A DNA stretch of 64,000 bases from Magnetospirillum molischianum DSM 120 (lineage in GTDB: Bacteria; Pseudomonadota; Alphaproteobacteria; Rhodospirillales; Magnetospirillaceae). The notes beneath the pieces are model-generated. The model was not told where the DNA came from. It did not search any database and worked only from the letters and a program-made list of their open reading frames with translations. Shown piece after piece: positions 1 to 64,000 of the stretch (within the stretch, counting starts at the first letter, position 1; each line of letters opens with the position of its first letter). The stretch covers positions 54,595 through 118,594 of the forward strand of contig NZ_CAHP01000011.1 in NCBI RefSeq assembly GCF_000294655.1, given 5' to 3'. The position numbers and the translations under genes are program-made.

Positions 1-583
1 GGGGGGAAACAAATTTCTGAAAGGTCTGCTCCGCCTCGATCATCTGGCGGGTTTCTGAAGAGACGGTACGGGCCTTGATCTCAGCCTGACCAAAGCCTTC
101 GGGAGCCATCGATTTCAACATATTGCCGCCACGCTCAAGCCAGGGGCGGCTGCGCGCATCGGCCAACCAGGCCGGATAATGCTCGGGGCGGTCGAACAGC
201 CAGGCGGTGGCAAGAAACGCCAACGACACCAGCACGGCGCCGCGCGCCAGACCGAACACAAAACCAAGCGAGGAATCGACACTATTCATCGCGCTTTGGC
301 GCACCCGGTCGGACACTCGTTTGGTCAACAGGGACAAGACCAGCAGGGTCACCAGGAACAGGCAGGCGCCGGTGGCGGCATCGGCAGCCCACGGCACGCC
401 GATCTGCGAGCGAAAGAACGGCTGGAATGTGGAAAAACCGTAAAGGGTGGCGAACACCGCTCCGACCCACGAGGTGATCGACAGAACTTCCTGAACGAAG
501 CCACGCAGAAAGGCGAAGCCTGCCGAGCCGAGCAGAACCCCGATCACGACAACGTCAACCACGGTGATATTGAGGTTTCCCAT
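1..583 (-). CDS. cvpA: CvpA family membrane protein (3' end outside window)
   Basis: The minus-strand frame opens at ATG 583 and stays open to position 1, giving 194 codons without a stop. Its C-terminus therefore lies just outside the window. The N-terminus begins MGNLNITVVDVVVIGVLLGS and continues with a Gly/Phe-rich loop and a second hydrophobic stretch. It has about four hydrophobic segments in the first 135 residues, followed by a hydrophilic tail, as in CvpA (colicin V production) inner-membrane proteins. It starts 22 bases after the radA stop on the same strand. The order radA-cvpA is common in alphaproteobacteria, where purF often follows, so purF may lie just beyond the edge. The molecular role of CvpA is poorly defined. 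The family call is confident. Confidence 0.88.
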   Translation of the reverse strand, partial: MGNLNITVVDVVVIGVLLGSAGFAFLRGFVQEVLSITSWVGAVFATLYGFSTFQPFFRSQIGVPWAADAATGACLFLVTLLVLSLLTKRVSDRVRQSAMNSVDSSLGFVFGLARGAVLVSLAFLATAWLFDRPEHYPAWLADARSRPWLERGGNMLKSMAPEGFGQAEIKARTVSSETRQMIEAEQTFQKFVSP

Positions 584-605
584 TCGCCCTGTTTCCAATC
601 GACGG

Positions 606-1979
606 CTATGCCGGGCGGAACAGCCCCAACACATCCTGAAGATGCCCGACGGTGCGTATCGTCAACGTCCCGGCCGACGCACCGACCGATTTGTCCCGGC
701 GCGGCCTGGATGGCACCAGCGCCTGAGCAAAACCCAGCTTGGCGGCCTCCTTCAAACGAAGGTCGGCCTGGGACACGGCACGAATCTCGCCTGACAGCCC
801 GACCTCGCCGAACACGACCATATCGGCCGGAACGGGCACATCGGACGACGACGACACCAAGGCCGCGGCCACCGCCAAATCTGCCGCCGGCTCGGTGATG
901 CGCAAGCCGCCTGCGACGTTCAAATAAACGTCATTCCCCGACAAAGCAAGCCCACAACGGGCGTCCAGCACCGCCATCACCATCGCCAGACGGCCCGTGT
1001 CCCAACCGACCACTGCCCGACGGGGCGAAGACAGCGACGACGGTGCCACCAACGCCTGAATCTCGACCAGCATCGGGCGACTGCCCTCAATCCCGGCATA
1101 GACACACGAACCCGACACGTTGCCGCGCCGTTCGGCCAGAAACAAGGCCGAGGGATTGGCGACCTCGGACAAGCCCTGTTCGGTCATTTCGAACACCCCG
1201 ATTTCGTCGGTCGCGCCAAAGCGGTTTTTGGTGGCGCGCAGGATACGAAACTGGTGGCCGCGATCCCCTTCGAAATAGAGCACGGTATCGACCATGTGTT
1301 CCAGCACGCGAGGACCGGCAATCGTCCCTTCCTTGGTGACATGGCCCACCAGGAACAGCACGAAGCCGCGTCGCTTGGCGAGCCGGATCAGTTCGGCGGC
1401 GGCGGCACGCACCTGACTGACCGTGCCGGGGGCCGCTTCGATGCTATCGGCGTACACCGTCTGAATCGAATCGATCACGACCACGTTGGGGGCGTCGGGA
1501 CCGTCAAGCGTCGCAATGATATCACGCAGACTGGTCGCCGAGGCCAGTGCCACCCCCGCCCGAGCATGACCCAGGCGATGAGCACGCATCCGTACCTGAT
1601 CGACCGCTTCCTCTCCCGATATATAGGCAACCCGAGCCCCGGCGGACAGGGCCGCACTTGCCTGAAGCAGCAAAGTCGATTTACCGATGCCGGGATCGCC
1701 GCCGACCAGCAGACACGAACCGGGAACCAGCCCGCCACCGCAAACACGGTCAAGTTCGCCGATACCAGTGATCAGACGCGGCAATGGGGCAGAACTGCCC
1801 TCAAGTGCGACGAAATCGATCCGTCGCCCCTTGCCCGCGGTCAGTCCCTTGGGGATCTCGTCGCGGGCCGCTTCCTCCTGAATCGAATTCCAGGCACCGC
1901 AGGCCTCGCACTTGCCCGCCCACTTGGTCGTGACGGAACCGCATTCCTGACAAACGAAACGGGGAGAGGCTTTGGCCAA
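606..1979 (-). CDS. radA: DNA repair protein RadA
   Basis: This is a 457-residue RadA/Sms recombination ATPase that processes branched recombination intermediates. An N-terminal C4 zinc finger is visible at Cys10, Cys13, Cys24 and Cys27. The RecA-like core has a Walker A motif (GGDPGIGKST, residues 93-102) and the RadA-specific KNRFG motif (251-255). The C-terminal third is the Lon-protease-like domain typical of the family. Length and start agree with RadA homologues, which usually begin MAKxxxxFVCQxCG. It lies just upstream of cvpA on the same strand, probably in one transcript. The NCS2 permease is divergent across a 153-bp gap. Confidence 0.97.
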   Translation of the reverse strand: MAKASPRFVCQECGSVTTKWAGKCEACGAWNSIQEEAARDEIPKGLTAGKGRRIDFVALEGSSAPLPRLITGIGELDRVCGGGLVPGSCLLVGGDPGIGKSTLLLQASAALSAGARVAYISGEEAVDQVRMRAHRLGHARAGVALASATSLRDIIATLDGPDAPNVVVIDSIQTVYADSIEAAPGTVSQVRAAAAELIRLAKRRGFVLFLVGHVTKEGTIAGPRVLEHMVDTVLYFEGDRGHQFRILRATKNRFGATDEIGVFEMTEQGLSEVANPSALFLAERRGNVSGSCVYAGIEGSRPMLVEIQALVAPSSLSSPRRAVVGWDTGRLAMVMAVLDARCGLALSGNDVYLNVAGGLRITEPAADLAVAAALVSSSSDVPVPADMVVFGEVGLSGEIRAVSQADLRLKEAAKLGFAQALVPSRPRRDKSVGASAGTLTIRTVGHLQDVLGLFRPA

Positions 1980-2132
1980 GACGATCCGGCTTTCCGGTCA
2001 AGGTGAAGCGTGCAACCGTATCATGGGAACATTGAGGCAACAATGCGAAAAGTGTCCTGCATCGGCCTTGGCCGGAACGTCCTGGTGCGCTATCCCTGAC
2101 CGACGGCTGTTTGCAAGGGATGGGGGGGGACC

Positions 2133-3425
2133 GTGCTGGAACGTCTGTTCGCGATCAAGGCTCAGGGAAGCTCGGTTTCGACCGAGATACTGGCCGGGCT
2201 GACTACCTTTCTGACGATGGCCTACATCATCATCGTCAATCCTGCGATTCTGGCCGAGGCCGGGATGGATCACGGTGCCGTCTTCGCCGCAACCTGTCTG
2301 GCGGCGGCGGCGGGAAGCCTGCTGATGGGAGTGTTGGCGAATTATCCAATCGCGCTGGCACCAGGAATGGGGCTCAACGCTTATTTCACTTATACCGTGG
2401 TTCTGGGACTGGGCCATTCCTGGCAAGTCGCGCTGGGCGCGGTGTTCGTTTCCGGGCTGCTGTTCCTTGCCCTGGCGCTGTCCCCGGCGCGCGATGCGAT
2501 CATCGACGCGATCCCCCATTCGCTGAAGCTGGCGATATCGGCCGGAATTGGACTCTTTCTCGGCATCATTGCCCTGAAGAACGCAGGGTTTGTGGTCGCC
2601 CATCCCAGCACCCTGGTAACGCTTGGCGATCTGCACCAGCCGTCTGTCCTGCTCTCGATCGCTGGGTTTCTGATCATGGTCGCGCTTGATGCCCGTAAAG
2701 TTCCTGGGGCGATCCTGATCGGTATCCTTGGAACGGCAGCGGCAGGAATGGCGATGGGAGTCAGCCCCTTCGGCGGCATCGTCGCCCCTCCGCCCAGCAT
2801 CGACCCCACCTTCCTGGCGATGGATATCCGCGGCGCCCTCGACCTGGGGCTGGTGGCGATCATCTTCGCTTTTTTGTTTGTCGTGGTGTTCGACAATGCC
2901 GGAACCCTGGTCGGGCTGGCGCATCGCTCCGGGCTACTCGATGCGAAGGGCAAACTACCGCGCACCGGGCGGGTGCTGATCGCCGACGCGTTGGCGGCGA
3001 CGGGCGGTGCCGCGCTGGGCACGTCCAGCACCACCAGTTTCATCGAGAGCGCCGCCGGCATCAAAGCGGGTGGACGCACCGGCCTGACCGCCGTCACGGT
3101 CGCGGGCCTGTTTCTGCTGGCGCTGTTCTTCAGCCCACTGGCTGCGTCGGTGCCACCCTATGCCACCGCCCCGGCCCTGCTGTTCGTCGCCTGCGTGATG
3201 ACGGGCAGCCTGAGCGGGATCGATTGGGACGATGTGACCGAAGCGGTGCCTGCAACGATTACCGCGCTGGCAATGCCCCTGACCTTCTCGATTGCAGACG
3301 GGATCACCTTCGGGCTGATTTCCTATACCGCGATCAAGTTTTTGTCCGGGCGCGGGCGGGAAATCGGCATCGCTGTGTGGGTACTGGCAGCGGCGGCGCT
3401 GGCGAAGCATGCCTTTGTCGGGTAG
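2133..3425 (+). CDS. NCS2 family purine (adenine/guanine/hypoxanthine-type) permease
   Basis: This 430-residue polytopic membrane protein has the hallmarks of the AzgA branch of NCS2 nucleobase:proton symporters. These include the N-terminal STEILAGLTTFLTMAYIIIV segment, the NPAIL motif, and a conserved central region with FDNAGTL and the SSTTSFIESAAGI motif. About 12 to 13 hydrophobic segments are visible. The GTG start at 2133 is preceded at close spacing by an uninterrupted run of G (2122-2130), a strong ribosome-binding site. I saw no purine riboswitch in the 153-bp leader. The exact base transported cannot be read from sequence. It converges on mipZ with a hairpin at the junction. Confidence 0.92.
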   Translation: MLERLFAIKAQGSSVSTEILAGLTTFLTMAYIIIVNPAILAEAGMDHGAVFAATCLAAAAGSLLMGVLANYPIALAPGMGLNAYFTYTVVLGLGHSWQVALGAVFVSGLLFLALALSPARDAIIDAIPHSLKLAISAGIGLFLGIIALKNAGFVVAHPSTLVTLGDLHQPSVLLSIAGFLIMVALDARKVPGAILIGILGTAAAGMAMGVSPFGGIVAPPPSIDPTFLAMDIRGALDLGLVAIIFAFLFVVVFDNAGTLVGLAHRSGLLDAKGKLPRTGRVLIADALAATGGAALGTSSTTSFIESAAGIKAGGRTGLTAVTVAGLFLLALFFSPLAASVPPYATAPALLFVACVMTGSLSGIDWDDVTEAVPATITALAMPLTFSIADGITFGLISYTAIKFLSGRGREIGIAVWVLAAAALAKHAFVG

Positions 3426-3449
3426 CGCCGGTCTTGGCTCAGACCGGCG
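3426..3449. terminator. Hairpin between convergent NCS2 permease and mipZ
   Basis: A perfect 9-bp stem (CGCCGGTCT with AGACCGGCG) and a 6-base loop lie directly after the permease stop and span the mipZ stop codon. There is no T-tract on either side, so intrinsic termination is uncertain. The position between convergent genes suggests a shared terminator or 3'-end stabiliser. Confidence 0.5.
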
Positions 3450-4287
3450 GGTCTCTCAGCCGGTCGAGCCGGTCGGCGACACGGGGTAGCCACAACTCGC
3501 CCAGCAGGGCGCAGACCTCATCGCGGGCCGAGCGGTGCGATTTCGTCATTTCCATCCCGATCCCGGCCTGATCAAGATCGAGCACGGTCAGCCCCCACAG
3601 GAACAAATAGCGATAGATCATCCGCTCGCCGAATCCATCGGCGAGGCGAAACCCCAGCACCCGCTGCATCTCGGGCAGCAGATCGGCCATCATCAGCTTG
3701 TTGCGGTCGGTCAGGGGCGATAAGCGCGAGCGGGTCACCACCCAATCGATACCGGAACGATGCCGTCGCCGACGCTCGCGCCGCAGATCCCACACCAGAT
3801 CGGCATAGGGACCGGCCTGAACCAGTTTGCGGCTGACGGGATCGAGCCGCCCGAGCAGATCGAGATCGAGCAGGCTGTCGTTGATCGGGGTGATCAGAGT
3901 ATCGGCGTGGATATGGGCGTGGCGGGCCAAAGCGACATCGGCACCGGGACAATCGACGACGATGAACTCGCAAGTGTCGGCAAGATCGGTCAAAACACGG
4001 TCGAAGCTTTCGCATTCCTCCGCAATCGCACCACTCTTCGAATCGACGTCGGATGGCAACACGACCGCCATCCGGGGCATGGGCAGCGCGACCGAGGTCC
4101 GACTGACCCAGCCAACCCGGTTGGCGACATAGCGGCCCAGCGATTGCTGACGGTGATCGAGATCGATGCAGCCGACCCGAAACCCCAGCCGCATCAGTCC
4201 GACCGTCACGTGCATCGCAACGGTGGTCTTGCCCGACCCGCCCTTTTCGTTGCCGATCACCACCACATGCGCGCGCGGCGCCACCAC
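3439..4287 (-). CDS. mipZ: Division-plane positioning ATPase MipZ
   Basis: This ParA/MinD-type P-loop ATPase forms a gradient from the chromosome poles and inhibits FtsZ assembly away from midcell. The deviant Walker A (NEKGGSGKTT, residues 13-22) starts right at the N-terminus. The family-typical regions DLDHRQQSLGRY, VVDCPGADV and YADLVWDLR follow. The downstream segment IDWVVTRSRLSPLTDRNK is characteristic of MipZ rather than of plasmid ParA, and no parB or parA partner is adjacent. I chose GTG 4287 (282 residues) because GGGAGG sits five to six bases upstream. A longer frame to 4326 has no such site. MipZ is restricted to alphaproteobacteria, which helps place the organism. Confidence 0.9.
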   Translation of the reverse strand: MVAPRAHVVVIGNEKGGSGKTTVAMHVTVGLMRLGFRVGCIDLDHRQQSLGRYVANRVGWVSRTSVALPMPRMAVVLPSDVDSKSGAIAEECESFDRVLTDLADTCEFIVVDCPGADVALARHAHIHADTLITPINDSLLDLDLLGRLDPVSRKLVQAGPYADLVWDLRRERRRRHRSGIDWVVTRSRLSPLTDRNKLMMADLLPEMQRVLGFRLADGFGERMIYRYLFLWGLTVLDLDQAGIGMEMTKSHRSARDEVCALLGELWLPRVADRLDRLRDPPV

Positions 4288-4384
4288 CGTTACCCTCCCG
4301 CTCCGGGGGCGGACCTCGCCCCGCACGAAACCTCATGGTACACTAACCTCGGATGCAAGCCTCCATCCCTTGTAAGGCGACTTC

Positions 4385-6379
4385 ATGACCCGCTCCGACC
4401 CGCTCGCGCCCGTCATTCCACCCCCCCAAAACGAAACAGATCCCGCTCTGTTTTGCGGACCGAAAGCAGACATCCTGGCCGACCTCGATTGCCTGTCGTG
4501 GCAACGGGAGATGTTGGCCGATGGCTCCATTCACTATCCGTGGATTTCCGAGAGAACCGCCAGCACCCTGGGCGTCCCCCCCGAGGCATTGACGGTTTCT
4601 GCCTGCGGCTCGCTTGGTGTCATTCATTGGGCCGACCGTGAGAACTATCTGTCGTCGATCCACGACTCGGCCCGAAGCCTGTCGCCCTGCCGTATCGATT
4701 TCCGCGTCATCACCGCCGGCGACGAAACCCGCTGGATGCGGGAATCCTCGCGCCCGCACACGGCGGCGGACGGACGGATCGTCTGGGACGGAGTCTGGCT
4801 GGACAACACCCGCTCGATCCGCGCCGAATTTCATCATCAGACTCTGATGGATCATGCGCAAGATTGCATATTCATTTTATCCGATGACGACCGGGTAATA
4901 TGGTGCAATTCCGCCGCACGCAGGGAGTTTACCCTTAGCCCCAACGAAGGCCCCGGCCTGCCCTTCGCCGATCTGATCGAGCCGGGCGCCCCGTCGCCAG
5001 TGGTACTGGCGGCAGCCGACCCTGAGGCTCCGTCCCGCTCGATCGATAACGAGATGATGGGGCGACGACGCGACGGGTCGCGTTTTCCCTTCGAGATGAC
5101 GGTCAGCGAATTGCGCAGCGACGGACGGCTGTCGTTGATCGTGATCGGCCGCGACATCACTAGGCGACGCGACGCGGAACGACGGCTGGCGGAAAGCGAA
5201 CGGCGGCTCCGTCTGACCTTCGTCACCGCCGCGCTGGGGATCGTCGTTGTGACGATGGATGGCGTCATCCGGTTCTGCAATCCGGCGTTCGAGAGCATGG
5301 CCAGCGACGGCTATTCCAGCCTGCTCGGAACCAATCTACGCACTTTCATTCCGAACGAATTGCTTCCGCCACCATCGCGGATTCCCCCGGCGGGGATGTC
5401 ATTCGGGCTGTTGTGCTCTCCCCGCCTCGCGGACGGAGCCGAACGTCACTGGCGCATGACCGGCACCCGCTATCCGACCGCACCGGATCAGACCGAGCCG
5501 TCGCTGCTGTTCTTCATCGAGGATGTCACCGAGACAACCCGCATCGCCCACGAACGGCGACAACTCGAATTGCTGCTGCACGAGGGGCAGAAACTAGAAG
5601 CGTTGGGTCGTTTGGCCGGCGGCATCGCCCATGAGCTGAACAATATGCTGGGACCGATCCTGATGGGGGCCGAGATGATTGCCCGCACCGCCAGTCTCGA
5701 CGAGCGCAACGCCGAACGATGCCGACGGATCATCGACGCCTCGAAGAACAGCCGCGAGATCGTCCGCAACGTGCTCACCTATTGCCGCAAGGAAAGCAAG
5801 GTTCTGGGACCGGTCGATCTAGTGCGGGTGTTCGACGATTTCACCGCCATGGCCGCCTCAACTCTGCCGCCCTCGATCAAGGTCGTGCGGCAACGCGAAA
5901 TCGACCGCGCCACCATCATCGGCGACGGCGGACAATTGCAGCAAATCCTGCTCAATCTGGTCAACAACGCCCGCGACGCAATGGAGGGGCACGGAACACT
6001 GACCCTATCGCTGATCGAACTGGACCCGGCGGGGCTGGCGGCGCTGATCACCGCCGCGCGCGAACGCATGGTCCAAAAAAGCGTCTCGGACCCACCGCTA
6101 AACCCACTTTCGGCCCTTTCCCCCACCGCCCATTACGTCAAGATCAGCATTAGCGATACCGGAGATGGGATGGATGCCGCGACCATCGCCCGCATCTTCG
6201 ACCCGTTTTTTACCACCAAGCCGGTTGGACAAGGCACCGGACTGGGGCTTTCGGTCGTGCAGAACCTCGTCAAGGGAATGGGCGGCGTCATCAGCGTCGA
6301 AAGTCATCCAGGCTCGGGATCGACGTTCAGAATCGTCCTGCCAGTCTCGGAGCCGAACGAGGCTGCGGCAACCCCCTAG
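4385..6379 (+). CDS. Soluble multi-PAS sensor histidine kinase
   Basis: This 664-residue protein has no transmembrane segment, so it should sense a cytoplasmic signal. Three PAS/PAC-like units are visible, at roughly residues 40-150, 155-270 (ending GRDITRRRDAERRLAE) and 275-390 (ending in an EDVTE motif). A HisKA dimerisation domain follows with the phosphorylated histidine at His416 in GGIAHELNN. The HATPase domain has an N box (LVNNARDAM), a G1 box (DTGDGMD), an F box (DPFFTTK) and a G2 box (GTGLGLS), so the kinase core is intact. There is no receiver domain and no response regulator next door. A degenerate GGDEF protein follows 86 bases downstream and may be a functional neighbour. The signal is unknown. 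Confidence 0.9.
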   Translation: MTRSDPLAPVIPPPQNETDPALFCGPKADILADLDCLSWQREMLADGSIHYPWISERTASTLGVPPEALTVSACGSLGVIHWADRENYLSSIHDSARSLSPCRIDFRVITAGDETRWMRESSRPHTAADGRIVWDGVWLDNTRSIRAEFHHQTLMDHAQDCIFILSDDDRVIWCNSAARREFTLSPNEGPGLPFADLIEPGAPSPVVLAAADPEAPSRSIDNEMMGRRRDGSRFPFEMTVSELRSDGRLSLIVIGRDITRRRDAERRLAESERRLRLTFVTAALGIVVVTMDGVIRFCNPAFESMASDGYSSLLGTNLRTFIPNELLPPPSRIPPAGMSFGLLCSPRLADGAERHWRMTGTRYPTAPDQTEPSLLFFIEDVTETTRIAHERRQLELLLHEGQKLEALGRLAGGIAHELNNMLGPILMGAEMIARTASLDERNAERCRRIIDASKNSREIVRNVLTYCRKESKVLGPVDLVRVFDDFTAMAASTLPPSIKVVRQREIDRATIIGDGGQLQQILLNLVNNARDAMEGHGTLTLSLIELDPAGLAALITAARERMVQKSVSDPPLNPLSALSPTAHYVKISISDTGDGMDAATIARIFDPFFTTKPVGQGTGLGLSVVQNLVKGMGGVISVESHPGSGSTFRIVLPVSEPNEAAATP

Positions 6380-6465
6380 GTGGTGTGGACACTTAAGGCA
6401 CGATAGATGCCCTTATGATAACATTATTCGCCCTTAAGCTTGGCCCGGACCAGAAGAGTTGAAAG

Positions 6466-7206
6466 ATGGCCAACGAGTTCCGCACCGACCCATTGATTCC
6501 CGTCACCCTGACAACAGGGGGCGGGCGGGAGCGTGAACCGCATGGATTCGGCCATGCGCCGCATTCGCCATACCCACCGCCGGAACCACCACGAACCGAA
6601 CATTCGACTACCGATGTCGCCTCGATCCTGGGCTTGCCCGATTCGGTGGTAACCCCGGCGGTGATGACCGCGATCACCGGCCTGCTGGGAGAACTCGACC
6701 GGCTGCGCTGGGCAGAGTCTCTTGCGCGCCGTCGCCTGACCCACCTGGAAACCCTGGCTGATCAGGACAGCCTGGTCCCGATTCCGAACCGACGCGGCTT
6801 CATGCGGACAGTCGAGACTCTTATGGCTTCGGGCGCTGCCGATGGGACGCTGGTGGTTCTGCACGTCTCTGGAATCGAACAGATTCGTCAGCAGGATGGG
6901 ATGGCGGCGGGTGAAGCCGCTCTTCGCCATATCTGCGCCAATCTGGTCGGCGCACTGCGCACGACCGATCCCAGAGGATTGCTGGGAGGCAGCGATTTCG
7001 GTCTGGTGCTGGTCTCGACCGGCTTGGCGGTGGCGCGAACAAAGGTGCGCGAGATGATGGAGCAGATCAACCTGCTCCCCTTCGTCTGGCAGGGCAGATC
7101 GCACAGTTTTGCCATGTTCTCGGGCTATCATATCCTCCAGGCTGGAGAAAACGCTGAAATGGCGGTCGCCGCCGCCGATCGTGCGCGGCGCGGTGCGGCA
7201 AACTAG
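6466..7206 (+). CDS. Degenerate GGDEF-domain protein
   Basis: This 246-residue soluble protein has a roughly 100-residue variable N-terminus and a C-terminal GGDEF-like domain. The domain begins at DQDSLVPIPNRRGF, matching the usual DxLTGLxNRRxF entry. The active-site loop reads GGSDF at residues 174-178 instead of GGDEF/GGEEF, so the metal/catalytic acidic residue is replaced by Ser176. The domain is also shorter than a typical 160-residue cyclase. It is probably inactive in c-di-GMP synthesis and may act as a GTP- or protein-binding module. The gene follows the histidine kinase in the same direction, which suggests co-regulation, though this is inference. Confidence 0.75.
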   Translation: MANEFRTDPLIPVTLTTGGGREREPHGFGHAPHSPYPPPEPPRTEHSTTDVASILGLPDSVVTPAVMTAITGLLGELDRLRWAESLARRRLTHLETLADQDSLVPIPNRRGFMRTVETLMASGAADGTLVVLHVSGIEQIRQQDGMAAGEAALRHICANLVGALRTTDPRGLLGGSDFGLVLVSTGLAVARTKVREMMEQINLLPFVWQGRSHSFAMFSGYHILQAGENAEMAVAAADRARRGAAN

Positions 7207-7375
7207 ACCTCGAAAAATTGCGTTCGCATTCCGTTCATCGGGTCAATGTGGTACAATTCACAGAGAATGAACTGAAAGCGCTTGCTTTGATTGAAATCTC
7301 GCGAACCCTGTCGAAATCTATTTTTTCTTCGGGCGGGTATTGACGCGATAATTCAGGCTGTGATTTCATTCCGCC

Positions 7376-7687
7376 ATGATTCAGGATATTCGACGCTACC
7401 TTCGCCACATTTCTGGACCTCTGGTCGGAGTCTGCGCTGTGGTCTATTTTGCCTATCACACTGTCGAAGGTGATCGAGGCATCCGTGCGTGGCTGCGTCT
7501 GCAAGATGAAATCCTGAACGCCGAAATGCAATTGGCGAAGGTTTCGTCGGAACGGCGCGAGATGGAGCACCGGGTATTGCTGCTGCGGCCCGACCACCTG
7601 GATCAGGACATGCTGGAAGAGCGCGCCCGCATCATGCTCAACATGAGCAAAGACGGCGACATCGTTGTGTTCGACCGCCATCATTGA
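7376..7687 (+). CDS. ftsB: FtsB/DivIC-type septum formation initiator
   Basis: This 103-residue protein has a short cytoplasmic N-terminus, one transmembrane helix (about residues 11-30), and then a periplasmic coiled coil (about 40-75) ending in a conserved MLNMSKDGDIVVF-type tail. This is the architecture of FtsB/DivIC, which bridges FtsQ and FtsL in the divisome. The location immediately upstream of pdhA is the standard alphaproteobacterial arrangement. Length is normal. A 169-bp non-coding gap precedes it. Confidence 0.85.
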   Translation: MIQDIRRYLRHISGPLVGVCAVVYFAYHTVEGDRGIRAWLRLQDEILNAEMQLAKVSSERREMEHRVLLLRPDHLDQDMLEERARIMLNMSKDGDIVVFDRHH

Positions 7688-7789
7688 CTCCGGCACAGCG
7701 TCGAATTCTCCCCCCTACCCTTGCGGACCGACCTGTTTTGCTCCACCTGTGGGTATGAGCTCTTCGCTAAAATCCGCAGGGGGAGTTTT

Positions 7790-8788
7790 ATGGCCGCTAA
7801 AATAGACCCCGCAACCCCAGCCACGCCCCCGCCCCAGGAATTGCTGCGACTATACCGCTCGATGCTGCTGATCCGCCGCTTCGAGGAAAAAGCCGGTCAG
7901 CTTTACGGCATGGGGCTAATCAACGGATTCTGCCACCTTTATATCGGTCAAGAAGCGGTGGTCACCGGAATGCAGGCCATGGCCGAACCGGCGGATTCCT
8001 GCATCACCAGCTATCGCGATCACGGCCATATGCTCGCCTGTGGGCTGGACCCCAAAGGAGTCATGGCCGAACTGACCGGACGAGCGGATGGCTATTCGCG
8101 CGGCAAGGGCGGCTCGATGCATATGTTCAGCCGCGAACATCGCTTTTATGGCGGTCACGGCATCGTCGGGGCCCAAGTACCCCTTGGGATCGGGCTGGGG
8201 TTCGCGCACCAGTACCGGGGCGATGGCGGCGTTGCCCACATCTATCTCGGCGATGGCGCGGTCAACCAGGGGCAAGTCTACGAATCTTTCAACATGGCGG
8301 CCCTGTGGAAGCTGCCGGTCGTGTTCGTAATCGAGAACAACCTCTACGCGATGGGAACAGCCTCGGCCCGCCATGCCGCAGGCGATGAATTATGCGCGCG
8401 CGGTGCCGCTTATGGCATTCCCGGCGAGCGAATCGACGGCATGAACGTATTGTCGGTGCGGTCAGCGGCCGCACGCGCCTTGGCCTATGCTCGCGCCGGG
8501 GCCGGTCCTTTCATCCTGGAAATGATGACCTATCGCTTTCGTGGTCATTCAATGTCCGATCCGGCCAAATATCGCAGCAAGGAAGAGGTGTCCGAGATGC
8601 GGGACCACCACGATCCGATCGACCGGCTACGCCAGACCTTGACCGACCGGGGCGTGATCGACGAGGCCGGATTGAAGGAGATCGACCGGACGATCAAGGC
8701 CTGTGTCGCTGCCGCCGCCGAGTTCGCCCAAGCCAGCCCTGAGCCCGCCGCGTCGGAGCTGTGGACCGATGTTCTGACCGAAGCCTGA
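7790..8788 (+). CDS. pdhA: Pyruvate dehydrogenase E1 component, alpha subunit
   Basis: E1-alpha, with E1-beta, decarboxylates pyruvate using thiamine diphosphate and transfers the acetyl group to lipoate. At 332 residues it has normal length. The TPP-binding GDG motif is at residues 154-156 and is followed by [15 protein letters not shown] and the closing ENN. The phosphorylation-loop-like region [12 protein letters not shown] is also conserved. I chose ATG 7790 because a CAGGGGGAG ribosome-binding site lies just upstream. The frame extends 23 codons further upstream, but that part is unlike E1-alpha. It is the first gene of pdhA-pdhB-pdhC-lpdA. Confidence 0.97.
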
Positions 8789-8804
8789 GCGGAGACCGTC
8801 TACA

Positions 8805-10162
<1,358 letters not shown>

Positions 10163-10166
<4 letters not shown>

Positions 10167-11059
10167 GTTCCGAACCGCGCCAGTTCGCCAGCCCCCTCGC
10201 CCGCCGCCTCGCCGCCGCGGCCGGGATCGACCTTACCAAACTGACCGGAAGCGGGCCGCACGGGCGAATCGTCAAGGCCGATGTCGAGAAAGCGAAGACC
10301 GCCACACCACCGCCACACCCGGCACCGATCGCAGCATCCCCGACACTCCCCGCTCCGGCCGCGCCCGCCGCCTCGGCTGGCTATACCGACCTGCCGCTGA
10401 CGCCGATGCGGCGAACCATCGCTCGCCGCCTGACCGAAGCGAAGGCAACGATTCCGCATTTCTATCTCACCGTCGATATCGAGATGGACGCCGTTCTGGC
10501 TCTGCGCGAACAGCTCAATGCCCGACTGGCCCCGGACAAGCTGTCGGTCAACGATTTCATTCTACGTGCGGTGGCATTGGGACTCCGTGCCGTACCCGAG
10601 GCAAACGCCGCCTGGGCCGAGACTGCGATCCGGCGCTTCACCGACATCGACATCGCCGTCGCGGTGGCGACGCCCGAAGGTCTGATCACCCCGATCGTGC
10701 GACAAGCCGACCGCAAGGGGCTGGGCGAGATCTCCGCCGAAGTCAAATCGCTGGCCACCCGCGCCCGCGACGGGGCCTTAAAGCCCGAGGAGTACCAGGG
10801 CGGCGGCTTTACCATCTCCAACCTCGGCATGTACGGAGTGCGCGACTTCGCCGCGATCATCAACCCGCCCCAGGCATGCATCCTGGCGGTGGGATCTGCC
10901 GATCCCCGCCCAATCGTCAAAGCGGGAGCTCTGGCGGTCGCTACGGTGATGAGCGTCACGCTGTCGGTCGATCATCGGACGGTGGACGGAGCCACCGCCG
11001 CCCGTTTCCTCGCCACAACGAAGAGCATGCTGGAAGACCCGTTGCGAATGATGCTGTAA
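10163..11059 (+). CDS. pdhC: PDH E2 (dihydrolipoamide acetyltransferase) lacking a lipoyl domain
   Basis: At 298 residues this E2 is about 120 shorter than usual. It begins directly with the peripheral-subunit-binding domain (residues 6-43, [20 protein letters not shown]). A Pro/Ala linker follows, and then an intact catalytic domain (about 75-298) with active-site His271 and Asp275 in DHRTVDG. There is no lipoyl lysine motif anywhere. The ATG overlaps the pdhB stop, so no upstream exon-like stretch has been lost to a wrong start. The only lipoyl arm encoded in this operon is on PdhB, which presumably serves the E2 active site in trans. A frameshift or deletion is unlikely given the clean ATGA junction. 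Confidence 0.93.
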
Positions 11060-11103
11060 GCGGGACGCAGCCCAGCCAGGGAACAAACAGCCGGGAGAGA
11101 CCG

Positions 11104-12492
11104 ATGACCGAAAGCGTAAGCGACTTGATCGTGATCGGCGGAGGACCGGGCGGCTATGTTGCGGCGATCCGCGCGGCCCAGCTTGGTCTGTCGGTTACTC
11201 TGGTCGAGCGGTCTCATCTGGGCGGAATCTGCCTCAATTGGGGCTGTATCCCGACCAAGGCATTGCTGCGCTCCGCCGAACTTTACCGCCTGATGGGCGA
11301 GGCAAACTCATTCGGACTGTCGGCGGGGTCTCTCGGCTTTGACCTCGACCAGATCGTTGCTCGCTCGCGCGCGGTCGCCGGACGGCTCCAGGCCGGAGTG
11401 CGCCATCTGCTGAAAAAGAACAAGGTAACGGTGATCGAGGGCACCGCCCGTCTGATTGGACCGGGACAGGTCGCAGTCGAAGGCCAAGGCTCTCTGACGG
11501 CACCGCATATCATTCTGGCAACCGGAGCGCGGGCGCGTCTGCTGCTCGGCTTTGAACCCGACGGACGTTTCCTGTGGAGCTACCGCGAGGCGCTGACTCC
11601 CGACATTTTGCCCCGGCGTCTGGTGGTAATCGGATCGGGTGCGATCGGGATAGAATTCGCCAGCTTTTTCGCCGCTTTCGGCTCAGAGGTAACAGTTATC
11701 GAGGCACTCGACCGCATTCTGCCGGTCGAAGATCATGAAATCTCGGCCCTTGCCCGCACCGCGTTCGAACGCCAGGGACTGCACATCCTCACCGGGGCCA
11801 CGGTCACAGGACTGACCAAACACGAACACGATGTCGAGATTACCGTCGAATCCGGCGGCCAAACCCTCCGCCTTCCCGCCGACCGGGTTATCGTCGCCAT
11901 TGGCATCACGGGAAATGTCGAAAATATTGGCCTGGAAACCACCCAGGTCCGAGTCGAAAAAGGACATATCGCGACCGATTCACTCTGCCGGACCGACCAG
12001 CCCGGCCTGTACGCAATCGGCGATGTCGCCGGGCCGCCTTGGCTGGCGCATAAAGCCAGCCACGAAGGCGTTCTTTGCGTCGAAGCCATCGCCGGATTGC
12101 CCGGACTCCATCCCATCGACCCTAAGCGCATCCCTGGCTGCACTTACGGACATCCTCAGGTGGCCTCGGTCGGACTGACCGAAGCCGCCGCCATCGCCCA
12201 AGGTTATACCATCCGCGTCGGCCGTTTTCCCTTTGCCGCGAATGGCAAGGCCATCGCCCTGGGAGAGGTCGATGGATTGGTCAAAACCCTATTCGACTCG
12301 ACCAGCGGTGAATTGCTCGGTGCCCACATCATCGGTCCCGAAGCTACCGAAATGATTCAGGGATACGCGATTGCCACCACCCTGGAAGCAACCGAGGCAG
12401 ACCTGATCGCCACGACTTTCCCCCACCCAACCCTATCAGAAGCGATGCATGAAGCCGTGCTCGCCGCCTTTGGCCGAGCGCTGCATATCTGA
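11104..12492 (+). CDS. lpdA: Dihydrolipoamide dehydrogenase (E3)
   Basis: E3 is the FAD enzyme that reoxidises dihydrolipoamide with NAD+. The 462-residue protein starts at ATG 11104 after a GGGAGAGA ribosome-binding site. It has the FAD dinucleotide fold (GGGPGGYVAA), the redox disulfide Cys43/Cys48 in GGICLNWGCIPTK, an NAD-binding fold (VIGSGAIGIEF) and the C-terminal catalytic His441/Glu446 in HPTLSE. It has no N-terminal lipoyl domain, unlike some bacterial E3s. It is the last gene of the PDH operon, 44 bases after pdhC. The same frame stays open upstream across pdhC, but that stretch is not coding. Confidence 0.97.
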   Translation: MTESVSDLIVIGGGPGGYVAAIRAAQLGLSVTLVERSHLGGICLNWGCIPTKALLRSAELYRLMGEANSFGLSAGSLGFDLDQIVARSRAVAGRLQAGVRHLLKKNKVTVIEGTARLIGPGQVAVEGQGSLTAPHIILATGARARLLLGFEPDGRFLWSYREALTPDILPRRLVVIGSGAIGIEFASFFAAFGSEVTVIEALDRILPVEDHEISALARTAFERQGLHILTGATVTGLTKHEHDVEITVESGGQTLRLPADRVIVAIGITGNVENIGLETTQVRVEKGHIATDSLCRTDQPGLYAIGDVAGPPWLAHKASHEGVLCVEAIAGLPGLHPIDPKRIPGCTYGHPQVASVGLTEAAAIAQGYTIRVGRFPFAANGKAIALGEVDGLVKTLFDSTSGELLGAHIIGPEATEMIQGYAIATTLEATEADLIATTFPHPTLSEAMHEAVLAAFGRALHI

Positions 12493-12552
12493 GTGATACC
12501 AAACCCCGATCAGTCCAGCTTGGCATAAGGCCATCGGCCCACCCCCCAAATG

Positions 12553-12586
12553 AAAAGGGCCGCGCAGCCCAAAGGCAGCGCGGCCC
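12553..12586 (-). terminator. Intrinsic terminator for the psd transcript
   Basis: On the minus strand a 9-bp perfect stem (GGGCCGCGC with GCGCGGCCC, 12-base loop) is followed by TTTT. It lies 21 bases beyond the psd stop and also between psd and the convergent lpdA, so it may work for both. Confidence 0.7.
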
Positions 12587-12607
12587 CGATCGTTATTGCC
12601 ACTGGAC

Positions 12608-13843
12608 CTAGCGGATGGACCCGATACGGGCCGGTTCCGCTGATTTGAGATCGGCAAGCACCGTCTCACCAGCAATCGCGGTCTGACCGACGACGACCAA
12701 AGGCTTGGCCCCCTCGGGCAGGTAGATATCGAGACGGCTGCCGAAGCGGATCAGGCCGAAGCGCTCGCCAGCTTTGACCTTCTGACCGTCCTTCAGACCA
12801 TTGCTGATCCGACGCGTCACCAAACCAGCAATCTGGACGAAGGCGATATCGCGGCCATCCTCAAGGGTCAACCGCACCGCGACGCGTTCATTATGCTCGC
12901 TGGCCTTATCCAGGGAGGCATCGAAGAACTTGCCCGGACGATAGGCGGTACGCGCGACAGTCCCATCGGCGGGGATGCGGTTGACGTGCACGTTGAAGAC
13001 GTTCATGAAAACGCGGACGACCGGACGCGGAGTCGGGCCGAACCCCAATTCCGCCGGCGGCACCGCCTGCTCTACGGTCTGGACCACGCCATCGGCGGGC
13101 GAAATCACCAGACCGGGGCGAACCGGAACCACCCGCTTCGGATCGCGGAAGAACCAGGCACACCACAGCGCGAACAGCAGGGACAGAGTCCCGAGAAAAC
13201 CCCAGATATGGCCAAGCACCAACCAACCGACCAGACCGGCGGCGACAAACAGCCAACCTTCGCGATTGATCCCCAACAGAGCTGGCTGAGTCGCCAGTTT
13301 ACCACCGGGGGTCTGCGGCCGGATCACCACCGCAGGCTCTACTTTGGGAGCGGGAGCGGGCTTCGGTGCCTCGACGACCGGCACAGGCTTAACCTCGACA
13401 GGAGCAGGCTTCGGAGCCTCGACGACCGGCGCGGGCTTGGCCTCGACAGGAGCGGGCTTCGGTGCCTCGACGACCGGCGCGGGCTTGGCCTCGACAGGAG
13501 CAGGCTTCGGAGCCTCGACGACCGGCGCGGGCTTGGCCTCTACAGGAGCAGGCTTCGGAGCCTCGACGACCGGCGCGGGCTTAACCTCGACAGGAGCAGG
13601 CTTCGGAGCCTCGACGACCGGCGCGGGCTTAACCTCGACAGGAGCAGGCTTCGGAGCCTCGACGACCGGCGCGGGCTTGGCCTCGACAGGAGCGGGCTTC
13701 GGTGCCTCGACGACCGGCGCGGGCTTGGGCGCAGGCTTCGGCGTGGCGGCAGAAGCGGCAGCCGGCTTGGCAGCAGCGGCTTTGGGCTTGGACAGAGCGG
13801 ACGGATCGCCACCCTGGTGGTTTTTTCCACTTTTGCGGGACAT
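12608..13843 (-). CDS. psd: Phosphatidylserine decarboxylase with long Pro/Ala/Lys repeat extension
   Basis: Psd converts phosphatidylserine to phosphatidylethanolamine at the inner membrane. The enzyme part is residues about 205-411: a membrane anchor region ([15 protein letters not shown]), [13 protein letters not shown] with the catalytic Asp, NVHVNRIP with the catalytic His, and the self-cleavage Gly368-Ser369 in [10 protein letters not shown], which yields the pyruvoyl group. Short bacterial Psd proteins are about 210-260 residues. This one has roughly 180 extra N-terminal residues, mostly seven full copies of a 16-residue unit [16 protein letters not shown] plus partial ones. I chose ATG 13843 (411 residues) because GGGGGGAG precedes it. 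The frame runs further upstream without a good site. It lies downstream of a second Psd homologue. Confidence 0.9.
13359..13728 (-). repeat. 48-bp in-frame tandem repeat array inside psd
   Basis: Repeat starts recur exactly every 48 bases at 13359, 13407, 13455, 13503, 13551, 13599, 13647 and 13695, giving seven full units and one 34-base partial. Units are nearly identical and differ mainly by Ala/Val alternation in VEAK versus VEVK. Being a multiple of three, copy-number change keeps the frame. It is a coding minisatellite, not a CRISPR, because there are no spacers. Confidence 0.95.
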
Positions 13844-13880
13844 GACTCCCCCCATACGTAATCGGCCCCGCCGGGCAGGA

Positions 13881-13915
13881 GACCCTCCTCCGATCACACG
13901 GAACGGAGGAGGGTC
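13881..13915. other. Perfect 12-bp-stem hairpin between the two psd homologues
   Basis: GACCCTCCTCCG pairs perfectly with CGGAGGAGGGTC around an 11-base loop, 37 bases upstream of the psd start. There is no T-tract on the minus strand, so it is more likely an mRNA processing or stability element, or an attenuator, than a classical terminator. As the minus-strand transcript it could separate expression of the two genes. Confidence 0.6.
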
Positions 13916-14007
13916 ATTCAGACTTCGATCATAAGGCCGATCGGATGGAGACGCGACCCCCACACGATCAGCTCCGGTCCGGCCCCACCCGCCGGGCCGG
14001 GTTCGAC

Positions 14008-14781
14008 TTAAGCGAGTTCGGCCAGAACCGTCTCACCGGCGATGATCGACTGGCCGGGGGCCACGGTCGCCGCCACACCTTCGGGCAGATAGACGTCAAC
14101 GCGGGTTACCAGCTGACCGAGCGAGAAGCCGGAAGCCTTGGTGGCATCCTTTGTCTCGGCGGAGGCTTCGCCCTTGAAACGCTTCACCAGATCTTTGATC
14201 GGATCGAGGCTGAAGCGAGCGATACCGGCGCGCTGACCGGCTTTGACCGGCTGGCCTTCGACCAGATCGTTGCTGATGTGACGCACGACCAAACCAGCGA
14301 CCTGAACCACGGCGACCGGACGGTTGTTGGCAGCGGCGACGACGACGCCAAGGCGATCGTTCTCGGCAGCGGCGGCATCACGCGAAGCATCATCGAACAC
14401 GCCAGCGACTTCGACGGTCTTGGTCACCTTGCCCTCGACCGGGACGCGATTGACATGTACATTGAGAAGATTACGCAGCAGGGTCACACGCACCCGCGGC
14501 TTGTCGCCCAGGCCCAATTCGGCAGGCGGCGCAACGGTTGCAACGGTCTTGACCACACCATCAGCCGGGCTTACGACAACGCCGTCACGAGACGGGGTCA
14601 CGCGCTCCGGGTCACGGAAGAACCAGACGCTCCAAACGGTAGCAAAGAATCCCAGCCACCCCAGCAGTCCCCAAATCTGCCCGAGCACCCACGCCACCAC
14701 GGCAAAGAGAGCAATGAAAAGCCACCCTTCACGGTTCACGGGGAACGACAGGTACTTGGTCAGCGAATTTTCCTCGGCCAT
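14008..14781 (-). CDS. Phosphatidylserine decarboxylase-like protein without the Gly-Ser cleavage site
   Basis: This 257-residue homologue of the neighbouring Psd shares [44 protein letters not shown] and the C-terminal [15 protein letters not shown]. At the self-processing site the canonical FGSR is replaced. After ARFS there is a charged insertion of about 33 residues ([20 protein letters not shown] region), and the sequence resumes as [11 protein letters not shown]. The residue aligned with the pyruvoyl-forming serine is Thr226, preceded by Val. It is therefore probably unable to self-cleave and is a candidate pseudoenzyme. I chose ATG 14781 with GGAGG seven bases upstream; GTG 14787 is an alternative. 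It is probably co-transcribed with psd downstream. Confidence 0.82.
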
Positions 14782-14913
14782 TTCCACCCCTCCGGATCAT
14801 GTATCCCGCCGGATGCGTCGGGACATGGCACCTTATACACCCGGTCTTTGGGATTTTCATCCCGAAAAACAGCATGCATAGTAAGGGCTTTGGGTCTCCA
14901 AACGTAGGTGGGC

Positions 14914-15420
14914 ATGACGAAAATAATGACTTTCGGGTCAGGTGGATGGGCCTTACCGATCGACCCAGGATCGGTACTGCGTGACGGGAGCGGAAAAGCT
15001 CTCCCTCTCGCTGACGGAACCACCCAGTTTGACTTCCGCTACCGTGACATCCGCTTCGCCGCACGGGTCGAGGTTGACCACGGCAGCGTGACCCTCCGCG
15101 TCGTTGGCGATGTTGGGCCGATGCCCTATTCCGCCGAATCGACACAGGCCCGCGCCGGGCTGACCCGCATCTGCGCCGTCGCCAACGAATCGCTCGTGGG
15201 GGCCCGGCTCCGGGTGGCTCAGGGACGGATTTTGCTGGGAAAAGACATCACGCTGGAAACACCGCCGACAGCTACGGCTCTTGTTTCAGCTGTGGTCGAA
15301 TTCATATTGCCGACGCGGCCTTACTTAGAACTGATTTCTGTTTACTTGCGCCCGCCATTGGCTCCGGCGCGGGCGGGCGAGACCGCATTGCAGCCGCAAT
15401 GGCGCAAACCATCCCGCTGA
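14914..15420 (+). CDS. Conserved-looking hypothetical protein
   Basis: This 168-residue soluble protein is divergent from the Psd-like gene across about 130 bp. It has no signal peptide or transmembrane segment. Composition is mixed alpha/beta, with a compact core region (FDFRYRDIRFAARVEV, then LRVVGDVGPMPYSAES) and a C-terminal tail rich in Pro and Arg. I do not recognise a family. GTG 14908, ATG 14914 and ATG 14926 are all possible starts; I used 14914 because AGGTGGG is just upstream. Codon use matches neighbours, so it is probably a real gene. Confidence 0.6.
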   Translation: MTKIMTFGSGGWALPIDPGSVLRDGSGKALPLADGTTQFDFRYRDIRFAARVEVDHGSVTLRVVGDVGPMPYSAESTQARAGLTRICAVANESLVGARLRVAQGRILLGKDITLETPPTATALVSAVVEFILPTRPYLELISVYLRPPLAPARAGETALQPQWRKPSR

Positions 15421-15441
15421 TTCTCTTAAAAGGACGCATCG

Positions 15442-15476
15442 CCGGGCATGATGCAAGGATTCCGCACCATGCCCGG
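15442..15476. terminator. Hairpin between convergent unknown genes
   Basis: A 9-bp perfect stem CCGGGCATG/CATGCCCGG with a 17-base loop lies in the 64-bp gap between two convergent genes. There is no clear T-tract. It is probably a shared terminator. Confidence 0.45.
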
Positions 15477-15484
15477 TCGGCTGA

Positions 15485-17119
15485 TCAGGCGGATAAGACC
15501 TTCAGGCTATCGCGGGTAGCGCGTGCCGAGCGTTCGATCCAGCGATCCTGAAGAACCGTGACATCAAGCGTCCGCTGAGTCGAGTGGACCAGCGGCGCAA
15601 GGCACTGCTCGGCGGCAGCGAAGAATTCCTCGACCACCCCGTCCAGGATGCGGTCGTGCGTGGCAACGGTGTCGGCCATCAACCCGTCGAGACGCGACAG
15701 GATACGAGCCCGGCGACGACGGGCAGCTCGAATCTTGCGCTTTTCGGGACTGGCCAGCCACTTATAAAGCCCGGCCAGAAACATCGGCACCCCCAAAGCG
15801 GCCGCCAGAATCAGACCCTGGGGCAACAAATCCTGGAGGGTCAAAGTCTCCAACAGCACTTCATAGGCACCGATGGAGATTACCAGCGCACCGAGAATCA
15901 GGACGGCATTCGCCAGCAAATCCGTGAATTCGAAGATCCTCGGGACGTTCTGCCCCAGCCAGGATTCCCGGCGGATTGTCGGGGTGGTGTTACGGCCGAA
16001 CGGACGGGTGTGAATCGGCTCGGCTTCGGCAGCCGCTCCCACCGATGACGGCGGGGCCAGACTGGCGGTGCGCTTCGGATCGATCGTTTTCATGAAGGCG
16101 GTGCGGTTGGCGATCAGTTCCTCGCGGAACTGCATCAACTCTTCCTTCAGCAACGTGATCTGGGATTCGTAGCGACGCTGCAACTCACCGTAACGGAGCT
16201 GGACCGAGCGGCCATGGCTGCTATTGGCAAAGCTGTCCCAGATATCGCGGTCGAGCGGATCGTCCTGGAACATCAATTCGCGGACCACCACATCGACGCC
16301 GTTGGCAGGATCGTCGAGAAAGGTGCGAACGTCTTCGCGGAACGTTTCCTTCTGGAAATCGATGCGACGGATCATCGCCGCCAGCCGCTGTTCGATCTGG
16401 CGGACATTGGCGGCAATCGACTGGCACAAAATTTCGGCAAGCTGACGTTGCGGACCCAGCGCCTCGCGCTGCGCCGACAGGCTCACGACCTGCGCTTCGA
16501 TGCGCGGAGCCAGATCGGCGATCGACGCCCGCAGAGCGGACAGATTGGTCTCTCCCTCGGCAAGCTGCTCTCCGACCGCACGCGCCAGGGCGGTGTGCCC
16601 GTGGGCCTGAGCAACGGCAAGAATCGCCAACAGCCGTTCGTCCTCGCGCCGGTTCACCAATCGGCTGAGTGGGGTCGGCCGCGACGAACGGCGGCGGATG
16701 CGCACCGGAACTGGGATATTAAGAGCGTCAATGTCGATCTCAAGGCCCAGGGCCTCGGCAAAGCGGGTCGTGGTATCGCGGGCGTCGTCACCGCTGACCC
16801 GCAGCAGGGGGAGAGCGACCTCGAACCCGGCACGGCGGACTTCTTCTTCCAGTCCTCGTGCGGCATCCTTCAATCGGCGCAGGGCGACTTCAAGCCCGTC
16901 CGGCGCTGCCAGCGCCCGCAAAGCGATCGCGGCTGGCATCGTCGGGTCGTCGGACTGGTCGGCCAGTGCGTTGGCGGCTTCGACCAGACACAGATATTCC
17001 GACGTTGTGACGGTACCGTCCAAAACCGTGACAGCGGCTAAAGCTCGGGACAGAGCCGGAACAAGGCCGCCCGCCTCGGTCTCGGCCTCCTCAACGCTCC
17101 TGATTTCCAGCTTGCGCAT
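15485..17119 (-). CDS. Hypothetical membrane protein with coiled coil and possible TerB-like N-terminus
   Basis: This 544-residue protein is of unknown function. The N-terminal 110 residues are helical and acidic with the pattern LDGTVTTSEYLCLVEAANAL, reminiscent of TerB/co-chaperone-type helical domains; this is a weak resemblance. The middle (about 200-340) is a long charged coiled coil. Two transmembrane helices follow at about residues 400-455 (NAVLILGALVISIGAYEV and GLILAAALGVPMFLAGLY), and then a basic KRKIRAARRRRAR stretch and a helical tail. I chose ATG 17119, which is preceded by GGGGGG. The frame extends to 17257 without a better site. It is downstream of nhaD and the CorC-like gene on the same strand. 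Confidence 0.65.
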   Translation of the reverse strand: MRKLEIRSVEEAETEAGGLVPALSRALAAVTVLDGTVTTSEYLCLVEAANALADQSDDPTMPAAIALRALAAPDGLEVALRRLKDAARGLEEEVRRAGFEVALPLLRVSGDDARDTTTRFAEALGLEIDIDALNIPVPVRIRRRSSRPTPLSRLVNRREDERLLAILAVAQAHGHTALARAVGEQLAEGETNLSALRASIADLAPRIEAQVVSLSAQREALGPQRQLAEILCQSIAANVRQIEQRLAAMIRRIDFQKETFREDVRTFLDDPANGVDVVVRELMFQDDPLDRDIWDSFANSSHGRSVQLRYGELQRRYESQITLLKEELMQFREELIANRTAFMKTIDPKRTASLAPPSSVGAAAEAEPIHTRPFGRNTTPTIRRESWLGQNVPRIFEFTDLLANAVLILGALVISIGAYEVLLETLTLQDLLPQGLILAAALGVPMFLAGLYKWLASPEKRKIRAARRRRARILSRLDGLMADTVATHDRILDGVVEEFFAAAEQCLAPLVHSTQRTLDVTVLQDRWIERSARATRDSLKVLSA

Positions 17120-17289
17120 CTGACCCCCCAAAATATGCCCGTCCAGAGGCCCCCGGCCTCCCTTCGAAATGGAAATGCCGGCCACCGTCTCCCCGGACGA
17201 TAACCTTTCACTAATCCCAGCGCCTGCCACTGTGTCGCCGACGTTCCCCGGCGTCAAGCGCCATGGTCGGGTTTTCCGCCATCAGAACA

Positions 17290-18681
17290 TCAGAACAAGT
17301 CGGCATTGAGCAGGCGATGAACCATGATTCCGCCGACGAAACCGGCCCCAACCGCCCAACTCCAGCGCAGGTGTGAGGAAAAGGTATAGATTCCCCGCGC
17401 CTGCCCCATCAGAGCGACACCAGCGGCGGAGCCGATCGACAGCAAGCTGCCACCGACTCCGGCAGTCAGTGTGATCAGCAGCCATTGCCCCAATCCCATG
17501 TCTGGATTCATCGTCAGAACGGCGAACATCAGCGGAATATTGTCAAAGATCGCCGACAGAACACCGATGGCGATATTGGCGCTGGTCGGACCCAACTGGT
17601 CGTAGAGAAGGTGCGAGGTCAGCGACAGATAACCGAGCAGCCCCAACGCGCCGACGCACATCATCACACCGTAGAAGAACAGCAGCGTGTCCCATTCGAG
17701 CCGCGAGATGCGCTCGAACACATCGAAATTCCAATCGGTTCGGGTGGGATCGCGGCGGTACCGGCTGCGCAACGCATAGGAGAACAGTTGCAACAGGCCA
17801 AGGCCGCTCATCATCCCGATCACCGGAGGCAGGTGCAGCGCAGAATGGAAGGTTACGGTGATCGCGATGGTCAAGCCGAACAATGCGGCAATGCGACGCG
17901 CGCCGGGCAACATCACCACCGCCGCGCCCCGCGACGATGGCGCACCGGACGGCAGAGCGAAATGCATCAGCAGCGCCGGAATCAGGAAGGTCACCACGGC
18001 GGGCAGAAACAGAAGGAAGAAGTCACCGAACGGCACGACCCCTTTCTGCCACACCATCAGAGTGGTGATATCGCCAAACGGGCTAAAGGCACCACCGGCA
18101 TTCGCGGCGACAACGATGTTGATGCAAGAAAGAGAGGTAAAACGCGGTTGATCCCGCCCGACTGACAGAACCACCGCGCACATCACCAGCGCGGTCGTCA
18201 TGTTGTCGGCAACCGGCGAGATGAAGAAAGCGAGAATGCCGGTTAACCAGAACAGTGCCCGATACCCGAATCCAGAGCGAACCAGCTTCGAGCGGAGCGC
18301 ATCGAATACCTTTCTCTCTTCGAGGGCGTTAACATAGGTCATCGCCACCAGAAGAAATAAAAGAAGCTCGGCATATTCGAGAAACACATGGCGCACCGCT
18401 TCTGTCACCGCCTCTGACTGGCCGCGCCGGGCCATCTCGACGGCAAGAAGCGTCCACATCAACCCGGCGGCAACCACCACCGGTTTCGATTTGCGCAGGT
18501 GGGTAGATTCCTCGGCAATCACCAAGGCATAGGCGAGACAGAATAGCGCCAGGCCTGTAAGGCCAACCCAATGCCCCGTCAGATCGGGCAATCCCGCCGC
18601 TTCAGCCGCCAGCGCAACACCAGGGAGACCGACCAAGGCCAGCGCCAGAACCGCCACAACAAATCGCATTCCCGTCTTCAC
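17290..18681 (-). CDS. nhaD: Sodium:proton antiporter NhaD
   Basis: This 463-residue protein belongs to the NhaD branch of the ion transporter superfamily. It has an N-terminal signal-like segment ending ALAAEAA and then LTGHWVGLTGLALFCLAYAL. The diagnostic EESTHLRKSKPV motif follows, with 11 to 12 further hydrophobic segments including SPVADNMTTALVMCAVVLSV and GGAFSPFGDITTLMVW. It exports Na+ or Li+ in exchange for protons. The GTG start overlaps the stop of the upstream CNNM/CorC gene by four bases (GTGA), so the two are co-translated. Confidence 0.92.
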   Translation of the reverse strand: MKTGMRFVVAVLALALVGLPGVALAAEAAGLPDLTGHWVGLTGLALFCLAYALVIAEESTHLRKSKPVVVAAGLMWTLLAVEMARRGQSEAVTEAVRHVFLEYAELLLFLLVAMTYVNALEERKVFDALRSKLVRSGFGYRALFWLTGILAFFISPVADNMTTALVMCAVVLSVGRDQPRFTSLSCINIVVAANAGGAFSPFGDITTLMVWQKGVVPFGDFFLLFLPAVVTFLIPALLMHFALPSGAPSSRGAAVVMLPGARRIAALFGLTIAITVTFHSALHLPPVIGMMSGLGLLQLFSYALRSRYRRDPTRTDWNFDVFERISRLEWDTLLFFYGVMMCVGALGLLGYLSLTSHLLYDQLGPTSANIAIGVLSAIFDNIPLMFAVLTMNPDMGLGQWLLITLTAGVGGSLLSIGSAAGVALMGQARGIYTFSSHLRWSWAVGAGFVGGIMVHRLLNADLF

Positions 18682-19991
18682 GTTGGGTCTCCCTCCTCGC
18701 CGCCGACCCGAGCCAACAGAACCTTATCGATACGGCGCCCGTCCATATCGACCACTTCGAAACGCCAGCCGTCATCGAGAAAATGATCACCAGCCACGGG
18801 AATTGCCCGCAGCCGCCACAGAACAAAGCCCGCGACAGTGGTAAAATCGCTGTCGCCACCGCTCATCGCCCGGCATCCGGTTCGCTCGGCCGCCATATCG
18901 ACGGCAACGTCACCATCAAGCAGCCACGATCCATCCTCGCGCTGGGTGATGCAGCCTTCGTAATTCTCGCCATGTTCGGCCAGGGTGCCCAGTAGTGACA
19001 GCAGGATGTCGGTCGCGGTAACGATACCCTCGGCCTCGCCATATTCATCGACCACCAGCGCCATATGAATGCGCGACCGCTTTAGCACATCGAGAACCTG
19101 AAGCGCCGGAGCGGTATCGGGAACAACTTCGATCGGGCGCACCGCCGCAACCGGCTCGAAACCTTTGCCAGCCATGAAGCCGTCCAGCAGATCCTTAGCC
19201 TGAATTACACCGACCACATCGTCCAGGCTGCCGCGATAGACCGGGAAGCGCGAATGCGGGCTGTCGCGAACGATCGACTCGATCCGCTCTGGCTCCCAAT
19301 CGAGATCGATCCACGCCACCTCGCCCCGCGGGGTCATGATCGCCCGCGCCCGCCGGTCGCCAAAGCGCAACACGCCCGAGATCATCTCCTCCTCACGCGG
19401 ATCGATAACCCCGGCCTGGGTGCCCTCGGCAACCATCTCACGCACTTCTTGCTCGGTCACGGTCGTCGTGCTTCCCCCGCTCACCCCGAGCAAGCGGAGC
19501 ACCAGTCCGGTCGAACCCTCCAGCAACCACACCACCGGGGAGGCAACCGTCGCCACCGCCATCATCGTCGGAGCGACCAGGGCGGCGATCCGCTCGGGAT
19601 TGGAGAGGGCGATCCGCTTCGGCACCAGTTCGCCGACGATCAGAGACGCATAGGTGATCAGGCTGACCACCACAGTGATCGACAGCGCATCCGCCACCGG
19701 AGCCAACAACGGAATGTCACCGAGCCACAGCGCCAGATGACCGGCCAAGGTCGCCCCGGAATAGGTTCCGGCCAGAATACCGACCAGGGTGATACCGATC
19801 TGCACGCAGGACAGAAAGCGGCCCGGATCGTCGGCAAGCCGCAATGCCAGGGCGGCACCGCGACTGCCCTCGGCCGCCCGCGACGCCAGACGTTGACGCC
19901 GCGATGATACGATCGCCATTTCGGACATGGCGAAAGCGCCGTTCAAAAACACAAGAAAAACGATGACCGCGACTTCAAAGGTCAATGACAT
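18678..19991 (-). CDS. CNNM/CorC (HlyC) family transporter-like protein
   Basis: This 437-residue protein has an N-terminal CNNM (DUF21) membrane domain of about four helices (residues 1-190), a CBS pair (about 205-330, with MTPRGEVAWIDLD and ALVVDEYGEAEGIVTATDIL) and a C-terminal CorC/HlyC FAD-like domain. Family members are implicated in Mg2+/Co2+ homeostasis or Na+-coupled Mg2+ export. Coupling to nhaD by a 4-base overlap makes a cation-homeostasis role plausible. I chose ATG 19991, which places the first helix at the N-terminus as usual. A GTG 48 bases upstream is also possible, and neither has a strong ribosome-binding site. Confidence 0.87.
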   Translation of the reverse strand: MSLTFEVAVIVFLVFLNGAFAMSEMAIVSSRRQRLASRAAEGSRGAALALRLADDPGRFLSCVQIGITLVGILAGTYSGATLAGHLALWLGDIPLLAPVADALSITVVVSLITYASLIVGELVPKRIALSNPERIAALVAPTMMAVATVASPVVWLLEGSTGLVLRLLGVSGGSTTTVTEQEVREMVAEGTQAGVIDPREEEMISGVLRFGDRRARAIMTPRGEVAWIDLDWEPERIESIVRDSPHSRFPVYRGSLDDVVGVIQAKDLLDGFMAGKGFEPVAAVRPIEVVPDTAPALQVLDVLKRSRIHMALVVDEYGEAEGIVTATDILLSLLGTLAEHGENYEGCITQREDGSWLLDGDVAVDMAAERTGCRAMSGGDSDFTTVAGFVLWRLRAIPVAGDHFLDDGWRFEVVDMDGRRIDKVLLARVGGEEGDPT

Positions 19992-20156
19992 GGAGGGAAA
20001 CGCTATCCTGTGGGAAAGCCCGGAAGGCGGCGTCCGCACGTATCGGGCGACAAGCCGTCTCGCGAAGCTATGGAGGGTGGAGCATTATAGCGGCCCCGGA
20101 CCTCGACGCAATCCGCGTCACCACCGATATGCCACGACCGATCAAGGAATCCCGTC

Positions 20157-21146
20157 ATGCCAACTGCTCCCTTAATCATTGATTGGCATGCCCACTGGAT
20201 ACCGCCCGAGGTGATCGCCTTACTGACAAAGCGGACGGAGCCGCCCCGAATCATCGCCGGTCGGGTGGGACGGCTGCTTGATCCCGGCGACGGCCGGATG
20301 CTGCCGCTTAAAGAACCGCAACTTGACCTTGACCGCCGCCGGGACGAGATGGACCGCGCCGGAGTGAACAAGCAAATCCTGTCGCTAGCCGTGGTCGCTG
20401 GGATCTTTCCCGCCTGCCTGCCGCCAGACGTTGAACAGGCGGTGGCCGAAGCCACCAATCGCGGCCTAGCCAGACTGACCCGCGATTCGGGCGGACGCTT
20501 TGGCGGGCTTGCCGCCTTGCCCAGCGGCGCACCGAATCTTGCGGCCAAGATGTTGGAGGAAGCGGTCGAAGAGCACGGCCTTGAAGGAGGCGTTCTACCC
20601 GCCGACGCTTTCGCCGACGAAACCACCGCCAGCACTCTCACCCCGGTCCTGGCCGCCGCCCACCGGCTACGAACCCAGATCTTCGTTCACCCTGGCCCGC
20701 TGTCGGGAAGCCCTCTCCCCTCCAGCGGCGACGATCCCCTGGCGATGATCCGCCGCCGCGCCGTTGGCTTTCAGGACGCCCTGACCCAGGCGGCGATCAC
20801 CCTCGAATACAGCGACACGCTTGCCCCCTACCCCGACGCCGTGGTGCGGATCGCCAATCTGGGCGGCACCCTGGCCCTACTGGCCGAACGGATCGCGCTG
20901 ACCGCCGACAGAATGGGCCTGCCCCCCGCCTGGGCCGATGGACGGCCCCGGCGTATCCTGGTCGATACCGCATCGTTCGGCGAAAACGGCATCGCCCTGG
21001 CGGCGCAAACCTTGGGGACGGACCGGCTGATCTATGGCAGCGACTCGCCCGCCCTACCGCTACACCCTGGCCTTGACGGACTGCACGCCGCCATCCCGAA
21101 CGAGTCCGACCGCGCCGCAATTTTAAGCGGGCGAGCGCTGGGGTAG
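20157..21146 (+). CDS. Amidohydrolase-family metal-dependent hydrolase (ACMSD-like)
   Basis: This 329-residue TIM-barrel protein of the amidohydrolase-2 type is related to aminocarboxymuconate-semialdehyde decarboxylases. The metal-binding HxH is near the N-terminus (DWHAHW). A mid-protein histidine is in IFVHPGPLSG, and the C-terminal aspartate is in YGSDSPALPLHP. The substrate cannot be deduced. It is divergent from the CNNM/CorC gene and stands alone in its transcription unit, converging on mrp. Confidence 0.82.
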   Translation: MPTAPLIIDWHAHWIPPEVIALLTKRTEPPRIIAGRVGRLLDPGDGRMLPLKEPQLDLDRRRDEMDRAGVNKQILSLAVVAGIFPACLPPDVEQAVAEATNRGLARLTRDSGGRFGGLAALPSGAPNLAAKMLEEAVEEHGLEGGVLPADAFADETTASTLTPVLAAAHRLRTQIFVHPGPLSGSPLPSSGDDPLAMIRRRAVGFQDALTQAAITLEYSDTLAPYPDAVVRIANLGGTLALLAERIALTADRMGLPPAWADGRPRRILVDTASFGENGIALAAQTLGTDRLIYGSDSPALPLHPGLDGLHAAIPNESDRAAILSGRALG

Positions 21147-21171
21147 ATCACCAGCGACGCACCGCTTGCGT

Positions 21172-22221
21172 CTAACGCCCCACCGTCGCCCAGACCTTTT
21201 CGGCAATGGCGCGATAGGCGCGGGCATGGGGACCATCGGGACGAGCCAGAACGATCGGCTGCCCTTCGTCACCGCCCTGACGGATCGCGATGTCGAGCGG
21301 CAGTTCGCCCAGGAAATCGACACCGAACCGCTCTGCTTCGGCACGAGCGCCGCCATGGCCGAACAGATGAGCCTCGTCGCCGCAATTCGGGCAGAGATAA
21401 TAGCTCATGTTCTCGACGATCCCCAATACCGGCACCCCGACCTTGCGGAACATCGCCAGTCCCTTGGCGGCATCGATCAGGGCGATATCCTGGGGAGTCG
21501 AAACGATCACCGCCCCGGCCAGGGCCACCCGCTGGGTGATCGTCAATTGAGTGTCGCCGGTGCCGGGCGGCATATCGACGACCATCACATCAAGCGGCCC
21601 CCAAGCAACGTCGCGCATCAATTGCTCCAACGCCCCGGCAACCATCGGGCCGCGCCATACAACCGGCGAATCCTCGGGCACCAGAAAGCCGATCGACATG
21701 CATTCCAGCCCAAAGCGCCGGATCGGCTGCATGATCTTTCCATCGGGGCTTTCGGGCTTCGCATCGATCCCCAGCATGCGCGGCAAAGACGGGCCGAACA
21801 CATCGGCGTCGAACAGCCCGACCGACAAGCCCATCGCAGCAAAACTTAACGCCAGATTGACAGCGGTGGTCGATTTGCCGACTCCTCCCTTGCCCGAAGC
21901 GACTGCGATTACCGCCCGGACACCCGACAGCAGCTTGGCCGGAGCAGCGGGAGCCGCAGGAGAAGCGGGTTGACGTTCGGCGGTCAGCACCGCCGCGACC
22001 GAAACAACCCCCGGAAAAGCCCGCACCGCAGCCTCGGCAGCGGCACGCAACGGCTCCAGCGCCTGGGCCTGTTCCGGCACAACGGACAGGGCAAAAGTAA
22101 CCCGGCCATCGCGAACCGACAGGCCGGCGACACGACCGCGCGCAACGATGTCACCACCGCCATCGGGATCGGCAAGCCCACGCAATACATCGATAATCTG
22201 CTGTTCGGTAACCTCGGCCAT
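21172..22221 (-). CDS. mrp: Iron-sulfur cluster carrier ATPase Mrp/ApbC
   Basis: Mrp/ApbC/NBP35-type proteins bind and transfer Fe-S clusters. The 349-residue protein has an N-terminal MIP18-like domain (about residues 1-85, EQQIIDVLRGLADPD) and a P-loop ATPase with the Walker A GKGGVGKSTTAVNLA. Further motifs are DADVFGPSLPRMLG, DMPPGTGDTQLT and the cluster-binding CPNC pair in NMSYYLCPNCG. I chose ATG 22221, preceded by GGGGGAG. The upstream in-frame extension does not resemble the family. It is divergent from hflK across 240 bp. Confidence 0.93.
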   Translation of the reverse strand: MAEVTEQQIIDVLRGLADPDGGGDIVARGRVAGLSVRDGRVTFALSVVPEQAQALEPLRAAAEAAVRAFPGVVSVAAVLTAERQPASPAAPAAPAKLLSGVRAVIAVASGKGGVGKSTTAVNLALSFAAMGLSVGLFDADVFGPSLPRMLGIDAKPESPDGKIMQPIRRFGLECMSIGFLVPEDSPVVWRGPMVAGALEQLMRDVAWGPLDVMVVDMPPGTGDTQLTITQRVALAGAVIVSTPQDIALIDAAKGLAMFRKVGVPVLGIVENMSYYLCPNCGDEAHLFGHGGARAEAERFGVDFLGELPLDIAIRQGGDEGQPIVLARPDGPHARAYRAIAEKVWATVGR

Positions 22222-22461
22222 GGCTCCCCCGGCTGACGTGACGCCCGGCAGCCGGGCGGAAAAGAACGGCGGCGGCGGCCCCCGTCGCCCAGATATGGCA
22301 CCCGCCGAACTCTTTGCAAAGCCCTCGTCCACAAGGGGGTCGAAGAGCCATAACGGGAAAAAGCGCATGCCCTCGCGTTGCGCACAGAGCAAAGCTCCCT
22401 TATCTTCCGAAGGCGGAACCGGTTTTCCGTAAGGTCAGGGACAGCGACAAGGGGACAATTA

Positions 22462-23598
22462 ATGGCTTGGAATCCGCGCGGCGGCGATGGCGGCCCTTGG
22501 GGCGGCGGCGGCGGAAATGGCGGCGGCGGCGGCCCTTGGGGGCGGCCCGGCGGTCCTTCTGGCGGCAATCCGGGTCCCGATATCGAAGATTTTATCCGCC
22601 GTGGCCAAGAAATGCTGCGTCGGGCGATGCCGGGCAATAATTTCGGCGGTCGCGGTGTTGTGGCGCTGGCGGTCGCGGCGGCAATTGCCGCCTGGGGTGC
22701 CACCGGCATCTATAAGGTCAGCCCGGACGAACAGGGCGTGGTCATGCGCTTCGGCAAGTGGGTCGATACCACCGAACCGGGGCTGCATTATCGCCTGCCC
22801 TATCCGATCGAGGCGGTACTGCTCCCCAAGGTGACCAAGGTCAACCAGTTGCAGTTGGGCTATCGCTCGGGCGGTGAAACCCGCATCGAACGCAATGCCA
22901 TTGCCCGCAACGTGCCCGAGGAAAGCCGGATGCTAACCGGCGACGAAAACATCGTCGAGGCCGACGCGGCGGTATTCTGGCGGATCAAGGATGCGGGCAA
23001 GTTCCTGTTCAACGTCCGTGACCCCGAGATGACGGTCAAGGTGGCGGCGGAAAGCAGCCTGCGCGAAGTGATCGGCCGCAATCCGATCCAGGCCGCCCTG
23101 TCCGACAAGCGCGAGCTGATCGCAATCCAGGCGCAGGAGGAATTGCAGCGGCTGCTCGACGCCTATGGTGCCGGTATCCACATCCAGCAGGTCCAGTTGC
23201 AGAAGGTCGATCCGCCGGGTGCGGTCATCGACGCCTTCAACGACGTCCAGCGCGCCCGCGCCGACCAGGAACGCGCCCGCAACGAGGCCGAAGCGTATCG
23301 CAACGATATTATCCCCCGCGCCCGCGGCGAGGCCGAACGGCTGGTCCAGGAATCGCAAGCGTACCGCGAGCAGGTCGTCAATCTGGCCCAGGGTGACGCC
23401 AAGCGCTTCCTGTCGGTTCTGAGCGCCTACAAGCAGGCCGAGGACGTCACCGCCCGCCGCCTCTACATCGAAACGATGGAAGAAGTCGTGAAGAAGTCGA
23501 ACCGGATCATCATCGATCCGTCGTCGAAAGGATCGCAGGGGGTTCTGCCTTACCTGCCTCTGCCTGAAATCAAGAAGACCGCCGGAGGCGCGAAATGA
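22462..23598 (+). CDS. hflK: HflK, modulator of FtsH protease
   Basis: This SPFH/band-7 membrane protein of 378 residues forms a cage with HflC around FtsH. It has the typical Gly/Trp-rich N-terminus (MAWNPRGGDGGPWGGG, about 40 residues), one transmembrane helix (about 66-83) and then the band-7 domain (VSPDEQGVVMRFGKW onward). A charged coiled coil (RADQERARNEAEAYRNDIIP) leads to the C-terminus. The start at ATG 22462 is preceded by AAGGGGA. The stop overlaps hflC by four bases. Confidence 0.95.
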   Translation: MAWNPRGGDGGPWGGGGGNGGGGGPWGRPGGPSGGNPGPDIEDFIRRGQEMLRRAMPGNNFGGRGVVALAVAAAIAAWGATGIYKVSPDEQGVVMRFGKWVDTTEPGLHYRLPYPIEAVLLPKVTKVNQLQLGYRSGGETRIERNAIARNVPEESRMLTGDENIVEADAAVFWRIKDAGKFLFNVRDPEMTVKVAAESSLREVIGRNPIQAALSDKRELIAIQAQEELQRLLDAYGAGIHIQQVQLQKVDPPGAVIDAFNDVQRARADQERARNEAEAYRNDIIPRARGEAERLVQESQAYREQVVNLAQGDAKRFLSVLSAYKQAEDVTARRLYIETMEEVVKKSNRIIIDPSSKGSQGVLPYLPLPEIKKTAGGAK

Positions 23599-24470
23599 AC
23601 CGGGCTCTGCCGATCGCCCTCATCGCCGGGATCGTTGTCCTGATCGCGGCCGGGTCCTCTCTGTTCGTCGTCAATCAGGCCGAACAGGCTCTGGTTCTGC
23701 GCCTGGGCGCCCACCGCGCCACCATCAAGGAACCGGGCCTTCACGCCAAGATTCCGTTCATCGAAGACGTTGTTCGCTATGACAACCGCCTGCTGTCGCT
23801 CGATCCGCCCGACGAGCAGATCATCCTGGGCGACCAGAAGCGTATCGTCGTCGATACCTTCACCCGCTTCCGTATCGCCGATCCGCTGAAGTTCTATCAG
23901 TCGGTTCGCACCGAGGTTCAGGCCCGCGCCCAGTTGGCTCAGATCGTCTCGTCGGCGATGCGCCGGGTGATGGGTCAGGTGATGCTGCAATCGCTGTTGT
24001 CGGACGAACGCGCCAACATCATGAGCCAGATTCAGCACGAAGTCGCCGAACGGGCGGATCAGGAACTCGGGCTTCAGATCGTCGATGTCCGTCTGCGTCG
24101 CGCCGATCTGCCGGAAGAAACCAGTCAGTCGATCTATGACCGCATGAAGTCCGAACGCGAACGTCAGGCCAAGGAAGCCCGCGCTCAGGGCTATGAATGG
24201 GGCCAGCAGATCCGCGCCCGCGCCGATCGCGAGAGAACCGTCCTTCTGGCCGAAGCGCAGCGTCAGGCTCAGATCGAACGCGGTCAGGGCGATGCCGAGG
24301 CGAACCGTATTTTCGCCGAGGCGTTCAGCAAAGATCCGCAATTCTTCGCCCTTTACCGGTCGCTTCAGGCGTACCGGGAGGCTCTTGCCGACGGCAATAC
24401 CACGCTGGTTCTGTCGCCTGACAACGAGTTCTTGCGGGTGATGAACAGCGGACCGAGCGGACGGCGTTAG
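23595..24470 (+). CDS. hflC: HflC, modulator of FtsH protease
   Basis: This 291-residue partner of HflK has one N-terminal transmembrane helix (residues 5-25) and a band-7 domain (VVNQAEQALVLRLGAH). It also has the conserved DKRIVVDTFTRFRI-like stretch, here DQKRIVVDTF, and a coiled coil ending in the FFALYRSLQAYREAL motif seen in HflC. Its ATG overlaps the hflK stop (ATGA), so the two are translated together. degP follows on the same strand after a structured 125-bp gap. Confidence 0.95.
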   Translation: MNRALPIALIAGIVVLIAAGSSLFVVNQAEQALVLRLGAHRATIKEPGLHAKIPFIEDVVRYDNRLLSLDPPDEQIILGDQKRIVVDTFTRFRIADPLKFYQSVRTEVQARAQLAQIVSSAMRRVMGQVMLQSLLSDERANIMSQIQHEVAERADQELGLQIVDVRLRRADLPEETSQSIYDRMKSERERQAKEARAQGYEWGQQIRARADRERTVLLAEAQRQAQIERGQGDAEANRIFAEAFSKDPQFFALYRSLQAYREALADGNTTLVLSPDNEFLRVMNSGPSGRR

Positions 24471-24500
24471 AGTATAACTGAGGAGCCGGAGGCTCCACCC

Positions 24501-24561
24501 GGCGAGAGACAGGCGAGTCTAGAGCGATCGGATTTTACCGAAGATCGCTCTAGCTCTCGCC
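24501..24561. repeat. Large nested inverted repeat between hflC and degP
   Basis: An inner perfect 11-bp stem CTAGAGCGATC/GATCGCTCTAG (24519-24529 with 24543-24553, 13-base loop) is bracketed by outer 8-bp arms GGCGAGAG/CTCTCGCC. It has no T-tract. The form resembles repetitive extragenic palindromes of alphaproteobacteria, and it could also act as an mRNA stabiliser or partial terminator separating hflKC from degP. Confidence 0.7.
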
Positions 24562-24595
24562 CGCCGATCCAGTCTCAACAGGAGGGTTTCGATCA

Positions 24596-26146
24596 GTGTT
24601 CGTTCATAAGAAACACGATCCGGCTAACGGCGGCATCGCCACCGCCGGAGCCCCGCTGTCGCTGGTCGCGGCGGTTCTCGGGCTGTTCGTTTTGCTCATC
24701 CCCGTCGCCGCACCAGCAGAGGCCGCTCCGGAAAGCTTCGCCAATCTGGCGGAAAAGCTCTTGCCCAGCGTGGTCAACATCTCGACCACCCAGACCGTCC
24801 GAAACCCGCATGGCGGCATGGAAATGCCCCAATTCCCGCCCGGTTCGCCGCTGGAGGAATTCTTCCGCGACTTCATGGAGCGGCAACAGGGCGGTGGGCA
24901 GGGCGGTCAGGCCGATGCCCCGCCGCGACGGGCCAACTCGTTGGGGTCCGGCTTTATCATCGATACGGCTGGCTATATCGTCACCAACAACCACGTCATC
25001 GCCGACGCCGACGAGATCAGCGTCAAGCTGCATGACGACAGCGTATTCCAGGCCACCGTTGTCGGTCGCGACCCTAAGGTCGATCTTGCCCTGCTGAAGA
25101 TCGATCCTGGCAAAAAGCCGCTGACCGCCGCCATCTTCGGAAATTCCGACGAGGCACGAGTCGGGGATTGGGTTCTGGCGATCGGTAATCCGTTCGGCTT
25201 TGGCGGCACGGTCACCGCCGGCATCGTCTCGGCACGCGCCCGCGACATCAACGCCGGCCCCTATGATGATTTCATCCAAACCGACGCCCCGATCAATCGC
25301 GGCAATTCCGGTGGCCCGATGTTCAACATGAAGGGTGAGGTGATCGGTATCAACTCGGCGATCATCTCGCCGTCGGGTGGCTCGATCGGAATCGGCTTCG
25401 CCATCCCGTCCGCATTGGCCATGCCGGTGATCGACGACCTGCGCAAGTCCGGCAAGGTCCGGCGCGGCTGGCTGGGCGTGCGAATTCAGTCTCTCGACGC
25501 CGATATGGCCGAAACGATGGGGCTTCCCGACTCACACGGGGCGCTGATCGCCTCGATCGATGCTAACGGCCCAGGCCAGAAGGCCGGTCTGAAGAATGGC
25601 GACGTCGTGCTTCGCTTCGACGGCAAGGACATCTCCGAGATGCGCCGCTTGCCCCGTCACGTTGCCAGCACCCCGATCGGCAAGAAGGTCGAAATCGTCG
25701 TCTGGCGCGACGGCAAGAAGCTGACCCTGAATGGCACCGTCGGCGAAATGCCCGAGGATCCAGCCGAGAAGCTGGCCCGGACCAAAGGCGACAACCAGAA
25801 GCCGTCCCAACTCAAGGAAGGCAGCCAGCTCATCGCAGGCACCGGCTTGACGGTATCGCCGGTGACCCCCGCGCTGCGCGAACGGTTCGGGCTGGATGAG
25901 GAATCCACCGGGATCGTCGTCACCGACGTCCGCGGCGACAGCCCTGCTTCCGAGAAGGGATTGCGCCCCGGCGACATGATCATCGAGGCCGACCATAAGC
26001 CGGTCCGCATCCCGCAGGATCTGGCCAAAGCGGTCGAGGACGGACGCAAGGCAGGCAGCCGCTCGTTGTTGCTCCGGGTCGAGAACCCGCAGCAATTGCG
26101 GTATGTCGCCCTGCCGCTGGCCGAAGTGAAGAGTGGACGGAAATAG
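24596..26146 (+). CDS. degP: Do/DegP-like periplasmic serine protease
   Basis: This 516-residue HtrA-family protease-chaperone degrades misfolded envelope proteins. An N-terminal signal segment (about residues 20-44, ending APAEAAPE) is followed by the trypsin-like domain. The catalytic triad is His133 (TNNHVIAD), Asp163 (KVDLALLKI) and Ser238 (GNSGGPMF), with the spacing seen in DegP. Two PDZ domains follow (about 310-400 and 425-510). GTG 24596 has AGGAGG ten bases upstream. It lies downstream of hflKC, which fits a membrane-protein quality-control block, and ends in a strong terminator. Confidence 0.95.
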   Translation: MFVHKKHDPANGGIATAGAPLSLVAAVLGLFVLLIPVAAPAEAAPESFANLAEKLLPSVVNISTTQTVRNPHGGMEMPQFPPGSPLEEFFRDFMERQQGGGQGGQADAPPRRANSLGSGFIIDTAGYIVTNNHVIADADEISVKLHDDSVFQATVVGRDPKVDLALLKIDPGKKPLTAAIFGNSDEARVGDWVLAIGNPFGFGGTVTAGIVSARARDINAGPYDDFIQTDAPINRGNSGGPMFNMKGEVIGINSAIISPSGGSIGIGFAIPSALAMPVIDDLRKSGKVRRGWLGVRIQSLDADMAETMGLPDSHGALIASIDANGPGQKAGLKNGDVVLRFDGKDISEMRRLPRHVASTPIGKKVEIVVWRDGKKLTLNGTVGEMPEDPAEKLARTKGDNQKPSQLKEGSQLIAGTGLTVSPVTPALRERFGLDEESTGIVVTDVRGDSPASEKGLRPGDMIIEADHKPVRIPQDLAKAVEDGRKAGSRSLLLRVENPQQLRYVALPLAEVKSGRK

Positions 26147-26179
26147 GCTGCCCGGCACCCAGTGTCGGACCAGGGATGG

Positions 26180-26211
26180 AAAGGGGGCGGAATCATTTCC
26201 GCCCCCTTTTC
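26180..26211 (+). terminator. Intrinsic terminator after degP
   Basis: The stem AAGGGGGCGGAA/TTCCGCCCCCTT has a 4-base loop and ends in TTTT, 34 bases after the degP stop. It is a textbook Rho-independent terminator and separates degP from the acyl-CoA dehydrogenase gene. Confidence 0.92.
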
Positions 26212-26333
26212 CGTTTCCACCCTCTGTCTTACCTCCCTCGTCGCATACGCCTATTCCGTTGTTCCTCTTGACGCAGCGGCCCTTTTTACGGCCAATCTTA
26301 TCGTAACGAATAACCGAAAGCAGGAAGACCTTC

Positions 26334-28118
26334 ATGCCCACCTTCACCCCGCCGGTTCGCGATATGGCCTTCGTCATTAACGAGATCGGCGCGCTGGACC
26401 GTATTTCCGCTCTGCCCGGCTATGAAGAGGCGACGCCCGATCTGGTCGGCGCCGTTCTAGAGGAAGCAGGCCGTTTCGGTGCTGGCGTCCTGGCGCCGCT
26501 GAACCCGGTCGGCGACCGCGAGGGATGCGAACTCGAAGGCGAGAAGGTCAAGCTGCCCACCGGCTTCGTTGACGCCTATCGCCGCTTCGTCGAGAGCGGC
26601 TGGAACGCGGTACCGTTCGAACCCGAATTCGGCGGCCAGGGTCTGCCGTGGCTGGTGGCGACGGCGGTGCAGGAAATCTGGCATGCCGCCAACATGTCGT
26701 TCGGGCTGATCCCGATGCTGACCCAGGGCGCGGTCGAACTGCTGTCGGTTCACGGCACAGCGGACCAGAAAGCCCTGCTGCTGCCGCAATTGGTCAGCGG
26801 CGCTTGGACCGGCACGATGAACCTCACGGAACCCGGTGCCGGGTCGGACGTCGGCGCTTTGCGCACCCGCGCCGTGCGCGACGGCGACCGTTACCGCATC
26901 ACCGGCCAGAAAATCTTTATTACCGCCGGTGAGCACGACGCCGCCGAGAACATCATCCATCTGGTGCTGGCCCGCCTGCCCGATGCCCCCCCCGGCGCCA
27001 AGGGGATATCGCTGTTCGTCGTGCCGAAATTCCTGGTCAATCCCGATGGCAGCCTGGGCAAACGCAACGACGTTTCGTGCATCAAGCTCGAACACAAGAT
27101 GGGAATCAACGGCAGCCCGACCTGCGTGATGGCATTCGGCGAAGATGAAGGCGCGATCGGAACCTTGGTTGGACGGGAAAACCAGGGTCTGGCCCTGATG
27201 TTCACGATGATGAACAACGCCCGCCTTGCCGTTGGGCTACAAGGCGTTGCGATCGCCGAACGCGCCACCCAGAAGGCGGTCGCCTATGCCCGCGAGCGCA
27301 TCCAGGGGATCGCCCCCGGCCGCGATGCTCCCGGTCCGATCATCCACCATCCCGACGTCCGGCGGATGCTGATGACCCAGCGTGCCCTGGTCGAGGCGGG
27401 CCGGGCCCTGACTTACTTCACTGCGGCCCAAATCGATCTCTCCCGCCGCTCGCCCGACAAGGCCGAACGCGCTGCGGCCCATGCTTTGGTCGATCTGCTG
27501 ATTCCCGTGGTCAAGTCCTGGGGCACCGCCAATGGCGTCCAGATCGCTGACATGGCGGTCCAGGTGTTCGGCGGCATGGGCTTTGTCGAGGAAACCGGAG
27601 TGGCCCAGCATCTGCGCGATGCCCGAATCGCACCGATCTACGAAGGCACCAACGGCATCCAGGCGCTCGACCTGATCGGACGCAAGCTGATCCGCGACCG
27701 GGGCGAAGCGATGCAAGCCCTGTTGACCCAGATCCGCCAGACCGAGGCCGAACTGGCCGAGGTCGGCGGCGAAGCTCTGGCCCGGCTCCGGTCGGAACTG
27801 GCGGCGGCAACCACCCGTTGCGCCGAAACGGTCGCATGGATTCTGGCCCATCAAAGCGAGGACCCCAATCTGGCTGGAGCGGTGGCCTCGCCGTTCCTCA
27901 ATCTGGTCGCCTTTACTGCGGGCGGCTGGATGACGGCACGGATGGCTCTGGCGGCGCAGCGCCAGCTCGCCTCCGCATCCGACGATCCGTTCCTGATGGC
28001 CAAGATCACGACCGCGCGCTTCTACGCTGACCAGATTCTGCCTCAGACCGCTGGACTGAGTGTCATGGTCACCGCCGGAGCCGATAGTGTGATGGCCCTG
28101 GCCGTCGATGGGTTCTAA
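26334..28118 (+). CDS. Acyl-CoA dehydrogenase, long form with C-terminal extension
   Basis: This 594-residue flavoenzyme is of the large acyl-CoA dehydrogenase subgroup that includes DmdC-like and fatty-acid enzymes. It has an N-terminal helical domain and FAD-binding signatures (LTEPGAGSDVGAL, then ITGQKIFIT). The catalytic-base region IYEGTNGIQALDLIGRKL follows, and then a roughly 120-residue C-terminal helical domain found in this subgroup. It catalyses alpha-beta dehydrogenation of an acyl-CoA; the chain specificity is not readable. It is flanked by the degP terminator and the lptF palindrome, so it is probably monocistronic. Confidence 0.92.
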   Translation: MPTFTPPVRDMAFVINEIGALDRISALPGYEEATPDLVGAVLEEAGRFGAGVLAPLNPVGDREGCELEGEKVKLPTGFVDAYRRFVESGWNAVPFEPEFGGQGLPWLVATAVQEIWHAANMSFGLIPMLTQGAVELLSVHGTADQKALLLPQLVSGAWTGTMNLTEPGAGSDVGALRTRAVRDGDRYRITGQKIFITAGEHDAAENIIHLVLARLPDAPPGAKGISLFVVPKFLVNPDGSLGKRNDVSCIKLEHKMGINGSPTCVMAFGEDEGAIGTLVGRENQGLALMFTMMNNARLAVGLQGVAIAERATQKAVAYARERIQGIAPGRDAPGPIIHHPDVRRMLMTQRALVEAGRALTYFTAAQIDLSRRSPDKAERAAAHALVDLLIPVVKSWGTANGVQIADMAVQVFGGMGFVEETGVAQHLRDARIAPIYEGTNGIQALDLIGRKLIRDRGEAMQALLTQIRQTEAELAEVGGEALARLRSELAAATTRCAETVAWILAHQSEDPNLAGAVASPFLNLVAFTAGGWMTARMALAAQRQLASASDDPFLMAKITTARFYADQILPQTAGLSVMVTAGADSVMALAVDGF

Positions 28119-28209
28119 TCGTTGAGCTTCAGCGCTGAACCGCTCTTTCGAAAGGACGTCGATATAGGCTGAAGGTCAACGTTCCCGAAACCGAACAGTT
28201 TCGCTGTTC

Positions 28210-28246
28210 GACATCGCGGGGGATGTCTATAATCCCCCGCGATGTC
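28210..28246. promoter_or_regulatory. Perfect 15-bp inverted repeat containing TATAAT and the lptF start codon
   Basis: GACATCGCGGGGGAT (28210-28224) is an exact inverted copy of ATCCCCCGCGATGTC (28232-28246), with the 7-base centre GTCTATA. A perfect TATAAT lies at 28228-28233, and the lptF ATG (28242-28244) is inside the right arm. If TATAAT is a -10 box, transcription would begin within one or two bases of the ATG, giving a leaderless mRNA. No good -35 hexamer is visible. No Shine-Dalgarno sequence precedes the ATG. A separate 12-bp palindrome, TTCAGCGCTGAA, lies at 28128-28139. Confidence 0.7.
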
Positions 28247-29363
28247 GGGAATTACACGCTACGTGCTGCGCCAATTGGTGGTGGGGATGCTATTCGTCTC
28301 CATTGCGCTGGCGTGCATCCTATGGCTCACGCAGTCGCTACGCTTCATCGAGATGATCGTCAACAAAGGGCTGTCGGTCTTCACCTTCTTGAAGCTAACC
28401 TTATTATTGATGCCCGGTTTCCTGGTGGTAATCGTCCCCGTCGCCCTGTTCGCGGTGGTGCTGTTCACCTATAACCGGCTGATCGCCGACCGGGAGTTGG
28501 TGGTCTTGCGAGCCGCCGGGCTCAGTCATGTCGCGTTGGCACGCCCGGCCCTGTTTCTGGCCGGGTTCGTCACCGTCATCGGCTATCTGCTGACCTGCTG
28601 GCTGATCCCGCTGACAGTCCGCGACTTCCACGAGATGCAGTGGACGATCCGTAACGACATCGGCACCGTGCTGTTGCAGGAAGGGGCCTTCAACAAGTTC
28701 GGCGACGGACTGACAATCTATGTCCGCGCCCGCTCTGCTTCCGGCGAATTATCGGGAATCCTGGTCCATGATACCCGCAACCCGCGCCACGCCGTGACAA
28801 TGATGGCCGAACGGGGCGCGTTGGTGATGACGGAAAATGGCCCTCGGGTCCTGATGATCAACGGTAACCGACAGGAAGCTCCGTCGGGAACCGGCCGCTT
28901 ATCATTGTTGCACTTCGACAGCTACACCGTTGATTTCGCGTCTGCCTCCGGGGCCAAGGGCGACCGGTTCCGCGATGCGCGCGAACGCGGCATGGGCGAA
29001 TTGTTCAGCATTGATGAGAGCGAAATCGGGACCAACGAATACCGTCGCTTCCGGGTTGAGCTGCATTCACGGCTGACATCGCCACTCTACCCGCTGGGTT
29101 TCGCTCTGATTGCCGCCTCCGTATTGCTGACCTCGGGCTTCGACCGTCGGGGGCAGATCCGGCCAATCCTGACGGCCATTGCCCTGATGATCGCGGTCCA
29201 AGCGGCAGCGCTGGGGGCGATCAACCTCGCTACCGGCAATCTCATCTTCACCCCGGCCATCTATATTGTGGTATTGCTGCCGATCGCTCTGGGATCGTGG
29301 GTTCTGGTCCGACCACCTTGGCCGCGCCATCGCCGCCCCGCCCACGCCGCCAATTCCGCCTGA
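28242..29363 (+). CDS. lptF: LPS export ABC transporter permease LptF
   Basis: LptF is one of the two permease subunits of the LptB2FG machine that extracts LPS from the inner membrane. The 373-residue protein has the typical start SGITRYVLRQL, three N-terminal transmembrane helices (LWLTQSLRFIEMIV, LMPGFLVVIVPVALFAVVLF) and the coupling-helix region RELVVLRAAG. A periplasmic beta-jellyroll (about 130-265) and three C-terminal helices follow. An in-frame TAA ends just ten bases before ATG 28242, so the start is essentially fixed. lptG, normally next, is absent and lptD follows directly. Confidence 0.92.
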   Translation: MSGITRYVLRQLVVGMLFVSIALACILWLTQSLRFIEMIVNKGLSVFTFLKLTLLLMPGFLVVIVPVALFAVVLFTYNRLIADRELVVLRAAGLSHVALARPALFLAGFVTVIGYLLTCWLIPLTVRDFHEMQWTIRNDIGTVLLQEGAFNKFGDGLTIYVRARSASGELSGILVHDTRNPRHAVTMMAERGALVMTENGPRVLMINGNRQEAPSGTGRLSLLHFDSYTVDFASASGAKGDRFRDARERGMGELFSIDESEIGTNEYRRFRVELHSRLTSPLYPLGFALIAASVLLTSGFDRRGQIRPILTAIALMIAVQAAALGAINLATGNLIFTPAIYIVVLLPIALGSWVLVRPPWPRHRRPAHAANSA

Positions 29364-29380
29364 CTCCGGCAGAGATCTTC

Positions 29381-32020
29381 GTGACTGTTCCGCGCCCCAA
29401 ACTGTTGTTAACCCTCCTCGCCTCCTCGACGGCGGTGGCTGGTGTCGCCTATGCCGATCCGTCGTCTACCCAGACTTATACCGAGGTCGGCTCGTGGGGG
29501 CAGGCTTGGGGGGACAACGACCCGATGCCGATGGGGCCACCCCCGGCCCGCCAGAGCGAAGTACCGCCTCCCACCACCCAAGCTCCTGCCGACACATCGA
29601 ACAGGCATAAGAGTTCTTATTCCGAAGTTGGCTCGTGGGGACAGGCTTGGGACGCAAGCGAAACTGTCGTCACACCGAGAACCGAGACGGTGCCCTCCCC
29701 GGTCGTGTCCGTTCCTGCCGAGTCGATGCCGATTGCGACGCCCGCACCGATTCCAGCGTCGGCACCGATTGCGGCGACACCAGAGACTCCACCCGAATCG
29801 GTTTCCGCTCCAGCGGCAACGATCGCCGCCGAGCCGCCAATGCCGTCCGTGTCCACGGTGCGACGCCCGCCGCGTATCCTTCCTAAACCGGTGATCAAGG
29901 CCGACGAGCGCGAAGCCGGGGCCAACCCTCCGGTGAACCTGGAAGCCGACCAGATCATCTACGACCGCGAGTACGATATCGTTACCGCGCGCGGCAGAGT
30001 CGAGCTGATCCAAAATAACCGCACCATCACCGCCGACACCCTGACCTACAATCTGAAGCAAGATCTGATGGGCGCGTCAGGCCATGTGGTTCTGACCGAA
30101 CCAACCGGCGAAGTGACTAACGCCGATTACTTCGAACTGACCGGCGACATGAAGAACGGCGTCGCCCGTGATATCCGAGTCCTCCTATCGGACGATTCGC
30201 AGATGTCGGCGCAAACGGCACGGCGGAGCGGCGGCGACCGTACCGATCTCCACGACGCCATCTACACCGCATGCGAACCTTGCCGGAAACATCCCGAGCG
30301 GACCCCGCTGTGGCAGGCCAAGGCCGATCGGATCACCCACAATCAGGCCGAAGCCCAAATCGAATATCGCGACGCCTGGATCGAGCTGGCTGGTATTCCG
30401 GTCGCTTATACGCCCTATTTGTCGCATCCAGACCCGACGGTGCGGCGCAAGTCGGGCTTCCTCACCCCCAGCCCCAGCACGAACAGCACGCTGGGGCCAT
30501 CCCTCTCATTGCCCTATTTCTTCGTGATGTCGGAGAACGAGGATCTGACCCTAACGCCGCGCTTCCTGCTGGAAAAGGCCAAGGGATCCGACATCAACGA
30601 CATCGCGTCGAGCGCGATGCAGCAGCTTCAGCTTTCGGCCGAACACCGCTGGCGTGGCGTCAGCGGCGAATCGCGGACGCGAGCCAGCATCACCGCCGAC
30701 CGCAATACCGGCGACCCGCGCGGTCACATCGATGCCAAAGGGTTGTTCGACCTGGACGAAACCTGGCGGGCCGGATGGCAGGTCCAGTATCAGTCCGACC
30801 AGAACTACCGGAACCTGTATAAAGTCCGGATGGACAATGATCGTCCGTGGCTGCTGACCTCCCCCTATGTCGAAGGGTTCGGCCGCCGCAGTTATGCCCT
30901 GGCAGAAACGATGTCGTTCCAGGGGCCGCAGGTGATCAACGACGGCAACAAGGCCACGGTCGTACTGCCGCACATCTCCCATAGTCTGGTCAGCCAACCC
31001 GGATGGAACGGAAGCTACTGGACCGTTGACAGCGACATGCTGGTCTACACCCGCACGCACGGGACCGAAGCGCAACGCCTGTCGCAGCGTACCGCCTGGA
31101 GCTTGCCCGTAATTACCCCGGACGGACAGGTCTTTACCTTGACGACTGGCCTGCGCGGCGATGCCTATAACGCCGATAACCTTTCATCTGGCGGCAGCGA
31201 TACGACCGGACGAGCTCTTCCCGACGCATCGATACAATGGCGTTATCCGTTCAGCCGAACCGGCAAGACGATCAGTCAAGTGATCGAGCCGGTCGGAATG
31301 CTCGCGATCAGTCCGGTCGGCGGCAACAGCAACCGCATCCCCAACGAGGATTCGATCGATTTCGAGTTGGACGAGACCAACGTGCTGCGCCCCAACCGAC
31401 TGGTCGGCCTCGATCGGGTTGAAGGCGGCCTACGCGGTGGCTATGGCCTGCGCTGGACCGCCTATCCCCAAATCGGGGGCAAGGTCGGACTTCAGGTGGC
31501 GCAGGGCTGGCGCCAGCATACCGACGACACCTTCCGGGCCGGAAGCGGCTTTACCGATTCGTTCTCGGACTACCTTGGCCGGGTGGAAATCGTGCCGGTA
31601 GGGATGATCTCCCTCACCGATCGCATTCGACTCGACAAAGATACCCTCAAGATCAATCGCAACGAAGCAACGCTCGGCGTCGGACCGCGCGCACTCCAGG
31701 GGTGGGTCACCTACGGGTTCCTCTCCCCCAGCAGCACGGAGAACGGGATCGTCTACACCCGCCGCCAATACGTGAACTATGGAGTTTCGAGCCAAGCAAG
31801 CCAGTATTGGACATCGAATTTCAACGTAAAAGAAGATCTTGAAAAAGACGGTGGCATCCTTAGCGTTGGATCAAAGATCGGTTATAACGATGAATGCTTT
31901 GCTTTGATTTTCAGCTTCAACCGATACTTTAGTACACAGCAGGATGTTTATTCAGGATACGATGCGATGATGACCGTCGTGTTAAAGACCCTGGGGGAAG
32001 CCTCGACCAGTCTGTTCTGA
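29381..32020 (+). CDS. lptD: LPS-assembly protein LptD
   Basis: LptD is the outer-membrane beta-barrel that inserts LPS at the cell surface. From GTG 29381 (879 residues) it has a clear signal peptide (residues 1-24, ending GVAYA). An unusual low-complexity Pro/Ala/Ser segment (about 25-180) follows, then the LptA-like N-terminal domain (NLEADQIIYDREYDIVTARG) and the barrel (about 330-879, with the family motif SHPDPTVRRKSGFLTP). The motif YxEVGSWGQAW occurs twice, at residues 33-43 and 80-90. A longer frame to 29297 would overlap lptF and bury the signal peptide. The stop overlaps surA by one base (TGATG). Confidence 0.92.
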   Translation: MTVPRPKLLLTLLASSTAVAGVAYADPSSTQTYTEVGSWGQAWGDNDPMPMGPPPARQSEVPPPTTQAPADTSNRHKSSYSEVGSWGQAWDASETVVTPRTETVPSPVVSVPAESMPIATPAPIPASAPIAATPETPPESVSAPAATIAAEPPMPSVSTVRRPPRILPKPVIKADEREAGANPPVNLEADQIIYDREYDIVTARGRVELIQNNRTITADTLTYNLKQDLMGASGHVVLTEPTGEVTNADYFELTGDMKNGVARDIRVLLSDDSQMSAQTARRSGGDRTDLHDAIYTACEPCRKHPERTPLWQAKADRITHNQAEAQIEYRDAWIELAGIPVAYTPYLSHPDPTVRRKSGFLTPSPSTNSTLGPSLSLPYFFVMSENEDLTLTPRFLLEKAKGSDINDIASSAMQQLQLSAEHRWRGVSGESRTRASITADRNTGDPRGHIDAKGLFDLDETWRAGWQVQYQSDQNYRNLYKVRMDNDRPWLLTSPYVEGFGRRSYALAETMSFQGPQVINDGNKATVVLPHISHSLVSQPGWNGSYWTVDSDMLVYTRTHGTEAQRLSQRTAWSLPVITPDGQVFTLTTGLRGDAYNADNLSSGGSDTTGRALPDASIQWRYPFSRTGKTISQVIEPVGMLAISPVGGNSNRIPNEDSIDFELDETNVLRPNRLVGLDRVEGGLRGGYGLRWTAYPQIGGKVGLQVAQGWRQHTDDTFRAGSGFTDSFSDYLGRVEIVPVGMISLTDRIRLDKDTLKINRNEATLGVGPRALQGWVTYGFLSPSSTENGIVYTRRQYVNYGVSSQASQYWTSNFNVKEDLEKDGGILSVGSKIGYNDECFALIFSFNRYFSTQQDVYSGYDAMMTVVLKTLGEASTSLF

Positions 32021-33321
32021 TGAGCGGACGGTCACGGCAAACGATGTCAAAGGGGATCGCAGGAATGGTACTTGCTCGTTTCATCGCCCTGGTCATCGCC
32101 GGGCTGATGCTGTCGGCGGTCACGCCGACAGCGGCCGAAGAGGTCGATCGCATTGCCGCCGTGGTCAATGACGACATCATTTCAATTCGTGATCTCGACG
32201 CACGGGTCAGGCTGGCTCTGGTGGTTTCGAATCTGCCTGATTCGTTAGAGAATCGCCGCCGCCTGTTGCCCCAGGTGATGCGCAAGATGATCGACGAGCA
32301 CCTTCAGATGCAAGAGGCGGCCCGCGTCAAAATCCAAGTCAGTTCAGAGGAATTAAACCGCGCCATCGCCTCGATCGAACGTCAGAACCGGATGAAGCCC
32401 GGCGAATTGCTCGCCCAATTGGGCAATGCCGGCGTCGATACCGATGCCGTGCGCGAACAAATCCGCGCCGATATCGCCTGGATGCGGGTGGTGGGACGTC
32501 TGCTCCAACCCACCGTCAGGGTTGGCGAGGAGGAAATCACCGAACGCCTGGAAAACATCCGTCAGCAAATCGGGCATCCCGAATACATGCTGGCTGAGAT
32601 TGTCCTTCCGGTCGATACGCCTGTGCAGGAAGAGGAAGCGCGCCGTCTGGGCGAACGTCTGCTCGATCAGATCAAGGCCGGCGCGCCGTTCCAGGCCCTG
32701 GCCCGCCAGTTCTCGCAAAGCAGCAGCGCCGCCAATGGCGGCATGCTCGGTTGGATTGGCGAAGCCTCGCTCGACGACGATTTGCGCGACCCGGTCGGCC
32801 AGTTGAATAAAGGACAGGTCAGCGGACTGATCCGGGGCAGCAGCGGCTATAGCATCGTTCTTGTCGTTGACCGCCGGATCACCGGCGCCACCGCCGAACC
32901 CGATATGATGACCCTGTTCCGTCTGGTTTTCCCCGCCCCCTCGGGCAAGGCACCGCCGCGTGACCAGATGGTGGCCAAGGCCACCTCAATGACCGCCACG
33001 GCCAAGGATTGCGACACGATTGAAGATTTGTCGAATGAACTCAATTCATCCAAATCCGGTCGATTGGACAATGTTCGTCCGTCCAGCTTGCCGCCAGAGG
33101 TCGCCAAGGCCATCAATGGGCTTCCGGTCGGCCGGGCCAGCGCTCCGATCGACACGCCCGATGGCTTGGCCGTCTTTATGATTTGTTCAGGCGGCGGTAC
33201 TGCCGGACTGCCTAGCCGCAGTCAGCTACGCCGCCAGATCGAAGACGAACGGGTCGAGTTGCTGGCGCGTCGTCACATCCGCGACCTGCGTCGTGCCGCC
33301 TTCGTCGATTTCCGGCTGTAA
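32020..33321 (+). CDS. surA: SurA-type periplasmic peptidyl-prolyl isomerase/chaperone
   Basis: SurA escorts outer-membrane proteins, including LptD, across the periplasm. The 433-residue precursor has a signal segment (ARFIALVIAGLMLSAVTPTAA), the SurA N-terminal domain (VDRIAAVVNDDIISIRDLDARVR) and a parvulin domain at about residues 180-290 (PEYMLAEIVLP, FSQSSSAANGGMLGWI). A degenerate second parvulin-like region follows. The start overlaps the lptD stop by one base; ATG 32044 is an alternative. Its position in lptF-lptD-surA-pdxA-rsmA is the conserved order. Confidence 0.93.
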   Translation: MSGRSRQTMSKGIAGMVLARFIALVIAGLMLSAVTPTAAEEVDRIAAVVNDDIISIRDLDARVRLALVVSNLPDSLENRRRLLPQVMRKMIDEHLQMQEAARVKIQVSSEELNRAIASIERQNRMKPGELLAQLGNAGVDTDAVREQIRADIAWMRVVGRLLQPTVRVGEEEITERLENIRQQIGHPEYMLAEIVLPVDTPVQEEEARRLGERLLDQIKAGAPFQALARQFSQSSSAANGGMLGWIGEASLDDDLRDPVGQLNKGQVSGLIRGSSGYSIVLVVDRRITGATAEPDMMTLFRLVFPAPSGKAPPRDQMVAKATSMTATAKDCDTIEDLSNELNSSKSGRLDNVRPSSLPPEVAKAINGLPVGRASAPIDTPDGLAVFMICSGGGTAGLPSRSQLRRQIEDERVELLARRHIRDLRRAAFVDFRL

Positions 33322-33329
33322 GTGATTCA

Positions 33330-34346
33330 ATGACACACACATCTCCTCCTCTCGCCCTGACCATGGGCGAACCGGCTGGCATCGGCGGCGATATCGCCCT
33401 GGCCGCCTGGGTCCGCCGCGCCGAAGGCGTGCCCCCTTTCGTGATGATCGATAATCCCGAGCGATTGACCCGACTGGCGGCACGACTGGGGCTGGACGTG
33501 ACGGTGCGCCCCGTTGCCTCAGCCTCCGAGGCGACCGACCTGTTCCCACACGCCCTGCCAGTCTTGCCGCTGCCATTACCCCACCCCGTCGAACCTGGAT
33601 TCCCCAATTCAGCCAACGCAGTAACCGTCGCCGCCGCGATTGAGCGGGCGGTACGGCTGGCCCTGAGCGGCGAAGTCGCGGGTATCGTCACCAACCCGAT
33701 TCATAAGAAGGTGATGTATCAGGGCGGGTTCCGTTATCCCGGCCACACCGAGTTCCTGGCGGCGCTGGCCAAGCCCCTGGCTGGGCGCGAAGTCATGATG
33801 TTGACCTGCCCTGGTTTACGTGTGGTTCCGGTCTCGATTCATGTCGCCCTGGCCCAGGCGGTGACGACCCTGAGCATCGAGGCGATCGTCGCCGTTGGAA
33901 CCGTGACCGCCCAAGCCCTGACGCGCGATTTCGGCATCGCCTCGCCCCGCTTGGCCGTTGCGGGACTGAATCCTCACGCGGGTGAGGGGGGAACGATGGG
34001 ACGAGAAGATATCGATATCGTCGCCCCAGCCGTCGAGCGTCTGCGACAGTCCGGGATCGACGCTATCGGCCCGTTGCCCGCCGATACTCTGTTCCACGAA
34101 CGGGCCAGACGGGGATATGACGCGGCGCTGTGCATGTATCACGATCAGGCTCTGATCCCGCTGAAAACGATCGGCTTTGACCGTGGAGTCAATATCACCC
34201 TGGGTCTGCCGGTGGTGAGAACCTCCCCCGATCACGGCACCGCCTTCGATCTGGCCGGAAGCGGCCGAGCCGGAGCCGACAGCCTGATCGCCGCCCTTAA
34301 GAGCGCCGCAGAGATTGCCGCCAACCGCGCCCGCTCGCATGTCTGA
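33330..34346 (+). CDS. pdxA: 4-hydroxythreonine-4-phosphate dehydrogenase
   Basis: PdxA oxidises 4-phosphohydroxy-L-threonine in the DXP-dependent pyridoxal-phosphate pathway. The 338-residue protein has the family start [15 protein letters not shown] and the substrate region [24 protein letters not shown]. The conserved [18 protein letters not shown] and [18 protein letters not shown] stretches are also present. It starts 8 bases after surA and overlaps rsmA by 8 bases. Confidence 0.95.
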
Positions 34347-35178
34347 TCTCCCCCCCCTGCGTGAGGTGATCGCCCGCCATGGCCTGGACGCGCGCAAGTC
34401 GCTGGGTCAGCACTTTCTATTCGATCTCAATCTGACCGGACGGATTGCGAGGGCAGCCGGAGACCTTTCGGTCGGTACGGTGATCGAGATCGGTCCCGGC
34501 CCTGGCGGCCTGACCCGCGCCTTGCTGGATGCCGGAGCGCGACAGGTGATCGCGATCGAACGCGATGACCGCGCCATCGCGATTCAGGATGAAATCGCCG
34601 CCGCCTATCCCGGACGGCTTCAGATCATCGCTGCCGACGCACTGGAAATAGATGCGGCGACCCTGGGGGAAACGCCGCGCCGGATTGTCGCCAATCTGCC
34701 CTATAATATCTCAACCGTCTTGCTGCTCGCCTGGCTACGCCGGGCCGAGGCGTTCGAGCGGATGGTTCTGATGTTCCAAAAAGAGGTGGTTGACCGCCTC
34801 GCCGCCGCGCCGGGATCGTCCCAGTATGGGCGATTGTCGGTGATTACCCAGTGGCTGTGCGAGGTCAGGCCCCTGTTCAACGTCGATCGGCGCGCCTTCA
34901 CCCCACCTCCCACAGTGACATCGACGGTCGCCGAGATCATCCCCCGCCCCGCCCCACTGGCACCGGCCCGGTTCGAGACAATGGAGCGGGTTACCGCGGC
35001 GGCATTCGGCCAGCGGCGCAAGATGCTGCGATCAAGCCTGAAAGCGCTGGGAAACGCTGAAGCGCTGATCGCGGCCGCCGGTCTTGACCCGACCCAGCGG
35101 GCAGAGACGGTTCCGGTGGAAGGATTTTGCGCACTGGCCCGCGCCGTCGAGGCCGCGTCCGGGTCCGATCGGTTGTAG
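34339..35178 (+). CDS. rsmA: 16S rRNA dimethyladenosine transferase RsmA (KsgA)
   Basis: RsmA dimethylates A1518 and A1519 of 16S rRNA using SAM. From ATG 34339 (279 residues) it shows the family opening [15 protein letters not shown], the SAM-binding [14 protein letters not shown] and the catalytic NLPYN motif. It also has [11 protein letters not shown] and the C-terminal [12 protein letters not shown]. The frame extends 8 codons upstream, but homologues start at the [11 protein letters not shown] position. The 8-base overlap with pdxA suggests translational coupling at the end of the operon. Confidence 0.96.
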
Positions 35179-35210
35179 CGTCGAACGTCTCCTTAGCTTA
35201 GGCTGAGGCC

Positions 35211-36350
35211 ATGCAGGAACACATCGCCCCCCCGCAGAACGCTTCCACGGCCACCGGAGAGGAAACGGTTCGGCCGCCCGAGGCGTTCGCCGCTCTGCTC
35301 GACCAGGTTCTGGCCGGCCTGCCCGAGCCGGAACCCGACGCCAAGCCGGAATCGCTCCCGGACCCGCCGCCGCCGATCCCCTCGGTCCTCACCGTTAACG
35401 ACCAGTCGCTGCACGACCGCCGTCATCCCAGCATGCTGGAGCGGCTGTTCGGACGCCGCCGCACGGGACATGCCCAGTTGCCACCCAACATTCTAATGGG
35501 CGACGATGAGGCGGAACACCAACTTCACGACGAACAGAGCGCAGTTCTTTTGCGACAGGTTCAGACGATCTGGCAGACGCAGGACTCAACTCCGATGCCA
35601 GTCCCCGTGTCCAATATGACATCCTCTCCCGCCGCCGTCCCCGGCAGCGTTCATGATCGTGACGAGCTGATTCGCCGGATCGAGGCGGCAACCCCGGATG
35701 GAATGGGAACACTGGAAATACCGGAGCGGCAGGATGCGCTGGAGGCTCTGCTGGCGACACCTCCCAACGATTTCTTCGCTCAGGATCTTCTGCGGGCATG
35801 CTGGCCCAAGCGCGGCGTCACCAGCCGGGGCGCCCTGGCGGTCGCGCTGAACCTGTCATCCTCTTTCGGCCGGACGGGGCGCTTCCCGCTGGCATCGGTC
35901 CAGGCATGGCGCTTGCTTGATCCAATCGTGTTCCGCGAAGCATTGTCGCAGCAACTTACCGCCATTTCCGATCTCATCTTGAACGGCCAAAAGCCGAATG
36001 CGCCCGCATTGACCCTTGAACATGGCGAGATCGAGCTGATCGAATATCTGTTCGAAACGCTGGAGCCGGGAGAAACGCCCGAGTTGCTCGCCTCGGTGAT
36101 GGAATTCAAGGGGCTGTCGGGCCGCCGCTTTGGATTGGTGCGACGGATTCCAACACGAGCCCGTCACCGCATCGACACAATCGATACGGCGCGGCGCGGC
36201 GCGTCTTTACCCAGTCTATTCCAATCGCGGAGGTTACTGCTGCACTTGTCCGATCACAGCAGCTTTTCCCCGCTGGCCGAGGCCGCTCTGCGTGCCTTGA
36301 CCGAGATCGAGACACTGATCGAACAGGTGGCGAAGGAAACGGAACGATGA
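35211..36350 (+). CDS. Hypothetical protein, 379 residues
   Basis: I do not recognise this family. The N-terminal 150 residues are Pro-rich and probably disordered (EPEPDAKPESLPDPPPPIPS). The C-terminal 220 residues look folded and helical, with a region DALEALLATPPNDFFAQDLLRACWPK and a histidine-bearing tail. It has no signal peptide or transmembrane segment. Its stop overlaps the start of a small four-cysteine protein (ATGA), so the two are likely translated together. It follows rsmA by 32 bases and may be part of that transcript. Confidence 0.65.
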   Translation: MQEHIAPPQNASTATGEETVRPPEAFAALLDQVLAGLPEPEPDAKPESLPDPPPPIPSVLTVNDQSLHDRRHPSMLERLFGRRRTGHAQLPPNILMGDDEAEHQLHDEQSAVLLRQVQTIWQTQDSTPMPVPVSNMTSSPAAVPGSVHDRDELIRRIEAATPDGMGTLEIPERQDALEALLATPPNDFFAQDLLRACWPKRGVTSRGALAVALNLSSSFGRTGRFPLASVQAWRLLDPIVFREALSQQLTAISDLILNGQKPNAPALTLEHGEIELIEYLFETLEPGETPELLASVMEFKGLSGRRFGLVRRIPTRARHRIDTIDTARRGASLPSLFQSRRLLLHLSDHSSFSPLAEAALRALTEIETLIEQVAKETER

Positions 36351-36535
36351 GCGGCTGGGGCTGTGTCCACGAAATCCAGGAACAATGTTCGCGATTGGGC
36401 AACCTCCCATGCGATCCCGGTATGAAAGGCTGCATCCTGGCCGGGCGGTTCCGCTTTTCCAATCCAGACAAAAACCGACGCCGCGACCCGGTCGAAAGAA
36501 ATACACCCCCCCCTTCTCCTGCTCCCAAGGATTGA
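36347..36535 (+). CDS. Small cysteine-motif protein
   Basis: This 62-residue protein is coupled to the upstream gene by an ATGA overlap. Cysteines occur in the arrangement GWGC-x7-C-x7-CDPG-x3-GC, all within the first 30 residues. A basic, Pro-rich tail follows. The CDPGMKGC block looks conserved rather than random and suggests a small zinc or redox site. I cannot assign a function. The overlap and good composition argue that it is a real gene. Confidence 0.6.
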   Translation: MSGWGCVHEIQEQCSRLGNLPCDPGMKGCILAGRFRFSNPDKNRRRDPVERNTPPPSPAPKD

Positions 36536-36625
36536 CGGTCGACGCAGCGATAGCGTTAAGTCAAAAAACCCAACAAAGCGTCCGCCAGAGACGTCGGGAT
36601 ACACAACGAATAGGAAGGGGACGCG

Positions 36626-38044
36626 ATGACAACGGAGGCTTGGACCGAAAACGGAGCTAATAATCCGGCGAAAGATCTTTTCGCCGCCGAAATCCTGCGC
36701 AAGATCGATGCCCTTAGCCTTGAGGTTGCCGATATCGCCGGGACCATGGACGGCTTAACCCGTTTCGTGACCCACCAGAAAGAGTTGTTCGACCATCTAA
36801 AATGTATCGCCCACACCATGGTCGAAACCATCGGCGCAATTGACGCCGCCGGGCGCGAAGCCCGCGCCGTCACCGAACGCGCCGGACGGGAATCGAGCGA
36901 ATCGCTCCAAACGATCGATCAGGCTCTGACCGGCGTTAAAAGTCTCGTCGCTTCGGTCCAAGGGATTGAAGAACGGCTGGAGGGGTTGGAGGGCGCTCTG
37001 GGCAATGTCAGCTCAATGTCGCGCAACATTCAGAAAATCACCCGCCAGACCAATCTGCTGGCTTTGAACGCGACGATCGAGGCGGCGCGCGCTGGCGAGG
37101 CGGGCAAAGGTTTCGCCGTCGTCGCCAACGAGGTCAAGACCCTGGCCCGCCAGACCGCCGACGTTACCGATGGCATCGATGATACGGTGAAGAAGCTGTC
37201 CGGCTCTGTCACCGATTTGATTCAAAGCTCGACCAGCACCCTTCGGATGGCGGATTCGGTCGGGACCGGGGTTGGTGTCATCAACCACGCCGTCGCGATC
37301 TTCGGCGAGGCAATCGGCACCGTTGATAGTAAGGTCGGCGACATCTCGCGCTCGGCCACCGATTCCCTATCGCAATGCAGTGTGGTGATCGAGGAGATCG
37401 ACCGTTTCTTCGAGGGTATCGCCCTGACCAGCGACAGCCTACGCCGCGCCGACAAACGCATCGCCTCGCTGCTCGGCAATTCCGAGGAATTGATGGGGTT
37501 CATCGCCAGTTCAGGCTTTCGCACCGACGACACCCCCTTCATCGAGCAGGCCCAGACCACTGCCCGCGCCGTCGCCCAAACCTTCGAAGCGGCGGTCGAT
37601 TCGGGCCGCATCTCTCTCAACGACCTGTTCGACGAGGATTACCGCCCCGTCGCCGATACGAACCCGCAACAGGTTCTCACCCGCGCCACCGCCCTGACCG
37701 ACGATGTGCTGCCCGCTTTACAGGAACCGGTACTGGCATTCGATCCCCGCGTTGCTTTTTGTGTTTCCATTGATCGCAACGGCTATATCCCGACCCACAA
37801 TCTTAAGGTCTCGAAGCCCCAGGGCACCGATCCGGTGTGGAATAACGCCAATTGCCGGAACCGCCGTCTGTTCAACGACCGAACCGGCCTCCACGCCGGA
37901 CAGAACACGGCACCGTTCCTGCTCCAGACCTACCGCCGCGACATGGGCGGCGGCACCTTTGTGATGATGAAGGACATCTCGGCCCCAATCTTCGTCAAAG
38001 GACGCCATTGGGGCGGGCTGCGGATTGGTTTCCGCATCGAATAG
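36626..38044 (+). CDS. Soluble methyl-accepting chemotaxis-type protein with C-terminal sensor domain
   Basis: This 472-residue protein has no transmembrane helix or HAMP domain. The signalling hairpin lies at about residues 45-290, with the highly conserved tip [30 protein letters not shown]. The C-terminal 110 residues form a sensor-like module with the motifs [30 protein letters not shown] and [10 protein letters not shown]. This module is common at the C-terminus of cytoplasmic chemoreceptors in Rhodospirillales. It probably senses an intracellular or redox cue and signals to CheA. ATG 36626 has AGGAAGGGG upstream. Confidence 0.88.
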
Positions 38045-38052
38045 GCGCGTAA

Positions 38053-38071
38053 GGGAGGCCAATGGCCTCCC
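38053..38071. terminator. Hairpin between convergent chemoreceptor gene and alaS
   Basis: A perfect 8-bp stem GGGAGGCC/GGCCTCCC with a 3-base loop sits nine bases after the chemoreceptor stop. There is no strong T-tract on either strand. It is a probable shared 3'-end hairpin. Confidence 0.5.
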
Positions 38072-38095
38072 CCAGCAATAAAAAACAGCCCGACC

Positions 38096-40738
38096 CTATC
38101 CCGCCAGAGCGGCGGCAATCGCGTCGAGTGCCGCCTGGGCTTTGTCAGCATCGGGACCGCCGGCCTGAGCCATATCGGGACGGCCGCCGCCACCCTTGCC
38201 GCCCAGCGCTTCCGACCCGACACGGACCAGATCGACGGCGCTGAAGCGGGCGGTCAAATCATCGGTAACGGCAACCACCAGCGATGCTTTGCCATCGGCG
38301 GCTGAGGCGAGAGCAACCACTCCCGATCCGATCTGCTTCTTGATCTCGTCGGCCATCCCCTTCAGATCCTTGGCGGGAACGCTGTCAAGAACACGACCGG
38401 CATAGGTGATGCCTGCGATTGAGGTCGTGGCAGCACCCTGGCTTCCACCGGTGGCGAGTTGCTTGCGCACATCGGCCAACTCGCGTTCGAACTTGCGCCG
38501 CTCCTCGATCAGACTGGCGATGCGGGACGGCAAAGCGGCGGGAGCGACACGCAGGACATCGGCCGCACGGTGCAGCAATTCTTCCTGAGCCTGAGCCCAG
38601 GCGAGGAATGCCGGGCCAGTCACCGCCTCGATGCGGCGCACTCCGGCGGCGACGGCGCTTTCGCCGACCAGCTTGAAGCCACCGATATCACCAGTGCGGC
38701 GGACATGGGTACCGCCACACAATTCGACCGAATAGGCCGGGCCGGATTCGCCACCGCCCATCGCAACGACACGAACCTCGTCACCGTATTTCTCGCCGAA
38801 CAAAGCCATCGCACCGGCCTTGATCGCCTCTTCCTGCCCCATCAGGGTGGTGGTGACCGAGGCGTTGCCGCGAATCTGGCGGTTTACCGCATCCTCAACG
38901 GCGCGGATTTCCTCCAACGACAAAGCCTTGGTGTGGGCGAAGTCAAAGCGAAGCCGGTCGGGACCAACCTGACTACCCTTCTGAGTGACATGCTCACCCA
39001 AAGCATCGCGCAGAGCGGCATGCAACAAGTGGGTGGCGGAATGGTGCCCCCGAGTCGCGGCGCGGCGTTCGGTATCGATCGCGAACGCGCCTTCGGCTCC
39101 AACCGCGACTGGACCACCCGCGACGATACCGAAATGAACAATCAGATCACCCAGCTTCTTCTGGGTATCGGTAACGGCGATCGTCGCCTTCGATCCGGCC
39201 AGCGTAATGGTACCGGAATCGCCAGCCTGACCGCCGGATTCGCCATAGAACGGAGACTGGTTGGCAATCACCGCGACACTGGCACCGACCGGCGCGGTCT
39301 CGACCGATTGCCCATCGACGACCAGGGCAACGATCTGGCCCTCGGCCTGTTCGGAATCATAGCCGAGGAACTCGCTCGCACCGACCTTCTCGCGCAATTC
39401 GAACCACAACGCCTCGGTCACCGCCTCACCCGAACCGGCCCAAGCCTTGCGGGCCTCAGCGCGCTGGCGCTCCATCGCGACGGCGAAACCATCGGTATCG
39501 ACGCCGATCCCCTTCGCCTTCAGCGCATCCTGGGTCAAATCGAGCGGGAAGCCATAAGTGTCGTACAGCTTGAAGGCAACCTCACCCGCCAGTTCTGTGC
39601 CGCCGCCCAGACGCTGGGTTTCCTCTTCCAGCAGCTTCAGCCCCTTGTCGAGAGTGGTCTTGAAGCGGGTTTCCTCCAGCCGCAGGGTCTCGGTGACCAG
39701 AGCGTTGGCACGCAGCAATTCAGGGTAGGCCGCGCCCATCTGACGGGTCAAAGCTGGCACCAGCTTCCACAACATCGGCTCGGACGCCCCCATCAGGTGG
39801 GCGTGGCGCATCGCCCGGCGCATGATGCGACGCAGGACATAGCCGCGGCCTTCGTTCGAGGGCAGAACGCCGTCCGCGATCAAAAACGCGGACGAGCGCA
39901 GATGGTCGGCGACAACCCGATGCGAGATGCGGAACGGGCCGTCCGGGTCGGTGTTCGACGCCTCTGCCGACGCCACGATCAGCGAGCGCAGCAGATCGAC
40001 GTCGTAATTGTCGTGCTTGCCCTGAAGCAGGGCCGCCAGACGCTCCAGCCCCATGCCGGTGTCGATGCTGGGCTTGGGCAGTGCCACGCGGGTCGCCTTA
40101 TCGACCTGCTCGTACTGCATGAACACCAAATTCCAGATTTCGATGAAGCGATCGCCATCTTGATCGGCGCTGCCGGGCGGGCCACCCGCGATATGCTCGC
40201 CGTGATCGTAGAAGATTTCCGAGCACGGGCCGCATGGGCCGGTGTCGCCCATCGCCCAGAAATTGTCAGAGGTCGGGATACGAATAATACGAGAATCAGG
40301 CAGTCCGGCGATCTTCTTCCAATGGCCGAACGCTTCGTCGTCATCATGATAGACGGTGACCAGCAATCGGTCGGCGGGGATGCCGAATTCCTTGGTGATC
40401 AGAGTCCAGGCCAGATCGATCGCGTGATCCTTGAAGTAGTCTCCGAATGAAAAATTGCCCAACATCTCGAAAAAGGTATGGTGGCGGGCGGTATAGCCGA
40501 CATTATCGAGATCGTTGTGCTTTCCCCCGGCGCGAACGCACTTCTGCGCGGTGGTGGCGCGGACGTAATCGCGCTTCTCGACCCCGGTGAAGACGTTCTT
40601 GAACTGCACCATCCCGGCATTGGTAAACATCAGGGTGGGGTCGTTGCGCGGAACCAGCGGACTCGACGGCACGACCGCATGGCCGTTCTTCTCAAAGAAA
40701 CCGAGGAAAGTAGAGCGGATGTCGTTGGCGGTCTGCAT
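38096..40738 (-). CDS. alaS: Alanyl-tRNA synthetase
   Basis: AlaRS charges tRNA-Ala and edits mischarged Ser and Gly. The 880-residue protein starts [20 protein letters not shown] at ATG 40738. It has the class II catalytic core ([36 protein letters not shown]), the tRNA-recognition region, the editing domain ([12 protein letters not shown] and [10 protein letters not shown], metal-binding His/Cys) and the C-terminal Ala-type domain ending in [16 protein letters not shown]. The frame remains open for another 175 codons upstream, but that stretch overlaps the divergent nuclease-like gene and is not AlaRS. Confidence 0.98.
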
Positions 40739-40864
40739 GGCGGTCCTGAACAAAAGGGGCGGTGGCGAACGGCCGAGCCGGAATAAAGCCGGCCTTTTTA
40801 CCCCGCGCCCATCCACCCTGTCCAGGATTTGGCGTCCCCGCTTCGACCGTGTTATGGTCGCGTC

Positions 40865-41461
40865 ATGCGTGTCTGTCTTGCCATCGTCCTTACCATCGCC
40901 CTGGCCGTTCCCGTCTGGGCTGCTCCCGCGCCTCCCGCCTCTTCCCCAAATCAGACGGCGACGGCGGCACCGGCACCACCTCCTGCGGCGGCTCCCGCTC
41001 CCCCTGCACTGCCCCACTGCACCGAGGAAAGCGAGGGGGCGGCCTGCGTCTGGGGCCGGGTCGAAGGATTCGATGCCGGATCGGTACAAATGCACGGCCT
41101 GCCGATCGAGTTGGTCGGTGTCACCGTGCCCGGACGCAAGGATCTGTGCGGCAACCGCGTCAGCCGTGACGAATTCGATTGCGCCCGCCCCGCCCGCAAG
41201 AAGATGGCTGAACTGGTACGGGGCGGAGTTGCCTGCGACATCGTTGACGTCGCGGGTGGACAATTATGGGGGCGCTGTCACACCATCGACGGTGACCTTG
41301 GCCGGCTGCTGATCCTGGCCGGAGTCGCCCGCGCCGCCAAGGACGGCCCTTATGAGGAACCGCAGCTTCAGGCGATCACCGCCAAGCGGGGGCTGTGGGC
41401 GACCGAGATCATCCTCCCCCGCGATTGGGAAGCCGCCAAGCGCAAGGCCACCGATAACTAA
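40865..41461 (+). CDS. Secreted thermonuclease-like (SNase-fold) protein
   Basis: This 198-residue protein has a signal peptide (residues 1-20, ending VPVWAAPA), a Pro/Ala-rich linker (about 20-48) and a C-terminal domain with the SNase/TNase layout. Its parts are a short beta core ([23 protein letters not shown]) and then a segment [15 protein letters not shown] with a following [12 protein letters not shown] helix. The catalytic Arg/Glu pattern of true nucleases is not obvious, so it may be a non-catalytic homologue. Four cysteines could form disulfides. It is divergent from alaS. I chose ATG 40865 because it places the signal peptide at the start. Confidence 0.65.
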
Positions 41462-41494
41462 AGCAATGTGCGCGTGATCCAGCGCACATTGCTT
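41461..41494. terminator. Strong bidirectional hairpin between nuclease-like gene and htpX
   Basis: A perfect 13-bp stem AAGCAATGTGCGC/GCGCACATTGCTT with an 8-base loop begins at the last base of the nuclease-like gene and lies between convergent genes. It lacks long T-tracts but is very stable. Confidence 0.65.
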
Positions 41495-41538
41495 CGGAGA
41501 GCGACAGAACGACTCAGCCCTGCTCCCAACGGCTTCGA

Positions 41539-42468
41539 TCAGCCCCAGGGACCACCGGACTTGCCACCACCCCAAGCCGAGCGGGCCGAACCCGTGGCAA
41601 ACGCGCCGACCGGAGCGGACGCGGCCATGGCCTGCAATCGCTCGATCCGGCTCGCCATTGCCGGGTGAGTCGAAAACATCTGAGCCAGTCCCGCCCCAGT
41701 CAGCGGATTGACGACAAACAGATGCGCCGTGGCAGGATGTCCCTCGGCAACCGGATTGGCGATCGCGCCAGCGCCTTGCTCCAACCGCGCCAGCGCCGAA
41801 GCCAGCGCGAGCGGGTTGCCGCAGATCTCGGCACCGGCCGCATCGGCTTCGTATTCACGAGTGCGCGAGATCGCCATCTGGACCAGCATCGCCACCAGCG
41901 GAGCCAGGATCGCCATCAGGATAGTACCGACGGTGCCGAGCGGATTACCGCCCTCTTCGCCATTATCGCGATTGCCGCCGAAGAACATCCCGAAATTGGC
42001 CAACATCCCGATCGCCCCGGCCAGGGTGGCGGTGATGGTCATAATCAGGGTATCGCGGTTGCGAACATGGGCCAGTTCGTGGGCCATCACCCCTTCCAAT
42101 TCCTCCGGCGTCAGCATCGCCAACAGGCCAGTCGTGGCGGCAACCGAGGCATGCTCGGGATCGCGTCCGGTGGCGAAGGCGTTGGGCTGGGGCTGGTCGA
42201 TCACATAGACCGCAGGCATCGGCATTCCGGCACGGGCGGTCAGCCGCTCGACAATACCGACCAGAACAGGAGCGGTCGAACGATCCACCGGCTGGGCGGA
42301 ATACATCGACAGCACCATCTTGTCGGAATTCCAATACGCGAACAGATTCATTCCGGCGGCGGCGAGGAGGGCGATCAAAAGACCGACCTTGCCTCCCAGC
42401 ATCCAGCCAAGAACAAGGACAAAAGCGGTCAAGGCTGCAAGCAGCAGGGCGGTGCGGGTGTGGTTCAT
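41539..42468 (-). CDS. htpX: Membrane zinc metalloprotease HtpX
   Basis: HtpX is an inner-membrane M48 protease that removes damaged membrane proteins. At 309 residues it has two N-terminal transmembrane helices (about 5-40), the zinc-binding HELAH motif (in [14 protein letters not shown]), two more helices (about 145-205) and the downstream zinc-ligand region [15 protein letters not shown]. The C-terminus is Gly/Trp-rich. I chose ATG 42468 ([12 protein letters not shown]), since the upstream 16 codons are hydrophilic and unlike homologues. Confidence 0.95.
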
Positions 42469-42620
42469 GATGACGGACCATCGGCTCGTTGCAAGGGCGG
42501 GAACAATTTGGGGCAAAATCCGCCAGATGCAAGCGGGGAGCCGCCAGTCCAGAGATGTTGCAGCGCACGGTCACGGGCCTCTATGATCACACCGAGACCA
42601 ACTTTAAGGATTCCCGCGCA

Positions 42621-42950
42621 ATGGTCACAGAAATCTACAGCTGCAAGGATGGCCAGGATCTGCGCGAAGGCAAGCTCGATTATTCCAGCGACATCGTTAA
42701 CCGCGAAGAGGCTGATGCCGACGCCAGGCAACGCTGCCGAGCCGATCCGACCCTGCGCAAAGTCGCCTATTACGCGGTACGTGACGATGGAGGTTTTCGG
42801 ATGATTCACGCTTATACCAATCCGAACTGGACACCGGCGGCCAAGCCCTCCCGCCACTTCGCTTCGTCTCCAAACCGTCGCCCCAAAGCGGCGGACAAGC
42901 CCACATCTCCCGGTCTGTTGGCCCGCCTTAGAAGCGTGCTCGGGCTGTGA
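42621..42950 (+). CDS. Small hypothetical protein
   Basis: This protein has 109 residues from ATG 42621 (AAGGA ten bases upstream). The frame extends to ATG 42555 and beyond, where [10 protein letters not shown] could also be coding, so the start is uncertain. It has a single domain with MVTEIYSCKDGQDLREG and a basic C-terminal tail (PSRHFASSPNRRPK). I do not recognise a family. The stop overlaps the downstream hydrolase start by four bases (GTGA), which supports it being translated. Confidence 0.5.
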   Translation: MVTEIYSCKDGQDLREGKLDYSSDIVNREEADADARQRCRADPTLRKVAYYAVRDDGGFRMIHAYTNPNWTPAAKPSRHFASSPNRRPKAADKPTSPGLLARLRSVLGL

Positions 42951-43759
42951 GCGCCCCTCACCTGGAGTTGCTCCACGCCCTTCCCGCAACCGCGACGCCG
43001 GGACGGTTGCCTCTGTTGTTTGTCCATGGCTCGTATTGCGGAGCATGGGTGTGGGCCGAAACCTTCCTGCCCTATTTTGCCCGCGCTGGATTCGCCGCCT
43101 ATGCCGTATCGTTGCGCGGCCATGGCGGGAGCGAGGGCGAACTCTCCCTGGCCACCCTGTCAGACTATGTGCAGGACGTCCGCGCCGCGATCGGTCACCT
43201 GGGTGGCCGCTGCATCCTGGTCGGACATTCGATGGGCGGGATCGTCGCCCAACATTGCCTCAGCGAGGGTAACGAGGTTGCCGCCCTGGTACTGATGTCC
43301 AGTGTGCCGCCATCGGGTCTGGCCAATTCCGCGCTGACCCTGATGATGTCGTCACCCGATCTGATGGTCCAATTCGGTCTGCTGCAAAGCCTGGGACCAT
43401 CGGCAGTTTCGGGCGACGTGATCCGCCGGGCGATGCTGTCCGACGCCACGTCCGACGCTGAGGCCAACCGCCTGCTCTCCCGCTTCCAGACCGAATCGCA
43501 CTGCATCAGTCTCGAATTGATGAGCCCACCGCCACCGCGTCGTCCCGTCCCTGCCCGCCCGGTGCTCGTGCTGGGCGGAACCAGCGACCCGATGATCCCC
43601 CCGTCCGACCTGCGGGAAAGCGCGACGTTCTACAATGCCGACCTTGAGATCCTCGACGGCGCACCGCACGGACTGATGCTGGATTCTGCATGGTGGCAAC
43701 CCACCGCCGACCGCATTCTCGCCTGGCTGGCCGCCAAGGGATTCTCCGCTACGCACTGA
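42947..43759 (+). CDS. Alpha/beta hydrolase
   Basis: This 270-residue alpha/beta-fold hydrolase has the oxyanion-hole segment LFVHGSYCGAWVW, the nucleophile elbow GHSMGG (Ser in VGHSMGGIVAQ), the acid in GGTSDPMIPPSD and the histidine in GAPHGLMLD. It resembles lysophospholipase or esterase-type members; the substrate is unknown. GTG 42947 overlaps the preceding stop (GTGA), so it is coupled to the small upstream gene. Confidence 0.85.
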   Translation: MSAPHLELLHALPATATPGRLPLLFVHGSYCGAWVWAETFLPYFARAGFAAYAVSLRGHGGSEGELSLATLSDYVQDVRAAIGHLGGRCILVGHSMGGIVAQHCLSEGNEVAALVLMSSVPPSGLANSALTLMMSSPDLMVQFGLLQSLGPSAVSGDVIRRAMLSDATSDAEANRLLSRFQTESHCISLELMSPPPPRRPVPARPVLVLGGTSDPMIPPSDLRESATFYNADLEILDGAPHGLMLDSAWWQPTADRILAWLAAKGFSATH

Positions 43760-43849
43760 CGGGTCTATAAGTTCATCCTTCCATTTTGGTTAGCGGCTGG
43801 TTAGTGTGGAGATGGATAATTTTGTCTTCAGCTCGCCCCAGGTGGCGCA

Positions 43850-44269
43850 ATGGCACTCAGCACGAAACAGGTCAGCGCGATTTCCGTGTCCGGCGTCGCG
43901 GCGGCAACAGCCCGCATCGGCTCTGGCGGACGGAATGTTGCGTCAACATCGCGCGAGGATGTCGAGCGGCTTGATTACGCTCACCAGACCGGCCTGGGCG
44001 ACGAAACCTTTCTGCGCTACCAGCAAGAAGCAAACGTCAGCCCCGATGGCGGACGCCAGCGCGATCGTCAGAACCCCCCGCTGTGGCGTAGCGAGTTCAG
44101 CCGGTTTTTCCTCTCCGACTCCGCCATCGACGACGACGATTCGTCCAACTCGCTCCCGCCCCTGTTCCTCGATCAGGTTCTGCGCGGCATCGGCAGTTAC
44201 GAACAAAGCATTCGGATCACCTCGCCCCATACCGTCCGCCCCGGCAGCGTGATGAATTATCTGTTCTGA
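43850..44269 (+). CDS. Hypothetical protein, 139 residues
   Basis: I do not recognise this protein. The N-terminal 30 residues are Ala/Ser-rich (STKQVSAISVSGVAAATA) but too polar for a clear signal peptide. The middle has EDVERLDYAHQTG and FLRYQQEANVSPDGG, and an acidic run DDDDSS precedes a helical C-terminal segment. AGGTGG lies about seven bases before ATG 43850. It stands alone, 90 bases after the hydrolase and convergent with the NUDIX gene. Confidence 0.5.
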   Translation: MALSTKQVSAISVSGVAAATARIGSGGRNVASTSREDVERLDYAHQTGLGDETFLRYQQEANVSPDGGRQRDRQNPPLWRSEFSRFFLSDSAIDDDDSSNSLPPLFLDQVLRGIGSYEQSIRITSPHTVRPGSVMNYLF

Positions 44270-44290
44270 CGGCCGACTTTGAACACGATG

Positions 44291-44707
44291 CTATAAACGA
44301 GCCAAACGGGACACATTGACGCTGAAGCGTTCATCACCGTCCTTTAACTCGGCCCGGTCGATCCAGGCAATGGCGGCGGCATCGTCCCCAGCCACCGCCT
44401 CGCCCCCCTGCCAGGAACAGCGGACGACGTTGAGGACAAAGTGATAGCGGACCCGCCCAGCTTCATTGCGGTCGATCACGTCGAAAACGTCAATCACCGG
44501 CCCAGCCGTGGCGACCAGTCCGGTTTCTTCCCGCAACTCACGCAAGGCGGCATCGATCACCGTCTCGCCCAGCTCGATCAGCCCGCCGGGAAAGCCCCAT
44601 TTGCCCCGGTCGGGTTCATGCGCGCGCAAAACCATCAAAAAACGGCCATCGCGTTCGAGTAGAGCCAGAACCCCTGGCAGCGGATGATCAGGATAAGACC
44701 TCGACAT
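44291..44707 (-). CDS. NUDIX hydrolase
   Basis: This 138-residue NUDIX-fold pyrophosphohydrolase has a complete Nudix box, GGLIELGETVIDAALRELRE followed by ETGL, matching GX5EX7REUXEEXGU. The preceding RGKWGFP is typical of ADP-ribose or nucleotide-sugar type members, but the substrate is not predictable. It starts two bases after the N-formylglutamate amidohydrolase-like gene, so it is the last gene of a minus-strand cluster. Confidence 0.9.
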   Translation of the reverse strand: MSRSYPDHPLPGVLALLERDGRFLMVLRAHEPDRGKWGFPGGLIELGETVIDAALRELREETGLVATAGPVIDVFDVIDRNEAGRVRYHFVLNVVRCSWQGGEAVAGDDAAAIAWIDRAELKDGDERFSVNVSRLARL

Positions 44708-44709
44708 GG

Positions 44710-45513
44710 CTAATAGACCTCGGCCCGATAGAGACCTGGGTCCGCCAGAACCGGGATCAGCACATCAGCCAGAATCTTGGCCCAGGCCGAAGTACCGCCC
44801 GGTTCAGCCAAAAGATCCTGGCGAATTTCAAACGACAGATTGGCCAGCCCGGCCGCTCCGGCATGAGTGTCCAGGGAGTAATTGATCTCGCGACCGGAAT
44901 AGGGCTGGTTGTCACCGACCGTCAGATCGAACCGCGCGCGCAACCCGGCCAGAACCGGACGTGCCATCCGGGGATCACGATTCCAGAGCACGCCGACATG
45001 CCAGGGGCGCGGCGGTTGCCCCGGCATTTGGGGCGTAAAGCTGTGTACCCCGATCAAAACCGGCGGAGTGCCCTGACGCCACAGATGGCCGATCTGGGTT
45101 CCGATGCAGGTGTGATAGGGCCAGAACCAGCGCGTAGCACGGCGGTCGGCCTCGATCTCATCGACAGCGCGATTACCGGGCACCTCGACGCCCCCGGATA
45201 GCGCCGGGATCGAAGAGGGATCGCCCGGCTGGCGGTTGCAATCGATCAACAGGCGACTAACCCCGCACAGCACCGCCGGGCATCTCAGCCGGGCCGCAAG
45301 TCCGCGCGTCACCTCCGCCGCACCCGAATCCCAGGCGATATGGCTGAAACGGTCGGCTGAGCTTAGGCCAAGGTCATCGAACTCGGGCGGAATCGCCGCC
45401 GAAGCATGGTCGCAAACCAACAGCACCCGCGCCTCGGGATCGCCCTGGACCAGGGTGAACGGAGCGGACTCGGCGGGGCTGTGCGAATCGGAATCGGGAA
45501 GAAAGGTCAACAT
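44710..45513 (-). CDS. N-formylglutamate amidohydrolase family protein
   Basis: This 267-residue zinc-hydrolase-like protein of the FGase family has the motifs LLVCDHASAAIP, HIAWDSGA, LIDCNRQPGDPSSIP, GVHSFTPQMPG and a C-terminal FEIRQDLL segment. FGases release formate from N-formyl-L-glutamate in histidine breakdown, but no hut genes are nearby, so the substrate may differ. It lies between paaK (46 bases upstream) and the NUDIX gene. Confidence 0.85.
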   Translation of the reverse strand: MLTFLPDSDSHSPAESAPFTLVQGDPEARVLLVCDHASAAIPPEFDDLGLSSADRFSHIAWDSGAAEVTRGLAARLRCPAVLCGVSRLLIDCNRQPGDPSSIPALSGGVEVPGNRAVDEIEADRRATRWFWPYHTCIGTQIGHLWRQGTPPVLIGVHSFTPQMPGQPPRPWHVGVLWNRDPRMARPVLAGLRARFDLTVGDNQPYSGREINYSLDTHAGAAGLANLSFEIRQDLLAEPGGTSAWAKILADVLIPVLADPGLYRAEVY

Positions 45514-45559
45514 CCCGGAACTATAGCGCGGAGCCCCACCGATTTTCGAGACTCTCCGC

Positions 45560-46894
45560 TCAACCCGGTGGGCGCATGTCGATGACGCGGCGGGCTTTGC
45601 CCATCGACCGTTCGATCGACTCGGGCTGCAACACCCGAACGCGGGTCGTAATACCGATCAGCGCCTTGATCCGGTGTTGCAGATCGCGGGTGATCGAATC
45701 ATTGACGCTGGCGTCGGAAAGCTGATCGGCGCGCAACTCGACATTGACCGTCACCTGATCGAGGTGGTTATCGCGCGAGACCTCGATCTGGTAATGCGGC
45801 GACAGCCGGGTATCGCGCAACACCAGTTCCTCGATCTGGGTCGGGAACAAATTGACCCCGCGAATGATCAGCATGTCGTCCGAACGGCCGGTGATCTTGC
45901 CCATACGGCGGAAGCTGCGCGCGGTGCCGGGCAGCAGCATGGTGAGATCGCGGGTGCGATACCGAATCACCGGCAACGCTTCCTTGGTCAGACTGGTGAA
46001 GACCAGTTCGCCCATCTGGCCATCGGGCAACACTTCGCCGGTCGTGGGGTCGATCACCTCGGGGTAGAAATGATCTTCCCACAGATGCGGACCGTCCTGA
46101 GTCTCGATGCATTCGCAGGCGACGCCGGGACCGATGACTTCGGACAGGCCGTAGATGTCAACCGCGTGAATCCCCAGCCGAGCCTCGATCTCGCCGCGCA
46201 TCGCGCCGGTCCAGGGTTCGGCGCCGAAAATACCAATCTTCAGTGGGTTGTTGCCCGCGCCGATTCCCATCCGGTCCATCGCGTCGGCCATCGCCAGCAT
46301 ATAGCTGGGGGTGACCATGATGATCTCGGGCTTGAAATCCATGATCAGCTGGATCTGCTTCTCGGTCTGCCCGCCCGACATCGGGATTACGGTACACCCC
46401 AACCGTTCCGCGCCGTAATGAGCCCCCAAACCGCCAGTGAACAGGCCATAGCCATACGAGACATGGCACTTGTCGCCGCGGCGGCCGCCGGCGGCACGGA
46501 TCGAACGGGCAACCACCTCGGCCCACATATCGATGTCGTTACGGGTATAGCCGACCACGGTCGGCTTGCCGGTCGTGCCCGAGCTGGCATGGACCCGAAC
46601 CACCTCGTCCATCGGCACCGCGAACATGCCAAAGGGATAGGTCTGGCGCAGATCGTCCTTCGAGGTGAAGGGAAAGCGCGCCAAATCCTTCAACTCGTTA
46701 AAGTCATCGGGGTGGACGCCCTTAGCCTGACAGCGCAACCGGAAATGCTCGATATTGGCGTAGGCGTGACCCAGCGACCATTTCATCCGCCGAGTCTGGA
46801 GAGCGGTGATCTCGTCGCGGCTGGCGGTCTCGATCGGATCGAGAATATCTGGGGAAGGCGGACGGCGGCGATCAAGACAGATGGACAAGGACAC
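45560..46894 (-). CDS. paaK: Phenylacetate-CoA ligase
   Basis: PaaK activates phenylacetate to phenylacetyl-CoA with ATP. The 444-residue protein is of normal length. It has the AMP-binding P-loop HASSGTTGKPTVVGYT, then VDIYGLSEVIGPGV and YRTRDLT, and the C-terminal lid with GKITGRSDDMLIIRGVNLFP and the terminal lysine region SMGKARRVID. GTG 46894 has GGGAGG three bases upstream. It is preceded on the same strand by a PaaI thioesterase gene, the usual companion. No paaABCDE oxygenase genes are present, so the route downstream (aerobic or anaerobic) is open. Confidence 0.93.
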   Translation of the reverse strand: MSLSICLDRRRPPSPDILDPIETASRDEITALQTRRMKWSLGHAYANIEHFRLRCQAKGVHPDDFNELKDLARFPFTSKDDLRQTYPFGMFAVPMDEVVRVHASSGTTGKPTVVGYTRNDIDMWAEVVARSIRAAGGRRGDKCHVSYGYGLFTGGLGAHYGAERLGCTVIPMSGGQTEKQIQLIMDFKPEIIMVTPSYMLAMADAMDRMGIGAGNNPLKIGIFGAEPWTGAMRGEIEARLGIHAVDIYGLSEVIGPGVACECIETQDGPHLWEDHFYPEVIDPTTGEVLPDGQMGELVFTSLTKEALPVIRYRTRDLTMLLPGTARSFRRMGKITGRSDDMLIIRGVNLFPTQIEELVLRDTRLSPHYQIEVSRDNHLDQVTVNVELRADQLSDASVNDSITRDLQHRIKALIGITTRVRVLQPESIERSMGKARRVIDMRPPG

Positions 46895-46981
46895 TTCCTC
46901 CCTTGCGGGTATGACGCCGCCCCCGGAATCCGGGAGTGGCTGCGGACGATGGCCGGACGGCGCGGGCCGCCTGAGCGGGCA

Positions 46982-47425
46982 TCAGGGGCTTTCCTCGATA
47001 ATATGGCCGTCGAGGACACGGCACTGACCGCGAAACAGGGCCACCACATCACCCGTCTGGGTGGTGACGGTGACGTCATAGGTTCCGTTCCGCCCCTTGC
47101 GAAAGACCTCGCGGCCTTCGGCGGTCAGGCGGTCGCCCAGGTGAGCGGAAGCGGGATAGGTTATGGTGCAATGCTGACCGACGGCGATATGGCCGTGGGA
47201 GTTGCAGGCATAGGCAAAGGCGTCGTCGGCCAGCTTGAAGGTGAACCCGCCATGGCAGAGTCCGACGCCATTCAGCATGTCTTCGGTGACGGTCATCGAC
47301 AAACGGGCGAAGCCAGGACCGATCGCATCGAGCGATACCCCCAGGAAGCGCGACGAATTATCGCGTTCGCGGATCGCCGCCCCCACACGTTCGGCCAGGG
47401 CCTGGGCCTTGGCGTGGTCGATCAT
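46982..47425 (-). CDS. paaI: PaaI-type hydroxyphenylacetyl-CoA thioesterase
   Basis: This hotdog-fold thioesterase of 147 residues removes CoA from dead-end phenylacetyl-CoA derivatives. The active-site helix GLCHGGFTFKLADDAFAYAC matches PaaI, and the core continues with YPASAHLGDRLTAEGREVF. It is followed 87 bases downstream by paaK on the same strand, which supports the assignment. Confidence 0.9.
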   Translation of the reverse strand: MIDHAKAQALAERVGAAIRERDNSSRFLGVSLDAIGPGFARLSMTVTEDMLNGVGLCHGGFTFKLADDAFAYACNSHGHIAVGQHCTITYPASAHLGDRLTAEGREVFRKGRNGTYDVTVTTQTGDVVALFRGQCRVLDGHIIEESP

Positions 47426-47507
47426 CGTTCCCCCCCCGGTCCCGCGTCCACCTTGCGAAGGGGATTGTGATAGCGACTTGACGACGTTGACGCAAGCCGA
47501 TCAGGGG

Positions 47508-48539
47508 CTATTGCTGCTGGATAATGACACCGTACCAGCCCAGACCCGCATAGGTTTCGTAACCGGGGGTCCGAGCATAGGCGACAAGGTTGCCGTCAAG
47601 GTCGCTATAATAACCGATGGTTCCAGACGCGGTGCGCAGCGGGAAGACCTCGGTCAGCACGCCGCGCTGGTCCGAAGCGGCGATGACCCGGTGGCGGGAA
47701 TCAAGCAGAAGGCAGCGACTGCGCGCCTTATCTTCGGGCGCAAGGCGAACGCCATCGACCACCGCCTGAGCCTGGCTCTGCCAATCGAAAAAGATACCCA
47801 GCGCACCGATCGGCTTGGCACCGACATCGCCGCCGTCCCTGATGGCGGTCGCATAGGTGGCGACCATCGAGTGGCTGAGTCCGTTTGCCCGCTCGATATC
47901 GACGACAGCAAAATCGGCACCGCTGGCGGTTGCCATCGCCTCGCGAAACCAGGGCTGGCCCGACACGTCGGTACCGATCGCGCCGGGATAGCGGTCGGGA
48001 CGGCCGTTGGCGATCACCTTGCCGGTCGCGTCGGCAACCCACAGATCGAGGTAGACGGTATAGGAATCGAGGATAACTCCTAACCGACGACTGGCCTCGG
48101 CGCACAGATCGTGAGACTGGGGGTCGGCGGCGCAATCGACCACGGCGGCATCGGTCGCCCACCAACGGACATCACACGACCGCTCGTACAGATTACGATC
48201 GATGATCTCGACGGTATTATGGGCCAGATCGGACAGGCGCTCGCCCTGAACCTCGCGGATGCGGGCCGCCATCTCGGTGCCGAACTTAGACAAATGGTCG
48301 AGACGCCCGCGCAAGTCAGTCTGCAACGATCCGGTGAGTTGGGAGATCTCATTCGAAATCGCTTTAACCTCGTCGGCAACAACGGCAAATCCACGCCCCA
48401 GGGTGCCAACTCGGTTGGCTTCGATGGTGGCATTCAGCGCCAGCATCCGGGATCGTCGGGTGATGCCGTTGATCCGACGGATCTTGTCGTCGGCCGCCTG
48501 GGCAACGCCCCCCGTGATTTCTAGCAATTGATCGATCAT
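47508..48539 (-). CDS. Truncated chemoreceptor-like protein with C-terminal Cache-type sensor
   Basis: This 343-residue soluble protein begins with only the tip portion of an MCP signalling domain (residues about 1-75, [20 protein letters not shown] then GRGFAVVADEVKAIS). The long coiled-coil arms of a normal receptor are missing. A helical linker follows, and the C-terminal 210 residues resemble a Cache/PAS-type sensor (VYLDLWVADATGKVIANGRPDRYPG, then DVSGQPWFREA). I chose start 48539 because GGGGGA precedes it and homologous-type proteins begin there. The frame continues to 48659. It lies upstream of paaI on the same strand. Confidence 0.75.
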   Translation of the reverse strand: MIDQLLEITGGVAQAADDKIRRINGITRRSRMLALNATIEANRVGTLGRGFAVVADEVKAISNEISQLTGSLQTDLRGRLDHLSKFGTEMAARIREVQGERLSDLAHNTVEIIDRNLYERSCDVRWWATDAAVVDCAADPQSHDLCAEASRRLGVILDSYTVYLDLWVADATGKVIANGRPDRYPGAIGTDVSGQPWFREAMATASGADFAVVDIERANGLSHSMVATYATAIRDGGDVGAKPIGALGIFFDWQSQAQAVVDGVRLAPEDKARSRCLLLDSRHRVIAASDQRGVLTEVFPLRTASGTIGYYSDLDGNLVAYARTPGYETYAGLGWYGVIIQQQ

Positions 48540-48835
48540 CCGATCCCCCACCTTCTTTAGAACACCCGGAACGCAAAGAAACGTAATGTAGCCGCTCGTG
48601 ATAACGTTTTCCGTATCAGCAAGAAACATGCCGGGCATAAAGGACCGCATTCCCGCCATTTTTCAGACGCCCGCCTGATCATTGTGCACCGGAACCGAGC
48701 GAAGACGCCCAATTCATAGGCATTTTCGAGCCGCTGCGAAAGAGGGAACGGCACACAGAAACGCGGGTTGTTTCCCTTGCAACCCTCCCTGCCCAAAGGT
48801 AGGGTCGAAATACGATCTTTCTGCACGGGGGGCGG

Positions 48836-49981
48836 GTGACGGCGTCGTTAGGCACTGGGTGGGGGGACAAGATCCGCGCGACACTGACCGCCGATCCGGT
48901 CAAGTCCGTGATTAGCCTGTTAACGCCGTTAGGATTGACCGACGCATTGCGTTGCCGTCGTGCCCGACTGATCCTGGGCCGGGTTCGCCTTGTCGCCGCT
49001 GTCTTCGCAGTGCTGACCCTGCTATGGATTCCGCTCGATCTAGCCATCTTCAAAACCACGATGGCGCTGTATCTCGCCGCGCTCCGAGTTCTAGCCTGCA
49101 TCGCCTTCGTTCTCCTCGCCCTATCATTCCGCCGCACCGACAGTCCCCAGGCCGCCACCCTTTCCCTGGTGTGGCTGTTGGCGATTCCGACTCTGTTCTT
49201 CCTGATCAGCCATCCGTTGCTGGCCCAATTCCCCCTCCTCAGCCCAGAGCAGCAGGTGGTCGCGGCCGGCTATGCCTTTCTTCCGTTCGTGATGGTTGCC
49301 GGACTGGCGATGTTCCCGGTTTCCGCAATTGAAGGAATCTTGCTGGGCCTCGCGCCGCTGCTTGCCTATTTCCTGACCGGGCTGATGAGCTATCAGCTTC
49401 TCCCCTTCGCCTCGCATCTGGGGGCGCAGTGGCTGCTGTTGCTGCTGACTGTGGTGGCAACCCTGGCGGGGATGAGTCAGTTGAGCTTCTTCAGCCGTCT
49501 CGTCGATGAGGGCGCGTTCGATCCCGTTACCGGAACCTATAGCCGTCGAATCGGCGAAATCCTGCTGGCGCAAAGCTTCATCACCGCCCAGCGGGTCGAA
49601 GCACCGCTGGCCCTGGCCGTAGTCCAGATCGAGGACCTGGCCGGACTCGCCGAGCAGTACGGCCCCGAAGAGGGTGATACCGTGTTGTCCACCGTCGCCC
49701 TGGCAATGCGGCAGGTGTTACGGCGCGGCGATTTGCTGATCCGCTGGGATGAGTCGGTTTTCCTGGCGATGATGCCCAACTCAGGCGCCCCCGGAGCGGC
49801 GGGCGCAATGGAGCGGATGTGCAGCACGGGCCTGGGGCCGCGTCCCGATGGACGACCGCTGGAGGTCACCGCCGGAACAGCCGAGCGGCGAGCCGATCAG
49901 GCGGAAAGTTGGGAAGATCTGGTTGCCCGCGCCGAAGGGCGACGGGCAGGGGACGGACACGCCGTCCCCGCCGTATCCTGA
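48836..49981 (+). CDS. Membrane protein with degenerate GGDEF domain
   Basis: This 381-residue protein has six hydrophobic segments in residues 45-215 and then a short GGDEF-like domain (about 225-350, starting FDPVTGTYSRRIGEILL). The signature loop reads RWDESVF in place of GGDEFxF, so both glycines are lost and catalysis is unlikely. It may be a membrane sensor with a non-cyclase output. The GTG start follows a GGGGGGCGG run. It is divergent from the truncated chemoreceptor gene and convergent with gapR. Confidence 0.7.
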   Translation: MTASLGTGWGDKIRATLTADPVKSVISLLTPLGLTDALRCRRARLILGRVRLVAAVFAVLTLLWIPLDLAIFKTTMALYLAALRVLACIAFVLLALSFRRTDSPQAATLSLVWLLAIPTLFFLISHPLLAQFPLLSPEQQVVAAGYAFLPFVMVAGLAMFPVSAIEGILLGLAPLLAYFLTGLMSYQLLPFASHLGAQWLLLLLTVVATLAGMSQLSFFSRLVDEGAFDPVTGTYSRRIGEILLAQSFITAQRVEAPLALAVVQIEDLAGLAEQYGPEEGDTVLSTVALAMRQVLRRGDLLIRWDESVFLAMMPNSGAPGAAGAMERMCSTGLGPRPDGRPLEVTAGTAERRADQAESWEDLVARAEGRRAGDGHAVPAVS

Positions 49982-49994
49982 TCCTGGGATCAGG
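49977..49994. terminator. Small hairpin spanning the stops of convergent GGDEF-like and gapR genes
   Basis: CCTGATC/GATCAGG with a 4-base loop covers both stop regions in an 8-base intergenic gap. It is a possible shared terminator and a weak one. Confidence 0.35.
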
Positions 49995-50253
49995 CCTCGC
50001 CCAAGGCAGCGAGATAGAGAGCAAGAATCTGCTCTTCTTCTTCGCGCTCCTGGCGGTCTTTCTTGCGCAAAGAAATGATTTTACGCAGAATCTTGATGTC
50101 AAAGCCCTGCGACTTCGCCTGGCCGTAGACGTCTTTTATGTCGTCGGACAGCCCCTTCTTTTCATCCTCCAACCGTTCGATTCGGTCGACGAACTGGCGA
50201 AGGGCGTCGGCGGCAATACCGCCGATTTCGTTACTGCTGTTATCTTCGCTCAT
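49990..50253 (-). CDS. gapR: GapR (DUF2312) nucleoid-associated protein
   Basis: This 87-residue DUF2312 protein matches GapR, the overtwisted-DNA-binding protein of Caulobacter. It has the core [40 protein letters not shown] and the basic [19 protein letters not shown], ending in [12 protein letters not shown] 50253 is preceded by a good promoter about 35 bases upstream. Larger start choices to 50316 would include the promoter and are rejected. GapR is essentially confined to alphaproteobacteria. Confidence 0.92.
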
Positions 50254-50287
50254 GAAGCGCGGTCCTAGAGATGAAAGCAAGTTGCCG

Positions 50288-50316
50288 ACCATAGCTAAGC
50301 CTTGGCCCCGGTTCAA
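50288..50316 (-). promoter_or_regulatory. Sigma-70-type promoter of gapR
   Basis: On the minus strand TTGAAC (50316-50311), 17 bases and TATGGT (50293-50288) give a well-spaced -35/-10 pair. The predicted start near 50281 leaves a leader of about 28 bases before the gapR ATG. Confidence 0.55.
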
Positions 50317-50500
50317 GCCGGTCGCATCCCCATCCGACCGTCACGAAATGATGACTCCAGGTAAATTTTGCCGGGTCATTCCTACCGCACCCCAGCCCAT
50401 CCAGGCCGATCCCGGCGGAAAACCGGATTCGGCACTTGGCATGACGGTTGCTGATCTCAATCGGTCGTAAGATCCGCAGACTGTGTAAGGACACCGAGGC

Positions 50501-50761
50501 ATGAGCTTAGACATCGCTCCCGACTGGCTTGAATTGGCGATTGGTGGATATTGCCCTTCCATACCGCAAAGCCAGCGGAGTGCTGCCCAGGCGTTCCCGC
50601 CCCCCTCCTGTCCTGATCGCGACATGCTTATGGCCCTGGTGCGAGAATTATGCACCGAGGGGACGCTATCGCTGGATCAGATGAACATGATGTTCGATTC
50701 CGCTGAACTGGCGGATATTACAGCGTCGGTCGCGGGACCGAATTTATCCGGCCCCGCCTAA
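50501..50761 (+). CDS. Small hypothetical protein, 86 residues
   Basis: This protein of unknown function has an acidic C-terminal helix-like region (ALVRELCTEGTLSLDQMNMM) and no transmembrane segment or signal peptide. A GAGG-like site lies five bases before ATG 50501. It is isolated between divergent gapR (247-bp gap) and the convergent ABC exporter genes, and its stop is five bases from the permease stop. Moderate confidence that it is coding. Confidence 0.45.
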   Translation: MSLDIAPDWLELAIGGYCPSIPQSQRSAAQAFPPPSCPDRDMLMALVRELCTEGTLSLDQMNMMFDSAELADITASVAGPNLSGPA

Positions 50762-50766
50762 AGCTC

Positions 50767-51564
50767 TCAAGCCCCCTTCGGCGACAGCCCGGCCTCGCGA
50801 CGATTGACCCGGATCATCGACAGAACCAACCCACCCACGGCCCAAACGACCGAAATCGCCAGCGCCAACAGATAATGGGAATCCGACAGCAAAGCGCTCG
50901 GCTCGGCATAGAAAGGCGCGCGGATGATTTCCAGAGCGTGGCTGACGGGATTGATCATCATCACCGCCTTCATCGCCACCGGTACATTGTCGAGCGGGAA
51001 CAGCGCTCCTGACAGCATCCACAGCGGCATCAGGAACACCATCATCACGGCGTGAAAAGCGGCGGTGGAACGCATCCCCCACGCCAGCAGGAAGCCCAGC
51101 GTCGAGAAGCCAACTCCCGCCAGCACGAACCCGCCAACCACCATCACCAGACCGCCGAACCCCAGCGTCAGCCCCAACACCGGCGCGGCGGCAAGAAAGA
51201 TCATCGTCTGGATCAACGCGATCGAAGTTGCCCCGATGACCTTACCCAACACGATTGCCAACCGCGACACCGGCGCGACCAGAACGCCTTGGAGGAAACC
51301 GGCATCACGGTCCTCGATGATGGTGATCGTCGAGAACACCGCCGAGAACAGCATCAGCATCAGCATTACGCCGGGATAGAAATATTCGAGATACGTGACG
51401 TTCTCCATCCCCGGAATCCGGAACGAGCCGGCAAAGCCAAAGCCCAGGAACAGCCAGAACAGCAGCGGCTGGGCGATGGTTCCGACAACCCGTTGCGGCT
51501 GGCGGAAAAAGCGCACCATCTCGCGGCGGGCCAACGACAAGGAAACGCGGGCGAGCGAACTCAT
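50767..51564 (-). CDS. ABC-2 type exporter permease
   Basis: This 265-residue membrane protein has six hydrophobic segments and ABC-2 family features, including REMVRFFRQPQRVVGTIAQP and the late MMVFLMPLWMLSGALFPLDNVP motif. It pairs with the ATPase gene 12 bases upstream on the same strand. The layout is like DrrA/DrrB or NodI/NodJ efflux systems. The cargo is unknown. Confidence 0.88.
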   Translation of the reverse strand: MSSLARVSLSLARREMVRFFRQPQRVVGTIAQPLLFWLFLGFGFAGSFRIPGMENVTYLEYFYPGVMLMLMLFSAVFSTITIIEDRDAGFLQGVLVAPVSRLAIVLGKVIGATSIALIQTMIFLAAAPVLGLTLGFGGLVMVVGGFVLAGVGFSTLGFLLAWGMRSTAAFHAVMMVFLMPLWMLSGALFPLDNVPVAMKAVMMINPVSHALEIIRAPFYAEPSALLSDSHYLLALAISVVWAVGGLVLSMIRVNRREAGLSPKGA

Positions 51565-51576
51565 TCAGGTAACCTC

Positions 51577-52521
51577 TTATTCCTGGCCGGATGCGGCGCC
51601 GCCAGTGACGCGGACGAACACATCGTCCAGCCCTGGCTGCTTGATCGAAATCGACCGGATATCAGGCCGATAGCGGTGGAGGATCTTTTCCAACAACGGC
51701 AAACTGTCACCATTCTCGGTCTCGGCCAGACGAACTTCGTCACCGACCACGGAAACCGTCAGCCCCAGTTCGGATTCCAACCGCCCCGCCAACGAAGCGG
51801 CCTCGCGTGATTGGATCACCACCATCTCGGTTCCGATCATCGCCCGCAGTGCCTGGGGCGTGTCATAGGCCATCAACTTGCCTTCGCGCATGATCGCGAC
51901 GCGATCGACATCCTCGGCCTCGGAAAAGACGTGGCTGGTCATCAGAATGGTCAGACCGCGCTCGTGGTGGAGCCGTTGCAGCGCCTCAAGAAAATTACGC
52001 CGCGACACCGGGTCGAGACCGGTCGTCGGCTCATCCAGCAGCAACACGCGGGGATTGGTCATCAGCACTTTGGCCAACTCGACCTGACGAGCCAGCCCCC
52101 CGGACAAGGTTTCGACCCGATTGTCCAGCCGCCCCCCCAGATCGGTCCAGGCCAGCGCCAGATCGCGGCGGGCAAGATAATCAGCGGCGGGAATGTCGTA
52201 CAGATCGGCCTGGATCGCCAGATTCTCGGCTACGGTCAATTGCTTATCGACCGCCGGACTTTGGAACACCACCCCCAGAACCCCACGCACCCGCGCTGGC
52301 TCGGTAAGAAGGTCGAATCCGGCGATACTGACTTGGCCGGTGCTGGGCCGGGCAAGTCCACAAAGAATACGGAACAGCGTTGACTTCCCGCTTCCGTTCG
52401 GCCCCGACAGGATCGCGAATTCCCCCTCGCGAACATCCAGCGACAGATCCGAAACCGCGACGTGCGGGGCGACCTTGCGGCTACCGGGATAGATATGAGT
52501 CAGGTTCCTGATACGGATCAT
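51577..52521 (-). CDS. ABC exporter ATP-binding protein
   Basis: This 314-residue ATPase of the DrrA/NodI type has Walker A GPNGSGKSTLF, the signature LSGGLARQVELAKVL, Walker B VLLLDEPTTGLDP and the switch region MTSHVFSEAEDVDRV. The C-terminal extension of about 80 residues is typical of drug- or polysaccharide-export ATPases. It is followed by its permease gene. Confidence 0.92.
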   Translation of the reverse strand: MIRIRNLTHIYPGSRKVAPHVAVSDLSLDVREGEFAILSGPNGSGKSTLFRILCGLARPSTGQVSIAGFDLLTEPARVRGVLGVVFQSPAVDKQLTVAENLAIQADLYDIPAADYLARRDLALAWTDLGGRLDNRVETLSGGLARQVELAKVLMTNPRVLLLDEPTTGLDPVSRRNFLEALQRLHHERGLTILMTSHVFSEAEDVDRVAIMREGKLMAYDTPQALRAMIGTEMVVIQSREAASLAGRLESELGLTVSVVGDEVRLAETENGDSLPLLEKILHRYRPDIRSISIKQPGLDDVFVRVTGGAASGQE

Positions 52522-52654
52522 CGGTCAACCGGCTCCCTTCCCGATGGAAAGCGCGCACTCTTCCACAGGGCAGAGAATCGGTAAAGCCCGCATTCAGGTC
52601 CACGCGAAACTGCCCCGTTACTACGATGGGCGACGATCGCAAACTTAATCGAAA

Positions 52655-52686
52655 AACAAAAAAGACCGCCATCTTTCGATGCGGCC
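52655..52686 (-). terminator. Intrinsic terminator of the tRNA-Thr transcript
   Basis: On the minus strand an imperfect stem GGCCGCATC...GATGGCGGTC around a GAAA loop is followed by TTTTTTG. It lies 36 bases beyond the 3' end of the tRNA. Confidence 0.75.
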
Positions 52687-52721
52687 TGCAACAATACTTT
52701 AAACTATCATGAAGAAAATGG

Positions 52722-52794
52722 TGCTGCCGAATGGAATCGAACCATCGACCTTACCCTTACCAAGGGTACGCTCTACCGACTGAGCTACGGCAGC
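52722..52794 (-). tRNA. tRNA-Thr (anticodon GGT)
   Basis: The 73-nt minus-strand sequence folds as a complete cloverleaf: acceptor GCTGCCG/CGGCAGC with discriminator A, D stem GCTC/GAGC, anticodon stem TACCC/GGGTA with loop TTGGTAA (anticodon GGT) and T arm with TTCGATT. CCA is not encoded. It reads ACC and, by wobble, ACU. Confidence 0.97.
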
Positions 52795-52850
52795 AAACTC
52801 ACTTTCTCTCTCGCCAGAAGCCGGTAGAACCGGTCAGCGGCGAGGCGCGC

Positions 52851-52879
52851 TTTATGCCACAGGGTTGCCCCCCACGCAA
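52851..52879 (-). promoter_or_regulatory. Possible promoter of tRNA-Thr
   Basis: Minus-strand TTGCGT (52879-52874), 17 bases and CATAAA (52856-52851) lie about 57 bases upstream of the tRNA, with an AT-rich stretch further upstream. Spacing is ideal but the hexamers are only moderate matches. Confidence 0.35.
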
Positions 52880-53027
52880 GCCCCTTCTCGACAAAATTTT
52901 CACTAATTTTACGAGGAGAGACTCCCACCCCATCCTTCAGTTCATCACCACCGCAAAATAGTCTATGGTTGGGCAGCCTATCGCGATGAGCCCAACGGGG
53001 GCGGACGAACGATGGGCGGAGCGCACT

Positions 53028-53315
53028 ATGGCCGATACCGACAACGCGATCAACGCAGCCCTGGGCTTAACCGACAACCGCGAGGCGGTCTACGACGTCA
53101 CCGTCGAGCTGTCAGCAGTGCTTGGAACCGCAACGCTACCGATCGCCCAATTGCTGAAGCTTGGCCGCGGTGCCGTCGTTGAACTGGATCGCAAAGTCAA
53201 CGATCCGGTCGATCTTTACGTCAACCGCAAGCGGATCTGCCGCGCCGAAGTGGTGGTGGTGGAAGATCATCTCGCCGTCACCATCACCGAAGTCCTGAAA
53301 CGTGCCGCCGACTGA
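53028..53315 (+). CDS. fliN: Flagellar motor switch protein FliN
   Basis: This 95-residue protein consists of a short N-terminal leader and a SpoA/FliN domain (VYDVTVELSAVLGTATLPIAQLLKLGRGAVVELDRK, given here as the domain at residues 20-92; key core LPIAQLLKLGRG). FliN forms the C-ring base with FliM and FliG. I chose ATG 53028 (GGAG seven bases upstream) over an open extension to 52965. No other flagellar gene is nearby, and the gene overlaps cbiD by 14 bases. Confidence 0.85.
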   Translation: MADTDNAINAALGLTDNREAVYDVTVELSAVLGTATLPIAQLLKLGRGAVVELDRKVNDPVDLYVNRKRICRAEVVVVEDHLAVTITEVLKRAAD

Positions 53316-54387
53316 TCTGCCGGATTCGGACAAGCCGCTCCGTTCGGGCTGGACGACCGGAGCCTGTGCCACGGCCGCGACCCGCTCGGCCCTTGGCGCG
53401 CTGGCGGGCCAGGGGTTCGACAATCCGGTGGCGATCACCCTGCCCCGAGGTGAGACCCCGTCTTTTTCGCTGGCCTTTTCCGAGTCTGGTCCCGATTGGG
53501 CGCGGGCCGGAGTGGTCAAAGACGCCGGAGACGATCCCGACGTTACCCATGGTGCCACTATTGTTGCCACCTTGCGCCGTGGCGAACCCGGTCGCGGCAT
53601 TGTCTTTCATGCCGGAGACGGTGTTGGCACCGTCACCAAGCCGGGACTCCCGCTCGCGGTCGGCGAAGCCGCGATCAACCCGGTGCCACGCCGACTGATG
53701 AGCGCCGTCGCAGCAGCAGCCGGAATCTCCGACCTCGATATCGAGATTTCGGTGCCGGAGGGCGAACGGATCGCCGCCCGCACTTGGAACCCACGCCTTG
53801 GAATTCTGGGCGGGATCTCGATTCTGGGAACCACCGGAATCGTGGTGCCCTATTCCTGTTCAGCTTGGATTCACTCCATCCAGCGCGGTATCGACGTAGC
53901 GCGGGCCGGAGGAATCGGCCATGTCGCCGGGTGTGTCGGCAACACCTCGGAAAAAGCGGTACGGCTGCATTACGGCCTGTCTGACGAGGCGATCATCGAC
54001 ATGGGCGATTTCGCGGGTGGGATGCTGACCTATCTGCGCCGCCATCCGATTGCCCGCGTCACAATCGCTGGCGGATTCGCCAAGATAACCAAGCTGGCCG
54101 CCGGTCATCTCGATCTGCATTCAAAGCGCAGTCAGGTCGATCCGGCTCGATTGGCGGCCGAACTGGCCCGGCTTGGGGCCAGTTCGGCGCTGACGGCACG
54201 CGCCGCCGCCGCCAATACGGCGCTGGAAATTCTCGATCTGGCGCGGGAAGCCGGTCTGCCGCTTGGCAACGCCATCGCCCGCGAGGCCGAAGCGGTGGCT
54301 CGCACCGCCTTATCGACACCAGAAATCGACCTCGACGTTCTGGTGTTCGACCGCCAGGGCGGCTTGGTCGGTAACAGCCGGACCTAA
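53302..54387 (+). CDS. cbiD: Cobalt-precorrin-5B (C1)-methyltransferase CbiD
   Basis: CbiD methylates C-1 in the anaerobic cobalamin pathway. The 361-residue protein shows the family start RSGWTTGACATAATRSAL, GDGVGTVTKPGLPLAVGEAAINP and the conserved LGILGGISILGTTGIVVPYS. The later stretches CVGNTSEKAVR, DMGDFAGGMLTYLRRH and GGFAKITKLAAGH are also present. The GTG start overlaps fliN by 14 bases. No cobalamin riboswitch or other cob/cbi gene is in the window. The anaerobic-type enzyme suggests a low-oxygen lifestyle. Confidence 0.95.
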   Translation: MPPTDLPDSDKPLRSGWTTGACATAATRSALGALAGQGFDNPVAITLPRGETPSFSLAFSESGPDWARAGVVKDAGDDPDVTHGATIVATLRRGEPGRGIVFHAGDGVGTVTKPGLPLAVGEAAINPVPRRLMSAVAAAAGISDLDIEISVPEGERIAARTWNPRLGILGGISILGTTGIVVPYSCSAWIHSIQRGIDVARAGGIGHVAGCVGNTSEKAVRLHYGLSDEAIIDMGDFAGGMLTYLRRHPIARVTIAGGFAKITKLAAGHLDLHSKRSQVDPARLAAELARLGASSALTARAAAANTALEILDLAREAGLPLGNAIAREAEAVARTALSTPEIDLDVLVFDRQGGLVGNSRT

Positions 54388-54496
54388 ATACTTTCCGTTC
54401 CGGCATATTGCCCGAACCGAAGCACAGTGCCATCATCCGCCCCGATTGACAAAATGGGCCGATGCGGCCTTTGAGCGGATGGAGCCGCCGAATCCC

Positions 54497-54871
54497 ATGA
54501 CCTCTATCAGCCACGGATCGGCCTTCGAAAGTAAGGTCGGGAACCTGCTGGCGCTCACCTCAAGCCTAACGATAACTCAAATCATCGTGCTGCAACGAAT
54601 GATTATGGCCACCGCCTCGGCCTGGGCGACCCCGCGTGAGCTGAAGGTGATCTTCAACGCGATCCTGGATCGTGCGGTATCGAGACTCGGGCAAAACGAT
54701 CTGGCCGCCGCCGCCGCGCGTCAGTTCAACACGCTGCTCGCTCCCGGCTCCAATGAAGAGCTAAAAGCCGAGCGCTCGCAATTGTTCGATGTGGCGCAAA
54801 AATACCTCACCCGAGGCACGCCACGCCAAGTCTCTGTCAAGGCCGCCCAGCCGATGAAGCACCGGGAGTGA
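54497..54871 (+). CDS. Small hypothetical protein
   Basis: This protein of about 124 residues is of unknown function. It is mostly helical (AFESKVGNLLALTSSLTITQ and AVSRLGQNDLAAAAARQFN) with a basic C-terminus. ATG 54479 is an alternative start; GGAG lies upstream of 54497. Its 3' end overlaps the convergent secreted-protein gene by 35 bases. Possibly real, but the evidence is only reading frame and composition. Confidence 0.45.
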   Translation: MTSISHGSAFESKVGNLLALTSSLTITQIIVLQRMIMATASAWATPRELKVIFNAILDRAVSRLGQNDLAAAAARQFNTLLAPGSNEELKAERSQLFDVAQKYLTRGTPRQVSVKAAQPMKHRE

Positions 54872-55322
54872 CGGGACGGCAGATCGCCTTCGTCACCCCG
54901 GAAATCCGGCACTCCGTCACGGTTTCCCACACCCGTAAAATCAGCCAGGTCGAGTTCTCTCGATAATCGAGAATTAGATTTTGGAACGCGCTGCCGCGAT
55001 AGACAGGTGACCTGGTAATATCGCGGAAGACCAGCAACGGGCAGGCTCGCACCCGGTCACAGATCGCCACCGATTCCAAACTGATCAGCAAGGTACGGCC
55101 CGACCGCGCTACCCGCACCGTCACCGGCCGCCCGGCACCTTCGGCCTGACTAAACAGTTCGGGAGCCCATTTCCGCGCCGCCTCAAGCTCGGCGGTGGTG
55201 GGCGGAAAGGCCGTCTCGACAAAGATGCGGCTGCCGACCTTCTCCTCCGCGCTGACAGGGCCGGATATGGCGATGACCATCAGGGCAAAACTGAGCAGAG
55301 CAAAACGAAACGTCGTTATCAT
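54837..55322 (-). CDS. Secreted hypothetical protein
   Basis: This 161-residue protein has a clear signal peptide (residues 1-25, ending GPVSA) and a mature domain with four cysteines (CDRVRAC, then CRISG and CRP). The mature part starts EEKVGSRIFVETAFPPTTAELE. It is probably periplasmic with two disulfides. I do not recognise a family. It is divergent from pyk across 114 bp. Confidence 0.65.
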   Translation of the reverse strand: MITTFRFALLSFALMVIAISGPVSAEEKVGSRIFVETAFPPTTAELEAARKWAPELFSQAEGAGRPVTVRVARSGRTLLISLESVAICDRVRACPLLVFRDITRSPVYRGSAFQNLILDYRENSTWLILRVWETVTECRISGVTKAICRPVTPGASSAGRP

Positions 55323-55436
55323 TTTCCAGGCCGATGTCCCTAATTCGACGCATTTATTTAACCGGGTTGGGATATCCTACCCCACAGGCCTTTGCTACGG
55401 TGGGCCGAAAATCGATTTGAAGAATAGGGACTCTCG

Positions 55437-56879
55437 ATGCGACGGAACAGGAATGCCAAGATTATTGCCACTCTGGGACCGGCGTCATCGACACCGCAGG
55501 CAATCGAAAGCCTGTTCGTTGCCGGTGCCGACGTGTTCCGACTCAATTTCAGCCATGGCAGCCATGCCGACCATCAAGCCCGGATCAACATCATCCGTGC
55601 GCTTGAGGAAAAGGTGCAGCGTCCCATCGCTATTCTGGCCGACCTCCAGGGGCCGAAGCTGCGGGTTGGCGATTTCGTCAACGGCCGGGTGCGGATTGAA
55701 AGCGGCGCGACCCTCCGTCTCGACATGAACCCCGAAAAAGGTACGGCGGAACGCGCTCCGCTGCTCCACCCCGAAGTGTTCGCCGCCCTGCGCGCCGGAA
55801 GCGAACTGCTGCTCGACGACGGCCGCCTCCGTCTCAGGGTCGAACATCACGGCGATGATTTCGCCGACACGCGGGTGATCGTCGGTGGCGAACTTTCGAA
55901 TCACAAAGGGGTCAACGTCCCCAATGTGATGCTGCCGATCTCGCCCTTGACCCCGAAAGACCTGCGCGATCTTGAATTCGCGGTCGAACGCGGCGCCGAC
56001 TGGATCGCACTTAGCTTCGTACAGCGTCCCGGCGACGTTGCCGAGGCTCGTCGGTTGGTATCGGCTCATGTCGGCTCACGCGTGCGTCTGCTGTCGAAGC
56101 TGGAGAAGCCTTCGGCGATTGAGCATCTTGACGACATCATCGAACTGTCCGACGCGGTGATGGTGGCGCGCGGCGACCTTGGCGTCGAATGCCCGCCCGA
56201 GACCGTGCCGATCCTGCAAAAGCGAATCCTCCGTGCCTGTCGTCAGGCCGGAAAGCCGGTGGTGGTCGCCACCCAGATGCTCGACTCGATGATCCACTCC
56301 CCATCCCCGACCCGCGCCGAAGCCTCGGACGTCGCCACCGCCATCTATGACGGTGCCGATGCGGTGATGCTGTCGGCCGAAACCGCCGCAGGCGACTTCC
56401 CGGTCGAGGCGGTAACGATGATGAACCGCATCATCAAGCAGGTCGAACAAGACGAGCATTACGCAGTGATCGCCGACGCCTCGCGCCTGGAACCCGATCC
56501 AACCTCACGCGATGCCATCAGTGCCGCCGCCCGTCAGGTTGCCCATACGATCAAAGCCGCCGCCATCGTCACCTTCACCTCGTCGGGATCGACAACATTG
56601 CGAGTCGCCCGCGAACGTCCCGAACAACCGATTCTCTCGGTCACATCGGATATCGAAGTGGCGCGGCAGCTCGCTTTGGTGTGGGGAGCCCATTCGATCA
56701 TGGCCAAGGACGTCCGCAGCTTCACCGAGATGGTGCAAAAAGCGATTGATGTCACCCAAAGCGAGGATTTCGCCGCTCCCGGCGATCGCGTCGTTATCGC
56801 GGCAGGCGTCCCGTTCGGCCTGTCCGGCACCACCAACATGCTGCGTGTTGCCGAAATCGAACCGGCACACACGGTTTAG
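55437..56879 (+). CDS. pyk: Pyruvate kinase
   Basis: Pyruvate kinase converts phosphoenolpyruvate and ADP to pyruvate and ATP. At 480 residues it has normal bacterial length. It shows RNAKIIATLGPASS, the FRLNFSHG active-site segment, ILADLQGPKLRVG, the catalytic-lysine region LLSKLEKPSAIEH, the substrate/Mg motif VMVARGDLGVE and the C-terminal regulatory domain. ATG 55437 is preceded by AGGGA. It stands alone and ends in a repeat-like hairpin region. Confidence 0.97.
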   Translation: MRRNRNAKIIATLGPASSTPQAIESLFVAGADVFRLNFSHGSHADHQARINIIRALEEKVQRPIAILADLQGPKLRVGDFVNGRVRIESGATLRLDMNPEKGTAERAPLLHPEVFAALRAGSELLLDDGRLRLRVEHHGDDFADTRVIVGGELSNHKGVNVPNVMLPISPLTPKDLRDLEFAVERGADWIALSFVQRPGDVAEARRLVSAHVGSRVRLLSKLEKPSAIEHLDDIIELSDAVMVARGDLGVECPPETVPILQKRILRACRQAGKPVVVATQMLDSMIHSPSPTRAEASDVATAIYDGADAVMLSAETAAGDFPVEAVTMMNRIIKQVEQDEHYAVIADASRLEPDPTSRDAISAAARQVAHTIKAAAIVTFTSSGSTTLRVARERPEQPILSVTSDIEVARQLALVWGAHSIMAKDVRSFTEMVQKAIDVTQSEDFAAPGDRVVIAAGVPFGLSGTTNMLRVAEIEPAHTV

Positions 56880-56957
56880 AGCGCCGGGATTTAAACGCTC
56901 CAACCGCCATTGAGGGGACATCCCGCGCCCGGAACGGGACATTGATAAATGCCTCGC

Positions 56958-56982
56958 CCCTCTCCCACGCTGTGGGAGAGGG
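56958..56982. repeat. REP-like hairpin between pyk and hcp
   Basis: CCCTCTCCCA/TGGGAGAGGG with a 5-base loop is followed by GAAGGCCGGGCGG. This CCCTCTCCC...GGGAGAGGG form is a widespread extragenic palindrome type in proteobacterial genomes. It lies in the 151-bp gap between convergent pyk and hcp and probably also blocks read-through. Confidence 0.6.
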
Positions 56983-57030
56983 AACCGAAGGCCGGGCGGA
57001 GAGCCTTTTAAGCCCACACCCGGCTTCCGA

Positions 57031-58599
57031 TCACGCTGCCGTCAGAGCCTTCAGGTCGTCTTCGACGCCGCCAACCGGCATCACATTGAACTTATCGACC
57101 AAAACCTGAAGCACCGCAGGCGTTACGAACGCGGGCAGGCTCGGCCCGATGCGGATATTGCGGACACCGAGATGGAGCAGCGCCAGCAGCACGCACACCG
57201 CTTTCTGCTCATACCACGACAGGATAAGACTGAGCGGTAAGTCATTGAGTCCACAGTCAAACACCTCGGCCAAAGCCTGGGCGACCTTAATCGCCGAGAA
57301 GGCATCGTTGCACTGCCCCATATCGAGCAGACGCGGCAGCGGGCCGATCTGGCCATAATCGTGACCAAGAAGGCGGAACTTGCCGCAACCCAACGTCATG
57401 ATCACCCAATCCTGGGGCAGACCCGCCGCCAGATCGGTGTAGTAGGACCGCCCGGTATCGGTGCCATCGCAACCACCGATCACGGCGAAATGCTTGACGG
57501 CCCCGCTTTTGATCGCGCCAACGACGGTATCGGCCAACCCCAGCACGGCGTGATGACCGAAGCCAACCTGATGCTCACCAGTCGAAGCGCTGTCGGTAAA
57601 GCCCGGAGCCTGTTGCGCCGCCGCGATCACCGCCGAGAAATCCTGACCGACGACATGGGCGATACCGGGCCATGCCACCGGGCCGCAGGTGAACAGGCGG
57701 GCGGCATAAGTCTCGGCTGGGCGCTGAATGCAGTTGGTGGTCATCAGGATTGCGCCGGGGAAGGTGTCGAACTCACGCCGCTGCCACATCCACGCACCGC
57801 CGAAATGACCGGCGAGATGGGCATGGCGGCGCAGTTCGGGATAAGCGTGCGCGGGTAACATCTCGCCATGAGTATAGATGTTGATCCCGGTTCCCTCGGT
57901 TTGCTCCAGCAGCGCCTTCAGGTCGCCCAGATCGTGACCGGATACCAGAATCGCCTTACCCGGCACATGGCCCATCCGCACAGCGCCTGGTGTCTGCGGG
58001 CCGAAACTGCCGGTATTGGCGACATCAAGCAGCGCCAGAACTGCAACCGACGCCTCGCCACACCGCAAGGTAAGGTCAAGCAATCGCCCGAGATCGGACT
58101 CGCCCCGCGCCAGAGCGGCAAGCGCCTCGACCGTGAACTCATCGACAGCGGCAGAGGTTTTTCCTAAACGGCGGGCATGATGAGCATAGGCTGCCATGCC
58201 TTTCAGCCCATAAGTCAGCAATTCCTGCAAACCGGTGACATCATCCCCGTCCGCGCGGCGACGGGCGGCAATGCCAACTCGTTCGGCCAGGACGTTCAGT
58301 CCTGCGCTGTCGCGGGGAAGGTCTCGTCCCGCCGCTTCGGCAATGGCGCGGATCATCGTTTCCAGCCGCTCGGTATCGAAATTGACGTTGGTGACCGTGG
58401 CAAACAGCGCCGACTCGATCATTTCGTGACTCCCGACCGGCCGCAGCCCAGACGGTACGGCGGCAAGCCCGAGGGCAAGACTTTTGGCAAGGTCGAGCAG
58501 AAGATCCTGCAACCCGGCAGCGTCCGAGCTTTTGCCGCACACGCCGATTTCGGTGCAGCCGGTACCGCGCGCGGTCTGTTCGCATTGATAACAGAACAT
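57031..58599 (-). CDS. hcp: Hybrid cluster protein (hydroxylamine reductase-type)
   Basis: Hcp is an Fe-S enzyme linked to nitric oxide and hydroxylamine detoxification. The 522-residue protein starts MFCYQCEQTARGTGC. Its N-terminal cysteines Cys3, Cys6, Cys15 and Cys21 follow CX2CX8CX5C, the class I spacing of anaerobes, rather than the wider class II spacing of enterics. Hybrid-cluster regions VSGHDLGD, IYTHGEMLPAH, TTNCIQRP and GCGKFRLLG are present. No hcr reductase gene is adjacent. It shares an FNR-type palindrome with the divergent hemerythrin gene. Confidence 0.95.
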   Translation of the reverse strand: MFCYQCEQTARGTGCTEIGVCGKSSDAAGLQDLLLDLAKSLALGLAAVPSGLRPVGSHEMIESALFATVTNVNFDTERLETMIRAIAEAAGRDLPRDSAGLNVLAERVGIAARRRADGDDVTGLQELLTYGLKGMAAYAHHARRLGKTSAAVDEFTVEALAALARGESDLGRLLDLTLRCGEASVAVLALLDVANTGSFGPQTPGAVRMGHVPGKAILVSGHDLGDLKALLEQTEGTGINIYTHGEMLPAHAYPELRRHAHLAGHFGGAWMWQRREFDTFPGAILMTTNCIQRPAETYAARLFTCGPVAWPGIAHVVGQDFSAVIAAAQQAPGFTDSASTGEHQVGFGHHAVLGLADTVVGAIKSGAVKHFAVIGGCDGTDTGRSYYTDLAAGLPQDWVIMTLGCGKFRLLGHDYGQIGPLPRLLDMGQCNDAFSAIKVAQALAEVFDCGLNDLPLSLILSWYEQKAVCVLLALLHLGVRNIRIGPSLPAFVTPAVLQVLVDKFNVMPVGGVEDDLKALTAA

Positions 58600-58684
58600 G
58601 AGATGTGCCCTTCCCTACAGTGCGGAAACAAGCCGTCCTGGCCCGATTTCTCCGACACTGTGCCCGATTGCCCCAACGACAACC

Positions 58685-58698
58685 TTGACGCCGGTCAA
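58685..58698. promoter_or_regulatory. FNR/CRP-superfamily operator shared by hcp and hemerythrin
   Basis: TTGACGCCGGTCAA has perfect TTGAC/GTCAA half-sites with a 4-base centre, as in FNR, FixK and Dnr/NnrR boxes. It is 86 bases upstream of the hcp start and 47 bases upstream of the bacteriohemerythrin start, so one site could control both under low oxygen or nitric oxide. Confidence 0.7.
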
Positions 58699-58745
58699 GT
58701 CCTCCAGGTTGACTTACCAAGAGCGCTCTGCAACGATACAGAACC

Positions 58746-59159
58746 ATGACGATAGATTGGGATAGCAGCCTGGAAACAGGCGTCGCAGAGGTCGATGCGG
58801 ATCATCGAAACTTGGTGCGACTGGTTAACGACCTCGACAAGATGTTGTCGCAGGGCGTTGATTCCACTCGATTCGGCTCGGTGATCGATACGCTGATCGA
58901 TTATGCCGAGAACCATTTCCGCCTTGAGGAAGAGATGCTGGCCCAGTTGGGCTATCCCGACATCGCCGACCATGCCGAAAGCCATGTCGGCTTCGCCCAC
59001 CAGTTGGGCGCGATGGTTGCGGGGTGTATCATCGATCCTGGCCCGGCCTCGATCGCCCGTCTGCGTGATCATCTTCACACATGGCTGATCGACCATATCC
59101 TGCGTGAAGATATGCGTTTCGCCCCCTTCGTCCGCGAACGCCTGAACCAAAAACCCTAG
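58746..59159 (+). CDS. Bacteriohemerythrin
   Basis: This 137-residue single-domain hemerythrin has a di-iron, O2-binding four-helix bundle. Predicted ligands are His20, His57, Glu61, His76 and His80, with the C-terminal HLHTWLIDHILREDMRF supplying the last His and Asp. Stand-alone bacteriohemerythrins carry or sense O2, often in microaerobic bacteria. It is divergent from hcp with a shared FNR-type box, which suggests joint induction at low oxygen or under nitrosative stress. Confidence 0.93.
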   Translation: MTIDWDSSLETGVAEVDADHRNLVRLVNDLDKMLSQGVDSTRFGSVIDTLIDYAENHFRLEEEMLAQLGYPDIADHAESHVGFAHQLGAMVAGCIIDPGPASIARLRDHLHTWLIDHILREDMRFAPFVRERLNQKP

Positions 59160-59194
59160 CAACTTTCAAGGCATTAAGCCCTGTTCTTATCACC

Positions 59195-59276
59195 AAAAAA
59201 ACCGCCCGGAGATCCGGGCGGCGTAGTTTGTCTCAGAGAGGGAGGCTGGCCAAAGAAAGTCAAAGGCTCAACATCT
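59195..59276 (-). ncRNA. Candidate small RNA in the hemerythrin-NRPS gap
   Basis: The 310-bp gap 59160-59469 holds a minus-strand unit. It has a promoter (TTGACT, 17 bases, TATATT) and a predicted start near 59276. About 80 nt later there is a perfect GC-rich hairpin CCGCCCGG/CCGGGCGG with AGAT/ATCT loop, followed by seven T. No convincing ORF lies between. The predicted RNA contains a C-rich CCUCCCUCUC stretch that could pair with Shine-Dalgarno sequences. The rest of the gap shows nothing else I can name. Confidence 0.5.
59202..59221 (-). terminator. Intrinsic terminator on the minus strand
   Basis: An 8-bp perfect stem CCGCCCGG/CCGGGCGG with a 4-base loop is followed on the minus strand by TTTTTTT (59201-59195). 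No annotated minus-strand gene ends here, so it points to an unannotated transcript. On the plus strand it may also stop the hemerythrin mRNA. Confidence 0.85.
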
Positions 59277-59282
59277 AAAATG

Positions 59283-59311
59283 AATATAATAAGCGATTTC
59301 GATAGAGTCAA
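59283..59311 (-). promoter_or_regulatory. Promoter of the candidate small RNA
   Basis: Minus-strand TTGACT (59311-59306) and TATATT (59288-59283) are separated by exactly 17 bases, a near-consensus sigma-70 pair in an AT-rich pocket. Confidence 0.55.
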
Positions 59312-59469
59312 CCGATTCCCCTCGACATCGCCTGTAAAAGCCCGCGCGGTGATTGCGTCCACCTCGGGGTATCCCTATACTGAGTGCCTACTTTTCCCGC
59401 TTTCGACGCCATGTGCGAATTGCCCCACCGCCGGGGCTGTTCGTCGGCTGTCGGCTTTACCGGACCATC

Positions 59470-62400
59470 ATGACCCAGGTTACCTCCCCCGCGCTTGCCT
59501 CTTTGCCCGGCCTCCGCGATCCGTCCCTGCTGCGCGACGAGCGGCTGGACGAGATTTTCGCCGCGACCGTGGCCCGGACCCCCACCGCCGCCGCTGCCAC
59601 TTTCGGCAGTATCACCCTGGATTATTCCGGTCTGGCCGCGCGGGCGGAGCGGATCGCGGGCGCGCTGGCCGCGCGCGGTATCGGCCCAGGCGCTTTCGTC
59701 GGGCTGTGGATGAGCCGGTCGCTTGATCTCCACGCCGCTCTGCTTGGTATCCTGCGCAGCGGAGCGGCCTATATCCCTTTCGATGCCGACGCGCCGTCGG
59801 ACCGCATCGCGGAATGCCTGTCGGATTGCCGTGCCACCGCAATCCTGGTCGATGCCGACACCGCCGGACGGATCGTCCAGCCCCTACCCGCCCCGACTTA
59901 TGATGTAGCGACCCTGCTGGGGTCGGAACCGGCTTCCTCCGCCCCAAATCCGCGTGAAATCGGCGCGACACCGAACGACCCGGCCTATCTGATCTATACC
60001 TCCGGTTCGACCGGACGCCCCAAGGCGGTCGTGGTTCCCCATCGGGCCATCTGCCATTATCTGCGCGCCGCCAACAGCCTTTACGGCATTGTCGCGTCCG
60101 ATGTGGTGTTCCAGGGGGCCTCGGTCGCGTTCGACCTGTCGCTGGAAGAAATCTTCATCCCGTATCTGGTCGGGGCCCGGCTGTGGATCGCCGGTCCGCG
60201 CACCCTGGCCGAAACCGAGCAACTTCCCGATCTGCTGGGCGAAGCCGGAATTACGGTACTCGATACCGTCCCGACGCTGCTGTCCCTGCTTCCTCGCGAT
60301 ATCCCCTCGTTACGGCTGATCATCCTGGGGGGCGAGGCCTGCCCACAGGCACTGGCCGAACGCTGGTGCCGCCCCGGCCGTCATCTGTTCAATTCCTATG
60401 GCCCGACCGAGACCACCGTCGTCGCGACCTTGGCCGAGCTTGACCCCGGCACCCCGGTCACGATCGGCGGCCCGATCCCCAATCACACATGCTGGATCGT
60501 CGATGAGGCTCTGGCACCAGTGGCTCCCGGCGCAACCGGCGAACTGCTGATCGGTGGGCCGGGCGTCACCGATGGCTATCTCGGCCGCCCTGACCTGACC
60601 GCCGAAAAGTTTATCGCCAATCCGTTCGAGCATGACGGACTTGCCCCGGTCTTGTACCGCTCCGGCGATGCGGTAAGCCTCGACGCGGCCGGAACCCTGC
60701 TGTTCCACGGTCGGATCGACGATCAGGTCAAGATTCGCGGCTTCCGTGTCGAACTGGGCGAGATCGAAGCCCGTCTGGCCGCCCTGCCCGGCATCGAACG
60801 GGCGGCGGTGGCCCTGCGCCGCGATGGAGGCGACGAACGTCTGGTCGCTTTCGTGGTGACGACAGCGAACGCCACCCCGGATCAGGCGGCGTTGCGCACC
60901 GCGCTCCGCGAACGTCTGCCCGCTTATATGGTGCCGTCGCTGTTCCAGCCGGTGCCCGACCTGCCCCGACTGATCTCAGGCAAGCTCGACCGCAAGAGCC
61001 TCGCGACCCTGCCACTGACCGAAACAGCAGCCGACGAGCAGGAAAATCCTGCCACTCCGACCGAAGCCAAGCTGCTGAACGCGGCCCGTCCAATCTTTCC
61101 CGGCCAGTCGATTCCGTTTGACGCCGACTTCTTCCTTGATCTCGGCGGACATTCCCTGTTGGCGGCACGCTTCGTCTCGATAGTGCGCCAAGACCCGTCG
61201 CTGGCCAGTCTGACCCTGACCGAGATCTACGCCACCCGGACCTTGCGAGCGATGGCCGCATTGCTGGATGCACGGGCTCCGGCCCCCGGCACCGTTGCCG
61301 CCGACCTATCGTTCGAACCGCCGCCACTGCTGCGCCGGGTGCTGTGTGGTCTGGCCCAAGCGGCGGCGATGCCGTTAGTCCTGACTCTGACCACCCTGCC
61401 CTGGCTGGGCGTGTTCGTCAGCTACATGCTGCTCTCGGGCGAGGAAGCCGGGTTGGGCCGCGAGTTGGTCACCCTGATGCTGACCTACGCGGTTATCAAT
61501 ATCGGCACCATCCTGGGATCGATCGGGCTGAAATGGCTGGCGATCGGCCGCACCCGGCCCGGACGCTATCCGCTGTGGGGTGTTTATTATTTCCGCTGGT
61601 GGCTGGCGCAGCGGATGGTCAACGTCGCCCACGTCAAATGGTTCCAGGGCACCCCGATCATGGGGCTGTATCTGCGGGCGCTGGGTGCCAAGGTCGGCAG
61701 TGACTGCATCATCGGCGAAGTCGAGGCCGGAGCCTTCGACCTGATATCGATCGGCCAGGGCGTGGTGATCGGCGGCAAGGCCAAGTTGGCCAACGCAGAA
61801 GTCGTCGGGAACGAACTGGTGATCGGGACGATTTCAATCGGCAACGATGCCCATATCGGCACCTCGTGCGTGATCGGGCCGGATACGGTGCTGGCCGACG
61901 AAACCGAACTGGCCGACTTGACGTCAATTCCGCCCGGCGTCCATACCGGCCGGGCCGAATTTTGGGAAGGGTCGCCAGCCCGCCGGACCGGCACGGTCGA
62001 TGTCGCGTCTCTGCCCGAGCCGGCCCGTGCCACCCGAACCCGCAAGGCCGTTCTCAGCGCCTTTTACCTGCTGATGCTGGTGATTCTGCCGCCGATCAGC
62101 CTGATTCCGATCTTTCCGGCCTTCTACCTGTTCGAAAGCCTGAGCGAGATTATCGCGGGCAGTGGGCCGCACGATTACCTCTACATTTTGCCATTGCTGG
62201 CATGGCCCACGGCTATGGCGCTGATCGTCGTCACCGTGCTGCTGATCGCCGTGATGCGCTGGACCGTGTTGCCGGTCGTCACCGCAGGCACCTACTCGGT
62301 TTACGGCGGCTTTTATGTCCGCAAGTGGATCGTCGCGTTGGCCACGGAACTGATGCTGGAAACGCTGTCGTCGCTCTACGCCACCCTATACATGCGGCTA

Positions 62401-63468
62401 TGGTACAGGCTGATGGGGGCCAAGATCGGCCGCGACGCCGAAATTTCCTGCAATCTGTCCGGGCGTTACGATCTGACATATATCGGCGAGAAAAGCTTTA
62501 TCGCCGACGAGGTGATCCTGGGCGACGAAAGCGTCCGCCGCGGGTGGATGGAACTTGAGCCGGTGCGGATCGGTCCCCGTGTCTTCGTCGGCAACGATGC
62601 TGTCGTGCCGCCGGGTGCCATCATCCCCGAGGGAACCCTGATCGGTATCAAGTCGCTGCCGCCGGACAACGACGCAATCAGCCCGGGCGATACCTGGTTC
62701 GGCAGCCCTCCGATCAAATTGCCGGTTCGCCAGCGCTTTGACGGTGGTGGAGCCGCCTGGACCTACGAACCCCCGCAATGGCGGCGGGCGTGGCGCGCGT
62801 TCTTCGAAGCCTTCGCGGTGTCGCTGCCCAGCATGCTGTTCATCACCTTTGGTATTCTGTCGGTCGAGGTGCTGGACCAGTGGATCGCACGGCATGATTA
62901 CGGCACCGTCGTTGTATTGTTCTGCGCCGCCAGTGTCGCGATCTCGGTGGCGTTGACCCTGTGCGCGATCACGGTGAAGTGGCTGATGATGGGACGTTAT
63001 CGCCCGACCGCGAAACCGATGTGGTCGTGGTGGGCGTTACGCACCGAAGCGGTCGCGGTGATGTATTGGGGCATGGCTGGCAAGGTGATGCTCGATCATC
63101 TGCGCGGCACTCCGTTCCTGCCCTGGTTCCTACGGCTGTTCGGCAGCCGGATCGGCCGGGGTGTCTTCATGGATACCACCGACATCACCGAGTTCGATTG
63201 CATCGATGTCGGCGATTTCTGCGCCATCAATGCGGCTTCGGCCTTGCAGACCCACCTCTACGAGGATCGGGTGATGAAGGTCGGGATCGTCACGCTAAGG
63301 CGCGGCGTCACCATCGGAGCCGGTTCGACCGTCCTGTACGACACCGATGTCGGCGATTTCGCCCGTATCGGCCAATTGACCATCGTGATGAAAGGCGAAG
63401 CGATTCCCGCTCACGGAATCTGGGAAGGGGCCCCGGCCCAAACCGACGCTTCGAACGCCAGACCGTGA
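59470..63468 (+). CDS. Pls/PosA-type single-module NRPS (poly-amino-acid synthetase-like)
   Basis: This 1332-residue protein has the architecture of epsilon-poly-lysine synthetase (Pls): adenylation domain (about 20-510; YTSGSTGRPK at 176-185, NSYGPTETT at 308-316, SGKLDRK at 503-509), carrier domain (phosphopantetheine Ser562 in GGHSLL), and then three tandem C-terminal units (about 617-870, 890-1100, 1105-1325). Each unit is a pair of transmembrane segments plus a hexapeptide-type left-handed helix domain. There is no condensation or thioesterase domain. Known Pls enzymes link basic amino acids through side-chain amides. Hand-aligned specificity residues are D222, L223, E226, D265, I285, G287, S309, V317, V318 and K505, and the acidic pair suggests a cationic substrate. 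ATG 59470 was preferred to an open 39-codon extension. Confidence 0.88.
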   Translation: MTQVTSPALASLPGLRDPSLLRDERLDEIFAATVARTPTAAAATFGSITLDYSGLAARAERIAGALAARGIGPGAFVGLWMSRSLDLHAALLGILRSGAAYIPFDADAPSDRIAECLSDCRATAILVDADTAGRIVQPLPAPTYDVATLLGSEPASSAPNPREIGATPNDPAYLIYTSGSTGRPKAVVVPHRAICHYLRAANSLYGIVASDVVFQGASVAFDLSLEEIFIPYLVGARLWIAGPRTLAETEQLPDLLGEAGITVLDTVPTLLSLLPRDIPSLRLIILGGEACPQALAERWCRPGRHLFNSYGPTETTVVATLAELDPGTPVTIGGPIPNHTCWIVDEALAPVAPGATGELLIGGPGVTDGYLGRPDLTAEKFIANPFEHDGLAPVLYRSGDAVSLDAAGTLLFHGRIDDQVKIRGFRVELGEIEARLAALPGIERAAVALRRDGGDERLVAFVVTTANATPDQAALRTALRERLPAYMVPSLFQPVPDLPRLISGKLDRKSLATLPLTETAADEQENPATPTEAKLLNAARPIFPGQSIPFDADFFLDLGGHSLLAARFVSIVRQDPSLASLTLTEIYATRTLRAMAALLDARAPAPGTVAADLSFEPPPLLRRVLCGLAQAAAMPLVLTLTTLPWLGVFVSYMLLSGEEAGLGRELVTLMLTYAVINIGTILGSIGLKWLAIGRTRPGRYPLWGVYYFRWWLAQRMVNVAHVKWFQGTPIMGLYLRALGAKVGSDCIIGEVEAGAFDLISIGQGVVIGGKAKLANAEVVGNELVIGTISIGNDAHIGTSCVIGPDTVLADETELADLTSIPPGVHTGRAEFWEGSPARRTGTVDVASLPEPARATRTRKAVLSAFYLLMLVILPPISLIPIFPAFYLFESLSEIIAGSGPHDYLYILPLLAWPTAMALIVVTVLLIAVMRWTVLPVVTAGTYSVYGGFYVRKWIVALATELMLETLSSLYATLYMRLWYRLMGAKIGRDAEISCNLSGRYDLTYIGEKSFIADEVILGDESVRRGWMELEPVRIGPRVFVGNDAVVPPGAIIPEGTLIGIKSLPPDNDAISPGDTWFGSPPIKLPVRQRFDGGGAAWTYEPPQWRRAWRAFFEAFAVSLPSMLFITFGILSVEVLDQWIARHDYGTVVVLFCAASVAISVALTLCAITVKWLMMGRYRPTAKPMWSWWALRTEAVAVMYWGMAGKVMLDHLRGTPFLPWFLRLFGSRIGRGVFMDTTDITEFDCIDVGDFCAINAASALQTHLYEDRVMKVGIVTLRRGVTIGAGSTVLYDTDVGDFARIGQLTIVMKGEAIPAHGIWEGAPAQTDASNARP

Positions 63469-63713
63469 CCGGACAGCATGTGCAGAAGCGATCAGTGATG
63501 ATCGCTGGCCACGCCAGCAGCGTGACCTTGGAAGAAGCGTTTTGGGACGAGTTGAAGCAGATTGCCGCCGATCGTGGGCAATCGGTCAATCAGCTCGTTA
63601 CCGAGATCGATTCGGGCCGATTCGGCCCCCAGGCTCCCGGATCGCTCTCGTCTGCGATCCGGGTTTTCGTGCTGGGCTGGGTCAAGGAAGGTGCCCCCCC
63701 CTCACCACCTTAA
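63465..63713 (+). CDS. Ribbon-helix-helix domain protein
   Basis: This 82-residue protein starts at GTG 63465 and overlaps the NRPS stop by four bases (GTGA). It has the alphaproteobacterial RHH_4-type pattern: RSVMIAGHASSVTLEEAFW, then DELKQIAADRGQSVNQLV, and the C-terminal SLSSAIRVFVLGWV. Such proteins are small DNA-binding or adaptor proteins of unclear targets. ATG 63498 is a shorter alternative, but the RSVxIAGH stretch is usually part of the family. Translational coupling to the NRPS suggests linked expression. Confidence 0.75.
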   Translation: MTGQHVQKRSVMIAGHASSVTLEEAFWDELKQIAADRGQSVNQLVTEIDSGRFGPQAPGSLSSAIRVFVLGWVKEGAPPSPP

Positions 63714-63754
63714 GCCTCGGAGACGGCGACACCGGCACTCGCACGTCTTTGATC

Positions 63755-64000
63755 TTATTCGCCCCGGAAGACTGGCTTGCGGCGAGCGCGAAAGGCGGCC
63801 AGTCCCTCGGCGTAATCGGCGGTCGAGAGAAAGCGGTAGCATTCCTCCATCTCGGCATCGGACGTTGGCCTGGAATCGTCCAGACGGCGCAGAAATGCCT
63901 TATGCCAGCGATTGACCAACGGCGCTCCGGCGGCGATACGACGAGCGGTGGCGGCGATTTCAGCCTCCAGGGCGTCATCCTCGACGACACGGGTAACCAG
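63755..64000 (-). CDS. Enoyl-CoA hydratase/isomerase family protein, C-terminal part
   Basis: The last 81 codons of a minus-strand gene are present, with the 5' part outside the window. The sequence reads LVTRVVEDDALEAEIAATA, then IAAGAPLVNRWHKAFLRRL, and ends ADYAEGLAAFRARRKPVFRGE. This is the characteristic C-terminal trimerisation helix and tail of crotonase-fold enoyl-CoA hydratases. The substrate and active-site residues cannot be judged from this fragment. Confidence 0.82.
   Translation of the reverse strand: MVTRVVEDDALEAEIAATARRIAAGAPLVNRWHKAFLRRLDDSRPTSDAEMEECYRFLSTADYAEGLAAFRARRKPVFRGE

Follow-up and report, generated by a model that had tools for sequence, protein, structure and literature searches.

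A Pls/PosA-family synthetase, probably of a cationic homo-poly(amino acid), overlapping a ribbon-helix-helix gene in Magnetospirillum molischianum

The 64,000-nucleotide stretch of Magnetospirillum molischianum DSM 120 DNA analysed here (the window) encodes a large synthetase of the Pls/PosA family. We put a probability of roughly 0.72 on its making a cationic homo-poly(amino acid), an isopeptide chain built from a basic amino acid. Its substrate, the isopeptide polymer and its biological role are inferred. The enzyme is a member of an uncharacterised alphaproteobacterial branch that adjoins the polyornithine maker of Acinetobacter.

Few polycationic isopeptides are known. Their biological significance is called unclear in the abstract of PMC9606270. 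Characterised makers include a fungus (PMC7179176), A. baumannii (PMC10522769) and actinomycetes. Pockets nearly identical to that of the window enzyme were already listed as uncharacterised in a 2023 paper (PMC10522769); the present analysis adds the placement beside PosA, the presence throughout the genus, an RHH gene coupled to the synthetase and a Q-x-H motif without exceptions. A clade that is genus-wide and, in the Hyphomicrobiales, often found at a housekeeping locus lends itself to asking what such polymers are for, and the window gene offers a concrete assay with one protein, a few candidate amino acids and one mass spectrum.

Domain organisation of the synthetase

The synthetase was searched against domain profiles. 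TIGR02353, 'Pls/PosA family non-ribosomal peptide synthetase', matched residues 629-1323 at 593.9 bits (cut-off 423.1) and was covered from position 2 to 695 of 695. By this match the window synthetase belongs to the known Pls/PosA family, and its C-terminal part falls where a preliminary description of the DNA had put it. That description had also read A-T domains followed by three membrane-linked hexapeptide-helix units, with neither a C nor a TE domain, in 1332 residues. The same layout was recovered with Pfam, TIGR02353, hydropathy and an AlphaFold model (Table 1). Hexapep was among the Pfam families matched, and neither Condensation nor Thioesterase was found among the 6 Pfam families listed for the synthetase (E ≤0.001). 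Ser562 of the T domain was kept in 117/117 rows with a DLE pocket and in 22/22 other family rows. Two phosphopantetheinyl transferase matches above the cut-off were found in the genome by profile search. The automated annotation already gives the family name to this gene.

Table 1. Features of the synthetase and the RHH gene in the window; the translation starts of both genes are predicted from sequence.
Feature	Position	Strand	Basis
Pls/PosA-family synthetase, 1332 aa	59470..63468	+	ORF; TIGR02353 593.9 bits
Adenylation (A) domain core, residues 30-371	59557..60582	+	PF00501 254.9 bits
Pocket residue span D222 to K505	60133..60984	+	alignments, PosA code as control
A-domain C-terminal subdomain (AMP-binding_C), residues 431-505	60760..60984	+	PF13193 41.2 bits
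Carrier (T) domain PP-binding, residues 544-599	61099..61266	+	PF00550 26.2 bits
Ser562 of T domain	codon 61153-61155	+	conserved in aligned rows
Membrane polymerisation domain, three helix-pair + left-handed beta-helix units	61354..63438	+	TIGR02353, AlphaFold, Foldseek
Q1260-x-H1262 motif, third beta-helix, candidate catalytic site	63247..63255	+	conservation; putative role
RHH_4 ribbon-helix-helix protein, 82 aa, GTG start	63465..63713	+	PF13467 89.0 bits

Relationship to PosA and Pls

When the A domain was compared with PDB chains, the PosA A domain 8g95 was the best single-A-domain chain with 365.8 bits; LgrA and 8xjz rank above it, but their scores sum two A domains. The epsilon-polylysine synthetase 7wew scored 294.1 bits. 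Trees of the A domains and of the membrane domains were built separately from 33 rows, and in both the window clade (15 rows) lay beside the PosA-type rows (5). The support for the PosA join was 100/98 in the A-domain tree and 88/99 in the membrane-domain tree, the latter being under the starred level, and all trees were midpoint-rooted and came with long-branch warnings. The DLE pocket was carried by 28/28 clade rows and 0/20 rows outside in a tree of 48 rows, and the PosA clade neighboured the window clade in all three of these trees. By these comparisons, the closest clade is that of PosA and not that of the Streptomyces polylysine synthetase. The likeness to the Streptomyces enzyme proposed earlier holds for size, layout and family, but the scores and trees make PosA the nearest characterised enzyme.

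PosA (PMC10522769; PDB 8G95-8G98), which makes delta-poly-L-ornithine in Acinetobacter baumannii, shares the A-T-membrane layout and the family profile with the window synthetase. The A. baumannii gene (L144) is 52.1% identical to it over residues 196-512 and 37.4% over residues 621-1325. The pockets, DMEHNGTVSK in PosA and DLEDIGSVVK in the window, agree at positions 1 (D), 3 (E), 6 (G), 8 (V) and 10 (K) and differ at 5/10, and the window pocket does not have the PosA-type code. The window clade is alphaproteobacterial, unlike PosA. Also, according to PMC10522769 the operon of posA consists of that gene alone, whereas the synthetase of the window genus is coupled to an RHH gene.

The epsilon-poly-L-lysine synthetase (Pls; 7wew) has the layout, size and family of the window synthetase. 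Its pocket type was represented by L148, which matches 7wew at 720 bits and carries DAESIGTVVK. L148 shares positions 1, 3, 5, 6, 8, 9 and 10 with the window pocket and differs at positions 2, 4 and 7 (A to L, S to D, T to S). It is 45.8% identical over residues 196-512 and 29.4% over residues 621-1325, and falls into a separate clade. With Leu in place of the polylysine-type Ala at position 2, the window pocket does not have the 7wew-type code either. Synthetases of the gamma-poly-Dab and beta-poly-Dap type have the same family and layout, but Phe at position 2.

A closer match is found among the uncharacterised CHPA signatures in section 10 of PMC10522769. The signature 'D L E D I G T V T/V/I K', given there for Archaea, Rhizobia and Methylobacterium, matches the window pocket except at position 7, where the window has S and the signature T. 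DLEDIGTVVK was carried by L016, L106 and L146. The product had been regarded as not described in this lineage; the pocket type itself is already printed in that section as an uncharacterised signature.

Amino acid specificity of the A domain

The pocket residues were extracted by alignment as D222, L223, E226, D265, I285, G287, S309, V317, V318 and K505. The resulting code was identical to the one read by hand before, and the same procedure returned the published PosA code from the A. baumannii gene as a control. The DLE pocket was found in 117/144 aligned rows. D222 and E226 align with D217 and E221 of PosA, whose alanine mutants had undetectable activity (PMC10522769). Since the pocket Asp and Glu match residues essential for PosA activity, a basic substrate is likely for the window synthetase. 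The preliminary description had argued for a basic amino acid from two acidic side chains. D265, the second acidic residue, aligns with His260 of PosA, which makes no substrate contact (PMC10522769, section 14), so that this argument is weaker than claimed.

The A domain likely takes a basic amino acid, with ornithine or lysine as the first candidates. Its code equals no characterised code among those compared. The hints on the substrate conflict, because Leu at position 2 resembles in size the Met of the Orn type more than the Ala of the Lys type, whereas positions 5 and 9 agree with the Lys type and differ from PosA. The supply of Orn and Lys requires no dedicated gene. Dab or Dap as the substrate was disfavoured by Leu at position 2, where the Dab/Dap-type pockets L147, L152, L153, L115-L118, L121 and L123 have Phe, and by the Dab aminotransferase profile TIGR00709, for which 0/8 genome matches were above the cut-off in a search that covered Dab genes only. 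The Dab-type pockets L147 and L152 adjoin diaminobutyrate aminotransferase genes.

We consider it improbable that arginine, or some other basic amino acid outside the diamino class, is activated and leads to a different product. Arginine side chains do not readily give isopeptide bonds. The Asp at position 4 sets the pocket apart from the Lys, Orn and Dab types and would speak for this alternative, but Ser takes its place in 3/117 DLE rows, so the residue is not invariant. A Bdellovibrionales member of the family with another pocket had modest activity with L-arginine and none with the diamino acids tried (PMC10522769, abstract and section 11), and a diamino acid substrate is therefore not to be assumed. 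The window pocket is, however, not that relative's DSECYGGVTK, a code found in L140 and L150.

Membrane domain and proposed polymerisation

The membrane domain had hydropathy maxima in six regions. The AlphaFold model of residues 612-1332 (mean pLDDT 87.1, pTM 0.88) predicts six membrane helices in three pairs and three beta-helix units. Local Foldseek matches included beta-helix proteins, several of them acyltransferases, and no solved fold spanning the whole domain was among the 50 matches listed (query TM-score ≤0.16). In the ungapped DLE-pocket rows Q1260 was present in 116/116 and H1262 in 115/115, and both were present in 22/22 other family rows. H1262 was the single histidine of the membrane domain that passed the conservation thresholds. 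This conservation makes H1262 in the Q-x-H motif the best candidate for a catalytic residue.

In the proposed mechanism, the A domain would adenylate a basic amino acid, with L-ornithine and L-lysine as the likeliest substrates, and load it onto the phosphopantetheine arm that Ser562 carries in the T domain. The three-unit beta-helix membrane domain would form a bond between one unit's side-chain amine and the following unit's carboxyl, possibly with H1262 as the catalytic residue, and a polycationic isopeptide chain would grow by this joining.

Many left-handed beta-helix proteins are acyltransferases, as are several of the local Foldseek matches, and the beta-helix could be an ordinary acyltransferase that attaches a single basic amino acid, or a few of them, to a lipid, sugar or small-molecule acceptor. 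Pls is able to esterify added alcohols (PMC9606270), and one family member lies within a hybrid PKS-NRPS-PUFA cluster (PMC13291983). Nevertheless, we regard such a transfer as unlikely. The products listed in section 14 of PMC10522769 (seven including that of PosA, one of them branched) are homopolymers, and the larger neighbour clusters examined, which rest on crude gene calls, contained no recurrent gene of an acceptor pathway.

The overlapping RHH gene

The RHH protein (63465-63710) scored far above the PF13467 cut-off of 25. The overlap with the synthetase that had been described measures 4 nt, between the GTG start of the RHH gene and the stop of the synthetase, and occurs in 16/17 genus genomes, the window included. 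A start at ATG 63498, leaving a 29-nt gap, cut the domain and gave 77.7 bits. It was rejected because the RTGA overlap is conserved and the score rises to 89.0 bits from the GTG.

The RHH gene was adjacent to the synthetase and on the same strand in 17/17 genus genomes, while the upstream neighbours of the synthetase vary among the genus loci. No RHH match was found beside the synthetase outside the genus among the loci searched, which makes RHH a genus-level partner. The earlier suggestion of a dedicated partner would thus apply within the genus, but RHH_4 genes are general in relatives (36/36), including synthetase-less genomes such as G017 and G020. For this reason, and from its absence beside the synthetase elsewhere, it is quite possible that the RHH protein has no functional link with the synthetase and that the overlap reflects compact packing only; the constant adjacency and overlap next to varying upstream genes speak against this. 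We favour that the RHH protein is probably translationally coupled to the synthetase and may repress or tune the same operon.

Distribution and neighbouring genes

The synthetase was present in all 17 genus genomes and in 9/19 other genomes of the family, so the region called 'core' before is core for the genus but not for the family. The neighbouring genes were surveyed in 83 loci (80 named loci, L145, L146 and the window) with a codon-usage caller, which is crude, missed the window RHH gene and places starts loosely. The recurrent neighbours were fabI/SDR (50 loci, a cluster in which FabI is mixed with other short-chain dehydrogenases), gpmB (45) and aroC (43). In 33/83 loci gpmB was immediately upstream and aroC downstream of the synthetase. 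A phosphopantetheinyl transferase adjoined it in 8/83 loci and was Pfam-checked in 2/8. Neither a precursor nor an export gene was among the recurrent neighbour clusters of the 83 loci. The synthetase is common in another family, and there, in the Hyphomicrobiales, it frequently sits at the gpmB-aroC housekeeping locus.

Tentatively, the alphaproteobacterial DLED clade might make an undescribed homopolymer, a chain of ornithine, lysine or another basic unit with its own linkage or length, as a standing part of the envelope and not as an antibiotic. This reading draws on the occurrence in every genus genome and in another family, on the gpmB-aroC locus and on the coupled RHH gene.

Just past the window (L162), the translations show by eye pyrE, hemA, genes resembling those for enoyl-CoA hydratase and LrgB, and a class III aminotransferase gene. 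Of these, only the aminotransferase had a profile match, to TIGR00709 and under the cut-off.

The synthetase belongs to the Pls/PosA family

The preliminary description had recognised a Pls-like synthetase, and the NCBIfam model TIGR02353 ("Pls/PosA family non-ribosomal peptide synthetase") bore this out over the C-terminal part, matching residues 629-1323 with 593.9 bits, far above the cut-off of 423.1. Since weak matches below the cut-off are widespread (13 of 14 control genomes gave some match, but just one of them passed), only matches over the cut-off were counted; of four matches of any strength in the window's own genome, the synthetase alone passed. Pfam placed hexapeptide repeats in addition to the domains in the table, and no condensation or thioesterase domain was found among the six Pfam families listed.

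Features of the synthetase gene and its surroundings in the window
Feature	Position	Strand	Remarks
Hybrid-cluster (Prismane) protein	57031-58599	-	PF03063
Hemerythrin-domain protein	58746-59159	+	
Synthetase	59470-63468	+	1332 residues
AMP-binding domain	residues 30-371		Pfam
AMP-binding C-terminal subdomain	residues 431-505		Pfam
Carrier domain	residues 544-599		Pfam
RHH protein	63465-63713	+	GTG start; PF13467, 89.0 bits

Neither the family nor its layout and homopolymer products are new, and automated annotation already labels such genes as Pls/PosA family, for example in Azospirillum. For the alphaproteobacterial clade with pocket codes beginning D-L-E (DLE), no product was found among the papers searched in the open full-text PMC literature. 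Judged by sequence, the synthetase is a genuine family member whose clade, itself uncharacterised, neighbours PosA, the delta-poly-L-ornithine synthetase of Acinetobacter baumannii. The earlier observation stands, as does most of its interpretation, with substrate and polymer as predictions and the role of the ribbon-helix-helix (RHH) protein as putative.

Extraction of the specificity pocket

The pocket columns were chosen by the Stachelhaus motif positions, a choice then verified on control genes. The A domain of L144 (A. baumannii) had letters identical to PDB 8g95 (PosA) over the printed alignment, and its pocket, DMEHNGTVSK, was the PosA code published in PMC10522769. L148 (Streptomyces), with the epsilon-poly-L-lysine synthetase 7wew as top PDB match (720 bits), gave DAESIGTVVK, whilst the controls L147 and L152 gave DFECLSAVTK and DFECLSVVTK. 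For the synthetase, the alignment returned D222, L223, E226, D265, I285, G287, S309, V317, V318 and K505, and this DLEDIGSVVK was identical to the code first read by hand.

The pocket was then surveyed in 144 rows, the window and 143 loci (L001 and L085, which repeat the window's gene, were left out); these are non-independent, as several genomes appear twice from two separate searches, one of which used the window protein as query and was biased to near relatives. DLE pockets occurred in 117 rows: DLEDIGSVVK in 73, DLEDLGTVVK in 35, DLEDVGSVVK and DLEDIGTVVK in three each, DLESVGSVVK in two and DLESIGSVVK in one. Other codes were present in 22 rows, and the region was wholly or partly missing in five (L011, L099, L107, L108, L155).

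L147 and L152 each adjoin a diaminobutyrate aminotransferase gene, L147 also an aspartate kinase gene; this setting suggests diaminobutyrate as substrate for the code DFECLS[A/V]VTK. DSECYGGVTK was seen in L150 (Streptomyces plasmid) and L140 (alphaproteobacterium); a Bdellovibrionales enzyme with this pocket is reported to activate arginine (PMC10522769). Two records labelled Acinetobacter phage MD-2021a (CAKLQH020000021.1, CAKLQF020000019.1) carry a PosA-like gene under the annotation entF_2, which may be host DNA within the phage record.

The pocket points to a basic amino acid

According to PMC10522769, Asp217 and Glu221 of PosA are required for activity, and Met218 determines chain length, its position being taken by Phe in enzymes that make Dap or Dab polymers and by Ala in those that make polylysine; His260 was not seen to contact the substrate. 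Asp217 and Glu221 are retained in the synthetase as D222 and E226. The similar size of Leu223 and Met hints at ornithine, but pocket positions 5 and 9 are like the polylysine type and unlike PosA. The argument first made for a basic substrate from two acidic side chains overreaches by one residue, because D265 occupies the His260 position, where the PosA structure lends it no such support; 3 of the 117 DLE rows carry Ser there. A basic amino acid is likely to be the substrate.

Phylogenetic placement

In a 48-row tree over residues 196-1325 (quick method), the window fell into an alphaproteobacterial clade of 28 rows with support 100. All 28 have a DLE pocket, which none of the remaining 20 rows has. 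The neighbour of the clade was a group of five PosA-type rows, the 33 rows jointly having support 100. Separate 33-row trees recovered this pairing for the A-domain part (residues 196-512; 100/98) and for the membrane domain (621-1325; 88/99, below the starred level), and therefore both halves appear to share a history. The trees were midpoint-rooted, with long-branch warnings on other rows and, in the 48-row tree, on the clade member L146 as well. Over residues 196-512 and 621-1325, the synthetase is 52.1% and 37.4% identical to PosA (L144), against 45.8% and 29.4% to the polylysine-type L148.

A candidate condensation site in the membrane domain

The membrane domain has six regions of hydropathy maxima. 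An AlphaFold model of residues 612-1332 (mean pLDDT 87.1, pTM 0.88), computed with 41 sequences (40 of 80 loci plus the window), predicted three repeats, in each of which a long helix pair leads into short beta-helix-like strands, in agreement with the PosA membrane-domain model described in PMC10522769. Foldseek gave local matches only; these were to beta-helix proteins, hexapeptide transferases and gamma-carbonic anhydrases among them.

When conservation in more than 97% of the 117 DLE rows and more than 90% of the 22 other rows was demanded, H1262 was the sole histidine of the domain to pass. Every ungapped DLE row has Q at position 1260 (116 of 116) and H at position 1262 (115 of 115), and all 22 non-DLE rows retain both. 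A histidine base is common in beta-helix acyltransferases. Q1260-x-H1262 in the third beta-helix is a candidate for the condensation site.

A probable genus-level coupling of the RHH gene to the synthetase

The RHH start overlaps the synthetase stop as GTGA. With the RHH protein as query, tblastn over loci L001-L155 (E up to 0.001) matched 26 loci, made up of the 17 genus genomes plus additional copies of contigs from them. In all 17 the gene adjoins the synthetase on the same strand, and 16, window counted, have the 4-nt RTGA overlap; the exception, L093, has an ATG 76 nt downstream. The non-genus loci gave no RHH match by tblastn, which may miss strongly diverged proteins; they included L100-L106 and L109, with 0.9-1.5 kb of sequence downstream, as well as L012-L014 and L016-L084, with up to 6 kb, less where a contig ended early. 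RHH_4 genes were present in 36 of 36 relatives, synthetase present or not. The coupling thus looks genus-level. Within the genus the sequence data are suggestive of a dedicated regulator, but the protein does not look like general equipment of Pls/PosA-type enzymes. The window's genome carries two RHH_4 genes; the second (L157, G000:C20:303593-303775) follows a gene resembling a GNAT acetyltransferase by eye.

Distribution and gene neighbourhood

By sequence, the window's genome belongs with Magnetospirillum/Phaeospirillum, and the synthetase is 93% identical to that on a Magnetospirillum fulvum contig (L011) over residues 364-1332. With presence defined as a window-protein match reaching the membrane domain, it occurred in 26 of 60 relatives: 17/17 genus genomes, 9/19 other family genomes and 0/24 from other families of the order. 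In G012 and G015, both of the genus, the gene is divided into two pieces on different contigs. In the single-contig genus genome G008 (L107, G008:C1:1471882-1475846) the frame shifts near residue 241-246, leaving two open frames; this may be a pseudogene or a sequencing error.

When genomes were sampled evenly across the phylum, 26 of 398 passed the TIGR02353 cut-off. In the family f27, 80 of 119 did, a count of the whole Pls/PosA family. Pockets were of DLE type in 12/12 f27 genomes read; one f27 member clusters with Methylobacterium in the 48-row tree, and at least one other, G457 (814.5 bits), may be of a different type.

The gene lies directly downstream of gpmB and upstream of aroC in 33 of 83 loci with neighbour calls, a housekeeping setting that would fit vertical keeping better than a mobile antibiotic cluster. 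The Azospirillum and Rhizobium relatives, on records classed as plasmids, count against a purely chromosomal core role. In L005, L007, L008, L010, L015, L018, L019 and L146, but not in the window, a 4'-phosphopantetheinyl transferase-like gene adjoins the synthetase (Pfam-checked in L005 and L018). Just upstream of the synthetase in the window lie divergent genes for the Hybrid-cluster and hemerythrin-domain proteins. Contigs C12 and C20 of the same genome carry large NRPS-like open frames (5314 and 2227 residues) in which A domains were matched.
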